From Nautilus pompilius (lineage: Eukaryota; Mollusca; Cephalopoda; Nautilida; Nautilidae): a stretch of DNA of 64,000 nucleotides. Location of the stretch: contig JACATO010000626.1 of assembly GCA_018389105.1 (NCBI GenBank), forward strand, positions 868,001-932,000. Reading direction: 5' to 3'. Shown here piece after piece: positions 1-64,000 of the stretch. How positions within the stretch are numbered: position 1 is the stretch's first letter; every line of letters starts with the position of its first letter. Both the position numbers and the translations under genes were made by a program. Below the pieces are notes generated by a model. That model saw nothing but the letters and a program-made list of their open reading frames with translations, made no database searches and was not told the DNA's origin.

Positions 1-402
1 AGGCAATGGCGTGAAGTAAAAGTTCCATATTCTCATATGATTCATGAAGATGAACGGAGTGTGCAATAGGAATGGAGGACTTCAAATTACCATTATGGAG
101 AAGTACAGCTTTTAAACTTCGTTTTGAAGAGTCAATAAACAAATGCCACTCTGCAGGGTTAGGGTTAATGGCAAAAGGCATGGACTTCTTCCTCTTATTG
201 AACAAGTCATGTAAGCCATTTGAGCAAGCTGAGCAGGTAAAATGTGGTGCCCATAACTTGTCCTGATCTCCAAGAGGACAGTCAAAGTATAGCTTATAAA
301 TCTTCTTGATCTCTGGTGTTTTGTACGTTTTTGAGCTTTCACAATAAATTGTCCACAGACATAACAAAACACATCAGGAGGATTTCTACACTGTCTTGAC
401 AT
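1..402 (-). pseudogene. FCYVCG-type mobile-element-like protein, 5' fragment, frameshifted
   Basis: Read leftwards from an ATG at 402-400, the first ~26 codons give a start rich in cysteine (MSRQCRNPPDVFCYVCG). Around 323-327 the frame must shift to continue with a run ending in LGDQDKLWAPHFTCSACSNG. It then goes directly into EWHLFIDSSKRSLKAVLLHN and a HLHESYENMELLL segment that runs off the window edge. I recognise this as a multicopy family of uncharacterised proteins common in molluscs, cnidarians and some arthropods. In the copies I remember, a longer stretch separates the cysteine-rich part from the DSSKRSLKAVLLHNGN part, so an internal deletion is inferred. A TTTTACAG splice-acceptor-like string lies just upstream of the ATG (near 413). 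The function is unknown. The frameshift argues for a pseudogene, but a sequencing error cannot be excluded. Confidence 0.6.
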
Positions 403-3400
403 TGCTAACACTGTAAAACAAGTAAGGAAATAGATACAAACGGTTATACTTATATTGAATTTGAGATGATGAAATATTTCATCAGACCAATTATGACTGG
501 ACAATTTGAGATGTTGAAACACCTATTCCATCAGACTAAACTTGATTGGTTAATTTAAGATGATGAAATATTTCATCTGAACTATGCAGCAATGGATAAT
601 GTAGTTTATTTTAAAGGTATGTTTCCATGATGTAAATGAAATACATGCATACCAGTCGTTAATTGGAATTTCTATGTAATGCATGAGCTAAAACCAAAAA
701 ACTTTCCCATCTTGAAAACTGTACGTGATGTCAAAAAACTAATTGTATATTTTAAATCAGCATTAAAAACTACACTAAGTACACCTTGACATATGCTTGA
801 TGGAAAACACTTGTTAACCAGTGTAATTAATCCACATGATGTTTGGAAAAGGTGTTAGGGGTCATTGGGTAGGACAAGTAGTTACATGGTCATTGTTTGG
901 TTTGGGGATTTACAGTAAATTATTGAAAACTCTCATGACTGATGCATTTGCAGCCACTATTCTGAAATTTAACAATATTAGTCGTCATTCCACCAGCTTT
1001 CATTGACTGTTATTAAATAAAATCACTGACAATAAAGCAATGAAAAGATTCATCCTACTAAGAAAGATTTCAAAATACTTAGAAAATTCTATTTTATTTC
1101 ACCTAAATACATTTCAGTTTTGACTATTGTTATTAATGGAAACATTGCATTATAAAACATTTACTTTGTAATTATTGCTATATATATGATACATTTTTTT
1201 TTATTTTTAAATACCTAATTCACACAACCACGATACTTTTTTCCACGCCCTGTTACAACCCATTTCATCCATCTTATTCATCTTTACACATCTCCAGGAT
1301 ACTATTACATTTAGCTATCATTAATGATGATGATTTTCATGAGAATAATGTCCTAATAGCATGTCACACTTAACGTTCAATCTCTATATTCTGATTTTAC
1401 AAAAAAAAAACTTTTATTTTTTTTTTATTAATTAATTTTCAGAGAATCAGTTCAGTGCAGAATTATGGCCGAATGTGGTGTACAGAAATCTCGTGTGTTT
1501 GGTTTTCTCTCTTCATTTGTAGAGAAAATGTCAATTTTATAACTAAGATTTCTACACTCGTCTTATTTCTGGTGAGAGCAAACTTAATAAACCTTTGTTA
1601 GACTTTTGCTTATATCTCACTTTCCACACCTATTATTAGGCTCACAGCTTCATAGTTACTGCAACACTCTGGAGAAAAGTGCATGAATCTCGTTGGAAAG
1701 CCATTTTCAGTTAGAAATTATTCACTTCAATATTTCCAGTGTGATACCATCAAAAACTACCAGGAAATATCTTTCTTTTTGATTCTGAGGTTATGTTCAA
1801 GTATCATTGCCGTAATTTGCATTTAAAAAAAAAATAATTAAAATATTATGCATAATTCTGTTGCTCTGCACTATTTCAAAACAGTGGATTAATTCTTTTC
1901 CAGTAATCAAAATAACTGTAGTTCTCATTGCAGTTTGCTGACATTGATAATACAAGAATAGAACTCAGTGAGTAGTATATTTGTAAATCAGTTTTTGGAT
2001 ATTTTTAAGTTTGTTTGAAACAAAAAAAAATGAGATTAACAGGCAGTATTAATTTATTCCTCATAATTAAATTTATTCTTAAGTTATATATAATGCTTTT
2101 GTTTATTAATTAGTTTCACTAGCTTTTGCATTCATTTTGCATAAGCAGTGGTTTATTCTCTTTGGAATTGGAAGAGTCTGAACACATGAGATGGTTGCTG
2201 ACCACTGAAACCTTGCAAACTTTACAAGAAATTAGTAAGATTTTGATGGATAAATATTTGATGCACATGCAAAAAATGAAACTATGTACTTTTGTAAACA
2301 CCAGGTTAAAAATAATAAAACAGTGCATTAAGATCTATTTTTGGATTATATTTTTTATTAAAATAAATGCTATCATATAATTAAGTAATGTTTAACTAAG
2401 TATTTTATATTATTGCAGAATATGTATTGTACAAATGTATTAAAGAAAAGTGACTAATAATTTGCTATATAATTTGAAAAATTCTTTTTTTAAATTTCTG
2501 CAATACTGTAACTATGAAAACGATTATTGCAGTTTTTCTTCTTTAGTGTTACTATGTTTGCAAACTTTGCACACATCATCTCAGATGATGTCTTGATTTT
2601 CCAGCAAGTTTTATGAGGATGTGAAAGTGTGTAAATTTGTAAATGTAACAATAGTAACAGTATCTAAGTCATATCATATTAGTCTTTTTTGGGAAAATGT
2701 CCAAGTTAGCAAGTCTGTGGCTGAAAGAATAATTAAATAGAAATTTTTAGTGTATAAAAGCTGCAGGATTTGCAAATCAAATATAATTGAAATAAGACCC
2801 ACTAGAAAATATTGCATTAGTAACATTGAATGGACTTTAACATTTTTTTCTATTTTTAAATAACTTTTTTTAGTCAGTGTGTGTACAATAAAACTAAAAT
2901 TTGAAACAAAGATCAAATAAAAAATTTTTTCACATTTTTGTTTTTTGCCAAGATGGGTAAAGATGCTTGTGTCACAAACTTCAACTGAATGGGTAGAAGG
3001 TCTCAGAGTATTGCTGATGTTATTTTTGTCTTAACTGCTACATGGTTAGTTTTGGGTGGTGAAGGTAATAAACATCTCAGAATTTTCTCAAGGCAATATA
3101 CCCAAATTATACAAATGTCTCTTTGATACATTAAAGATTATCTGACAGCTCACAGAGATTGCTACAAATAACAAAGCATCACTCTACAGCAGCAGCTTAA
3201 CAAACCTGTGAAAAACTACAGCTGACCATGTGAAGTTGTAATATTCCCAAAGGCATTTTATAGAGCGCTGCCAATTAGAAAAGAAGAAAACTCAGGCAAG
3301 TTGTGGGTGGACAGGTTTACAATTGCTACTAACATTTTCTGCAAAATTTTTTAAGAAACCACAAACACTTTAGGTTGTATGTCAGTTTTGCATAACTTTT

Positions 3401-5936
3401 TATAATGGTGGAGGATTTATAAATTTTTTATGTGTGCTATTCCTGCTACTGCATACTACAATTTGACATCTCTTTTATCATATTTGTAAAATCCTTTCAA
3501 TATAATATTTATCAAATATACCATTCTCACAATTAACCCCAATATAAACCTCATAGTTAGTAAAGAAAAAGAGTTCCTTTTATAAGTTTTTCAGAATTAA
3601 CCTTGATACCACATATAAAACTTTGACAGCTGATTATGACAAAGTAGATGGTGTATTGAAATCTCCTGTTCATACTCTATGTATTGCAACAGTCTGTATG
3701 TATAAGTACATTATAATCATATAATGCTGGGATGTGCAGATGCTGAGTTATTTGTAATTATGTGTGTACATGCTGAGATTAGAATCAATTTTTCTTGCAT
3801 GTTAGATTGTGGATAATTGATATCTATTGTCGCATACTTTTCATTATTAAAGTAAATGCATTCTTACAATTTTAATTAATGATTTGGTGCAAAAACAAGA
3901 TGTGCTCAAAAATTTTGGAAATGTCTAATTCGTTAACTTTTATATTATTATTATATATATAATCGTTGTTGTTTATTTGTACATATTGGAATCAATTTCA
4001 TGATTTTATAAAATTTATCAAACAACAGAAATGTTGTCCAAATGTATTTTCTTTAATAATGGCAGTTAGTTATTTCTCCATAACTTTTGAAGTTGGAACC
4101 TCTTTTAGTGTTAATTGATAAACACGACTCAAGGCAAAGAAAACTGAACTGCAAACATGCGATAACAAATACCACATGAATTCACCAATTTAACGTAACT
4201 ATTTCTATGTCAAACATGCTAGCGCGGACTGGACTTTGAAAACCACGTGCAATGTATCCACATACAGTATTCTGTAGGTTGAGTACTACTACTGTAACTA
4301 GTTGTGAGCTACTGTTGCTGTTTGTTATAATTTACTTGTTTTATTTTCTGTCTTAATTATGTTCTGCTCTGGTATTCATTTTGTGTTACTCCCATCTGTC
4401 TCTTCCTAGGTCCATCTTTACTGGTATCTAATTGCATCTTCCAATTATGTGTCTTTAGTGGTCATCTCTCACAACACTTACTACCAATGATTTCTCTTTC
4501 TGCATGCAGATTCCTTTAATTATCTACTTGTAGCTCACCAGTTTTTTCCAATGCTTTAGGTTTCTGCTCTGGTTTGCATTGTACTTTAGCTGATCTTTCT
4601 TGTGAAACAGTTACTGGCTTCAAACATTTTCATCTTAACCTACCATGTGGTGCTCAGACTCTAAAATTTGTCCTCACTGGTTTCTGGATGTTCTGTAATT
4701 CAATGTCAATGTTTTTTCGTATTGCTTCTAACTCATTCTAATTCTATGCCTAAAACCCAGGTAGATGTCTTTGCTATTTGTTTTTGTGCTAACTCCTGGA
4801 CCAAGATAATACTTTGTGCTTGGCCATGTAACACAAGTACGCTCCTCTGCTGTTGCTCCATCTTGGTTATTGTGTACTAGTTGCCTTAACAGGGTGACCC
4901 TTCCTGGTTTGCAGTGCGGGCAAACATCAAATAGTTCTTCTCACCTGTAGCTATATTCAGTTAAAACCCATCAGATTTTGACACTCTCTTCTCCATTTTG
5001 CCAGTGAACAGACAGCAGCTCTTGTGTTCTCAACCTAAAAGTTATAAAATTTTACCTGCCAAGATTTGAATTTTATGATAAAATTCTGTTGCCTTCAAAA
5101 TCCATACAAGAGTTTAGAAGGTGATCTAAATTACTGCATAACAACAAATTTGGAAGTTTGAAATTAGAGTTTTAAAACAGCTAATATTCATGCTTATCTG
5201 TTAAACCATCCAATTTGGGAATAGTTTCTTTTTTTAAAATTACTATTGTTTATTATAAATAAAAAGGATTTGATTGAGCATTTTAGACTATAGAAAATTA
5301 AACTAAATTAATCTTTTTGCAGCATGGTAAATGTACATTAATAATTATTTATATCTGTAATTTTCTACTGTAAACTTTATTACTTAACAGTGAGGATGTT
5401 TATAAGAAAATATAAGTTAAATCTGGAATTATTTTATTTAAAAGCAATAAAAAAGAATAATGATATATACATGTAACTGCTTATACTTTAATGTTGAAAT
5501 CTTTTGTTATCTAAGAACTACCTTTAAAAGAATTATTTTAAGATTTTTCAGTAGAAATATGAATTAAGTTTTGAAAGCTAAGAAATACATTAAATTAAAA
5601 TAACCAAATGTTTGTGAAAATATTCACATGGCCAATCTTCTGGTTTATATGCAGAAACTGTAACAGAAATTATTACTAATTTGGCAGCATTTATTAAAAT
5701 TTCTCCTCTTCTTGCATTGCTCCCCCATAAAATGTTCTAAAACATAATTTATATTTCAAGAAAAATTTTTGCAATTTTTGTTGATTTCAAGGTAATTTTT
5801 TTTCAAAATTCTATAGAAAGTGTTTATTTTTAATTTGAATACAGTTGTTGTTTTGTATATTTTTATCAGAATTATACTTTATTTTCAAGATTTCCTTTGT
5901 ATATATATTCTGATTGTATTTGTTAAAGATTAAATG

Positions 5937-6018
<82 letters not shown>

Positions 6019-8333
6019 TTAATTCTTTTGTCATGTTTTATAGTATTCCTAAAACAACTAGGTAAGGACTGCTTGTTGTTTTTGCATTAATAAATGTAAA
6101 CAATTAAAAACACACAACTTAAAACTTTTGGCTAATCAGTTGGCTTTTTTTTAATGTTTGAAAATTATGCCCAACTCAGATGGAAAAGTGACTCACTCAC
6201 AGTAGATTAGGTTATCTCCCTTCTGCCTCTGCAATACCTTGAGGCCATTGTTTTTTTAGGAAAAAATGATGCCATTAATTTTTCAATCTTTCAAAAGAAC
6301 TAATTTATGCACTATTTATTAAAATACATTTAGAATGAAAAATGAATGGGATTCTTTACTGGCCTTTTTATTATTGCATATTAAATATTGATTTACTTGT
6401 CCTAATTAAACTAGGTAAAATAATCTTTGAACTGCTTAGTTCACTATCCCCAGATCAGCACATAATCTTTGCCTTTTGATTTGTTTTTTTCTTTTAATAT
6501 TTGGTAGAATCTTAAATAACAGTTTGTGCCCCTAAAAGTATGGCAATCCATTATAACAATGGAAAATATCATGCTTCTAAATAATTTTTCATGTTTATCA
6601 TGCTAAATACTCTAAGGTTGCATATTTTACTATGGTAACCACGTTAAACATGATATCGCAGTGTAAGATTCAATAGGCTTATAAATTTCTTTTAATATGC
6701 TTTTATTTCAATAATCATTCCATGTTGAGATTTTTTAGATGATTATGTTTTGGGAATTACTGGAAACTTATTTTCCTTATTTTAAACACAATTTACACAA
6801 TTCTTTAATATTCTCATAGATTTGTCATGAGGGTAGAAGGTTATCACCTTTGACACTACAAAGATCAAATAGAACAGTACACATTTTCTGTTAAGCTGCC
6901 ATATTTCTTGACTCATGGTAAGCAAAGGTAACCAAGTGGAACATAATAAATTAGTTTTCAAATGTACAACTGTGCACAAGTACAACTTTGCTGTTACCAA
7001 AAAGCTGTGACATCACAGATATGCATCAAAGCACTGTTTGGAAAAGAAGACTGCTAAAGAAACTACATTTTTATATACTAACTTTGTTCCAAGTCACTGA
7101 ATATGAAATAGAAAATTCTTTTTATTAATGAAAAGCAAATAAAGTAGAATAGTTTCAAGAATTGTTTGAATGATCTGAATTTCAGATTAATAACTGTATT
7201 ATATATATTAAAAATTATTTACTGAATCAAACTGTAAAAGATTTTTTGTGTTAAGAACTTCTAGTTTGAAGGTTAACCCTGGACATTTAACCTATAGTTT
7301 TATATGGATAATTACACAGCATAAACCAAGCTGTTACCATCTTGTCACAAATTAATCACATTTTAAATGGCAGCTAATAAGATGACACCAAAAAGTCGGG
7401 GCTGTATGTGAAGATATGTAAGTGCTGCTACATTGCTTGTATCAACATTAAAAGGAATTTGCTGAACTGGCCCAAGAACAACAATAAAATCAATTTGTAT
7501 TCTCTGGCTGTCAGCCTTATCAAATATCCTGAAAATACAATTAACATAGAATATTCACAACAGAAGTCTCTTTTGTTGATCTGTCATTGCCAGTTCAGGT
7601 GGGGCTAGAAATTTTTGTAATAAGAGTTTTCTATGCACAACAGGGATCCCTGGCACAAACCAGGCTGACTGTACTTCTTTGTCTGTTTATTTTTACCTGT
7701 AATGTGAGCCACCAAAAACCTGTGGCAAATAGAGTATGAAGATACTTTTTCTTCATACCCAGGTGTTTTAAATTTCATTCAGTTACTGGAAGATACAGCC
7801 AAAGAGTGGGTTCTTGGAACAGTCCCCACTAGCGCTATACATTTTAAAATCCCAGATCGAGAGATTGAGGTATCATAGTCCAGTACGACACATATTTAGA
7901 AATAGGACTTCTGACTTTCATTCAATGGAACAATAGCATTGAAAATACATCAGTGGACTGATCTTTTAGAAGATACGTAAAACAACAAAGTAATCAAAAG
8001 GTTTATTAAAAGAGTTAAATTTACATCAACTTTTTTAAAAAGTATTTTATTTAAGCTACTGGATATATAAATATGTATACATTTGTGGCCATAATTGTAG
8101 ATTTTTTACTTTTATAGCAAGATTTCTTTTCATCTAAATAATCTCTTGTGCCAAATGAATTATCTTTTCTTGCATCATTTTTCAGCTTCACACATTGATG
8201 CCATATGGAATTCTTTATAAAGTGACAGTGTATATCTACCCTTTGTTCACTTAATAATTGCTATTGTTGCTGAGCGTTTTCTAGTTTCCAACCATAACAA
8301 TTTAGATATCCTCCATTAATATTCAGTGACAGT
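403..8333. other. Non-coding AT-rich stretch
   Basis: No ORF here resembles a protein I know; the longest open frames are 60-85 codons with low-complexity composition. The stretch contains the (ATT)n microsatellite listed separately. The 4380-4920 part is less AT-rich than its surroundings. Read on the minus strand it gives several short open segments, possibly an eroded repeat, but no motif was recognisable. Confidence 0.45.
5939..6016. repeat. (ATT)n microsatellite
   Basis: About 26 uninterrupted copies of the trinucleotide ATT/TTA. It is the longest perfect trinucleotide array in the window. Confidence 0.97.
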
Positions 8334-8337
8334 TTAA

Positions 8338-8431
8338 CCCTTTGAGCAAATCTTGGAAACATATTTGTGGAATTACTCAGTCGGGATCAATACCCACTCC
8401 CCATAAACATACAGGCATACTCCTCAAAGGG
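8338..8431. mobile_element. Miniature piggyBac-like element (MITE), TTAA-flanked
   Basis: A 94-bp unit begins CCCTTTGAG and ends CTCAAAGGG, giving 9-bp perfect terminal inverted repeats. It is flanked on both sides by TTAA (8334-8337 and 8432-8435). The TTAA duplication and ends starting with CCC are the hallmarks of the piggyBac superfamily. There is no coding capacity, so any mobility would have depended on a transposase elsewhere. The unit is short and a chance palindrome is conceivable. Nine matching bases plus exact TTAA on both sides makes this less likely. Confidence 0.6.
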
Positions 8432-8435
8432 TTAA

Positions 8436-10029
8436 ATGCATCTGCATGGTGTCTAATTCCCCTCAAACTAAGTTTGCATAAGATTAGACACCAGACCCAC
8501 TGCCAGTTAAATAAAGGTGAATCACTCTTAATGGCTTTATAACTAGTCTTTTTTGGATCAATATAGCACCCATAATCTAGAGTTATTTATCTTATTCTTG
8601 TTTCTTGTAACTATTTTTTTTTAGTATAATTATGTATATGAGTAATGTTTATTTCTTTAGTAGTTTGTAGATGACTTTTTCCTTTACAATTATCAGGAAA
8701 AACCTATTAATCTGTAAATAGAGCGAGCGCTTCTTTCGTAAGCTGTGTCTTCTCTATTTCAGGTTCCACACTAGAAAAATGCCTGAAAAACTGAGTATGG
8801 TAAACAATGATTAATTCTATTTCTGTTTATCAAAAACTTTTGTTATCATCAAATCAAAGTGCACCACCTTGGACTCTTAATTTATACACACACGCAAATA
8901 TGCTTTAGATTATGGCCACCTGAGCCAAGTAGCTTACAAGTTCAGACTCTGGGATGCACTGTAATACTTCTAAATATTTGAAGTATTGGTTTATTTTTTA
9001 GATAATTAAACACAAGTAACTTTTTTAATATGTCCTGATTTTCTGATTTATAGAAGATAAATCTTGTCAGTTATATCTCCAAAGTATTTTAGAAATTTTT
9101 TTATGGCATGCTAAACCATTTGTAAACAAAAGACATGTATAATAAAAGCTAATTATAATATAGTGATTGATCCTGTCAGTGACAATGACCATCATTTGGT
9201 ACAGCTGAATAAACTCATTTTGTTGTTGCATCTCAGTTTCCTATATATATAAAAAAAATCACCTGCTGTTGCTTTTAGCAGATTTAGGTAAAGGGGCTTG
9301 AATTACTGATACATGCTGGTCACCCTCTTACTGCTGAATACTATCCTTTTAATTTGAAATTTGAAACAGGTGTCATTTCTTTTTTAATAATCTAATAACA
9401 TATTTGTTTTATTTTTGTAATAAATGTCTGATTCGTGTGTTGTTATGAACCAGGTCTTAGCAAGGAAGTTTGTAAATAAGATGTTAAGAACTTATCTAGG
9501 AAAAAAACAGGAATAAGAAGAAACAAATAAATAGAATAGTAAGATACAAATCGCTGACAGGAAGGTAAAGATTTCTTTAAAATGTTGGGCAATCAGCAAA
9601 GATCACAAACTAAATAAGAAACTTAGCATCTTTAAGATATTAAGAAATAAAAAATATTAGGAATTTAGCAAGTCAAAATGAAATTCAAAAGAGTTAAGAT
9701 ATGAAAAAAGGCATTACTTTAATAGATCTATTTATCAGATAAATAAGAAATGACCATATTAATTTTGCCACTAAATCTGTTCAGTTTATCGTGACTGGTA
9801 GGTAAAAAAGAGTGAGGGGAAAACAAACATGCTAAGATGATACGTCAAACAGGGAATTGCACTTAAACTACTGGACTGCCAATGCTGAGAGCCTAACTGC
9901 TTGAAATGTATAAATGTGTTCATGTTTAAATATACTGTTCAAAATTTGCTAAGGATAAAATGCTAATCAAAACACCATAAATATTACATTTAACACAAGT
10001 ACTTTTGGTCCCTAGCACTAATCTTTTCT
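8436..10029. other. Non-coding stretch
   Basis: AT-rich sequence with no recognisable coding segment, repeat array or structural RNA. Confidence 0.45.
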
Positions 10030-10930
10030 TTGCAACTCTCACTAAAGTGTCACCAAATTTCTTCCAGTGCATCATATTTTGAGATGCATTTGAATATACA
10101 GCCTCCTGATTTTCACAAATGTCCATGTTGCACGTTGTCATTTTGGCATTTATGTCATTTTTCAATGCTAGTTGATACAGAATGGCACAATAGAACTATA
10201 GGACTTACAAGAGGGATTGGTGTGCTGGAAACTAGAGAAAGTCAAGCGCACATAAACTTAATATCATTTTTAAAGCCTGGATTCAATAGCAAACTTTTGG
10301 TAGTGATGCCAGATGACATGGTAGAAGTTCATCCAAAATTTACTATGGTCACTTTTTAGTCTTGAAAGTGAGAATAATCTGCCCAACAGTTTAAATCTGA
10401 CTTTCGAAATGCAACAGGTGTCAGTGGCTCAATGCAGACTATCTAATCAGCTTTGGGCTAATGATATGTAGTCAAGAAAAAAGTGCATCCACATACTACT
10501 GACCATAGTCTATCACAGACATTATCTTCCTTGTGTTGTAGATTTTTCATTAACTGCAGAGATTCTTCACTAGCCTACATACAGAAAATGCTTTCTCAAG
10601 AGCCAACTCTTAGCAATCTTTTCCTAACTTTCTCCATATGCACACCTTGCACAATTCTGTCTCTTGATAACTTATTCTGTAATGACCCAAATTTGCAGTT
10701 TTAGCCAAGGGCTTTGAAAATGTTTGCATATTGATCAAGTGTCTCATTTTTACTTTGAATTCTAGTGTTGAATTTATGTCCACACAACATCATTTTCCCT
10801 GGGATTGCAGTATTTTCTGAATTTTCTGAATCAAGATTTTGTCTCATTCTTTCCATCATCATTGAAATCCATGGTCTTGTAGCCCTCGTATCCATCTTGA
10901 CCGATAATAATCTATACAAATGCACTATAT
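10030..10930 (-). mobile_element. Ty3/gypsy LTR-retrotransposon gag relic
   Basis: Read on the minus strand, scattered open segments match the order of a Ty3/gypsy Gag. A segment near 10760-10800 contains HKFNTRIQS followed by an ETLDQYANIFKAL-like run. A second, near 10630-10670, contains RDRIV, typical of the capsid C-terminal part. An ASEE-containing helix follows near 10520. Finally a cysteine/histidine region near 10040-10150 resembles the CCHC nucleic-acid-binding knuckles (an HFSESCK-like end is visible). Stops and frame changes separate these pieces, so the copy is dead. No protease, reverse transcriptase or integrase was recognised to the left, and no confident LTR pair was found. 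A GGCGTCAGAAAAG string on the minus strand near 11225 resembles the primer-site region of such elements, but only weakly. Confidence 0.6.
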
Positions 10931-13884
10931 TCTTCTTTTCCTGTTATTCATAACTACATCTTTTTGCTAGTTCTCATTTTTCCTGGCAGGTAGTAGTTAG
11001 GTCAGGCTCAGGAGGTAATCTTGTGTTCCATTCACTCAGAGGACCACAGCACTAAATCAAGATATACTGTGTTTTAAAATTGCTGACCCACAACAGCCAT
11101 ATGGTCTTGAGCAATTTAAAGTTTATTGCAGATAATCCATATGAAACTGGACTTACAGAGTTTATTCACTGGTACCACTTCATTCTGGTGTTCTTCGTGT
11201 AAAACCATGGATCTTTTCTGACGCCATGTTGTGTTTAGGGTCTAAAAAAACAATAACTGAGTCAACAGCCAAGAAAACTTTTTAATATCACCCATGACTG
11301 CGCAGAACCTTACATCAGGCTCTTGGTCAAAATACTCAATAATACATTACTGCTAAACTACTACACACAGAAGATGAGTGCGATGATGTTTCCTGGTAGT
11401 GTATTTGTTTTCCACCATGTGTATAAGCTGATTTAGAATATGAAAACTGTTTCATGCAGCTTTCTTTAAGGTAAGATATGATAAAGTAACCAAACTATGT
11501 GTAATATTCTGAATATATTTGAACAAATTCTTTAAAATTTGCAATAGTTTCAGACATGATTGTTTTTATTTGACCACCTAGATAAGGAAATGCAAAGGAA
11601 TAATTTCAAATTTGATGGGAAAAGTATTTCGATATTGCGGTGGTAGTCATAACAATGCTTTCTTTGGAAAACAAAAGGATAAATAGATGGTTTTGGTTTT
11701 GGGGAGTGGAAATCCTGGAAAGTTTTTTGCCTGTTTCTAAAATTTCATGCTGTATTTATTATCTTTGATTTTGGTTCAGTCTTCCTTGCTTTTTACATGA
11801 GAATTAATACAGTAAATTATAATTATTATTAATCGTCAAGATTTAAGAATTTTCCCTGAGCTTCAGAAGGATGTTTAACTTTCCATTTGCAATGTCACAG
11901 TCTGGTGTTTAGAACAAGAATGCTGTTCCAGCAATATAATAATGCAAGGGAAACAACCCTGACTGTCCTTAGCTGTTATATAGCTAGAAACTGCATTATT
12001 TGTTATCTGCACTGTTTCTGCAATAGTGGCAACTAGAGAGAAGATGCTGCATGTTTCCAGGTTTTAACTAGATTTTAACACAAAGCTCTGATCTGGAACC
12101 AGAATCTAATTCTGATATTGCAGAAATCAACTTTGTTTTATTAATCAGTTAATGTAGGAAAGTGTACACAAATAGAATAATGACAATCACAATGCACTGA
12201 AAGATTAGGAAGGTGAATTGTCTTTACATTCAACTTTGACCTGAAGTTTATTCTGGCTGTTCGTTTTTCTCATAAATCTGTTAGTTAACCCTCTATTTTT
12301 CTGAATCTTATAATGAACATAACTTGCATTTTAGTTGGGGTTTTATTATTAATGACAATATATTAGTTGTTGCTATCACAGACACATTTTTCCTGAACTT
12401 ATTGTCAAAATCAAAGGAACCAAAAATGACAGAAGACAAAGGAAAATGTATTTTGCCTTTTCCCATTCTAGTAGAATGGTCTGGATTATGGCTTCTACTC
12501 AGTTAAAAACTTCACACCACATTCTGTTCGAGGAAAATGTACCACTAACAGAAATAACGATTCTAAACCCAGCTATAAAGAAACCAGGAATTATTTTGGT
12601 ATTACAAAATGTAAAATATACAAACTAAGTAGATCTCTTTTGTTGGCTTGCATTACTGAGAGGATTCTTACATGGGCACAGGTCCTCTGAAAGTTTTATT
12701 CTTGCATATATCAACACAAACAATAGAGCTCAGCTGCTATCTGCGGGCACCAGAGTCCTGGAATGAACAATGACAGGAAGCACCAGTCAGTTCTTGTAGT
12801 ACTGATGGAACAACTTTGAGTTTGAGTAAACAAAGAACAGCCTAATAATTGTCCTAGCTTTTGGGTGTTGGAGACTGCTGATCTTGGTCCAGTATTCCAG
12901 ATTTATGGTGGTAGAACCATTTCTAGTTCTTGGATAAAAGTACACTACTAGTCCCATAACACTATAGCCATATAGCTCATGGATCTTTCTTTTAGGTTTT
13001 TCTTCTCTCTCTTCTTTCTCTCTTACCCTCTCTAATATTGTTCCTTCCTGGCCTCACCTAATGACTACTAATCATCAGTATCTCAGCCAATCATAAACTA
13101 TACAATTTCCTGCTGAAATTTGGTTATGCAACCCCCAATTCCAGAAAGAAAATTTATTTACTGTTTGGTTTGGGGTTAAGCTGACCCACTTATCTCAGCT
13201 TAGGGGCTGATTTTATTTTAGGAGGTCCCTGTGGCATTAGGCATTCTTCTCATTCTCAACTAGAAAAACCCCAGCTACATGAATAAATAACATTTTTAAA
13301 AGGGAATACTCCAAGAAAAAAAGAGAAGGTTATTTTTATCAAACATATGATCACTTTATTACATTTCATAAGAGTTTGTGATCCTGGTTTCAGCAGCAGC
13401 AGCTAACCTTTGGAATTGTTGATGACTGGTCTTGAAGATGGCAGACAGATGTGATTACCTATTCTAGAGTTACCTTCTTCCACAGATAGGATCATAATGA
13501 CATGGTTGTGGCACATTTCTGTTGTTCATATAACATTCATCCAAAATACACTAACTTAGATACCTCAGTCTAGAAAGGAAATGTTTTTATTTATGATAGA
13601 TGGTTTTTAAAAGGAAAACAACGACAGCAACCTTACTGTCATCTTTTCCCAACACGTAGTCCAGTGGATAATCAAACAGATAAATAGCATTATACCCAGA
13701 ATAAAATGAAAGATTTAACTCTGATGAGCAGAGAAAATAAATCAAAGAATTTTTTTTTAAATTTGTGAGTCAATTTATGAATTTTCATTTATCACTTAGT
13801 CAAAGACAAGTGAACTCCAATGATCCATACTTCATTCTTTGGTCTATGAATAATGACTTGCTGTAATTTCTATAAGGCCATTTC

Positions 13885-13911
13885 ATAATAATAATAATAA
13901 TAATAATAATA

Positions 13912-13948
<37 letters not shown>
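13885..13948. repeat. (TAA)n microsatellite with one interruption
   Basis: Roughly 21 copies of ATA/TAA, broken once near 13912 where one base of a repeat is missing. Confidence 0.95.
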
Positions 13949-13949
<1 letters not shown>

Positions 13950-16453
13950 TAGTTTGTGCATAAAACACTATAAAAACCTGTTAAGTAGAGATCAGATACT
14001 CTCAGGACAAAAACCTGATGATGGTGATGGGGTTAGCTTATCTATTTCCTTTTTAATGCACAGTGAATATGAATGATCAATTTTAAAGCTGTCATGAAAA
14101 TAGAAGAGCACACAAATGTTTGGCAGTATGTCAACTGTAATTAGATTTTTACAAAAAACAACCAATTAGCAAGCACTACAAAAGAAGAAAATGGAATATT
14201 CTTTAAAAACTAGATTTGAAACAGAAAGTTATACTCTGCATTGTTCGTTTGTTGTTTCTTTCCAATTAAATAAACAGCTTTAAACTTGTGTAGACAAATT
14301 TATATTTATAGTTTTTTTATTACCAAACAATTTTTTTAGTCATAAATCACTTTTCTGACGATGCCATCAATTCTGGGGGGATCTGGTGGACTAGTGCCAT
14401 TTACCAGCTTGTGAGAGCAAGCACTTCGGTAAGAAAAATTCAGGTGCGCATCCCAGACTTGGATGACCAACCTCAAAGAAAACTTGCTTTGTTCAAACTG
14501 CTGTCATCTCACTTGGCGCCAGATCTCGGCACTTTAGTGGTAAACGTTGGAACTCAACCATCAGCAGTAATTGTCTACAATGAACTTTTCTGTTACTGAT
14601 GATAATTTATCAAGCTCACTTTTTAATGTTGCCACAAGCCAGAAATAACAACAACAATTTGATAATTATGAAAAATTTCAAAAAGATATAGTCTCGATAT
14701 TGATGTGTTTACCTGAAGCTTGTCCAAGGTGACCGTGCTAGTAGTGTGACATTGGTTTTTATGTGATGATGACTGACTGTCGAATGAATGGATCACTGTG
14801 GAAAATTGACTATTTTTGCTCTACTTTTTTCAAGAATTGTTATTGCTATTTTAAGAAACTCGGTTATTTGAGGAACAGGGAGTAAACTTGGTAGCGAGCA
14901 GAATAACAACACAAACTGTCTACAGGAAATACAGAGACCGGTTTATTTACTGTTACCTGTTTTCTAGGGGCCATGAAATAGGTACTTTATTTGTTATAAG
15001 GTTAATGTCAGTCCACATTTTAAATAGTTTAATTTTTAAAATAAATAAAAAACATGGTCTACTAAGTCCAGAATGGGGAAGAAATGCATTGTTCTTTCTT
15101 TCTTTCCTCCTTTCGTGCTCCAGAATAACATGACACCCACCCACAGTCTCGACATTCACGCCAAGTTTATTATGGTCATACATGAGATTTTTTCCATTCT
15201 GAATGCTTGTATTTATTTAATTTACTTTTTAAAACAACAAATGATTGTTTTTTTTTTCAATTGGTTCATAAATATAACCTCAAATACATAGGAAGCAGAG
15301 AGGATGTCTTAAAATCTTAATATTTGCTTTTGTGCTAATGCAGTAATATCTGAGTATGCATGATTTTCCCCACAAGAGAGATCTGATTGTGCAAATGTTT
15401 GGTCAGTCGGAAAACTTAACACAAGAATAACAAAGTAATTATCTTTTAGAATATTAGAATGTAGAACATAAATGCAGAAAAGAGATGATGAAAAATGATA
15501 ATAATAATAATAATAAATACAAATGTAAAAGGTCCAGCCATTACAATGTCATGCAAAGAAGAGACTTAATTTGGAGAAGCTCAGTGGGTTTTGAGTGGTC
15601 AGATTCTACATTCAAACATTTAAAATAATATAATTAAAGTAATTTTTAAGTGAACATGGTAATTATACATTTGTCCACACAGCAGTTTTATTTTTAAACT
15701 ATGTTGAAAAAGTAAGCAATTAATTACTTTATAGTTAGAAAAAATCATGACATTTAGTGACCTTTACATTTTGATTCCAAATATATATTTTATACAGTGG
15801 AATTACATGTAGGACACCAACCTATGAACTCCAAACAGTCATCTCTGAATGAACTGGAAAGGATATAGCATTTCAAATGATGGTAGTGCATTCCTAGATG
15901 ACTGGTTCATTCACAGTATATTCACTGATGAGCATTTATACAAACAGATATGGATTTTGCCTTAGCAAAGTTGAAATGTGACTTCTCTGATCTGTAAAAA
16001 AAAATACAAAAGGTTTTCTGTTCCCGTCCGTCAGCCTGCCATCCTGTACACCAAAAAACACCACAGACACTCTGAGAAATACAGGAACAAAGCTCTGCAT
16101 TATCAATACCCAGCATTCTAGAAATTCCATATATCAGAGATAACTTGTCTTTCTAAAAATACGAAAAATGAAATCTAAATTTATGAACAACAGGCAATAA
16201 CAGAAAAATCTCATTTCATCAAAACTTGATCATGGCAACAACCTGAGAAACTTCTGCTGCTGGTCTAAAGCCCAAGGGGAATCCTGTTAGAAAAACAGTC
16301 ACCAGGCCCCTAATCTCTGACGATGTATGTGAAATGAGAAAGAGAGCATTCAAGAAACAAAAATTGCCGCTTCATGTAAATCTCACTCAAGAAATACAAA
16401 AATGTAATTTATTACAAAAAATCTAAAATTTTAAGACCATTCATTTTCGCTTG

Positions 16454-16486
16454 CTCTCTCTCTCTCTCTCTCCCTCCCTCTCCCCA

Positions 16487-16522
<36 letters not shown>
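16454..16522. repeat. (CT)n imperfect microsatellite
   Basis: A pyrimidine tract of CT dinucleotides with a central CCCTCCCTCTCCCC interruption, strand-asymmetric over about 70 bp. Confidence 0.95.
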
Positions 16523-16527
<5 letters not shown>

Positions 16528-19500
16528 TCATACAATTCTGCACTGCTGGTTATTATGGATCTCCAGTGAGCAGGGTCAGTTTGATTGATATATTCTGGGG
16601 GGGGTCAAATTACTCAAATAGCTCCAATCGCAAACTGGTCTACAGAAATTAATGTTAGCTTGAACATTTCCACAAAAAGATGTGTCTTTCAAAATATCCA
16701 TACATAAATAATATAGTTCTTCTAATTTATTTTGTTGCATTTATACTAAAAAATGTATATATATTGTTCATTTTATATATAAATATAAAACAATTTCTTT
16801 TATGAAATGATATTATAAAATATATTAAAATGTTTTTTTTTAATCTTCTTGAGAAACTGATGAAGTAACTTGATCACTTACCAATAGATGAATTGGTCAA
16901 CCAGGCTTTATGATTGTAATCATAGATATAGAAATAAACAGGCAAGAAGCAAGATAGATATTTGAAAGCTAAAACTAAATTATATAAAAAGTATACAGTT
17001 TAGATTTTTAAAAACAAGGAATAATGAAATCATTAATTATCATTTAAGAATATCTATATGGAATTTATAATAATTCCATGTCCTTTTTTGAAGCTTTCTA
17101 ATTTAGTATTTGATATATAATTTACTTTATTCCTGTTTGAATAATTTTACAATTTTTTGTGTTAAACTTTATTTTCCTCTTTAATGATCAATCTAATAAA
17201 ACAGTCAGGTTTTTGTAACAATTATATCTAATATTTTTGCTATTATATTTAGCTGAAATATTAATAACATCTAGAAATATTTTAATAATTTCAACCACTA
17301 TGTTAATATTATTCATGTGGTTCATTACTAGAGATTTATCAATGTGAAAACATGCTACTTCAGATGAATGGCTAAATTAAAATCCATTATTTCCTGCTAG
17401 CTACATTTTAGCCTCTCTTAACTAAACAGTAATTTATAATCATCTTTGCACTGTATTTTGCTGTTTGTTGTTTTTTATACCTCAAATAAAGTTGGCTCTT
17501 TTTATTTTTCTTTGATACAAACTTTGTTGGAGAAAATGTTACAGTCCCAACACCACCATCCAGCACAGAACAAATAGCACCTGTTGAATATATTCTTTTA
17601 TCAAACTAACTTTGAGTTTAATTTTACTGACTATTGTTAAAGTGTAAGTGAATAATCTGAATCTGTTATTTAATTTTAAATATGAAATAATTTGATTTAT
17701 ATATCTAACATTCTATCTAAATTAATTATATAGATTTATCTAATTTTTTTTTAATATGCTGTCTGTGAACCATTTTTAAAACTTCTACATTTTGTAAACT
17801 CTACAGTTACTTTCAAATGTGATATATATTTAATGATATCTTTAGTAGTAGTAGCGTTACTTTAATATAAACTTTATTTCAGTAATACAATTTATGCATG
17901 CTAAACAATTTAAAATGTCATAAGCTAAACCAACGAGTTAAGAAAGTAGACCATTAAAACAAAGAAAATTGGAAGCATTATTCTTCAAATACTAATCAAT
18001 CAAGAATTGCAGGGTTGTAAAACACATAAAACATCTTATGTCCTCACACACCAAAAAGACTAACTTATTGATACATGCATGTCCTTGGTTGGCCATATTT
18101 GGTTACATGCCATATTGTAAATAAAGATATATTTTTTTAAAATAATAAAAGGTATAACTTTGTATAAGTATCTTACTTTGTATTATTGCTAATTTCTCAA
18201 AATATTTGTTTCTAGTTCTGGTTAGTTAATATAAATCATTTATAATTGTTGTAATAAAGGGCATAAAATATATATTATCATCACCTTATGTTGTGAATAA
18301 CACACAAAGAGAAGATTTAATAATTATGTAAAGATAAGTTAAATTAGGTATCTTTAAAAATAGTATTAAAATTTATTTTATTATGCATTTTTATTGTTCT
18401 GCAATCTATTTGTTTATTCACTGATCTTCTGGCAATGAATCATCATTCTTAGTCTGTGATTCAATCAACTCTGACCTTGGATGTTTCACAGTTCAAAGAC
18501 AAAGAGAAAGCTAATAATAAATACAATCTTTTTTCCGTTATTAACATCAAGACAATCTTATTTTAGAAAGCAAAACAAACAAAGTGCAAAATGAGGCATT
18601 ATTTGGGGTTGTTAGACAGGCTACCTGTATCTAGTGGAAATCTCTTATTGGAATAGATGAGGGAGAATGATGTGACAAAAAAAAATGGAAATTGTCATTC
18701 ATGGCTTCCTGTAAAAGTCCATCTTGACCTGACATCATAAAAAAATGGAAAAAAAAACAAAGGAAATTGCAAACTGGCTTCTGACAAACACCAAGGTTTT
18801 TAAACAATATCCAGCATTAAAAGAAAAAAAAACATTTTGCCAATTGTGCAGGACATTACTGAAGCCTCTGAAATTAGAACTAATAATACCCATATTGCAT
18901 ATCCCAAGGGCACTTCAGGTTTATGTCTTCCAATTGAATCTGGCATTTTCTACCTGCCTTTAAGCCCATATCTGCGGGAGAAGAGATACTAACAAAGTAC
19001 ATAGCAGAATGCATTAGACCCCTGTATACTCAAAAGCTACTCAGGGTTAGCTGAACACCTCTTCTTCTTGCCAGGTTATATTTTTTAGCAATCAGACACA
19101 AAATATTCTGACAGCCAATTCCAATAGTTTCACACAAACAAAAGATATTATGGAGTCGTCCAAGGAGTTAAAAGTAAAAAAAGTTGAGCACACTAACTGC
19201 TATACCGGAGATATGTGACAGATGTTCTGGAACCCTCCAAGACTTCGTTCTAGGGGTTCTGCAAAAAGATGTCCTCAAACCTATAATTTTTTACCCAAAA
19301 AATCTTTCTTTGAAACAAAAGTAAAAAAGAAGAAAGGTAAAGAGGTTCAACGTCAAAACAATTCTAAATTCTGACATCAAATTTTTCTTGCAGTTTGGGC
19401 CGGAAATGGAAACTACTGGACAAGAATACTTAGAGTTAACACCACACAAGAAAAGGCAAACTTCTAGATTTTATATTTCAACTTCATACTGAGTGATCCA

Positions 19501-20520
19501 AGAAGAGTATTATAAAATATCTCATATCACAAACAATATGTAGAAGATTTTTAAATCTATTAACAATCAAACTGAAAGTTTGCTCATTTTAAAATTAATT
19601 TTACTAGCTTTGACAGTTAATATAGCTTCGAGTTAAAAAATGAGTTACTAGTGGCAGATAAACCAGCGTTTTGCAGTGAAAGTCTCTTATTTAAATGGCA
19701 AATATTCATTACAATTTTTATATAAATATTTTTCATAAAATTTAGAAGTTTGCAAAACAAAATATTTTCTGTTATTAATTAAGTGCTGCTATCATTTTCT
19801 ATTTTATATCTAGAATTATTTATCTTGTGTCTGTGTGTCTTACAAAGTTTTTTTTTTGCCAGAAAAGAGGCTTAGACTACTAAATAAACTAATATAGCAA
19901 AAAATTGGTGTAAAACTTCACAACTGTTTAAGACTTTCAAAATGATATATTTTCAAATTTTAATTTTTGAATGCAGAAATTTGTATTAACAATATTAGTG
20001 AACTGAAACCAAAACAGAAAATAATTTTCAAATGGTTCTTTTATAAAATATGTGCATTAACAGAAAAAAAAGTAAATTCTCCGAACTAAGAACTGTTTAT
20101 CATGTTTTGATTTCTTTTACCTGCAAAAAAAAAGAATATGAAGCTTTTCTAAATGATCCATAATATCTTTTATTGTTAATGAACTTCCCCAAAACTGCCC
20201 AAGTGTTTAACAAGAAAGGAGCTTGGAAGTCTGGCTTACAGAAACAAGAATAAATACCCTTTTGCTGATTTACTGAAACATTTGAAATTTTTTTCATGGA
20301 AAATTTTAAATGTCATCTAGTTAAAGTACCACATGAAAAAATTTCATTTCTTTTAACATTTTAACATCAATATTGCAGACATAATTACATAAAATCTTAC
20401 CCTTGATCTTTTATGAACCAGTAAGACATCCTTGGGAGGGGGAAATTTGTATAAACCCACTTTCATTATTTGTATGTAAAAACATCTGACAGAGATTCAA
20501 GAAACTTTACTTCTCTCCAT

Positions 20521-20542
20521 CACACACACACACACACACACA
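20521..20542. repeat. (CA)n microsatellite
   Basis: Eleven perfect CA dinucleotides. Confidence 0.95.
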
Positions 20543-20805
20543 ACTTTGACCATACTGTTGTTGCCTTTCCCCTTTTGCAGATTGGAGCAGTCTTTGCTAA
20601 ATCAAATCTTCAAATATAAATCTTGTCTTTTTTAAAATTATTTGCTTCAATTAGTGTATCATCATCATCACATTTTATCTTTGATGTATAAATTCTGTTG
20701 AAATGACAGAAAACACATTAGATTTTTTCTATTTTCTGTTAGACTGTTTTACCTGTTGCATCTCTTACTGGTTTCAGGTGGTATAACTTTTGCTATATGA
20801 AAGTA

Positions 20806-21115
20806 TACATGGCTGGTACAGCGAGTGGTTAGACTATTAAGGTTGGAGAATTTAGGTCAAACTCCAGTTGAGTCTGGCATCTTTTTAGCTTGGTTACTTT
20901 TCATCATCCATGGGTTTTCTCCAGACTCTCCATCCCCCCCCCTCACCCATTGATAGAGAGTCTAGTACAGACTTTTGATAATGGACTTCAAAACTGGGGA
21001 GTAATTGTGCAGTCCACTCAGCAGTAAGCATATGATCCCTAATCTCATAACTGAGATAGGGTTCCCCAACCTCATAACCAGAGAAGCATGTGGAGGATGT
21101 TTAATGCCTTATACT
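20806..21115 (+). mobile_element. tRNA-derived SINE-like element
   Basis: The left part, GTACAGCGAGTGGTTAGACT, resembles a degenerate tRNA A-box region. About 40 bp later GGTCAAACTCCAG resembles an eroded B-box. Downstream lies a GGGTTTTCTCCAGACTCTCC motif followed by a C-run, of a kind I associate with SINE bodies in molluscs and fish. The remaining ~180 bp include GAGATAGGGTTCCCCAACC. No clear tail repeat or target duplication was identified, so the boundaries are approximate. The call rests on the spacing of the two box-like motifs and the body motif. Confidence 0.5.
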
Positions 21116-23187
21116 GCTTGTTTTACTAGCTGTTTTTACCCTTTTAATTTACTTAATATTTTGTAACTAGACCTTCAAATTTAGATGGTAGCTAAGGATA
21201 GCAGATATGGAAAGGTCAGCTTATTTCCCTCTTGTATAAATGCCTTTTTCTGTACAAATTTAAGGATATTTTATTATCATATTAACACATGCACGCATCT
21301 AAAGACTGGTTTTCTTTAGAGGCAGTGAACAAGAAGAATGCTGCACCTCACCAACCAAAACAGAATAATCCATCCCCTGGCTGCCATCAGCCCTGCTTCA
21401 CTGGTCAGGAGAACTGCTCTCTTTCTTTTGTTTTCTTTTTATTTGTGTTGTTGTAGTTTACTTTTTATAGTTAATTCTTTTGCTATATATTTACATTTCA
21501 TAAAAATAAGTTAGTGTGCAATTTTAATTTATTTTTGTATCCAAGATTCTTCTGGGTTTGACATAAGAGGTTTATACCAACCACTCTATATCTGTGCCCT
21601 CTGAGCATCTTCTGCCTTTACATCATCTGAACACAAAAATACAATGTTAAATCAGTAGTCTACTGGACCTCTGCAAAATCAGTTGCACAGAATAAATCAC
21701 AAGGGTGTGCCTCTTTATATTATTAAAAAACTTTAAACAATTTATTTTAATATTACAAAAAATATTCTTATACTTAATTAAAATAAAACACTCTTCATGT
21801 ACATTTTATGCATTTCCTTAAGGATTTAATCATATGTAAAGTATCACATCACAAAGAAAATATACAAGAGTTGTAGGAGCATCCTCTTCTAACACTGGTT
21901 TTAGTGACACCAAAGACAACACACAAGCAAAAGTAGAATTCTTTCATAATCTAGAAGAAAATATCTGCAGTTTCTTTGTTGGTGGAGCCAGTTCTGTCAC
22001 AATGTAGCTAAAATCAATATTTTTGAAAATTTGTGTAATTTTTGTTAATGTGCTTGGACATTATAGAGTCCTGATGATTTGACAATCTTTTTGAGTAGAA
22101 TTTCTGATCAACGTATTGAGAGCTGCATGAGAAAGGCCTCTAGCTATTTAAATATCAGGAATGATGATGCAAAGTAATTACATAAGGCAGTCAGTACCAG
22201 TTGGGAAAGACTTTAAAAAAAAAATTGTAATAAATAGATAAGAAAAGCGAATTGAATCCAAAAATTTCATGTTTATCATAACAACACTTTTATAAGGAAA
22301 ACATTATTTTAAACAAAATTTGATCTGCCTGCTGATATTCTAAAATGTAGACAAAGATCAGATCTCTTCTTCCCTGAGTGAGGCCTGCTGTGCTGTGGAA
22401 TGATTTCATCAGAGTGTAGCTGGAGATCTGGGATTTCATATAAACGTGAGAAAAATCACCTTGCATGCTCAGAATGCTGAGCCATCCATTGCCTCACAAC
22501 TCTGGCTCTGCGTGTTTACCTGCTATCATTTCTTAATAACAATAGATCCCAGTTATAGAAGAATATTTTGTTATATATTCCATGTAAATCATATAGATTT
22601 ATTATTTTATGATTGTTATTATTATAATTTCAAAAAAGATACTGTAAAGACAGCAGCATTGTCTCAGGGCAAATGTAATTTTGCTTGTCACATTTTTATT
22701 TGTACTTGGACTTAGAAAGTAAACAACCAGTCACCTGAAAAACAGACAGCTGGTTTTCTTTGTTTTGCTCAGTTTTTTTTAATATTCAACTAAATAAATC
22801 GTTAGTTGTTCCATAACGCTTTACGGCCAATCAGTGAATTAGTAATTAATTACAAAAATTCATTAGATTTTAAAAAATAGAGTTAGTTAGCGTTCACTGA
22901 AGCTGCCACTCGAAAGTAAGTTCTCAGAAAATACTGTTTTCTTATTAAAAGTTCATTTATTTGCAAAAGATTTCCATTTAACAAATACTGTAGATGTATC
23001 TCTGTTTGCTTTTAGAACCCTGTAGAAAGTTAATAGTTTTGAATTTCTTACCAGCACAGAATAAAAGCAGATTAATTTGGCTGAGTTTATCTCAAATTGA
23101 TCCTCAACTTTCAGGCAGGATGTTAAATAATCAGGTAATTCACTCTCATATATACAGGGAGGTTATGAAATTTGTAAATGTTGCATT

Positions 23188-23188
23188 A

Positions 23189-23240
<52 letters not shown>
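23188..23240. repeat. (AAT)n microsatellite
   Basis: About 17 copies of AAT/ATA, producing a poly-isoleucine run in a spurious open frame. Confidence 0.95.
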
Positions 23241-23243
<3 letters not shown>

Positions 23244-25371
23244 TGAGCAGTTTCAAGATTTAGAATTTTTAATTACAAAGCTAAATAATAAAACTTTTTA
23301 TCTAGGATTAGTGTTTTCCTTTCATTTGTTATATGTTATACCTACATAAAAACTGTCGACAGAAATAGTGGTTCGTTTGGTTTTCTGTCTCTCTTAGCAT
23401 GTTCAGGGAATATTGAAACCAGCAGACTAAGGGTAGATAACTCTATGGCTGCTCATTAAAAATTTTTAAGCCATAGATATACACTTTCATGGGATTTAGT
23501 GTTTTTTTCTCGATGGGAAGTGATTTATTATCTGTGTTTGTGTAGTAATTTTTCATAATGGTTACATAAAACTAATCTAAGTTTATTTTCCTTTTCTCAA
23601 CACTTGGCAATTCTCATCAATGATTTTCCTCTTTTCTCAATTAATTCAAATAAAATTAAAGCTGCTATGTGTACTATTTAAATATACTAATATTTAAATT
23701 AATTTATAGGATAGCCAGTATTATTTTTGTGTTGTCCCTTTTGTATTTTTTTGCTAAAAAGACTCAAAAAACAACACTATTTCCCAAAATAGTAGCTCAG
23801 AATTGGTGTACAGTGTACGTCAAAGTAATACTTCCATTTGTCAGCTCATGTTTTCATGTTACTTGAGAGTTGGACACATCCAGAAATGCTCTACATAGAT
23901 TTTGACTCAAAATATAAATACAAATTTGTCTAATGTGATACTACAGTAAGAGGAATAAGTTTTCAGTAATGACAATAAAAATTAAAATTTTTTTCCAATA
24001 TTTTTAAGCTACTATATTCATCAAAGCGCCTCACACAGGTGTGTTACTTAACTCCGATAATAAATCAACTCATTACAAAGGGATCAGGAATGTACTGTTT
24101 TCATTGGTAAAAAGCTGTTAAATAACAGTGGGAAAGTGTGTACTATTTTGACAAAAGGTGAGAGCATACTGCAAATAGCCTCTAACTAATGTTTAGTGAG
24201 CACGGATAGCCTATGGAGAAACTTTGAGTCAGTTATTACCCAAAAGAACCTGGAGTTTTAAAAACTTTGGGTCTATCTACACAAGTTCATGGATGCTTGA
24301 AAACAGATTTAAACAGTTGTCACCTCTGTACTTCCCACTCCACACTCTCAGTTGAATTAAATAGCAGAAATTTGCACTAATCCATCAGGTGGGTTTAGCT
24401 TTTCCCAGCAAGTTAAAGTGATAAACCAACCAGCTTTAAGTATCACATTAAAGTGTATACAAAATTAAATAAATTACATTTTTTTTACATCTTTAATCCT
24501 TGAAATATGCCAGACTATTAAATCACACTTGGGTTATTGTTAATTAAGATATACTGAGAAAAAAAAAACAGGAGAATACTCCAGAATTTTTTTAATGTGC
24601 TACAATACCAACCAACCAACCAAAGACAGAAAACAAAAGTGGAAAGGTGAACAAATCTTTTTCTTTCTTTTAAGCTCCCAAAGAAAATTTGAAAAGGGAA
24701 ATATTCGTGCTTTAAAGCATTGATTTTATCGATATAGACCAATGTTGGAGATTAAATTCCCTTTGGACAACACAAAAAGGTCCTCCATCTGAGAGATGGT
24801 TCACCCCCATGCACAGTTTGTACCAGAGTCTCTCAACAGTTTTTCAGCCAAGTAAGAATATGAGGGAGTCTTCAGAGAAAATGAAGGGGTTTTCCTTTAA
24901 TAGTTAATTCTTCCAACAGCTTTGATGAGCAACTGTAAATCGTGCTCAGCCATATTCTGTGTGTTTTTCTTACTAGGCTGCTCTGATGGCTGAACCCTTC
25001 TACGTTGGTCCTTTGTGAAAACTGTCGTGTATCATGGTTGGTGTCTAATTCTGTTAAGCTTCACCAGAATACCTAGAGTACGTGCTGAAAAACATGTCAA
25101 AGCCACTACCATAATACAACTCGCAGTCGGGTTTAAGGCACCACTCATTTTACCCATTTATTTCCGTCCAACAGTTATATCCATCTGACTAATTTATTGT
25201 ATTAAAAAAATTTACCGGTATCTCCAGAATTCCAATGAAAACACAAATGTAACTGAAACATTAATAAAATGCATCCTCAAATTCAATTATATTTTGTATT
25301 TGAAAATTAAATTATCTTCCAACATAAAATAGTTACTTGTGTAATTGTCCTAAATTGACCACATTACTGAT

Positions 25372-25407
25372 ATAATAATAATAATAATAATAATAATAGT
25401 AGTAGTG
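25372..25407. repeat. (AAT)n-(AGT)n compound microsatellite
   Basis: About nine AAT copies pass directly into AGT copies. Confidence 0.9.
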
Positions 25408-28400
25408 TGCTGGGTTTTGTTTCGAGTCAAAATCTGATTAACTCAAAATTTTAAAATTGCATATTTGATTTTATTATGCAAATATAAAAAGTATTCTTCA
25501 CTTTAGTTCTACCATTTGTTTGTTACCTTTTATACAGGTTTGACTTTGAATTGGATTTTCACCCCCCTCCTCGTCATTTTAACTTCTTGTTTTAATCACT
25601 TTATTTGTGAAATGGCTCCACATGACCAAAAACTCATCCTAGTGATCTGGGGCATAAAGAAATAATAAATGGTTGCTGATAAGCTACAATGAATGTTATA
25701 TTCCAGAAATTGTTGAAATTGTGAAGTGTGGGACACTGGTCAGAGGTAGGTTAGTTGTAATTTCAAAAAATAATTATATAGTTCCATGTTGGAAACAATA
25801 ACACAGCATCATTGGCTCTTCAGATTTATTACGTGTGAAAGGCGCTGAGTTTGAGCCATGTTAATAAGAAATTAATGAGATAGTTGGGATTTAATGCCAG
25901 AGAAGTATCATTAAGAACAACATTGGACACTCTATAAACTGACTTCCTACTAATTCACTTGAAATCGGAATTTTACAATTTTTTTTTTTTATAATTCAAC
26001 ACATTGTAATTTTTCAAAGTGAAAACAGAAAATGTTTTATAACCTGTTTAAATGTTTAATATTACTATTTTACACACAATTGGGAACTGAGTCCATTGTT
26101 ATTTTATAATTACAAAGAAATATATAATTTTAAAAAATGGACTGGAAAAGTTTACAGAAGAAATAGACATAGGAGTAGACTTTAACTTTAGTTGCCTAAA
26201 TTCAGACAAACACAAAGTTAGAAAACTCCCACTATTGTAGTTGTTTGTGTCATCCATTATTAGATAACGAAGTAAAAACAAAACAAAATATGTATAACTT
26301 TTATTTATAAGGTTTCGTCCATTGTTATCAGCACATAAAATAAACTGGTGAAAATACTCTAAGTTGTAAAATATAACGTTGCTTCCTAAAGCTACAACAC
26401 ACCCAGCATCGTCGTCTTTTTTAAAAAAAATTCTTGTGAAGAATAAAATTATGAAATATTTCCATTAACAAAAAAAAACCAATCAAAATCTCTACATCCC
26501 ACACAAAACCTAGAACAAGCTATAGTCTGTCGTCGTCTCTGCTAAATAAGATAGTTATGTCACCTGTTTAAAGATGAGAGACAGAATTCCAGATTTCCCA
26601 ACTTAGAGATTTCAAATGTTTAAATCAAACAAAATCCAGATAATAATTGTTGTTGAGAGATTTAACTTCGTAACAAGGCAATATTGTTTTCCATAAGTAA
26701 ACTCTTCAGTGAACCACAACAAATATCTGGAGAGTTCTCAGATCAAAATTTATTCATTCTCTTTTTAGTTTGTTCTTTAGGATAAATAAAGGAAAAAAAC
26801 ATTTTTATTGTAATGTTATTTAGAAATATAATGAAAATAATAATTATTATTGTTTCATGTTTAAAAATTAAAATTTTTTTAGTCTTGAAATTACTAACTA
26901 ATTAAACTATTAAAAGCAGAGTTAGTGGGACTTATACCGAAGCCATTCACTTTGAAATATAATGTGACTCTTTTTAATTTAATTTCATATGCCATAAAAA
27001 ATTGCTTCAGATTTCTCTGAATAAATGTCAGATTCAAATCTTCCTTTAAACTATTTTACAATGTATCTTTTCTCTTATTTGTGATTTCAAGTACAGTAAT
27101 GAATGAATACTTATTTCACGATAACAACTCTTGTAACAGAAGTGTTCAGTACTAGTAATTCTACTGAGATTACAGCTCTGTAAAAAAATAGATATTTTCC
27201 TGCTACCCCAGTACTCCGGCATTATTATTATTATAGTTTCTGTGCTGACACAAACGAGCTGATCTGGTTAAGGCTTCCCTCTTTATCATAAGCTTCCAGT
27301 ATAGGTAGAGAGGCAGTCTTTTGGCCCAGCAATAATAGCAGCAGATAAGAACTTTAGAAACAGTGCTCACTGTATACAGTTTTTATTCACAAGTGGTGAA
27401 GAGAACAGTTAGGTATCTTCAAGTAACTAAGTATGTCCAGCCTACTCTGAACACAGGAATCTCAAGTATTCCTGCCAATCTATCAAAACACACTTCCACT
27501 AGACTGAAACATCAGGGTCTTTGATTTTATAATTAGCACCAACATTACAAAGTATTAATCAGGATTTTAAAAAATTAATTTTTTTGCACTGACAGTTGTG
27601 ATATGGAACTAACAGATGTGTGAAAGTAACCCCTTCCATTGGAGCATATCCTAGAAGAACCATTACCAGAGTATTAATACAGCATTACATACAGCGTAAA
27701 GTAGCTCAGGTTTCTGCCAAAGAAACCTTCACATCAACCAACTCCATCAAAATGTGAACCCCAGCTGTGAACAAATGATCTCCAGCCCAGCAGCAGCCAC
27801 CGCTTACCTATGTCAGTCGTCATCATCAGTCACATCACCAGCTGTTAGTTTTGAAGTAAAAAAACAGAAAAAATACGCACATCATTGTCAGTTTTTTAAA
27901 AAATTTATAGATTATAAAATTTAAGTTGAATGCTGTTAAATTATGACCTCTAAAGATAATTTCATCAATAACTATGCAAAGAATTATCAATATATCATTG
28001 ATAAACAAGCTAAGTCTACTACAGTATTTAAGATGACAAATGTTAAGCCTATAGATATACAAAAAGCTGGAAGCATTGTTCTCCAGTAAACATGTATTAT
28101 TCATTACTGGTGTTAACAATAGGGGGTTAGTTTATAAATCAGCAGTCTAAATACTTTTCAACTGATCCATATTTTCATTAATCACTTCTCTACATGTCTG
28201 CCATCTTTATCTGTATTATTATTCAAAAATACTTAAAGAATGAAATTATTCATTCTCACAGGTAGCATGTTCTTTGAATGGTACAAACTTTAAGACGACT
28301 ACCTATTTTTTTTAAAAATTACAATTAATAATGTTGTTTTGGCTTTGCAGATCTTTTAAACATATCATTTTTCTGGCATGACAAAGAGTAATACAACGTC

Positions 28401-30814
28401 TTAGACTGAAAAATACATTCCATTAAAAAGGAGTCAGAGCAGAGGAATTCTTGAAATTAAAACCAGCCAGACTGAAGCTCTGTTGAACGAGCTGCCAGCC
28501 TCTTCCTGTTAGTGACAAGAAAATAACCTCCACATTTCACTGGCAGAATCTAAAAAGCTCCATGAATTTCACACTCCATCACAAATGGCTGATAAAGTCT
28601 ACAGATAAGGCAGTAGAGTTGCTGACGTTTGACTCAAGTATGAAAAATAATCTTGCAGCTGCCAAGCTACACTGAGCTCTCAAGTCTGACAAAAGTATTC
28701 ATTAGGTCAGATATTAGAAATAGAAAATAAAATTATCATGGCTCAGTCCTTATGATAGCATCAACGTTAATGCGAGTAATAAAACTGCAGAAAATAAATT
28801 CTCAGCAGGTATGGCAGGCAGTTTCTAATTATCTGATGAATATTGACAAGTCTATGAGCAGAATACTGGGCATTCCTAGATTTCAGTTTGACTGCAAAAT
28901 CAAATTTGAAAATACCTCATTTATACAAGTCAAAATTTAATTTATAGCGAACAACTCAGTTTATATAAAACCTCCAGCTGTCCCAGACCTATTTGGCATC
29001 AGGCAGTGTAATTGCTGACAGTATACTTCGGTTTTATCAGCGGCTTCTCATACGCATAAAATTAAAAAGGCTCAGAAATATGTGTTTTGTAAACAGCTTT
29101 AGTTCACACGTTTTATTCTTACATGTCAAGTATGACTATGCTTGCTTTCAGAAAAATATAATTTTAAAAAATCTGAGCTATATATTAATTATCCATAGAG
29201 GGGCTAGTTAGCTATTTCCCACTACCACCACATTAGAAATAGTAATTTTGCAGTAAATATTTCTATTGTTTGGATAATGCAAGTGCCTAAAGCTGATTTT
29301 GAATCCACAACCTGATGTTTCACCCTACGTTACCATCTACCTACTCCAGCAAATTTTTTTTCTTTCAAATTTTATTTATATTGAAATAAGTTTAAAACAA
29401 TGACTATTTTTCAAGATGAAGTGTAACACACAATGTTCTTGTAACAGAATTTAATACTGCATCCTAATAAAAATTGTTTAGAGAATGCTGATAGGAACCA
29501 AGATGAAAAGTAGCCATTTCCTGTCTCAGATTTTAACAACAATGGAAAGCTTACTTTTGCTGGCTGCTGTTTTACTTTTGATGAATTTTACCTGAAGACT
29601 GTGTGCACATTACCAGCAGTTTCCAGACTGCTACATGAATCAAATTTGCCTTTCTTTACCTTTAATATAGGATGGGATTGCAGAGCTGAACACTCCCTAT
29701 AGGAGCATGAAATTGCTAGTGTCAAACAACAATGGGTCTGCAACAGGATCCACTTCTTAAAGAAAACTCTCTCTGATTTTGTTTTTAGTGTAAGGACTTA
29801 ACACTTTGGTAGCTTGATTACAGCATATTCTACCTATTTCAGGATATTTTACAGCGTTATTAAATTAGTAATTATTTTCTTGTAATTTCATCTTATCACT
29901 TAAAAACAATTTTTTAAAAGTAATAATGAAAAACACATGAGCAGAAGGAAAAAAATAATCAGGGATTGACTTGTTTTTTTTTTTAAAAGAAAATTTGGAA
30001 ATACTTTGACAGCAGCAACTATTACCATAAAATATAAAATTTCTATAGAGATTCAACAGGAACAATGAAATAATACAGTATTTATCAACTTTTCCAAAAG
30101 TAACAATCATCTACTTCATTCTCCTACAATTTGTTAGTAATTTTCACCAATATCCGGTTTGAGGAATTACTCTACATATTATTGGTAGTACAGGGTTATA
30201 GGAATAGTTTATAAAATATTGTTTTAATAAAAGATTCTTTATTCAACACATTTCAAATAAATTCAGAGATTTAAAGAAAAAAGGTTCATTTGGATAAATG
30301 AGGTGGCTTACTGTCAGTGCTGCGCTTAATAGTGACAGCTGACTCTGGACGGTTCACTGTCAGAGCATCCTCTCTCTCTCTCTCTCCACCAAGACTGTTG
30401 CCTACTCTGTAAGCATGCACATTACAGACCCTTATCTAACAACAAGAATCAAACTAAAGCAATTTTGTTACAGAAGAGAAAAACTGTAATTAAAATGATG
30501 AATAATCATTCTTCTTTCGATAACATGAACTAATCCTTTATTTTATAGATTGGGAGAGAATTACATCGTAACTCCTATCCACACCTGTAGACACTAAATC
30601 CACTTTATTAAACAGAGAACTTCTGCATCTACAGAAACTCATTTCAGATAGGGAAACCTAGTTTAAAGTTTAAAAAAATGCGAAAATATAAGGGAAAAAA
30701 AGTTAATCACCAAAAAATCATTTAAAATAACAAAGCTTTTTAGTATAAATGCTACTTAGCAACTCCTAATTACTAGGATTTTAAAGAGATCCAAGGATTT
30801 TCTTAACCAACAAC

Positions 30815-30905
30815 AAAAGCGCAGGAGACGAGGTCACCGAGGACGCACGGCTTAGTTACCTTCCAAGTTTCTGCTGGTTCGGCGAAAACGTTTCTCGCTG
30901 AAAGT
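30815..30905 (-). other. CpG-rich patch with possible small exon
   Basis: This ~90-bp stretch has around ten CpG dinucleotides, unlike the AT-rich and CpG-poor surroundings. On the minus strand a CACTTTCAG acceptor-like string (about 30901-30909) precedes 38 nt that can be read as RETFSPNQQKLG. These are followed by a GAAG|GTAACT donor-like string near 30861. It could be a small exon or a promoter-proximal patch of another minus-strand gene to the left. No protein family is recognised and the exon idea is speculative. Confidence 0.25.
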
Positions 30906-31202
30906 GTATGAATGTGCTTTTGCTGTTATTTAAAGTTACCCATGAGAATAATAATTATGTAGTTACAGAGCCTGTGACTAATTTTTTAACTTTTGCCACA
31001 CAAATCTTCACTGAAATATCCCTCTTTACATCTAAAGAATTATTTTATTGGTGAATCCATGGCAGACAGGGTGTAAACGCACCTTTTTTAAATTATAAAA
31101 AAGTACTGACTGGATAAAACTACTTCTAAAATGATGTGTATTATTCTAGATATCATTTATCTGAATATGCAAAAGTCTACTATACTAATTTTAAAAAAAA
31201 AC

Positions 31203-31203
31203 T

Positions 31204-31235
<32 letters not shown>
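31203..31235. repeat. (CA)n-(TA)n compound microsatellite
   Basis: About eleven CA units pass into five TA units. Confidence 0.93.
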
Positions 31236-34200
31236 AAATCATCAAACAAAGCAATTTTACAAAGCAATTTTAATTCAATAATCACAAATAACCTAAGCTA
31301 TTATATATTTACATCAGCTTACAGATAGAACAAATGTGTAACAACATCATACTGCTCCTATAAGCTTCTATAAATATGTTAAATCTTCACACTGAAGTTA
31401 TGATTGTTATACATATGAAATGTTTTTCTACATTTAAATGATATGAAATATATTTTTTCACATTTAATATGAAATAGAATTTCAAAAACAAAGGCTGGGC
31501 CTACCATCACCGAGAGAGAGAGAGAGAGGAGAACACCCAGAATATAAATGCACTGTTGGCTACATGAATATAAAAAGAAGCTGGACTTCTCACCTACTAA
31601 TTGTCTCCAGAGGTCAACTACTAAGTCCTTGTCTTTAATTTAGTCAAACATTCCCACTCTAAAACATAGTATTATTTTATATATAGTCTTTAACTTTCTG
31701 TTTAATAAGTGTACTGCAAGAAAAACAGAATACATAACAGTGATTTTCATAGTTTGTGAATGAAAAATATTTGCACAGCTACAAAGCTTGTTTTAAATTC
31801 TTGAAAATCACAAAATCTGTTTAAATCCAAAGAACATTTTTAAAAAGACTGAGGCATTTGTATAAATTGTTAAGTTAGGATTATATTCTAGAGTACAGAC
31901 TTAAAAAATACTAAAGTTTTAATTTTTAACAAAAAGTTTAAATAAAATTTACACACAATCTGCCATTTTGACATGGATACAGCAATTAAAAGCAAACAAA
32001 CTAAAAAAGGGACCTCATCATGACTAGGATATTTTAAATCGTGTAAATCTGTATAGGAACTTTGAGCAAATTCAAGCTCCTAATGATGTTCTGTAAATGT
32101 TTACTGTTAAAAACAATAGAGAAATTTTGTTTTTGTTCCAAAATACACTTTTACTAAAGTCATTTTAAGCTGATAAAAATTTTAGCTTGCACCTAGACAA
32201 ATCAGTAGTTCGTTTTCACAGCAGACCTGTAGTAGTAAGGACTGTAGCCACTTCTGGACCTGATATTTATTTCTAAGCACATTCTGGTAATGCCAGATCT
32301 TGCAAATATAAATTACTACTGCATTTTATCTTTCAGTGAAATTAACAATCTTGCATCTACTTTAATGTGTTAATTCTACACAACTATTATTAATGGCATC
32401 ACATAACAAATGATAGATTACATTGTTCCTTTACATAGAATTAAAGAATATTTTGCAATAAATTATCTAAATGAAGTTTAAAAACAACTAAATAAGTTTT
32501 TTTGTTCCTTTATACCCAAGAAAATTTAACTTTAATAACTAACAACCATTCATGTCATCCATCACCTTTCAGTACATAATATCATCATTCAAACAGGAAA
32601 ACTTGCAAATATAAAGCAGTGAAGTCTTGTAATTTCACCTTTTTGTCAGTTTTTGTTAGCTTGACCCTTGCATAGTGATAAGCCTAATTCAGTGTTCTTT
32701 TGTTGTAAGACTATATCATCATTATATGAGATCCGTCTGCTCCTTTTCAACAAGACTGTCATGGCAGCTTGTATAAAGTTTTCTTTGTCAAATCTAAATG
32801 GTTATTAGATATGAATTGACAGCAATAAAATTAAAATCTAAACAATAACAAAACAATTGAGACTAACTACTCTTCGCATTACAACAGTTATCAATCATTG
32901 TTAGGAGCTATTTAAATATAGATGTGCTAAATTCCATATCAATTTCAATATGTAATGAGCTCATTTAAACAGACAATGCACCCTGAACTTGTAATTACAT
33001 TATTTTAATAAGATTAAGTTAGAGCTATTCAGATTTCTGATACTAAATGTTAGTCAACAACTATTTGAAAAGATATTACTACTTGTTTCTAAATCAGAAA
33101 TTATTTTTCTTCTCCTAGTTAAAGCAGCAGCATGGCGATACCTAGGACAGCGCTGTTTATTTTTTAATACTGCAAAAAATGTAAAAAAATTTTTAAATTA
33201 CATTTAAAATGAATGAAAATTGTATATAGCAATTAAATAGTTTAGCAGCCCTTTATATATGCAAACATCAACAAGTGACTAATGACAGTTTTTTTGTCAT
33301 GCATACTTGAGTCTGCCAACTTAAAACATTTGAAATATTTTAAGAACTATTCTTTAAGTATTTTGAAAACATATTTATGAATCTCAAGTCCATATCATTT
33401 TATTCTTCTCAATGTTGCATCTTCAGTGTAAACTATCTTACCCATAAATGCATTATTTTAATAGAGGAAGAGAAAAACCTACATACCTGACAAACACTTT
33501 AATCAATCTAAATTTTAGCTAATTTTCCATCGCGTTTACAAAGACCTCAGATTATCACCAAAAAAAGGATTAAGGGAGATAACTCTGAAATTCAAAAGAG
33601 TGACTCTTACTCATAGCTGACTTCTGTAAACTTCATGTCACTTTAGGTGCAATATTTTCCTGAAAAAATAATTTCATGTCTTTAAAAGTAAAACAGCAAA
33701 ATCTATCAAAACAAAAGTTTCAGCAGCAACACTACTAATTAGACTATTTAAAGATGTCAAATAACAAACTAACTTTTAATCGGAATAAAAACTGTCAGAA
33801 AGTTAAAATAAGCTAAACCAAGAGATACGTTTGGTTTAAAGGAAATCAAGGCAGTGGCAAAAGCAGTCAAGCAGTACTTTAGTAAGTTTAATACATTCAC
33901 ATTAAAATTTTTTTTTACTGTTCTCTTCTTAAAAAAAAAATTTTCCCTTAAAACCCTTATTGGTCACTAAAACACAAAAGAAAATCACATTCAAATTCTA
34001 CGTTGTTATGGTTTAAAGTGTGCATGCAAGGTTCTTAAGGCTAAACTACATTTTTCCATTGATGTTTAAACTTAAAACTAGAGACAAAAAATACTTGCTT
34101 CTGAAAAATTTAAGCCCCTTTTATCTGTAAAAAAAAAAGAAGGGACATCCTCCATATTACAAGAAATCTATTCCTCTAGTTTAGAGAGTCTTCTAAGAAC

Positions 34201-34591
34201 AAACCTTTGCCAAACCAGTCAGCCACTTAAGCAGTTTTTCTGAGTTCTCATCATTAAACAACAAACTTTTAGTGCACTTTCCTTTACCAGGTTTTTTTAA
34301 AATAAATTGTTATAATTTTCAAGCCCAATGTGTTAGTGAGAGGGAGATAAAAATATGTATAAATTTGAGGATTTCTAAAGATTGATGAAGTATCTATACT
34401 CAAATTTTATAGTGTGTCTTGGCCAACTTCAGATAAAAATCTCTCACTAAAATGCTAACAATTCATTTTAACCTTTGTCCAGTTGTCTTAACCATCTGAT
34501 GGAACATGTACGAAATCTTCCATAATCTTTTACACATCTTCACTGTTAAGTAACATGGTTTCCTTCTTGCCAGAATAGTGTGCACATATAG

Positions 34592-35093
34592 AATAATTCC
34601 AGCAGCTAGACACCCTCCCCTTCACCATCAGAGCTACACGATAGTTACAGGTAAATAATTCCAGCAGCTAGACACCCTCCCTCACCTTCAGAGTTACACA
34701 ATAGTTACAGGTAAATAATTCCAGCAGCTAGACACCCTCCCTCACCTTCAGAGCTACACCATAGTTACAGGTAAATAATTCCAGCAGCTAGACACCCTCC
34801 CTCACCTTCAGAACTACACCATAATTACAGGTAAATAATTCCAGCAGCTAGACACCCTCCCTCACCTTCAGAGCTACACCATAGTTACAGATAAATAATT
34901 CCAGCAGCTAGACACCCTCCCTCACCTTCAGAGCTACACCATAGTTACAAGTAAATAATTCCAGCAGCTAGACACCAGCCCTCACCTTCAGAGCTACACG
35001 CTAGTTACAGGTAAATAATTCCAGCAGCTAGACACCAGCCCTCACTTCAGAGCTACACGCTAGTTACAGGTAAATAATTCCAGCAGCTAGACA
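34592..35093. repeat. 60-bp minisatellite, eight full units plus a partial
   Basis: Units start at 34592, 34654, 34714, 34774, 34834, 34894, 34954, 35014 and 35073 (partial). Each begins AATAATTCCAGCAGCTAGAC and continues with a C/T-rich segment ending CACCTTCAG, then AGCTACACCATAGTTACAGGTA or a close variant. Spacing is 62, then 60 six times, then 59. Units differ by a few substitutions. Two neighbouring units near the right end share CACCAGCC in place of CACCCTCC, suggesting recent unit duplication. There is no long unique spacer, so it is not a CRISPR array. Confidence 0.97.
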
Positions 35094-38000
35094 GTCCCCA
35101 CAACTTCAAACCAACAAAATTCAACTACACAGTTCTTATTTTGGAGATTTATGATATTTTTTATTTAGGATTAAAACCTAAATGTTATTACTGTTTAAAA
35201 TTTTAAGATTGTTCATAGAGATTTTAGAAAAAAAGTGTTTAAGACATGGCAAAGCAGTTCTGTCTCCCTAAATTGTACAGGTAGAGTTGTTGTTCAAAAT
35301 GGCACAGGACACAACTAAATTTTATATGGCTTTCCACTACTACTGAAATGAATGAGTTACAAAAGTTAAATTTCAAAAAGCTGTTGTACTGGTTTTTTTT
35401 TTTGTCAAATTTTCTTGATACAGTTAAGATTATCTTAGAAAGTTTAAATTTAAAGCTTTATTTAAATAATTTTTAGATAAATTTTCACATTGTAAAGATG
35501 GTGGTCATCTCACTGTCTGCTAATTTTTATTGTGGAGATTACATTTTATACATCATTAATTATATTTTTTACAATTGTGAGCATTAAGTAAGATCTGCTA
35601 TTGCCAATGTAGTACCAAAAGTTTGGGTACTGGCTGGTGAAAGTTACCCATCACCATCACACACACACATGCACAGTGTTGTGGTCTTGTTATATATACA
35701 GCTAAAATTAGCAACATATACAAAAAACATTTTTCAATATAAGCAAATGAATTTTTATGATTTGTATAGATATTATAATTGTGGAATGTCAGCTGATTCC
35801 ATGATGCCAACCACTCTCAATAACAAAGCATAAAAAAAACTTGGAATGCTAAGAACTGACTTTCTAAACTGATGTGACCAGGAAATTCAAATCATCATGA
35901 ATAGGCTCCGGTAGAGGCTCAGTAAAGGAGGTGGGGGCAAACCATCAACGATGATGATGACGACAACTGCTACCTCACAGTTAATCATCACATAACCAGT
36001 GAGAAGCATTATGCAGATTTATTTGAGATCCATGCCCACAAGCCCACAAAGCAACCAATTAAGAGCCAGCTAGGAATCAGCTTATGTACAATACGCCAAG
36101 CAGTACAGTTGATGAAACTGCTACAAATAAAGAGAAGTGTTGTGTGTAGTGGTCAATGAAACAAAAGTATTTTGCTAATGTTATAGATTAACATGATTGG
36201 TAAAAAATATTTTTGGATGTAAAATATTTTAATCGATCTCCAATTTTACTACATAACATGCTCAAACAGTGTTCTAAGCAATTTAACAATTGTGTCATTA
36301 ATTCCACTAACCGTCCATGTTTTATCCAAACAGCAGTAGAAAACTCATCCAGATGTTGTACAGTGTGGTACCAAATACTTAGGTTTGCATCAGGATTATT
36401 GGCTTCCAGAGAGAATACTAAGCTTGAGGTTCAGCTCAGGTCATGCCAAATTGATTTACAACTTCTCTAAGCTACTAACAAATAACAACAACAATAAAAT
36501 ATTAAAAGTAAAATGATGTTTTGTTTGTTTTTACCATTAAATGCTTCATTTTTCTCATCAATCTTATTTTACATAACCAAAAAAATCTCACTTTCATGCA
36601 AAATCATTAAATTTAATGTTTTGATATTAGACAAAAAACCTTTACTTATTATATTTCATGTGTCCAACATGTTGGTCAACCAATAATCCACAAATATTTC
36701 AAAATTAACTATTTTGTTGAGGTTAATCCTTGAATAAGTAAAAAATAATGTATTTGTGCATTCTGCTTTTAGTTTGATATTAATGAGTTAAGATTTTATG
36801 CATTCAAGGATAACTAGAACATATAAAGTTATCAAACAGCAGCATCACCTTCAGAACAAACTCATCAATCTGTGAATTACAAACGCATTAAACCAGATTA
36901 TGGTAATTTCTCTTCATGGTTGCCTCATTCTCCAAAAAAAAAAAAGAGGGGGAGACTAGATTAAAAAAAACAATGATTTGAATTTTTTTTAAGGTACCAC
37001 ATTTACCAGGAAAAAGACACAATAGAAAATTATAAACAGCAAATTTTATAACACTAAAATCTATATAATTCAAAGAAAAATTGGCACTTTATATCCTATG
37101 AGAATTTTTGAGGTTTAGAAATCAAACTGTCAAATTCCAACAATCATTGTAACTTTTTGATTAAACCTTGTCCTCATTGCATTGCTATATTTTCCTTTGA
37201 TTTCTAGAAACAACAGGTGAGATATATAGATCATCTTTCACAAGACTAAAACAGGATTACTAGATTGCCAAAAAAAATGAATGAATGAATGAATGTGACA
37301 ATATTAATCAATGACCAGCAGCTAAGAAAACAACACACAGTCAACACCATGAGAACATTTTAGAATGTTTCCCTTTGGATGTGATCTCATTCCAGGCAAA
37401 AATTTCATCATTACAGAGCAGCATAACAGTAACAAATATTTAGAAATACATATGAAGAATTTTAAAAAAGTGATCAAGATCATTATACCATCTTTGCAAA
37501 ATAATGATTCTTTCTTAGATCATAGCTGTTTTTTTTTAGGATAATTTGCAACAGAGATAAAAAATAAAAATTCAGGAGAGCTGTTTAATCCAACCATTAA
37601 CCTTTCAGAGTTAACCTCAAAAACTAACTTCTATCACATTTGTTTTGTTTTCTGATTATATAACTAGTTTTTTTTTTAAATTAATACATTTGTTCAATTA
37701 CTTGAAATACAAATTTAACCATAGTGAAATTGTTTTTATCTTTCTTAAAAAAAAATACTAATCAAGCACAAAAAATTCATTAAGTTATCATCATATATAC
37801 TTGAATATTCTGTCAGATGAATAAAGTTCTTTTTTTAAATAAATCCTAGAAGCTTTGCATTAAAAAATCTCATTTGACTGGTGCTTACACTGTGCTAGAA
37901 AAAATGGCCCCAACTCTGTCTTACGCTAAATAAACGAATAATCGGTAATTATGGCTGCTTTGTGCATTAAATACTCAAAACAACTTATCTAGGTACTGTC

Positions 38001-39088
38001 AAACCAGGCTGTGTGTTTTTACACCCAACAGGGTTATACTACTCTCAGCATGAAACACCCACCATCAAGTTCTAGAAAGTTTTCAACAAATGCCAAAAAT
38101 TGATTTACTGCAAACAATGGCACCGAGAATTTCACTGCGTGCAATTTCTCTTTTTTTTCAGTCCACTTAAAAATTTCATAATAGAGAAAGCTCCACCGAC
38201 TTGGTGTCTGTTACCACTCCGAAGTTTGGTGGTTTACTATCAAAGCCAACTAAGACTGAGCACACCTGACAAATGCGTGCTTTATTCCGAACACTGAATT
38301 TAAAACAAGTTCAATGATGAGTTATTATTTCTACAAATAAACCGTATTCATGATTTTGTAAATGCTTGAATTTTGTTGTTTGTAAACAGTAAGAATACAT
38401 TTTTAAAGAATTCTTTTGTTTTAAATAATGTGGATTTAACTCTTATTCTGACATCTGGTGGGTGATGAATCTAATGACAAGAAAGGTATTCAAGTATATA
38501 CGATACTTCAATGAAACAGCATTCTAGTCATTTAGTCAAAGCATACATAAAAATACGTACAGTGTAACCACAAGAAAATGAATGAAAATGCTAAAAAAAA
38601 GATAAAATGAATAAAAAAAAACACCAACCACATACAGAATATCTTTTGTTTTAAACTTTCTATTTTTAACCCTAGCAGCCTCTTTCTTATTCACAAATAT
38701 ATGCCCAAAAAATGGCTAACGTGTGAAAAATCTGAAAACTTTGTCCGACATTGCACATACCTTTTTCATTAAATGAATCAAATGCTTGTTTTTTTTGTTG
38801 TTTTTCAATAAATATTTAAATTCAAATTAACTTTATTCAATTTTTTCTTACTTACTACATACTGAAAATAGACTATTTATTACAATGCAATATTTGGACA
38901 TGGATGTTTTTGTAAATTAGTTTTACTGTTATGTTTTATCTTCTATGTAAAAAATAGTCTGCAGTCAGGTATTCACCAGATAAAAGTATACAATTCATAA
39001 AGTTAAGGTCACAAAAGGTTTTCCAATAATAAAGTAAAAATTATTCTCAATATCCAGTCTTCATTTAGCAAAATAAGAAAACTTAGTA
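35094..39088. other. Non-coding stretch left of the zinc-finger gene
   Basis: No gene seen. It includes a short (AATG)n run at 37278-37298. The right-hand part lies within plausible 3' UTR distance of the minus-strand zinc-finger gene. TTTATT near 38826 is a second possible AATAAA on that strand. Confidence 0.4.
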
Positions 39089-39462
39089 CAGTAGAAACTC
39101 GTTTACCCGACATCTATTCATCTGACACTCCGGGTTGTCCAAATGGCCTCTGTCAGTCATGTGCAAGAATGCTGGAATGTGTATTTAACTCAGAAAATGC
39201 CATTCCATTTTAGCTACAGAAAAGGGTCACATCCAGAGAACACTGAGCTTTTCTAATGTAAAGTCCATGAGCAACCAAAAAAATAAGTGTTTGGCTATAT
39301 CCATCAGGGCCCTGGATAAATTGGATAATTCTACTTTATTTTAACTATACTGCAAACTTTACTGCACAGACAGCATTTTTGCAGACAAAGATGCTCATAG
39401 CTGGATTTTGTAAATAGGGAAATAACTGAAGGATTGGTCAGTTGATAAGAGAGTTTCTACTG
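39089..39462. mobile_element. pogo/Tigger-type MITE
   Basis: The 374-bp unit begins CAGTAGAAACTC and ends with its exact 12-bp reverse complement (39451-39462). Beyond that the ends stay partly complementary: CGTTTACCCGAC on the left, TCTTATCAACTG on the right read inwards. It is preceded by TA (39087-39088) and followed by AA, an eroded TA duplication. Ends starting CAGT and carrying ACTCG-TTA-CCGAC-like text are typical of the Tigger group. The interior has no coding capacity. The unit lies ~370 bp downstream of the zinc-finger stop codon, in the presumptive 3' UTR. Confidence 0.75.
39335..39340 (-). terminator. Candidate polyadenylation signal AATAAA inside the MITE
   Basis: On the minus strand this is the first canonical AATAAA after the zinc-finger stop codon at 39829. 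I found neither AATAAA nor ATTAAA between 39463 and 39828. A weaker CATAAA variant lies at 39787-39782. Whether it is used cannot be told from sequence. Confidence 0.35.
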
Positions 39463-39828
39463 AATCAAGAAAGATTTTCTAGGTCATGTAGTTCAGAAAA
39501 TAGGGGGGGTGGAAGTAAAAGACAATGTTCAAAGATCACATATAATATGATTTTAAAATCACTGCTGGCAATAATAAAAAGAAAATGAAGGAAAAAAACA
39601 GAAAACAAATAAGAATGGATGTAATGACAAACTTCTCCGCACACCTTTCACAATTAATTTTCCAGCATATATGTGGTGTTTCTTTTTAAAATAGATGATA
39701 TTATGACTGGTCTTTTTAGTAAAAAGAATGTTTTGTATTATAAGGCATATGTAATGACAGAGGGTCTTCAAGCCCATATAATTTATGCCTCCTTAGTCAG
39801 TAATTTTGAATTAATGTACTTTTTTCAT

Positions 39829-40560
39829 TCATGGTCTTAATGGAGTAAAGTTCAGCGTATGTGCCATGTTTTGATTGCCAGAAAGTATTCGGGGCTGAAT
39901 CGATGGCACCATGCCACTAGCAGCAATACTACCCACGGGAGGCAGAGGGGACATGTGTTGTCTGATGGAGTTTTCAGAATCATAGTACACTTTATAACTA
40001 CTGCCAGAGGCTTGTGTGCTGGGAAGTTCTGACATCAAATGTTGATGCTGAATAGTACTAATAAACGCTCCACCTTGTGGGGTCAAGCCAAGAGCCTGTG
40101 GGAATGTTCTTATCTCACTGCCATTCCCATCTCCATACTGACTGGACTGCTGAGGAGTCTGGCTAGATGATGTAGCTGTACAACCCTCTGTATTGTTATT
40201 TATTGATAACTGTGTTGTTGGTGATAAATCTTTAGGGAATTGATTGTATGACACTTCAAACTGTTGTGGATTATCTCTGCCATGTACTGCTGATGAACCT
40301 CCATTTTGCTCTACCTGAAGATTCAATGCCTGCTTATTTGCTTCCTTTCTATCTACTTTGTCTCCAGACATATTAGTAGACAAATCTCTAGGGCCAGTTT
40401 CCTTAGATGTACTTCCACTTTCATTTTCATTCTGTACTCGATGGATGGGAACCATTGTTGGTGAAGTGAACAACTGTGTATTCTTTGTTTTTCTTTTTCT
40501 TTGTCTTGTAGGGGTATCTGATGTTTCAGCGGGCTGAACTGGTTTTATATGTACATGCAT
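39829..40560 (-). CDS. C2H2 zinc-finger protein, terminal coding exon
   Basis: The exon follows a TTTTGCAG acceptor (40568-40561) and encodes 243 residues plus stop. Its first two residues, MH, supply the last histidine of a finger begun in exon 54763-54579, making a standard C-x2-C-x12-H-x4-H finger; the join is phase 0. The basic run RQRKRKTK at residues 19-26 is a likely nuclear localisation signal. Residues 57-61 (PRDLS) and 109-113 (PKDLS) both fit PxDLS, the known docking motif for the CtBP corepressor. The rest is rich in Ser, Gln, Thr and Asn and looks disordered. An upstream ATG at 40590 lies in intron sequence and is not used. The protein is probably a DNA-binding transcription factor with repressor potential; the role is inferred. 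Confidence 0.88.
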   Translation of the reverse strand: MHVHIKPVQPAETSDTPTRQRKRKTKNTQLFTSPTMVPIHRVQNENESGSTSKETGPRDLSTNMSGDKVDRKEANKQALNLQVEQNGGSSAVHGRDNPQQFEVSYNQFPKDLSPTTQLSINNNTEGCTATSSSQTPQQSSQYGDGNGSEIRTFPQALGLTPQGGAFISTIQHQHLMSELPSTQASGSSYKVYYDSENSIRQHMSPLPPVGSIAASGMVPSIQPRILSGNQNMAHTLNFTPLRP

Positions 40561-40599
40561 CTGCAAAACAAAAAGAAAACCTGAAATCAATAATCTTTT

Positions 40600-40610
<11 letters not shown>

Positions 40611-40630
<20 letters not shown>

Positions 40631-40632
40631 TA
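40611..40632. repeat. (TA)n tract at the Tc1 insertion site
   Basis: About eleven TA dinucleotides directly abut the left end of the Tc1 element, consistent with Tc1's preference for TA targets. Confidence 0.9.
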
Positions 40633-40664
40633 CAGCGGTGTGCAAAAGTCTTGCATAAAAATAA
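40633..40664 (+). repeat. Tc1 left terminal inverted repeat
   Basis: Thirty-two bases, the perfect reverse complement of 42221-42252. Confidence 0.97.
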
Positions 40665-40959
40665 TTTTTCCCTCTAAATTAGCTTGCATTTTGTCGAAAG
40701 CAGTTGTTACCAAATCTTGTTCATTAAAGTCTTTCTATATTACTGTTGTGCATCTATTCCAATAATATCGAGCATATTGTTTAATTGTAGGAAAAGTTAT
40801 AATTTTTAGAAAATCATTTGCATCAAATCAACGTGTGCAAAGGTGGTGCATGAAATCTAGACAGCTATCTAATCAATTCAGATTCAATTCCAATTATGCA
40901 GAAAGTGATCAGATCTATCAACAATGAGTAGAATATCCGAAATTCTTGATAAATTATTC

Positions 40960-41919
40960 ACAATGACGAGGCATGCTGGCTACCGAACGCTGACAAATGT
41001 CACTACTGAACTCTGACCAAGCTTCACTCGATTTTCCGTTTCAAATCGGTTTTCTTTTTCGGTTTTTTGGCACTAACGCTGAGTTTAATCGAGTGCCAAA
41101 TGTTTTTGATGGGATTGAGATCCGGGCTTTGAGCCAGCTGCCATCAAAGCCTTGACACTCCTAGCTGTGTGGATGGGGGCGTTGTCCTGCTGATAAATGG
41201 CCATCAAGAGCATGTGGTCACACATATATGGTTCGACAATGTCCGAGATGATCTTAGCATAGTCTTGAGCATTCATTCAACCCTCCATGTGATGCAACAG
41301 ACCGATACCAGACGACTGAAAACAGCTCCAAACCAGGGCCAAATCTCCCCCTGCCTACAGAGCCAGTCAAGTGTAAGTAGGATGGTTTTTCTCAGGCACC
41401 GATCATCAAACGTACACCCAATCCGCCAAGTGGACCCTCACGAATTTGCTTTCATCGGAAAACAACACTAGGGACCACTGGGCCACAGTCCAGTGGAGAG
41501 GGTCGCGAGCCCACTGTAGTCGCTTTTGACGATTGTCCAGACCGATGAACGGCTTCTTCTGTGCCAAATCGCCCAAACAGTCCCATGCGGATCAAACACC
41601 AGCTGATGGTGCATGAGGCCAATTGGATCCCATGGTGCCTTGACGTGGCAGTCTGGATATCAGTGGAAGTGCAGAATCAGTCAGAGTTCGATATGCAGGC
41701 GATCAGATGATCCTGTTGAGCCGTCGTTTTCCGCTGTCTGCTGGCTTCACGTTTCGAAATTAGGCTCCCATCGGCTTTCCAAGATTTCAGGGTGCGAGAT
41801 ATCGTCGACTGATTGCAACTGATACGATCTGCAATGACCCACTCGGTTTCACCATCTTCTTTCATGTGAACGATTGTGGCCCGCTGTTTGGGGGTCAAGC
41901 ATCGGGCTCTCGGCATCAC
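40960..41919 (-). pseudogene. Tc1 transposase, inactivated
   Basis: From the ATG near 41913-41919 the reading gives PRARCLTPKQRATIVHMKED, then VIADRISCNQSTISRTLKSW, the N-terminal helix-turn-helix that binds the element ends. FSDESKF near 41450 holds the first catalytic Asp. QQDNAPIHTAR near 41180-41150 holds the second. SPDLNPIKNIW near 41130-41095 is the third catalytic block, but Lys stands where Glu is required. Frames change between these blocks and several stops intervene. From the second Asp to the third catalytic codon there are 76 nt against the ~102 expected for 34 residues, so about 26 nt are missing. A final SMPRH-like segment near 40965 matches the family's C-terminus. The protein is certainly non-functional. 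Confidence 0.92.
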
Positions 41920-42220
41920 TAAATTGAATAAAAATGAATCAGAATTGTGGAAAATGACAGTTTTTTCATATTTATATTCTACTATCCTAAACTATTATAG
42001 CACAAAATATATATTATCATTTTTTTGTAGTTTATGCAACACTTTTGCACACACCGATTTCATGCAAATTATTTTATTAATATTTAAATTTTGACTGTGC
42101 AATTACAAAATGGATCTTAGTGTTATAAATCGTTTAAAGACACCAATACCTTTCAATTAAAACAGAAAACATAAATAGTTACTAATTTCTACAAAATAAG
42201 AACCCATTTTCTAAGTCTAG

Positions 42221-42252
42221 TTATTTTTATGCAAGACTTTTGCACACCGCTG
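42221..42252 (-). repeat. Tc1 right terminal inverted repeat
   Basis: Thirty-two bases, the perfect reverse complement of 40633-40664, followed by the TA duplication. Confidence 0.97.
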
Positions 42253-42889
42253 TATATCCTAATAGCACAAAATGTGATCACTATTTTAATTAATGTAATT
42301 CAGCATGGTTTTCATGACTTAACTAAATAAACTGACTAATTTGTATGTTCATCAGCAAAATTTCATAAACAGATTTAAAAAAAAAGAAAATTGTTTAATG
42401 CAAAGCCAGTTTTGAGAACTAGCCTGTAAAGTTAGTGAACAATTTTCAAACGTCATCTGAAACCATGCATACAGCTATTTATTTATATTGGTAAAACATA
42501 ACTGGCCAGTTGAATACATTTAATAGAGTAGATATTTGTTATCAACTTCTCAGTGCTTAGAAGCCTATTAATAACCAGCAGTTTGAATTAATAGTAACAA
42601 TCTGAACATCCACACAACCAGGTAATTGACTTTTATTGGCCTTTACAGACAGATACAACAATATAGGGAATAAAACAATAATTAAAACAATATCTGCCTG
42701 TAAAAGCTCATGATGGTATTTTGTTTCTTTGAAGTTACTGGCTTGGGTTTGTGTGTTTAATGGCCACTAAGTCCATTGTGAACAGTGTGGAAAAAGTTGA
42801 GTAGCTGTACATAGGAATGCAAAATGTGTAGTGCTACCAAGAGTTCAGGAAAAGTACAGAGAGGTGGAATGAGTTGATCATCATATTAG

Positions 42890-43545
42890 TCTTGTTCAGG
42901 CTTACAAATTGTCTCATCAGAATATAACCACTTTGTTTCCTGGATCCACTCTTCACGATCAAGCTCGCTAAAAGTCACTAGTTCATCATCAGCCAAGACC
43001 AGCTGCTCAAATTAAGCACTAACATCTTCAGTGAGAGGGAATCATTAACAAAGACATCTAATGAAGTTTCCTCAGTATCATAGGTCAGCAACCTGCAGCA
43101 GTTGGCAATTGCCTGAGGTTTCACATATTGCCATACTTCAGCAAGCATACTTTGGGCATCATCATTTTTAACATCAATGATCCTGGCGTTTGAGGTTCAT
43201 GATCATGCCATGATTACATGAGCTAAAATGCAGTAGTAGTGTTTAGAGAGAACTAAAAAGTGATGTTTGCTAGGTTCACAAGCTGTTGGTGAATTGAACA
43301 GTTGTCCAACACCAGACATATGAGTCAACTCTGTAAGTGGAGCTCCTTGTCCCAATGACATTTGTCATCCAGGCTTTTGGTGAATGTCTGTATACCATGG
43401 GTAGTTTGTCCAAATACTTGGGAAAGCTCCAAGAACACTTCAACTTCCCAATCATCAACAATGGTCATTTGTTTGCAGACTGAGAGACATGTAGTCCTTA
43501 GTTGTTTTCCTCACCAGAAAGGATTTCATTCTTGCATGGTGACCA
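42890..43545 (-). pseudogene. pogo/Tigger-type transposase fragment
   Basis: On the minus strand, LPMVYRHSPKAWMT (about 43410-43360) matches a block just before the second catalytic region of Tigger transposases. After a frameshift, LVLDNCSIHQQLVNLANITF (about 43312-43255) matches the LDNCxAH catalytic block and the NI-x-FLPPNTTS region behind it. Remnants of the NTT block follow with two stops. A DELVTFSELDREEW-like acidic tail lies near 42990-42950. Frameshifts and stops mark it as dead. No N-terminal DNA-binding part or terminal repeats were found. It is a different lineage from the copies at 53 and 62 kb, judging by the LDNC block. Confidence 0.72.
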
Positions 43546-43593
43546 CTGAAAATTAAAAACAAAAAAATATTTGATTAATGTTTTGTTTCTTTT

Positions 43594-43612
43594 GTGTGTG
43601 TGTGTGTGTGTA
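43594..43612. repeat. (GT)n microsatellite
   Basis: About nine GT dinucleotides. Confidence 0.9.
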
Positions 43613-46600
43613 GCTCTTTGTCTGCTCTGCTGATTGCTATTTCTTATCAGTCATAGCTGGTATATTGTATTAAAATCCCTCTCCCCTTCATCAAAATTTT
43701 GCTCAAGGTAGACTTTCTGATGCAATGTTTACGTTGAACTTCTGTCTTTTTGAGAGAGAGACCAATGCAACTGTTTCTTTACCATCATGTGGACAACAGA
43801 TCACCTGCCTCTCTGCATACAATGTGTTCAATGTAGTTTCTCAGTACAAAGATAAGCTGGAATAATACAGGCAATGGAATGCTACCCAAGTGTGGCCATC
43901 TGGTGTTCATTGATTGTTGTTTAGTATTCCATCTTGTGAGGATGGAGCCATAATGTTGTTACTATAACTAATCAGTAGGGCTTTGCTATTTCATTAGTTT
44001 GTGGAGGCTCTATGCCTATAAATAATGTATTGTGCTTTTTTGCTGTGTAGACTCTTCTGCTGCTTGTCATTATGATTGTGCACTATCTTTTTGTTGTCCA
44101 GTTCTTTGTGAACAGTTATTGATATTCAATGTAGCATCGCACAAACAAACATTCATCTCACTGGAGGAAAGACACTGGAAAGATTCAGAGTTGGAGCAGG
44201 TAGTGTGCACTGCTTTGATTAGTTGATAAGAGAGGTAGATTTGTATTAACCTGCAGGATGGTTGACAATACTGGAAAGTTTCCATTATCAGGGTTGATAA
44301 TGATGAGCCCATACTGCATCACAGTTGCTAAACAATTAAAATGACAAGGGAGGGGCACTTCTAAGTTGAATCTTTGAATATGAAACTATTTTTGTTGACA
44401 GCACAAACATTTATCAAGCAACAGATTATTGAACCCGTACTGTAATATCAGTTTTTTTTGTATTTTTATTTAACATAACATTACAATATATAATATCAAC
44501 TTATTAAAAGCTACATTTAAAAAAAGTTGAAAGGATTTTGCTAATACAGTAAATAAAATGTATCAGTAGCAGCACCCATTGTCACCAAGAATGCAGCTAA
44601 TATTGTAAAGGTGATATGAATGTGGACATTCAACACAATTCTGACTGCTATAGTTTTTCATTACCTGAATATTTATCACTGTTCAAACACTAATACACAT
44701 CATTCATCTCCATATACAACTGAATGATGATTTTCAGCAGGTATTATGGTCTCCAGCAAACCATGATTGCAAAGAGAAAAGCCCATCATGACATATACAA
44801 GGTTCTGAGACATGATTTACTAAATTACAAGTTAAATTGTTTTCATTATATAGCAAAATACGTTTAATAAAGCAACCTGTGATCCAGCACCAGGCCAAAC
44901 TATGTGCTTGTCAGTGCATGTGTTTAGATTTTTAATGTTCTGTGAAAACATTTTATTACTTATTTCTCCAATAAACATTCATTTCTTTGAATTATTTTAT
45001 AGTGTCATTAAAGAAGAGCCCTTCATTTTGCTAATGTTAGTACTATGGCAAAGCTATACATACTGTGTTTAGTCTTACCAGTACTGTAGATAAGGAAAGC
45101 CACCATCTGCTACATACAGTACTGTTGTTCATTCTTCACTTAATTTAGGTGAATTGTTGTTGTTGTAATTTCCTGTATTATAGGTAAATTATGCCTATTA
45201 TTTAACTATGTGGTTATAAACTGGCACATTACCTAATTCAGCACCTATATAGTTCAGTACTTGCAGGATTAAAGGAATTATACTGTAAATATTCCATCAA
45301 AAAGTGATTTTATATTAAAGAAATAATAACATTTCTTTATTTAATAAGACTAGCCTGCATTTGAAATTAAAGAAAAAATAGAATGAATTTCACATTTCTG
45401 TCACTATTTCAGTTAAAGTAATCTGCAGAAAAAGTCTTCATTAATGTTAAAGTTTACAAATTATAAATTATTAATAATATTTAAGGAATGATGTTTCTAA
45501 CAAATGAAGATGCTATGGCTAAAATTAAAAACCAATAAGTTTTTAAATATTCAGAATTTTGTAATTTTACAGATCAGCTCATGTAGATTGAACCACCATT
45601 ATTTTACTTTGTGGCTGAACTCTTAAACTTTTCCCTTTCAAAATGGTCCAAATTTGCCAGGCCATCTGCCCAAAAACACTCAGGCATTGATGAGTCATTT
45701 AATGATCATTTCCAGTTATACTTTAGATAGTACATGCAAAATGATGCTGATCCACATTATCACTTCCTCTGGTTACCTAGATTGCTTCATTTTCCAGTAA
45801 AAATGATTTTACTAGTGAAGCTACAACTGTGAACCATGTGCATTACCTACTTAATTTACTTGATACATGATAGAATCCAATAGTGAATGCTTTCCTTCTG
45901 ATGATATGGAGTTATCAAGTGTTCATACCACAAACCCCTCATCATTCAGCTGGTCATAGAGTGAGGCAGCATAGAGGAATGCAAGGTTATCGATTTAAGT
46001 TCAAACCATCTGCAGCCAATCAACATGCTAGTGTTTTCGCAGTCCACTGGCCTGAAGATTGTAGTATCTGATTACTTAAGAGCAGTGCATTTCTTTGATG
46101 AGCTGATATCATAAGATTTCTTCCACCATGCAGCTGGGGAGTCTAACAATTATGTCACGCTAACCCAGCACCACCTAGATTATATTCTATGCCATCCATT
46201 GAAGATTATTAAAATGAGGACAATAGACTTAGTGTTAAAAGTAATGACTGTGAGGAGATTCAAGAAATTTAATCAGTATTGGCACCTCTCTGACAACGGT
46301 AGTGAGATTTCACTTTTTTTTACTTTTTTGCACTATAAATTAAATTTTCCATTTTGTTTTCTGGACATAATTTCTTTTCATTTGGATTACTGAACTGTGG
46401 GATGAATCAGGTAAATGAATTTTGATGCAGCCATCTTGGAAATTATCTGAATGTTTGTGAATGTAAAATATTGCATTTTCTGAATGAATGTCAGTATTTT
46501 TATTTTAGGATCAGATAACAACGCATTGACCACATAAATGTCCAATTTACTTTATTTCCTACAGTGAAGCAAAATCTTTGATTTCCTTTGAGTAATACCT

Positions 46601-47251
46601 TCTTTTTTGTCAGTTTTCTGACTACTGAAAATGTATGCCTGCATGTGGTTCTTCCAAACCTTTTCAAATCATGTGAGGCTAATGAAATTACGTGCTTTCT
46701 GTTGTGTGTATTAACCCTGTTTTACAGAAGTTTAACAACATGGAAAGACATCAATGGATATGTAGAAAGAAATGTGTATATTTTGATGAGAGCAGTTATA
46801 CATTTTTGCACAGAAAAAGTGAATGATTGCTTATGATATAAATACTTCTAGCTTCTACACGACTAAAAAGCAGATAGACTGCACCATAGGCATGTTTAGT
46901 GGGGTAGGCCTTTCGAAATGACAGGTTATTTCAGCAAAGTGTGCACTTCCACCATACAATGTTGTGTTTTAGAAAGCCATAGATAATACCAGAGATTGGT
47001 GCATCCAATCACCGTCATCAAGAGGCTGAAATCAAACAATATAAGGTGTAGAGACTGTTGAACATCATTGTCATGCATGTGGCAACACACCACAACTGCC
47101 CTTAAGGTAGAACAGATCCCACTGGCATCTTCCACTGGTCATTGAAATGCATCAAATAACATTACACAGGATTTTGATCCTCGTGACTAACCAGCATTCC
47201 AAACATACCATGATGATTTGTATTGTTGACATTTGTGGAAAATAAATTGCC

Positions 47252-47879
47252 TCCAAGAAAAGAAAAGTGGACAGTCAATACAGAATGTTTAAAAAAAGGA
47301 TAAAAAAGGCACAAAAGCTGTGCTTATTTTCTTACAAAAGTCTGGCAGTTTTTAGGGAGTATAATATGAATTGTCACTATAATTACAAGCATAGCTGTCA
47401 AATGAAGAAAAAATTTTTAAAAGTTACAGAAACAGTAAAACCATGTTCAGTAAACAAAACACTGAAGAATTGCTACCAAAAAATATATGGTGGACACAAA
47501 ACTAAGACAAGATTTGCTTGATAGTAAAGAACTGTGTTGAAAGACACAATTTGCCCAGGTGGAAAGTTGGCTAGTGTCACAATAAACAGTCTCCCAACTT
47601 AATAAGTAAAAGTATTGAATTTTTAAAGAGAACTGAAGAGAAAGTCAAAGAAATTAACCCAAATCAAGGAGACGTGCAGCATCCACCAGAAGGTGCTTTG
47701 TAAAAGTGATAAGTACTTGAACCATGTGTTAAGCACACTCATTAAGCCTGTCAATTTTATTCAAATTCACCTAAAGTTCATTGCCCTGCTTGATGATAGT
47801 GCAAAGCACACATTTTGTATCATGGAAAAAGTGCTGAAGTGTGTGGGAGAACTAAATGAAGAAATCAACATTTTTTTAA
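47252..47879 (+). pseudogene. hAT transposase (SCAND3/GTF2IRD2-like), N-terminal half
   Basis: The reading starts SKKRKVDSQYRMF. It continues with SLAVFREYNMNCHYNYKH, the BED-like zinc finger of this hAT group; the cysteine pair is damaged (CLFSYK in place of CLICNE-like text). After a deletion of much of the catalytic region, TCSIHQKVLCKSDKYLNHVL (from 47672) and LIKPVNFIQIH match the conserved IHQ-LC and VNFIR blocks. The last part, KVLKCVGELNEEINIFL, runs to 47879. There the frame is cut by the inserted TTAA element, and the rest of the hAT protein resumes at 51583. Direction is plus, opposite to the host gene. Confidence 0.82.
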
Positions 47880-50800
47880 CATGCCCATCATGAGCCAGTT
47901 AGTCAGTTTCTCATTGGTACCAAAACCCAAATCATTGTGAAAAAAAAAATTTCGTTTTTATTTTTTGTTTGAGAATTTCCGTGGGTGGAGAGAAGCCGTT
48001 TGCTGCTCTCTATTTTATTTTCAGTATATCATGTGAAAAATTATTGAAAAATCTCTTCCCCGATTTTGTAGGTAGAAATTCTAGTGAAGCATTAATAATG
48101 TCTAGTAAAATGAAAGAAGCACCTTGAATTACGTGCAAATGCAAGAGAACAAGATGCCCAATCTGTTTTAGCTTCTTGCATTGTGGTTATGATTGTGATG
48201 GCTTGGATATAGAAAGCAGACTTTCTTGAAAAGCAGGTGAAGTCCAGCCTGTGAAATCAAATAATGCAGGAAAGCAATCATGTCAGTCAACTGTTTCTCG
48301 TTTGGATTCCAATGATGGTATCCTCAAGGAAGAAACTGTGTTGTCAGATGGGGCACACAGTGAATCACTGCCTAGTGAACAGTACTACAGCTGATATTGC
48401 TGGGCCTTCATCAGGGCTCATCCCAAGAGAATTGAATTTATGGAATTTTCAAGTCTTTTTCAGGATTGATGGTAACTCCACCCGCAATTTTGAGAGCAAA
48501 GAACGATGATGACAAGCCAAATTGATCTTGGAGCTTCCAAATGGCAATTTCATTGTACATTTTTGTGTTACGATTCTGCGTTTAGTATATTCTGTGTTGG
48601 TTCCATATGACATTGAAGGTCTAATGAAGGCAGTTGTGGAAAAATTGAATGGAGAATTGGGGAAAACAAGTTACGGAGATCTGTTGACTATGATGGTCAG
48701 TGTTCAACATATATTGCCACCAAGAAGTATCCAGAGAAAAGTGCTACTAGCACCTTTGTGTTCAGCTATGAGTCTAAAATTGTTGAAGACATTGATCAAC
48801 CCATTTGGTAAGATAGAATTTCAAACAGGCATCACAAATTATCAAAGGTTGATTGCCAGACAGAAGATACAAAACCCAGAAAACAGCATATGTCATTATT
48901 AAGAATCAAATGTCCAGAAGGCTGTAGAATTTATTTCTTCACTGACGAATATAAAAACTCTGTCATGGGAACAGATACTTTTTTGCTTGATGGAGAAGAA
49001 TTAGTCCTGCCACAATTTATGCAAATGAGAATCAAAGAGTTTGTCTACCACGACTATTTGGAATGAGTGCTAGTGAGGATAGAATTTCATGCGGATCTTT
49101 TATGAAGCTTCTTTCTTCATTGACATCTTTTGATCAAAAAGCTCGAAAAGCAGTTGATTATGCTGGTGAAATTTTACTTTATGACAATTTAGATATGCTC
49201 AGCAGAATAATTAGTACCTTGGTGGATGAAGTGCAGCAAGCTCTATGTTTATGTTCATGAAATATGGATTTGACAACATGCATCTGGAAAAAGATCATTC
49301 TCCATCTCACGACTTGGTTTTTGCACTGTCAAAACATTCAACAGAAAGCTGGGGTGTACAATGCAGCAAGTGTCAGATTCCGTTTCATATTAAGCATCTC
49401 CTAAGAAAAATGACTGACGGAAAGCCCCATAGTTTGTTATGTAATTGCAAGGATAAGTTGAAACTTATGATTGCCACATAGCTTGCATGCACAATCAGAA
49501 AAGCCAAATCACATCGGTACACAAAAATCTTGCAACAGATGAAGTGATCCTTGTTATCAACTACAAGATGAAGTATGAACCTGTATATTTCTGAGAAAAT
49601 ATGGAGCACTACAGGAAAAATGGCATATCATGGCTTGGATATATGGTCTACACACATGATTCCACCACCAATAACAGATACAAGACTGCATTGCCTTCCT
49701 TTCCATTTACAAAAATGTGATGCGTTTGAAGCATTTTCCAAATGAAAGAAAAAGTTACATGCAGTCAGACAATGCAAAATTCTACCAAAATGGTGTCTTG
49801 CTCTTGAGTATGCTGTTAGTGAATAGGAAACATGGTTTGGAACTCAGAAGTTATGTCCACACTGAAATGCAAGATGGTAAAGGACTGATTGATGCACATT
49901 TCACCATCGCCATGATGTTGGTAATGACTTTCATGAATATGGGATTTAATGTCATTTCTCCAATGCAGCTATTTGAAGCCCTTCAAAGTAATGGTGAACT
50001 TCAGAACACGATGGTTTTCCTGTTTACTCTGTTTCATAATAAAGTTTATCAATTGTTGGGCCAGCATTACAGTCGTACTTTCAGATTCTTTGGTAAGATC
50101 AAGAGATCTAATGAGGTGATTGTTGATGGTGATCAGCTGCATTTGTAGGAGTATTCATCCATTGATCCAGTGGGTATCGATATCTCGAACATTGGAGATC
50201 CAAAGTTTGCAAGTGCTCGCCCTGGTGCATCTGATGAAGAACTCAATTGTGGAGAGGATAAGAAAGTTGATGAATGGTAGGCGACGAAGTAATTCATGAA
50301 AACACTGATGAGGAATACATGACATTAGCCATGGAAGAACAAGAAACAAGAGCAACATTGACAGGACGTTTTTTCGTAACCAGCTTGATGAATGGCAATG
50401 CACTTCAAAATGGTAGACCCAAAAGCAGCAATAGGAAGAAAAGATGTGGTAATGTTTTTCAGGTTCATAATGGATTTAGAAAGAGACAGCATCAGTGGGA
50501 GGAAACTGGTACGTTGGATGATCAGGGCCATGATGCATTGCAGCATGAAGATGAGACTAAAATGAATGCTATTGTCTGTACATTACAACATGATTATGAG
50601 AACAAGGACTCCAAATGCAGTGTAAGAAGATTTTTGCTTGCACCATCACGAAAACGAGTGTGCAAAAATGTTAGATACAGCAATGATCTTTTTTCATTCG
50701 ACATGCTACCAAGCTCGTGAGTGAAGGAAAGGTTGAGCATTTGTAGACGAATGCTGCCCAATGAGGCAGTGATGATACAGATTCTATTAGCATGAGTGGC

Positions 50801-51578
50801 AAAGTTGAGAACGAGGTGGAAACAATCCTGGAAGACTATATGACGGAAACCTTCCTGTCTGAATGGGCAAGATGACCTGTGTATGGTAAAATTTATGGTG
50901 CCAAGTACATTGAAAAATTCAGAGGATTACAAGAAATGTTTATAAAGGAGGTCAAAGGCAAGAGAAACAAAATGGGTCCAGGTCGAATGCTTGAAGCTTT
51001 GTCAAAGAAGTACCTCGATCGATCTGACCTTCCTTCAGATACTGAAATTCAACAGTACATCACAAGTTTGACAGCAAAATTCAAGAAGTATCGGTTGTTG
51101 AATATCACAGTATGAGGAGTTCAGGAGCCACTCCAATCGACAATAATGAGAATTGTTACAGCCAGCAACTACGCAACTAGTTCTGCAGCAGCACTGGTGA
51201 TGTTCAAGGAAGATAGTCAGATGAACAGCTTTCTTTCCAATGCTAAAATTAAAAGTTTTATCAATTTGTTGAAGCAGAATGGGAGGTGGCGCACAGCAGA
51301 TAGTCAGAATAGATAAGGTGCGCTGCCTGCTTCCCATGTTGTATTGCCTTGTGACTATATTTACATACTTTAGTATACATTTGTACTGTGTAGTGCTGAA
51401 AACTCAAATGCCTTTAACCCTTTCTGTTTTTTCAATTTACGTTCCAAAAGACATTTTGAAATCTGAGAGATGCAATACATTCAATAACACTATTTCGGTT
51501 GCTTCCACAATGACGACCTAGGTAATATCAACAACCCCATAGTAAAGAATGACTACCTGGCTTGTGAGGGAGGGTGTG
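47880..51578 (+). mobile_element. 3.7-kb TTAA-flanked DNA transposon nested in the hAT element
   Basis: TTAA lies at 47876-47879 and again at 51579-51582. Between them a 3,699-bp unit has imperfect inverted ends. The left end reads CATGCCCATC then ATGAGCCAGTTAGTCA. The right end, read inwards, reads CACACCCTCCCTC then ACAAGCCAGGTAGTCA. The hAT protein reading stops at the left TTAA and resumes after the right TTAA, which independently fixes the boundaries. TTAA duplications occur in piggyBac and Kolobok elements, among others. The ends start with CAY rather than CCY, and I do not recognise the encoded protein as either family, so the superfamily is left open. The interior is listed separately. 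Confidence 0.8.
48134..51115 (+). pseudogene. Protein of the nested TTAA element: CXC-like cluster, possible RNase-H-like core
   Basis: Open pieces in changing frames line up as one decayed protein. At 48134-48226 a cysteine cluster (CKCKRTRCPICFSFLHCGYD) resembles CXC-type zinc domains. At 48904-49065 RIKCPEGCRIYFFTDEYKNS appears, followed by an acidic FLLDGEELVLPQF run. At 49060-49480 come a helical segment and a CSKCQIPFH zinc-ribbon-like motif. At 49717-50148 YMQSDNAKFYQNGVLLLSML leads into HTEMQDGKGLIDAHFTIAMM, a D-N plus E-DGKG-D arrangement as in RNase-H-like integrase cores. At 50879-51115 the block MGPGRMLEALSKKYLDRSDL closes it. I have a memory of similar uncharacterised proteins in molluscs and cnidarians but cannot name the family. 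The many frame changes and stops make it a pseudogene. The assignment as a transposase is inferred from the terminal repeats. Confidence 0.6.
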
Positions 51579-51582
51579 TTAA

Positions 51583-52180
51583 AAATGAAGAAAAAAATCC
51601 TCAGCTAAATGATGCAGATTAGCTCTTTGACTTCGCTGTTGATGTTATGGAGGCATTTAAATGAATTGAACCTGAAACTGCAGGGTTGCACATGAACTGC
51701 ACTCAACTGTGAAAGCATTCAAAGTCAAACCACTCCTGTTTTAAAGGCAGTCAAAGGACAATGTGTTTTGCACATTCCCTAACTTTGCAGAATAAGTATG
51801 CAGCAAGATGCTGAATGATTTACATGAGAAGCTTTGCCATTAGTTTGTTGACTTTAAGAAAATTGAAGAGCTGGAGCTGCTGTCTTGTCCATACCTCTGA
51901 CTGTAAGAAAGCTCCAGACTTCAAATAGAACTTATCAAATTACAATGTCATTCACAGCTCTTCAATTCTAAGAGCCTACAAAGGTTTTACTCATCACTGA
52001 ATGAAACAAAATTCTCTAATCTGATAGATTTTCCCAAGAAAATGCTGGTTGGCATTGTTTGGTTCCATCTATGTTTGAGCAAACATTTTTTATTGAAGAA
52101 CAGCAACAGGCTGAAGCTGGTTCACAAATAACTGATGAACAACTAGGAGCAATACTGCATATCTCCATATTAGAATAGGT
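51583..52180 (+). pseudogene. hAT transposase, C-terminal half
   Basis: Resuming after the right TTAA, NPQLNDAD then LFDFAVDVMEAF match the WL-DFAF-VDVM block of SCAND3/GTF2IRD2-type hAT transposases. Next come HELHSTVKAFKVKPLLF, MLNDLHEKLCH, FVDFKKIEELELLSCPYL and RLQIELIKLQCHSQL. The final part, FSNLIDFPKKMLVGIVWFHL, corresponds to the dimerisation region, where intact copies read FPNL...LFGSTYVCE. The FGSTYxCE signature is eroded. Several stops and frame changes are present. Together with 47252-47879 it accounts for one hAT gene split by the nested insertion. hAT terminal repeats and 8-bp duplications were not identified. Confidence 0.82.
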
Positions 52181-52964
52181 GCATCACTTAGAAAAATTTT
52201 AAAATCTACAGGCAGCTTCACATTTCCCACTGAGATGTTGGTACAGTGTTTTATTTATTCTTATTTAAAGAGAAAAAAAAAAAAAAACAGACACAAACCC
52301 TCATACTCTTACATTTTAAATGCCTCAGAATGCATCAATAATTGTAAATTACTTAGTTTTTAAAATACATTTTTGATATATAATCCATTTTTTCAGATTA
52401 AATATGGCCTTCCAAAACCTGAATCCTGGACCTTCCCTGCCATGCATCACATCCATTAACCCTGTTGTGTTGTGAGAGCCTTGGTTTCCCTACCCCTGTC
52501 TGGGGTATTACCTTGCCAGGATAGTATCACACCAAAGACTTGTAAGCAGTTGCTAGCAGCCAAGATGTGATTCAAGGTCCACTATTTCCATTGATCTGAT
52601 TGTCAAACAATGGCTAGGCAATCACAGAAACCAAAATGAATTCCAAACAGTCTTACTTGAAGAAAAAAAAAGTAAACATTAATCCTTACATACAAATTCT
52701 AAGCTAAATAAAAACTGAAGTTGGGAGTGGACAACAAATTATACAAAATCAAACAAGATGTTCAAGTCAGTATTTATGTTAGTTTGAAAAAGTTTGAAAA
52801 TGTTCATAAATCTGCAGTAAATGTGAAAACCCTTGAAAATTAAATAAATATTTTTCTTTTAAAAAATTACAGAAAAGCAGATGCTCACTTTGAAATTTCA
52901 TTGGTTAATTTTGAAAACACTGAACAAAACTAACATTAATTAATTCTGAATTTAAAAAATATAT

Positions 52965-53840
52965 AAACTGTATTTCTTTGGAGAATAATAGATGTGTAGT
53001 ATAAGTTAGATTGGCTAATTTTCCATTTTTTCTTTCCTTCATTCATAGATAAATTTATTTGGAGTATATATGATAGTTAGCCAAACTTTCAACTAGTCAA
53101 AACAATGTGTTAAATTCTTCATCACACTGTCACGTTGCATCACTCTATGGTACTTTCAGGCTCATGAATATTAATGAACTCTGTGTATATCATTGCTTGT
53201 AATCATGAAGAGATATCTGAAACAAACTGCAAACATTATCATTGGTTCTGGTATTGAAAGCCTGGAATCTATTTTAAGTCATTGTATGGCATCACTGATC
53301 ATCAGGTGATCCTGTATCATTTGTGCTGTTGAATTGCCTACTTTAAAAAGCTAAATGTGTCAGTTATATCTTTCTTTGACACTTTTATTAGATTTTGAGC
53401 ACTCAAATTCAGAATTTCAATTCACAAATTCATTTTTGATAGCACAAGTCAATATTCAGCTCAGTTTCAAGTTGTCCAACATTTGGGGTTCACAACTAGG
53501 CCAACCCAAACAGCTATTTGTTTTCTGATTGGGCAATATGGTAAATACCTGAAAACCATCATGGTGAATACTATACACCAGAAAAAGAAAGATAGGGAGC
53601 CATGTTAGGCTAACATATATTCCTCCAACTTATCCTCAATGTTAGTCCACCTAGCCTTGCAACTGCAATTTGCCTTCTTGTTTTTTCTTATAGTAGTCCA
53701 TAATGTATCCTTCGCTTTATGCCAGTCTCTAGCACTTTCTCAATGACACTGTATTTCTTGTGTGACCATATTATCAACATCCTTTTCAGCAAACTTAACA
53801 ACTTACAGCTTAAATGCTACCATGTATGACTTTACAGAAA
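52965..53840 (-). pseudogene. pogo/Tigger-type element, internally deleted copy
   Basis: On the minus strand 53835-53600 gives VAFKL*VVKFAEKDVDNMV, then ESARDWHKAKDTL, then NKKANCSCKARWTNIEDKLE. This is the N-terminal helix-turn-helix region of Tigger/CENP-B-type transposases, in one frame with two stops. The catalytic domain is missing. The left part (about 52965-53240) resembles the left end of the copy at 61157-62850: both share a GGCTAA-TTTC-CATTTTTTC-type stretch and, further in, CAGGCTCATGARTATTAA. So this looks like a relative of that element with its middle removed. Confidence 0.7.
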
Positions 53841-54189
53841 GCATTTTGAGATGGAGGAGGAGGATTTATTGGTTTATTTATTCATAAATAATTAAGATTA
53901 AAATAGATTGATAAAACATAACTGGTGAATATGCACTTGTTATTGCTTATACAACTTTGCATGTTTCAATCAGCACATTAAGAGTGAATTTTTCACCCAA
54001 TTGGCAAATGTTCCAGGCAGTAATTTCTGTTGTCTGTTTCCAAAGCCTGGACTTCTGGGAATGGAGAGTAATTGACCTATAAGCCAAAAAATATAGATTT
54101 CCAAAAAAATAGTTTTTTGAACTGATCAGTGAAATTAAAAACAAGAGTTAATAATTGGACAATTTCTAATTGATATTAATGAAAAAAGA

Positions 54190-54480
54190 ACAGTATAAAA
54201 ATGGTTCTTTTGGGGGGGGTGGTGTGGTGCAATTGTTGGGGTATGTTTGTGAAGTTTGCAAGTGTGTGTGGTGCGAGCTGGGTCGGTTCCACGACTGGCC
54301 ACCTCAGCTGTTTATGAGGTCTTATTTCGACCTGTTATTATTTTTTCGTATTAGTGTACCTCATCCTAGCAAGAGCAGCCACTACCAGCAGCAGCTACCC
54401 AACCCAACTCCTTCGTAATCTAATACGCTCAGGAGGGGTAGGATTATCCAGGCTGAACCCTCTAGAACAGAGGTTTCTCT
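54190..54480 (+). mobile_element. Possible SINE or short repeat
   Basis: This GC-richer block of about 290 bp stands out from the AT-rich intron. GGTGGTGTGGTGCAATTGTT could be an eroded A-box and GGGTCGGTTCCACGACT, ~70 bp later, an eroded B-box. The remainder includes GAGCAGCCACTACCAGCAGC and ends in an ACAGAGGTTTCTCTCTGTGT hairpin-like string. No tail or target duplication is visible. It could equally be an unrelated short repeat. Confidence 0.3.
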
Positions 54481-54578
54481 CTGTGTGTCCTTAAAACGCT
54501 ATAAAGATCAAGGAGCTTACCAATCAATGAAAATTAAGTATACAAAGTACTGAAATTAGAGTGGATGTAAATTCTTAC

Positions 54579-54763
54579 CTTTAAGGTGTGTGACTTCAAG
54601 CTGCTCTCATTGGTGTAACTCCTGTGACAGATCACACACTGGTGTTGCCTGTTAGCTGCCTTTTTTACTTGTTCATCATGATTTCTTATATGATGCTGCA
54701 GATTGGACAACTGAGCAAACAAACGGCCACATCCTTCCACATTACACTTATATGGCTTGGTAC
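54579..54763 (-). CDS. C2H2 zinc-finger protein, internal exon with one and most of a second finger
   Basis: The exon is bounded by acceptor TTTTACAG| (54764) and donor AAAG|GTAAGA (54579/54578). It is 185 nt long: two bases complete a Gly codon begun upstream (phase 1), then 61 codons to a phase 0 end. Finger one is C-x4-C-x12-H-x3-H with core RLFAQLSNLQHHIRNH. Finger two starts CVICHRSYTNESSLKSH and needs the next exon for its last His. The QLSNLQ helix and paired-finger spacing recall the ZNF362/ZNF384/rotund-squeeze group and l(3)neo38-like proteins. The linker NHDEQVKKAANRQHQC is not the canonical TGEKP type. Orthology is not certain. A TGTKPYKC start implies at least one more finger in an upstream exon, not seen in this window. 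Confidence 0.92.
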
Positions 54764-57602
54764 CTGTAAAATATGAGACAATCAAAACTGCTTTATTTTA
54801 AAGAGAAACATCATATGTCTGCAGCTGGTGGCCTAGCAGAGGATACTATTAATGGGTATAAGACTCAGAAATACTGACTTGATCTTGATAGTTATGAAAT
54901 TTTGTGTGGTAAAAATATCCAACATTACTTCAGTTTCCACCTCAGAATGTCCAGATTCAGTTTGTTTTTTTTTTAATTATCTATATTTCCATGCTGTAAA
55001 ATAAACATTATTTGACTAGAAATTGAAAAAAAAATGCTTGTCTTTGTTTATTTTTCTTACAACTATTTAATGACTCAAATAATACAATTTAAAAAATTAA
55101 AAAATTTTATAATTATCATCATCTTAAAAATTCTAAGCTGAATTAAAAAAATTTTAATTATAATATCGACTGTTTTATATAGAAAAGTTTAAAGTGCCCT
55201 TGTGCAATACAACCATACCCAAGTGTTTTGAAATACAACAAACTCTTAAATATTCCAGACATTTCAATACTAGCAAAAAAACATTTCTATATGTTATATC
55301 TATTTTTAAATTGAACATCTACATAATTTTCCTTTTGTTACATTCCTTAATATAATTTTCTCTCATATTCCCCTTTTTGGTTCTATTAAATAAAAGTTTA
55401 AAGAAATTATACATGTTTAATTTTTTCTTGTTAAAATTACTTAGACAATGTGATTCAGTTAGTAATTCTTACATTTCCGTTTGCTTCTACTAGCAACAGA
55501 TTAAAGGAAGCAAAACATCTACTACAAATATAAAAAAAACAAAAAACCATCATCAGAGTGATGGAAGGAAGGCATTAGAAAATCTCATATTAATGCATTT
55601 TAAAAGATAACAAATCAACTTTTTCATAATTTTAAATTTTAATTTCTAAAAAAACTAGTTTTTATCAAATCAGAAGGAAAGAATATAACCAGGTGGAAAA
55701 CACAATTCTAAAAACTATTATTTTATATTATGTAGCAGTCCTCACCTTCTTTTAAAAAAACTAAGTATAGATTAATTAATTTTGTGATTCTGTTTGATTT
55801 TAATACCAGTATTTGAATTCACTGCTTTAAAGAAAACAAACATGATTTTACAAATGGTTATGTTTGAACATTTGCAAACCCAAATATAAACTAAAGTAAA
55901 TTCATATTCCATCAAAATCAAAATACTAAAAATAACCATGTTACATAGCTGTGGTTAAATGTAATGTTGCTTAAAATGCACAAACAAGACATTTTGCATA
56001 GAGATTGATGGAAGCAGACAAACAAACAGTCTAAAGGGAAACAACTCATTCATCAATTTTAATGCAAATCAATCACACAAGAGAAATTAAATATTCTACT
56101 AACTGGTTATATTTCAGTTATTTCTACAATATATTATATATTAATTGTTGATAGGACAAGTTTGTAATACAACACAAGACCAAGAAGTTTTTTAATTTTT
56201 GTTTTTGCTTTATTTTAGTTATACATTCAAATACAGTACTGATTTATAGTAAAGATGAGAGAAAGGTATTCAGGTGAAACCAACTAAATCAAATAGATTG
56301 TTTTGCTTGAACATACTCACTTTACATTATTTACAATTTTTGCCAGCTAGTGGTGATTCAGAACCCTCTCATCCTAAAGGCTAGTATGATCAAATGACCT
56401 ACTCTTAACTTTGCATTGTGGACAATTATTGCTTTTTAGATCTTTAAACCAATTTAAGGCCTAATCTATCAATTTTCCAACAAGATAAACTAGTTGTATT
56501 TATCATTTATATGAACCGCACTGTCATTTTCTAGTACTGAATATATAAAACAAAACAAAATTCTCCCCTCTTAACCCTAAACTACCTAATGTCCAAACAC
56601 AAAAAATTACATTCTTAAAATAATAATACACATTTCTAGCTCAAATACATTACCATCATCTTATTTTTAACTTATCTGTAGTTACTAATTCATTTTAGAT
56701 TTTCTCCTCTTTGTAAGTTTTGTCAAAAACTGTAACAAGGGAAGTAACTCAATAAAAAACTAATAAATATAAAAAAAAACATCAACTTCCATAAGACATT
56801 TATTTTCGTTTCTGTATTTAAACAAAATAATCAATAATTCTAATCTGGAAAAAACGTTTGATTAAAGGAATATCAATTAGTGCAAGATAATGAAATCATA
56901 TGCATAAGAAAAATGATTATACACATTATATGCACATGTATACCCCATTTTTCTGTATGAAAAACATTTCTTACTCAGAATGAGATGCTGGTATTTTTTC
57001 TAACTTTATCTTATATATTGACAAGAAAAGATACAACTCAAATAGTTCACTATTTCTAATATTTGCATGTGGCTAATTAATTTCTAGACAACTATGTTTT
57101 AAAGCCAATTATCTATAGTATATTTGTCAGTTTACTACATATGAATCAAGAGGTTTTCATTTGAAACAAATTTTATACTAAAAAAGTCTAAAATATTCTG
57201 AACAAAACAATATAGGGATATTTTTTAAAGACTTAAGTCTTTGCCATTTTTGTTGATAGCCCTACAGATGAATTAGACAAACTTATAAAAATAACATTTG
57301 AAAAGAATACTGTAAAATATTTATACTGATATTTTATAATGCAGCTGATTGCACCACATCTTTAAGTATAAAATGTGATATCCAACCGTTTACTACTTAC
57401 CTGTTCTTTATTTTAATGGGAGAGATTTGTGTTTTAGTAAAATCCAAAATGTATATTGAAAATTGTATTTGTATTCTTAGCTTTTAAAGAACAGTATTAG
57501 TGGGATAGTAATAATAATGAAAACTATAAAAACCCTTTTTATTATATTAACTGAAAAGATTTTTAAAATACACCACAAATTAATCTGATATCAAATTAAA
57601 CA

Positions 57603-58165
57603 TTACCTATTTTTGCATGTAAGCAAACACATTTCGTTATCATTAAAACAGCATTTTATTGATCGGTATGAACTTGTTGAAAATGACAACACAAAACAAT
57701 TTTCCAACATAAAAACCAAGTGTCCCCTCTGCGGTTTGCTACACACTGCCATGTCACTAAATTCATGAGTCTTCTGAAGACCTGTAGTATCAGTTACACT
57801 TGCTGAAGAATGTGAATATGGCCTTGACAATAAACTTAAAACCCCAGTACAACCCAAGCATGTTTTATTCAAAGAAACTGCTGGCCATAGCATCACAACA
57901 ATTTGCTGTTCTTGAGGAAATAGTAAGGAGATTCTCACAATGTAAGTAAAAGCACTGTCCTTCTGCAGGTGGTGGTTCGGATCAAAGTTTGTCTGAAAAG
58001 TGGCAGAATGTGATTTTGAGGAATGTCATTCTTGTAAATAACAGCATATTCATACCTGTTACCATCATACTCTTGCAACACTACACCTTTACACTCCCAT
58101 TGGAAACACTGAATCAGCCCTTGTCTATGAAGAAAACATTTCTCCACATTTACCAAGCTAATCAA
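57603..58165 (-). other. Unidentified open-frame-dense stretch
   Basis: Two consecutive minus-strand open frames (76 and 111 codons) lie almost end to end. This is unusually dense, and less AT-rich than the local background. The second contains segments such as PQEQQIVVMLWPAVSLNKTC and SRPYSHSSASVTDTTGLQKT that look protein-like. It ends before a TAG|GTAATG donor-like string at 57603. I could not assign a family. It may be a decayed retrocopy, an exon of an unknown gene or chance. Confidence 0.3.
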
Positions 58166-58525
58166 TTAATCACGAAAGGTATGGTTCCTTGGTGAAAAAA
58201 ATTGGACAATCATTTGGACATCTTACAGAAACTACATCTTACATAAGCAATTTTTCACAGTATCTGGGTAACTATGCTTGCTTCAAGTTGCTGCTGTTGT
58301 AACCGTCACATGAAGGAACCTGTTCCTTTGATGCATTGTTTAGATGTAGTGGTCCTGCATGGCATTTGTCACTCTTGGCTGTCCAACGTGTGTAATTGTA
58401 AGTCAAACCTATTTCAATATGCCTGACCCACAGCCAAACAATGGTAGTGTGGTGACATTTTCAGAATTCTGAATCTTGTTGTTTGACCTTGAAGCATTCC
58501 TATAGCAATTTCTTCTTTAGCCTAG

Positions 58526-59159
<634 letters not shown>

Positions 59160-60804
59160 TCTTATGAAACAGTCAGGATATTCAATGTATATAATTTTAT
59201 TTTTCCAAACAAAAGTATGCAGGCTCCATCAATACTGAAAATACTATATTGTAGTACAAATTGAAAAGTAGTACATCTGCTAATAAGCTCTGACAGAAAA
59301 AAAAAAAAAAAATTCATCATTTAAATTTCAGGTTGTTTGTATGTATACAGTTTGTTTTTCTTTACAAATATATAAATATCTGAAAAAAATTTGTCTAACA
59401 GTGTGTTTTGTGGCAAATGGTATTTTTATAATAAAGAAAAACAGTTAAAAAGGTAAATAAAGCATGGATTTATTATGATGAATTGCTTAAGTGTTTTTGA
59501 AAAATGAATATCCACTGTATGAAAAAAATCTGTCTAAAGTCAGTTTGTAAACCAAAAATCTGAGGACATTTACCAGTTACTTTTTAAAACTCGAAATATA
59601 CCACATAACATGCACATTCATTACAGCTAATTGTTTTGTTAAATTAATTTAGAGGTAAATACAAAAAAAAAAAAAAAGGTCTACCTGTATACTTTAGACT
59701 GTTCATTTAGAATAAAATGATTTTCAGTAAAAAAAAAAAAATTTATCAACTTCTCAAGGTTCTGTAAAATTTCAAATTCCTTTCTCAAATGACTAAAGCA
59801 GCTTATGCAAAATTCAAAAAATCACCAATCAACACTAGAGCACTATTAAAACATAGCACTTGCTAAATCCTGTGTATAAGTTTCATTGTACAGTTTGTTT
59901 GTTAGTTACACTGCTGCCAACATTTTACAAGTGGTGGTTTTTTATCGATTTATTGTGTTTAAACTTTAAAAAGATTTGAAAACTTTTATGCAGAGATGTG
60001 AAAGTAAATAGTTACCAAAGTTTGAAAGATTATTGATTGAATCTAAAACTAAACTGAACACCATAACACTGGCAAATGTGAACCATGCATGGCAAAGATG
60101 TGATTTCTTGATTTTACTTTCTATTTTTGTTCTGCACAAGCTCCTTAAAGAGATAAACAGTGGCATAGACAGTCAGATGTCCCTTTCAGAATGTGATCAA
60201 AATCACACCCCATACCATGGTAGTAGTAATGGTTTGCAGATGGTTCATGAAAATTCCTATACTGAACTATGACACACCCATATATGACCAGCCTGAAAAC
60301 TGTGAAAAAGATGAGTTATAAAGGGAAGGAAAATATGATAGCATCTGATTTGTCTACTGCATTTGACAACTGACATTGGATGGGTTAAGCAGTAATTGCT
60401 CATTACTCTTCCATTATATCCCACGCTGTGGAAATGTATGATGGTTCTCATGGATACCTGCCATGTTTTGCAACATTTTTAGCTGATTTTCAAAGTTTGT
60501 ATCCATGAATAGCAAAGTTTGCATTTTTGTTGTCTTTGAAAATCCATAGTGCATAGGAAAAGCTTTCTCATGGCTTCTCTTCAACTGGATAGTCAACCTG
60601 CTAATGGTCAACAAAAGAATATCCAGTGCTTTGGAGATTTCCCACTGGTTTTGAATACCCTATTCCCCACCTATTATACCCCTTTCAGAGTCTATTGGTT
60701 CTCTGTAAACCTTGTATTCGTGGCATGGCTAACTGCAGACTAAGGTTTCTCCTAGGCTGTTGCTATATGTAAACTTCAATCACATGCACAAATATTACTG
60801 AAAT

Positions 60805-60805
<1 letters not shown>

Positions 60806-60842
<37 letters not shown>
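60806..60842. repeat. Poly(T) tract, 37 bases
   Basis: An uninterrupted T-run. It could be the poly(A) tail of a minus-strand retro-insertion whose body would lie to its right, but no such body is recognisable. It may be partly an assembly feature. Confidence 0.85.
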
Positions 60843-60843
<1 letters not shown>

Positions 60844-61000
60844 TGTGTCTCAGGTGTCTATTTACTCATTTCAAGTCTCTGTATATAAAAACTATTTTAA
60901 ATGTTTCATTTAAACATTAGATAATTTAAAATAAATTTTATACAAATGTATCCATCTAATATAATCATTATATGCATGCATACAAACACACAAATATATA

Positions 61001-61026
61001 TAGTGCTTGTCAAAATTATTTGACCC
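61001..61026. mobile_element. Possible single Tc1/mariner-type end
   Basis: TATAGTGCTTGTCAAAATTA followed by TTTGACCC closely resembles the inverted-repeat ends of some Tc1/mariner elements (CAGTGCTTGWCAAAA...GACC). No matching inverted copy was found in the next kilobases; a poly(A) run at 61138-61156 and the pogo-like element follow immediately. It would be a truncated remnant. Confidence 0.35.
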
Positions 61027-61156
61027 TCAAAATGTTTACCTAGTTAAAAAAATTAAATACATCAATAGTTACAAAATATATTTTTAATGTTTACCAAATA
61101 CCAATTCATCATCTTGAAAAATGTCGTGTAAAAACTGAAAAAAAAAAAAAAAAAAA

Positions 61157-62850
61157 TACTGTAATTTCTGAGTTATGTCGATGCAGGTTATAAAATGAAT
61201 GGGCTAAATTTCGCATTTTTCTTGACTTTGTTCATAAATAGGACAAAGTCAGCCAAAACTGTCCAGAAAACCGCACGGAGTCTTGCACACAACAAAAACA
61301 AGCCATGCACAGTACCTCCAGGCTCATGAGTATTAACAAGCTCTCTTGAATTTATCAATGAACTACTTTATGAATAAATCCTCTGAATCATGAGTACTTT
61401 GAAATTCCCTGCAAACATTAACATATAGATAATCAACTCGTAATATAATTTTTTATACCATGCGTTGATATGTGAGAAAGATTTCAAGTAGTATAACTTT
61501 TATACAATAATAAATGAAAAAGAAAATGAGTTCACAATTTGTTCTTCTATTACTAGCACTCTCTCACTCACATCATCACTTCAGAACAGCTTTTGAATTC
61601 CTCATCTTCATTGTCTGAGTGGAAGATAGTGGCAAGCTGAGTGGACAGACAGGTGCGAAGTTGACCTCGTTCTCTGTGTAGTCATCTCTAGAGCTGCTGG
61701 ATACTCCAGCTTTGAAGAAGACATTAATAATAGCTGTCTGAAGCACACTCCCATTTGATTGACTCTGTCATAGCATCATAGGAAGCATGTCACATATAGC
61801 CTATACATGCTTCCTATATCTGTCTCAGCTTAGACTTGAAGTATCTTTTGACAGAAATGTCCAATGATTGTAATAATTTTGTCATCCCCAAGGGATGATT
61901 ACCTAAGACAGTCTTCTTTCCAGCCACTCTAGCTTTTTGTTTTTTCACTGATGTGTGCAATCAATCACAGAGTCTACAATTAGCATGGATTTTTTTGCTT
62001 GGAAAAATCCACCAGCCCAACATGATCAGCACTTATTTAGCCACTTTTTCATCATATCATCATCATCCGTTTGGGTTCACCTACACCATAACGCCACTAA
62101 ATTCTTCAGCATAGTCTTTCTTTTAATTATTGCCATGGAAAGTAATTTCCTGTTGTTAGCACTCACACCAACACCACTGTAAAATTTGATTTTTAGTGTC
62201 CTATTGTTCTGATGGTCACTGTTTTTTCTTTTGTCTTTTCTCGTAGTTTTATTCATAGGATTATCAAAGGTTAACAGTACTTCGACTTCATCCAGGTTGG
62301 TGTTGTTTGACCTTTTGATATTATCCTCCTCTATCTTCATTTTGACAAATTTTTGAAAATTAACGAATTTCTCTTCAAAGTCTTCAAGAAATTTGTGATA
62401 GGGTTATGCACTGCCTGATAGTCTTTTCTACAAATAAAGCAGAAACATCACAAAAGACCACCCACAAAGTTCCCCACTCTCAACTTAGTGGTAATTTGTT
62501 TCACTTTTAATCTCACTTGAACAGTGCTAAGTCTGCAACACACACACCATGTTGTGATAATACATACTCTTTTAACCTGTTCTTAATGTTTTTCCATCGA
62601 AGTGTATACCCACAATTTTCCTTCTTAGTTTTCTTTGCCTTGTGCCATTCCAGGAAACATTTCTCACTGATATCATACTTACAATGAGCAGCTATATTCC
62701 CTCCATTTTCCTCAGCAAATTTTACGACTTCCAGTTTAACTCATTCACTACTGTGAGCCACTGCCAACAGATCTTCTATTTACTACTTGCACCCACAAGC
62801 CTTTCTCACTGGCTCTACACCATCATTACAGAGATTAACAGCTAATTGGC
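61157..62850 (-). pseudogene. pogo/Tigger-type transposase, decayed but nearly full-length
   Basis: On the minus strand the N-terminal helix-turn-helix reads VKLEVVKFAEENGGNIAAHC then ISEKCFLEWHKAKK (62740-62620). NLDEVEVLLTFDNPMNKT (about 62305-62250) is the NMDETPVTFDMP first catalytic block. VGVSANNRKLLSMAIIKRKT matches the ADGTKLPPMVIFKRKT block. KSMLIVDS (about 61990-61965) is the second catalytic region. LLQSLDISVKRYFK (about 61880-61840, after a frameshift) is the LQPLDVSVNKPFK block with the third Asp retained. INVFFKAGVSSSSRDDYTEN near 61720 is the C-terminal part. Multiple stops and frameshifts make it inactive. Its left end TACTGTAATTTCTGAGTTAT and the following 80 bp resemble the left end of the 53-kb copy. 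The right terminal repeat was not found. Confidence 0.82.
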
Positions 62851-64000
62851 TATACAGGTATTAATCAGTAATGACAACCAGCAAATACATTTACCAAAAG
62901 TAGGTCAAGGCATTTTAAACTAAATTGTAAAGCAAAATAACTCCTTTGTTCGGAATTATTTTAGAAAATGTGAAGGCCATTAATGAAAGGAAAGATAGAA
63001 AGAAAAATGCCAGAGACAAGTGCAAGTAAAGAATGTTAAAAACTTTGTTTATCAGCACATGAGGCTTAAAAATTAATATCAAAATGGGTTGTTGGCAACA
63101 AAGATGATTTTGAATAATTTAGTAAATCAGAATTTGAAAAAATGGTACAGATTCTGTATTTGAAGAAATGGGTGAAATAAGAGGCCAAAGTTGAAACGTG
63201 TTTAAAAAACAACAATGCGTGTGATTGCACCAATCAGTGTTTTGCATATTATAGTTAATTTACACGAAAAACAACAAAATGGTGGAAAAGAATTCTTTCT
63301 GGTCGTTAAGGGTGTGTCAGGTGAGTGCATATATTCTTTACATGCTGACACATCAAAACGGTCAGAAAAAAATAAAACTCAAGAAATTCAAAGATTTGAT
63401 CACCGGTTTTGTTGAGGCTACCTGCTCCCCATGCTGGACACCTACACATATCAAACCCAGTTGAATGTCTGGAAGGCAACAAACATCTGATGAAACATAT
63501 CTCAATAGACAGAAATTGTGTTGTTTGTAGTACTCAAACAAAACGCAAACAAACAAAAATAATTTGAATTTTATATATTGCTTTAGTGAAATGTGGTTTT
63601 TGTGTTTGTTAAATAAATTTTCTAAGAGATTTTATCTTGGATTAACTTTTGATAAAGGTAAATTTCAATTTTATTTATATTCAAATAACCATTAAATTTC
63701 AGGTATATACTTCTTTCATTTGTATTTACACATCCAGAAAGATAATTTTATAAGAATAATTCTATTAAATAGGTCTAAATTGATATTTATTAAAATAAAA
63801 AAAGTTACCAAAAGCTAAGTATACCCATTACTCAAAACAAAAGGCATTTGGTATTTAATCCAGGCACAGCATGGCCATTAACTCAGTGGTGAAAGAGTAA
63901 AGGCTGCTGTGAGGAATTTACAAATGTAACAGGTGCCATTTTATAAATAGGGGTTTTTATACTCATAATTAAGATCAAAATGGATCAGGAGAGCAGTGAC

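Follow-up and report, generated by a model that had tools for sequence, protein, structure and literature searches.

The window analysed here, a stretch of 64,000 nucleotides of Nautilus pompilius DNA (contig JACATO010000626.1), carries a mobile element flanked on both sides by TTAA and set within an older host repeat, with the following features:

47252..47879, + strand, host repeat, left part (hAT according to the earlier note); 44 own-genome matching stretches, its own included
47876..47879, unstranded, left TTAA copy (target site duplication); uninterrupted relatives have a single CTTGG or CTTAG site here
47880..51578, + strand, whole inserted transposon, 3699 bp; at least 75 own-genome matching stretches, with ends aligned across loci
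47880..47911, + strand, left terminal inverted repeat, family form CAYGCCCCTCAYGAGCCAGGTGGTCAC; seen across copies
48098..48379, + strand, transposase remains, consensus residues 1-94, with the N-terminal Cys cluster (tblastn)
48378..48989, + strand, transposase remains, consensus residues 95-298 (tblastn)
49066..49681, + strand, transposase remains, consensus residues 326-539, in three frames, with the position of the first putative catalytic Asp
49681..50274, + strand, transposase remains, consensus residues 554-753, with the second (QSDNAK) and third (GLIDAHF) putative Asp
50274..50642, + strand, transposase remains, consensus residues 754-879 (tblastn)
50768..51310, + strand, transposase C-terminal part, GKIYGAKYIE...MGPGRMLEALRKKYPD... 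(tblastn)
51546..51578, - strand, right terminal inverted repeat; seen across copies
51579..51582, unstranded, right TTAA copy (target site duplication); adjoins the right terminus in other copies too
51583..52300, + strand, host repeat, right part; 50 own-genome matching stretches, its own included; in C1798 and C2307 it joins the left part directly

Taken alone, the inverted ends of the window copy lie only just beyond chance, with a local-alignment score of 33 against a maximum of 32 among 585 random TTAA-anchored window pairs, and the strong proof of the boundaries comes from other copies. The own-genome search space comprised 727.6 Mb in 2558 contigs, in which the transposon matches (several per copy, the window copy included) comprise seven other long ones at 77-81%. 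End counts, covering 39 loci (L001 and L009-L046), placed an exact TTAA at the predicted terminus in 15 of 31 scorable left ends and 21 of 32 right ends (chance 1.1%), and a TTAA within 2 nt in 20/31 and 24/32, respectively (chance 5.4%); both ends had TTAA exactly in 10 of 25 loci and nearly so in 15 of 25. Furthermore, flank-vs-flank comparison of the copies (1128 pairs) gave a median score of 13 and a maximum of 29/72, scores low enough to indicate that their insertion sites are unrelated, and TT was preferred before the TTAA. Among the 48 ends adjoining TTAA, the first two bases were CA in 29, CC in 10, TA in 3, CT in 2, and GA, CG, TG and TT in one each; the family ends read CAYGCCC, with CA..TG ends and an AGCCAG core, and the inverted repeats are short and imperfect.

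The earlier note had described 47880-51578 as an authentic mobile element with exact bounds and a duplicated TTAA. Both points were borne out, since the same termini recur in copies at unrelated sites, as a blastn-type search for copies with the same end bases at differing TTAA sites confirmed, and TTAA stands at both window ends and beside the termini of other copies; neither a copy with similarity extending beyond 47880 or 51578 nor a host copy with the insert as a normal intron was seen. In contrast, the host frame, which had been read as resuming in phase at NPQLNDAD, does not do so: joined at one TTAA it gives INIFLKMKKK, and NPQLNDAD belongs to a different frame. This loss of phase across the insertion point is what an intron or an assembly join in the host repeat would have in its favor, but many copies with the same ends at unrelated sites, together with host copies lacking the insert, refute such an origin with near certainty.

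At the sequence level, empty sites were found in the host relatives C1798 and C2307, which are uninterrupted across the insertion point. Moreover, left and right host flanks lie close together on one strand at 14 other places, 12 of them at 99-423 bp spacing and the remaining two (C2131 and C967) 1.7-1.8 kb apart. The transposon is thus younger than the repeat that it interrupts, as had been proposed from the sequence. The assignment of the older repeat to hAT, proposed from its motifs, was not confirmed: Pfam gave nothing above the cut-off on the readings tried of the decayed host flanks, and the hAT profile PF05699 matched elsewhere in the genome and at none of the flank copies (judged by eye, from 150 scored candidates among 3065).

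The window copy is neutrally decayed debris, long dead and broken by mutations, with a K2P of 0.111; the values at the three codon positions, 9.5, 9.0 and 9.9%, fit neutral decay. Shorter forms with internal deletions, about 0.66, 0.8 and 1.4 kb long, also occur in the genome, and their breakpoints are common between copies, so they were probably mobilised in trans.

A consensus taken as the majority of 10 long copies restored a frame of 891 codons (963 stop-free), where 200 shuffles reached no more than 185, and a second coding part of 183 aa; if they belong to one protein, the two parts would amount to about 1.1 kaa. The tblastn blocks of this consensus were placed on L001 (window position = L001 + 46379). 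Its N-terminal cluster comprises Cys 13, 15, 20, 23, 26, 29, 31 and 33, and at a guess the C-terminal part may bind DNA; the DUF4817 helix-turn-helix matched this part weakly, below the cut-off (E 0.059).

The conserved motifs (KMKxE, SDNAKCYQ and TQDGKGxxDxHF) suggest a DD40D triad formed by D498, D585 and D626 of the consensus; the C-terminal region carries MGPGRM. In the window copy the first putative catalytic Asp is lost, with Asn in its place (VINYKMKYEP). The third is replaced by Gly in L013, L016 and L019, and by Arg in one off-frame row of L077; a conserved Glu, E654, present in 11 of 15 alignment rows, is an alternative candidate to D626 as third acid. Two AlphaFold models, both poor (mean pLDDT 53.3 and 52.6, pTM 0.35 and 0.34), are too weak for a claim about the fold. 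Both of these low-confidence models place the second Asp after a strand and the third at the start of the long helix that comes next, and the element order in model 1 is b-b-b-a-b-a-b-a; the first Asp falls off any strand, in a low-confidence helix (model 1) or coil (model 2), so that the triad is not brought together. With model 1, 18 of the 20 top Foldseek rows were HIV or SIV integrases and one more a maedi-visna integrase, none at E<=0.001, while model 2 returned a mixed list, also with none at E<=0.001; in the VIA comparison, tRNA-synthetase editing domains and others scored above integrases. Structures of piggyBac and hAT transposases were absent among the Foldseek and VIA matches listed, an absence that excludes nothing.

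Searches for named relatives were negative within their respective scopes. Pfam gave no match above the cut-off on the consensus, 17 alignment members or natural fragments; scattered sub-threshold matches, including those to DUF4817 (0.059), DUF2452 (0.026), Glyoxalase_5 (0.01), Gag_p24 (0.0086), AP1AR (0.0013) and BRX (0.00077), were attributed to chance. In the PDB, sequence searches matched only a histone (E 0.62). No confirmed relative was obtained from viral_contigs, queried with the second-family protein described below and with the end pattern, or from genome_contigs, phages and plasmids, queried with a 206-aa consensus core, and no description of the family was found in the open-licence literature searched.

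This second family, with at least 133 matching stretches in the same genome, encodes a protein of 31-45% amino-acid identity to that of the first. Its termini read TTAA|CACTG.. and TTAA|CAGTC../TTAA|CAATC.. in L077 and L078, and a third element (L079) has similar, less clear ends at TTAA.

We consider it likely that the unit is one dead member of a family of cut-and-paste DNA transposons with TTAA specificity, and that its predicted DDD transposase would have an RNase H-like core. Such a transposase would bind the inverted repeats and excise the element, which would then be joined to staggered 4-nt breaks at TTAA, with repair duplicating the target; deleted forms would have been mobilised in trans. 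The window copy would have inserted into a TTAA-bearing copy of the host repeat and afterwards decayed neutrally.

As to superfamily, the unit may be Sola-like, which is our best guess, or may represent an undescribed lineage. Membership in Sola proper, perhaps Sola3, comes somewhat short of an even chance. Sola3 uses TTAA, and SDG and GKGxxD motifs like those seen here occur in other Sola-like proteins; the open-licence literature searched supplied neither point. The putative catalytic motifs of the consensus read D..D..D. Sola is described, in the part of the source cited, as having DDD transposases and 4-bp duplications (PMC10741241), the latter shared by the unit, and some Sola2 duplications are given in another excerpt as AT-rich, AWWT (PMC3627910). 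Against this placement, Sola appears restricted to bivalves in the portion cited of a mollusc survey, whose main text does not name Nautilus (PMC10294476).

A less probable but real possibility is that both families form an undescribed TTAA-specific superfamily, characterized by CA..TG ends with the AGCCAG core, eight clustered Cys near the N-terminus, an RNase H-like DD40D core bearing the KMKxE, SDNAKCYQ and TQDGKGxxDxHF motifs, and the C-terminal MGPGRM region.

A divergent Kolobok element is improbable. Kolobok duplicates TTAA and counts molluscs among its hosts, but its termini, in the section cited, are 5'-RR..YY-3' (PMC9587614), and only one of the 48 TTAA-adjoining ends starts with two purines. 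The C/DxxH feature of Kolobok does not occur in the consensus between the second Asp (585) and E654; it first appears as DQLH at 706, an occurrence that would be relevant were the last acid in truth located further along; among molluscs, moreover, Kolobok is reported almost only from bivalves in the part cited of the survey (PMC10294476). The view that the remains are not Kolobok draws on the end dinucleotides and the C/DxxH missing from that interval rather than on a Kolobok profile.

Even less credible is a divergent piggyBac element, for which the TTAA duplication, the DDD motifs predicted here and the initial C of 42 of the 48 TTAA-adjoining ends would speak. The piggyBac profile DDE_Tnp_1_7 (PF13843) was matched by neither the consensus, the 17 alignment members nor the natural fragments, in agreement with the earlier impression that the protein remains are unlike piggyBac. 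The profile did give 116 own-genome matches, decayed copies included, none at the element loci (by eye); since scoring covered just 116 of 842 candidates, the direct scans carry more weight.

TTAA specificity makes piggyBac both a useful gene vehicle and a puzzling enzyme, and a transposase with the same target outside piggyBac's profile offers a separate case for studying TTAA recognition and the number of its inventions. If the families do form an undescribed superfamily, a further transposase lineage, besides piggyBac and Kolobok, would have acquired or retained TTAA targeting. Since neither family had a Pfam match in the scans made, Pfam-based annotation pipelines would leave both unnamed, which in this one genome concerns at least 75 plus at least 133 matching stretches.

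Compared with known systems, the unit resembles piggyBac in duplicating TTAA, in its cut-and-paste mode and in its predicted DDD motif, but differs in its CAYGCCC ends, in the lack of a PF13843 match and in the position of its Cys cluster, which is N-terminal, whereas piggyBac is described, in the part of the source cited, as having a DDD motif and a C-terminal Cys-rich domain (PMC9499001). With Kolobok it shares the duplicated TTAA target, but its ends are CA or CC instead of RR, and C/DxxH is missing between the second Asp and the candidate third acids. Sola, and Sola3 especially, resembles the unit in its 4-bp duplication and in the DDD-type motifs predicted here.

The window occupies C602:868001-932000 of a 728-Mb eukaryote genome. 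The insert at 47880-51578 (3699 bp) is abutted on both sides by TTAA:

47876-47879, TTAA copy abutting the left end
51579-51582, TTAA copy abutting the right end

Local alignment of the window copy's two ends scores 33, barely above the maximum of 32 among 585 random TTAA-anchored control pairs, and the boundaries therefore had to be tested on other copies. Searching the same genome with the insert returned at least 75 matching stretches (40 of 324 first-look candidates scored); these include the insert itself, and a single copy often accounts for several. Ends were scored at 39 loci (the window copy, L001, and L009-L046), by anchoring on inner bases and then inspecting the predicted end position. 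Exact TTAA was found at the predicted left end in 15 of 31 scorable loci (20 within two bases) and at the right end in 21 of 32 (24 within two bases), against a background, measured in the sequence flanking these loci, of 1.1% of positions exact and 5.4% within two bases. Where both ends were scorable (25 loci), TTAA was exact at both in 10 and near at both in 15; among loci missing an exact TTAA, some presented one a few bases away, and some ends had none. Furthermore, pairwise comparison of 48 TTAA flanks (offsets -3 to +1 allowed; 1128 pairs) gave a top score of 29 of 72, and the two positions preceding TTAA were T in 36/48 and 35/48 flanks. Because of this TTAA excess at the ends of copies, the dissimilar flanks, and the T before TTAA, 47880 and 51578 are the termini of a mobile family favoring TTTTAA-like sites. 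The exact, TTAA-flanked boundaries proposed in the earlier note are borne out by the excess at other copies, and its finding of a TTAA-flanked mobile element, which belongs to a multi-copy family, was real and well described.

Both flanks (47252..47879 and 51583..52300) are parts of a dispersed repeat, with 44 (left) and 50 (right) matching stretches in the genome, own included. At 14 other places a left and a right part share a strand and are no more than 20 kb apart, the spacing being 99-423 bp at 12 of them and 1.7-1.8 kb on contigs C2131 and C967. Two of the 14, on contigs C1798 and C2307, were read at sequence level and are uninterrupted across the insertion site (GTTCTTGGAAATGA and GTTCTTAGAAATAA), the window counterpart being TTTTTTAA, the insert, and TTAAAAATGA. 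Since both continue through the site, the host copy held a single TTAA before insertion, and the insertion postdates the repeat; this TTAA perhaps arose by mutation of a site like that in C1798 and C2307. The host frame had been described as resuming at NPQLNDAD, but the flanks joined at one TTAA read on as INIFLKMKKK, with NPQLNDAD in another frame. Likewise, the assignment of the repeat to hAT was not confirmed, a Pfam scan of the flanks giving no match above cut-off, and a genome search with PF05699 giving matches elsewhere and none at host-repeat copies by eye (150 of 3065 candidates scored). Genome-wide, many hAT dimerisation-domain matches had identical scores, several in ~618-aa open frames, which suggests a recently multiplied hAT family.

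Seven other long matches to the insert showed 77-81% identity. K2P distances to the consensus, the majority sequence of ten long copies out of the 39 loci, were 0.088-0.119 across these ten (window copy, 0.111), and decay was alike at the three codon positions (9.5, 9.0, and 9.9%), as expected for copies dead since insertion. Deleted forms were also present:

~0.66 kb, left end to ~253 joined to ~3289, 12 loci (L035-L046)
0.8 kb, breakpoints 243/3125, L033 and L034
1.4 kb, breakpoints ~1185-1206/3492, L022, L023, L024, L029, and L032

The ~0.66-kb forms differ slightly among themselves, L037 and L046 deviating most. Since breakpoints are common to several loci, the data suggest that deleted forms multiplied, mobilised by transposase made elsewhere.

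The consensus holds a frame of 891 codons that starts MSSKTKEVPRITCKCK, and a second coding stretch of 183 aa in a different frame. Its longest run free of stops is 963 codons vs. at most 185 in 200 mononucleotide shuffles. In the window, coding remains extend from 48098 to 51310 as eight blocks, each with over 60 aligned residues. Another frame lies outside the insert:

39829-40599, (-) strand, open frame of 256 codons rich in Ser, Gln, and Thr

It is the longest of 13 stop-to-stop frames of at least 110 aa in the window and may, as a guess, be an exon from a regulatory gene of the host.

When the consensus protein was searched against the same genome, weaker relatives were found at 31-45% identity, including:

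G000:C352:641100-646900, L077, second-family element

As query, L077 matched at least 133 stretches, with 113 of its 342 candidates scored, and it and its matches form a second family with a related protein. Ends of this family were read in L077, L078, and L079 only, chosen by eye among several TTAAC sites. L077 and L078 start with TTAA/CACTG, with AGCC slightly further inside, and their other ends read, on the opposite strand, TTAA/CAGTCGG..AGCCAG and TTAA/CAATCAG..AGCCAG, respectively, delimiting units of ~3.4 kb; L079 has a right end TTAA/CCGTCGG and a less clear left end.

Core motifs over both families are V(L/M)D(Y/F)KMKxE, SGDxKQD, QSDNAKCYQ, TQDGKGxxDxHFxI, NMGxNVI, and SNGG, each decayed in some rows. 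Candidate catalytic acids of the consensus are D498 (D1), D585 (D2), and D626 (D3), spaced by 86 and 40 residues; among alignment A2 rows with a residue at the column in question, Asp occupies D1 in 7/11, D2 in 12/15, and D3 in 12/16. Glu at 654 (E in 11/15 rows) is a putative alternative third acid. The window copy has Asn at D1. The D3 column is Gly in L013, L016, and L019; since L013 and L016 also have in common a deletion close to the C-terminal region, these copies may represent one subfamily that moved after loss of this putative catalytic Asp.

The first AlphaFold model presents the strand/helix order of an RNase H fold, and both models show the expected positions for D2, after a strand, and for D3, at the start of the next long helix. 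D1 instead falls in a helix of low confidence (model 1) or in coil (model 2), and the models do not bring the triad together. With Foldseek, top rows for model 1 were mostly retroviral integrases, with no match reaching E 0.001, and model 2 gave a mixed list; in a further structural comparison (VIA), unrelated folds ranked above integrases. Because the models leave D1 apart and the structure searches stay weak or mixed, we infer an RNase H-like DDD transposase mainly from the motifs and the behavior of the element. Given such an enzyme, the overall mode would be cut-and-paste: the transposase would bind inverted repeats of ~27 bp and excise the element, which would then be joined to 4-nt staggered TTAA breaks.

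Sola3 targets TTAA, as the element does. Sola transposases are described as DDD enzymes with 4-bp duplications in PMC10741241, and some Sola2 duplications as AWWT in PMC3627910. The DDD and 4-bp duplications fit the element, and membership in Sola, compared here by described features, is a tentative guess that we rate slightly below even. piggyBac also targets TTAA, but the element proteins had no match to its profile in direct scans, and the at least 116 matches to that profile in the same genome, decayed copies included, comprised none at element places by eye (116 of 842 candidates scored). Several intact-looking piggyBac frames (500-605 aa, no stops; e.g., on contigs C2029, C1332, and C1042) are present in the genome alongside the dead family studied here. 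Kolobok likewise duplicates TTAA but differs in its 5'-RR..YY-3' termini (PMC9587614), as two purines begin only 1 of 48 element ends with TTAA. No C/DxxH motif, as in Kolobok, lies between D585 and E654 of the consensus, but a DQLH at 706 would count if the last acid were further on. In brief, the element is a cut-and-paste transposon specific for TTAA, its transposase falls outside the curated profiles searched, and it may represent either a Sola branch or an unnamed group.
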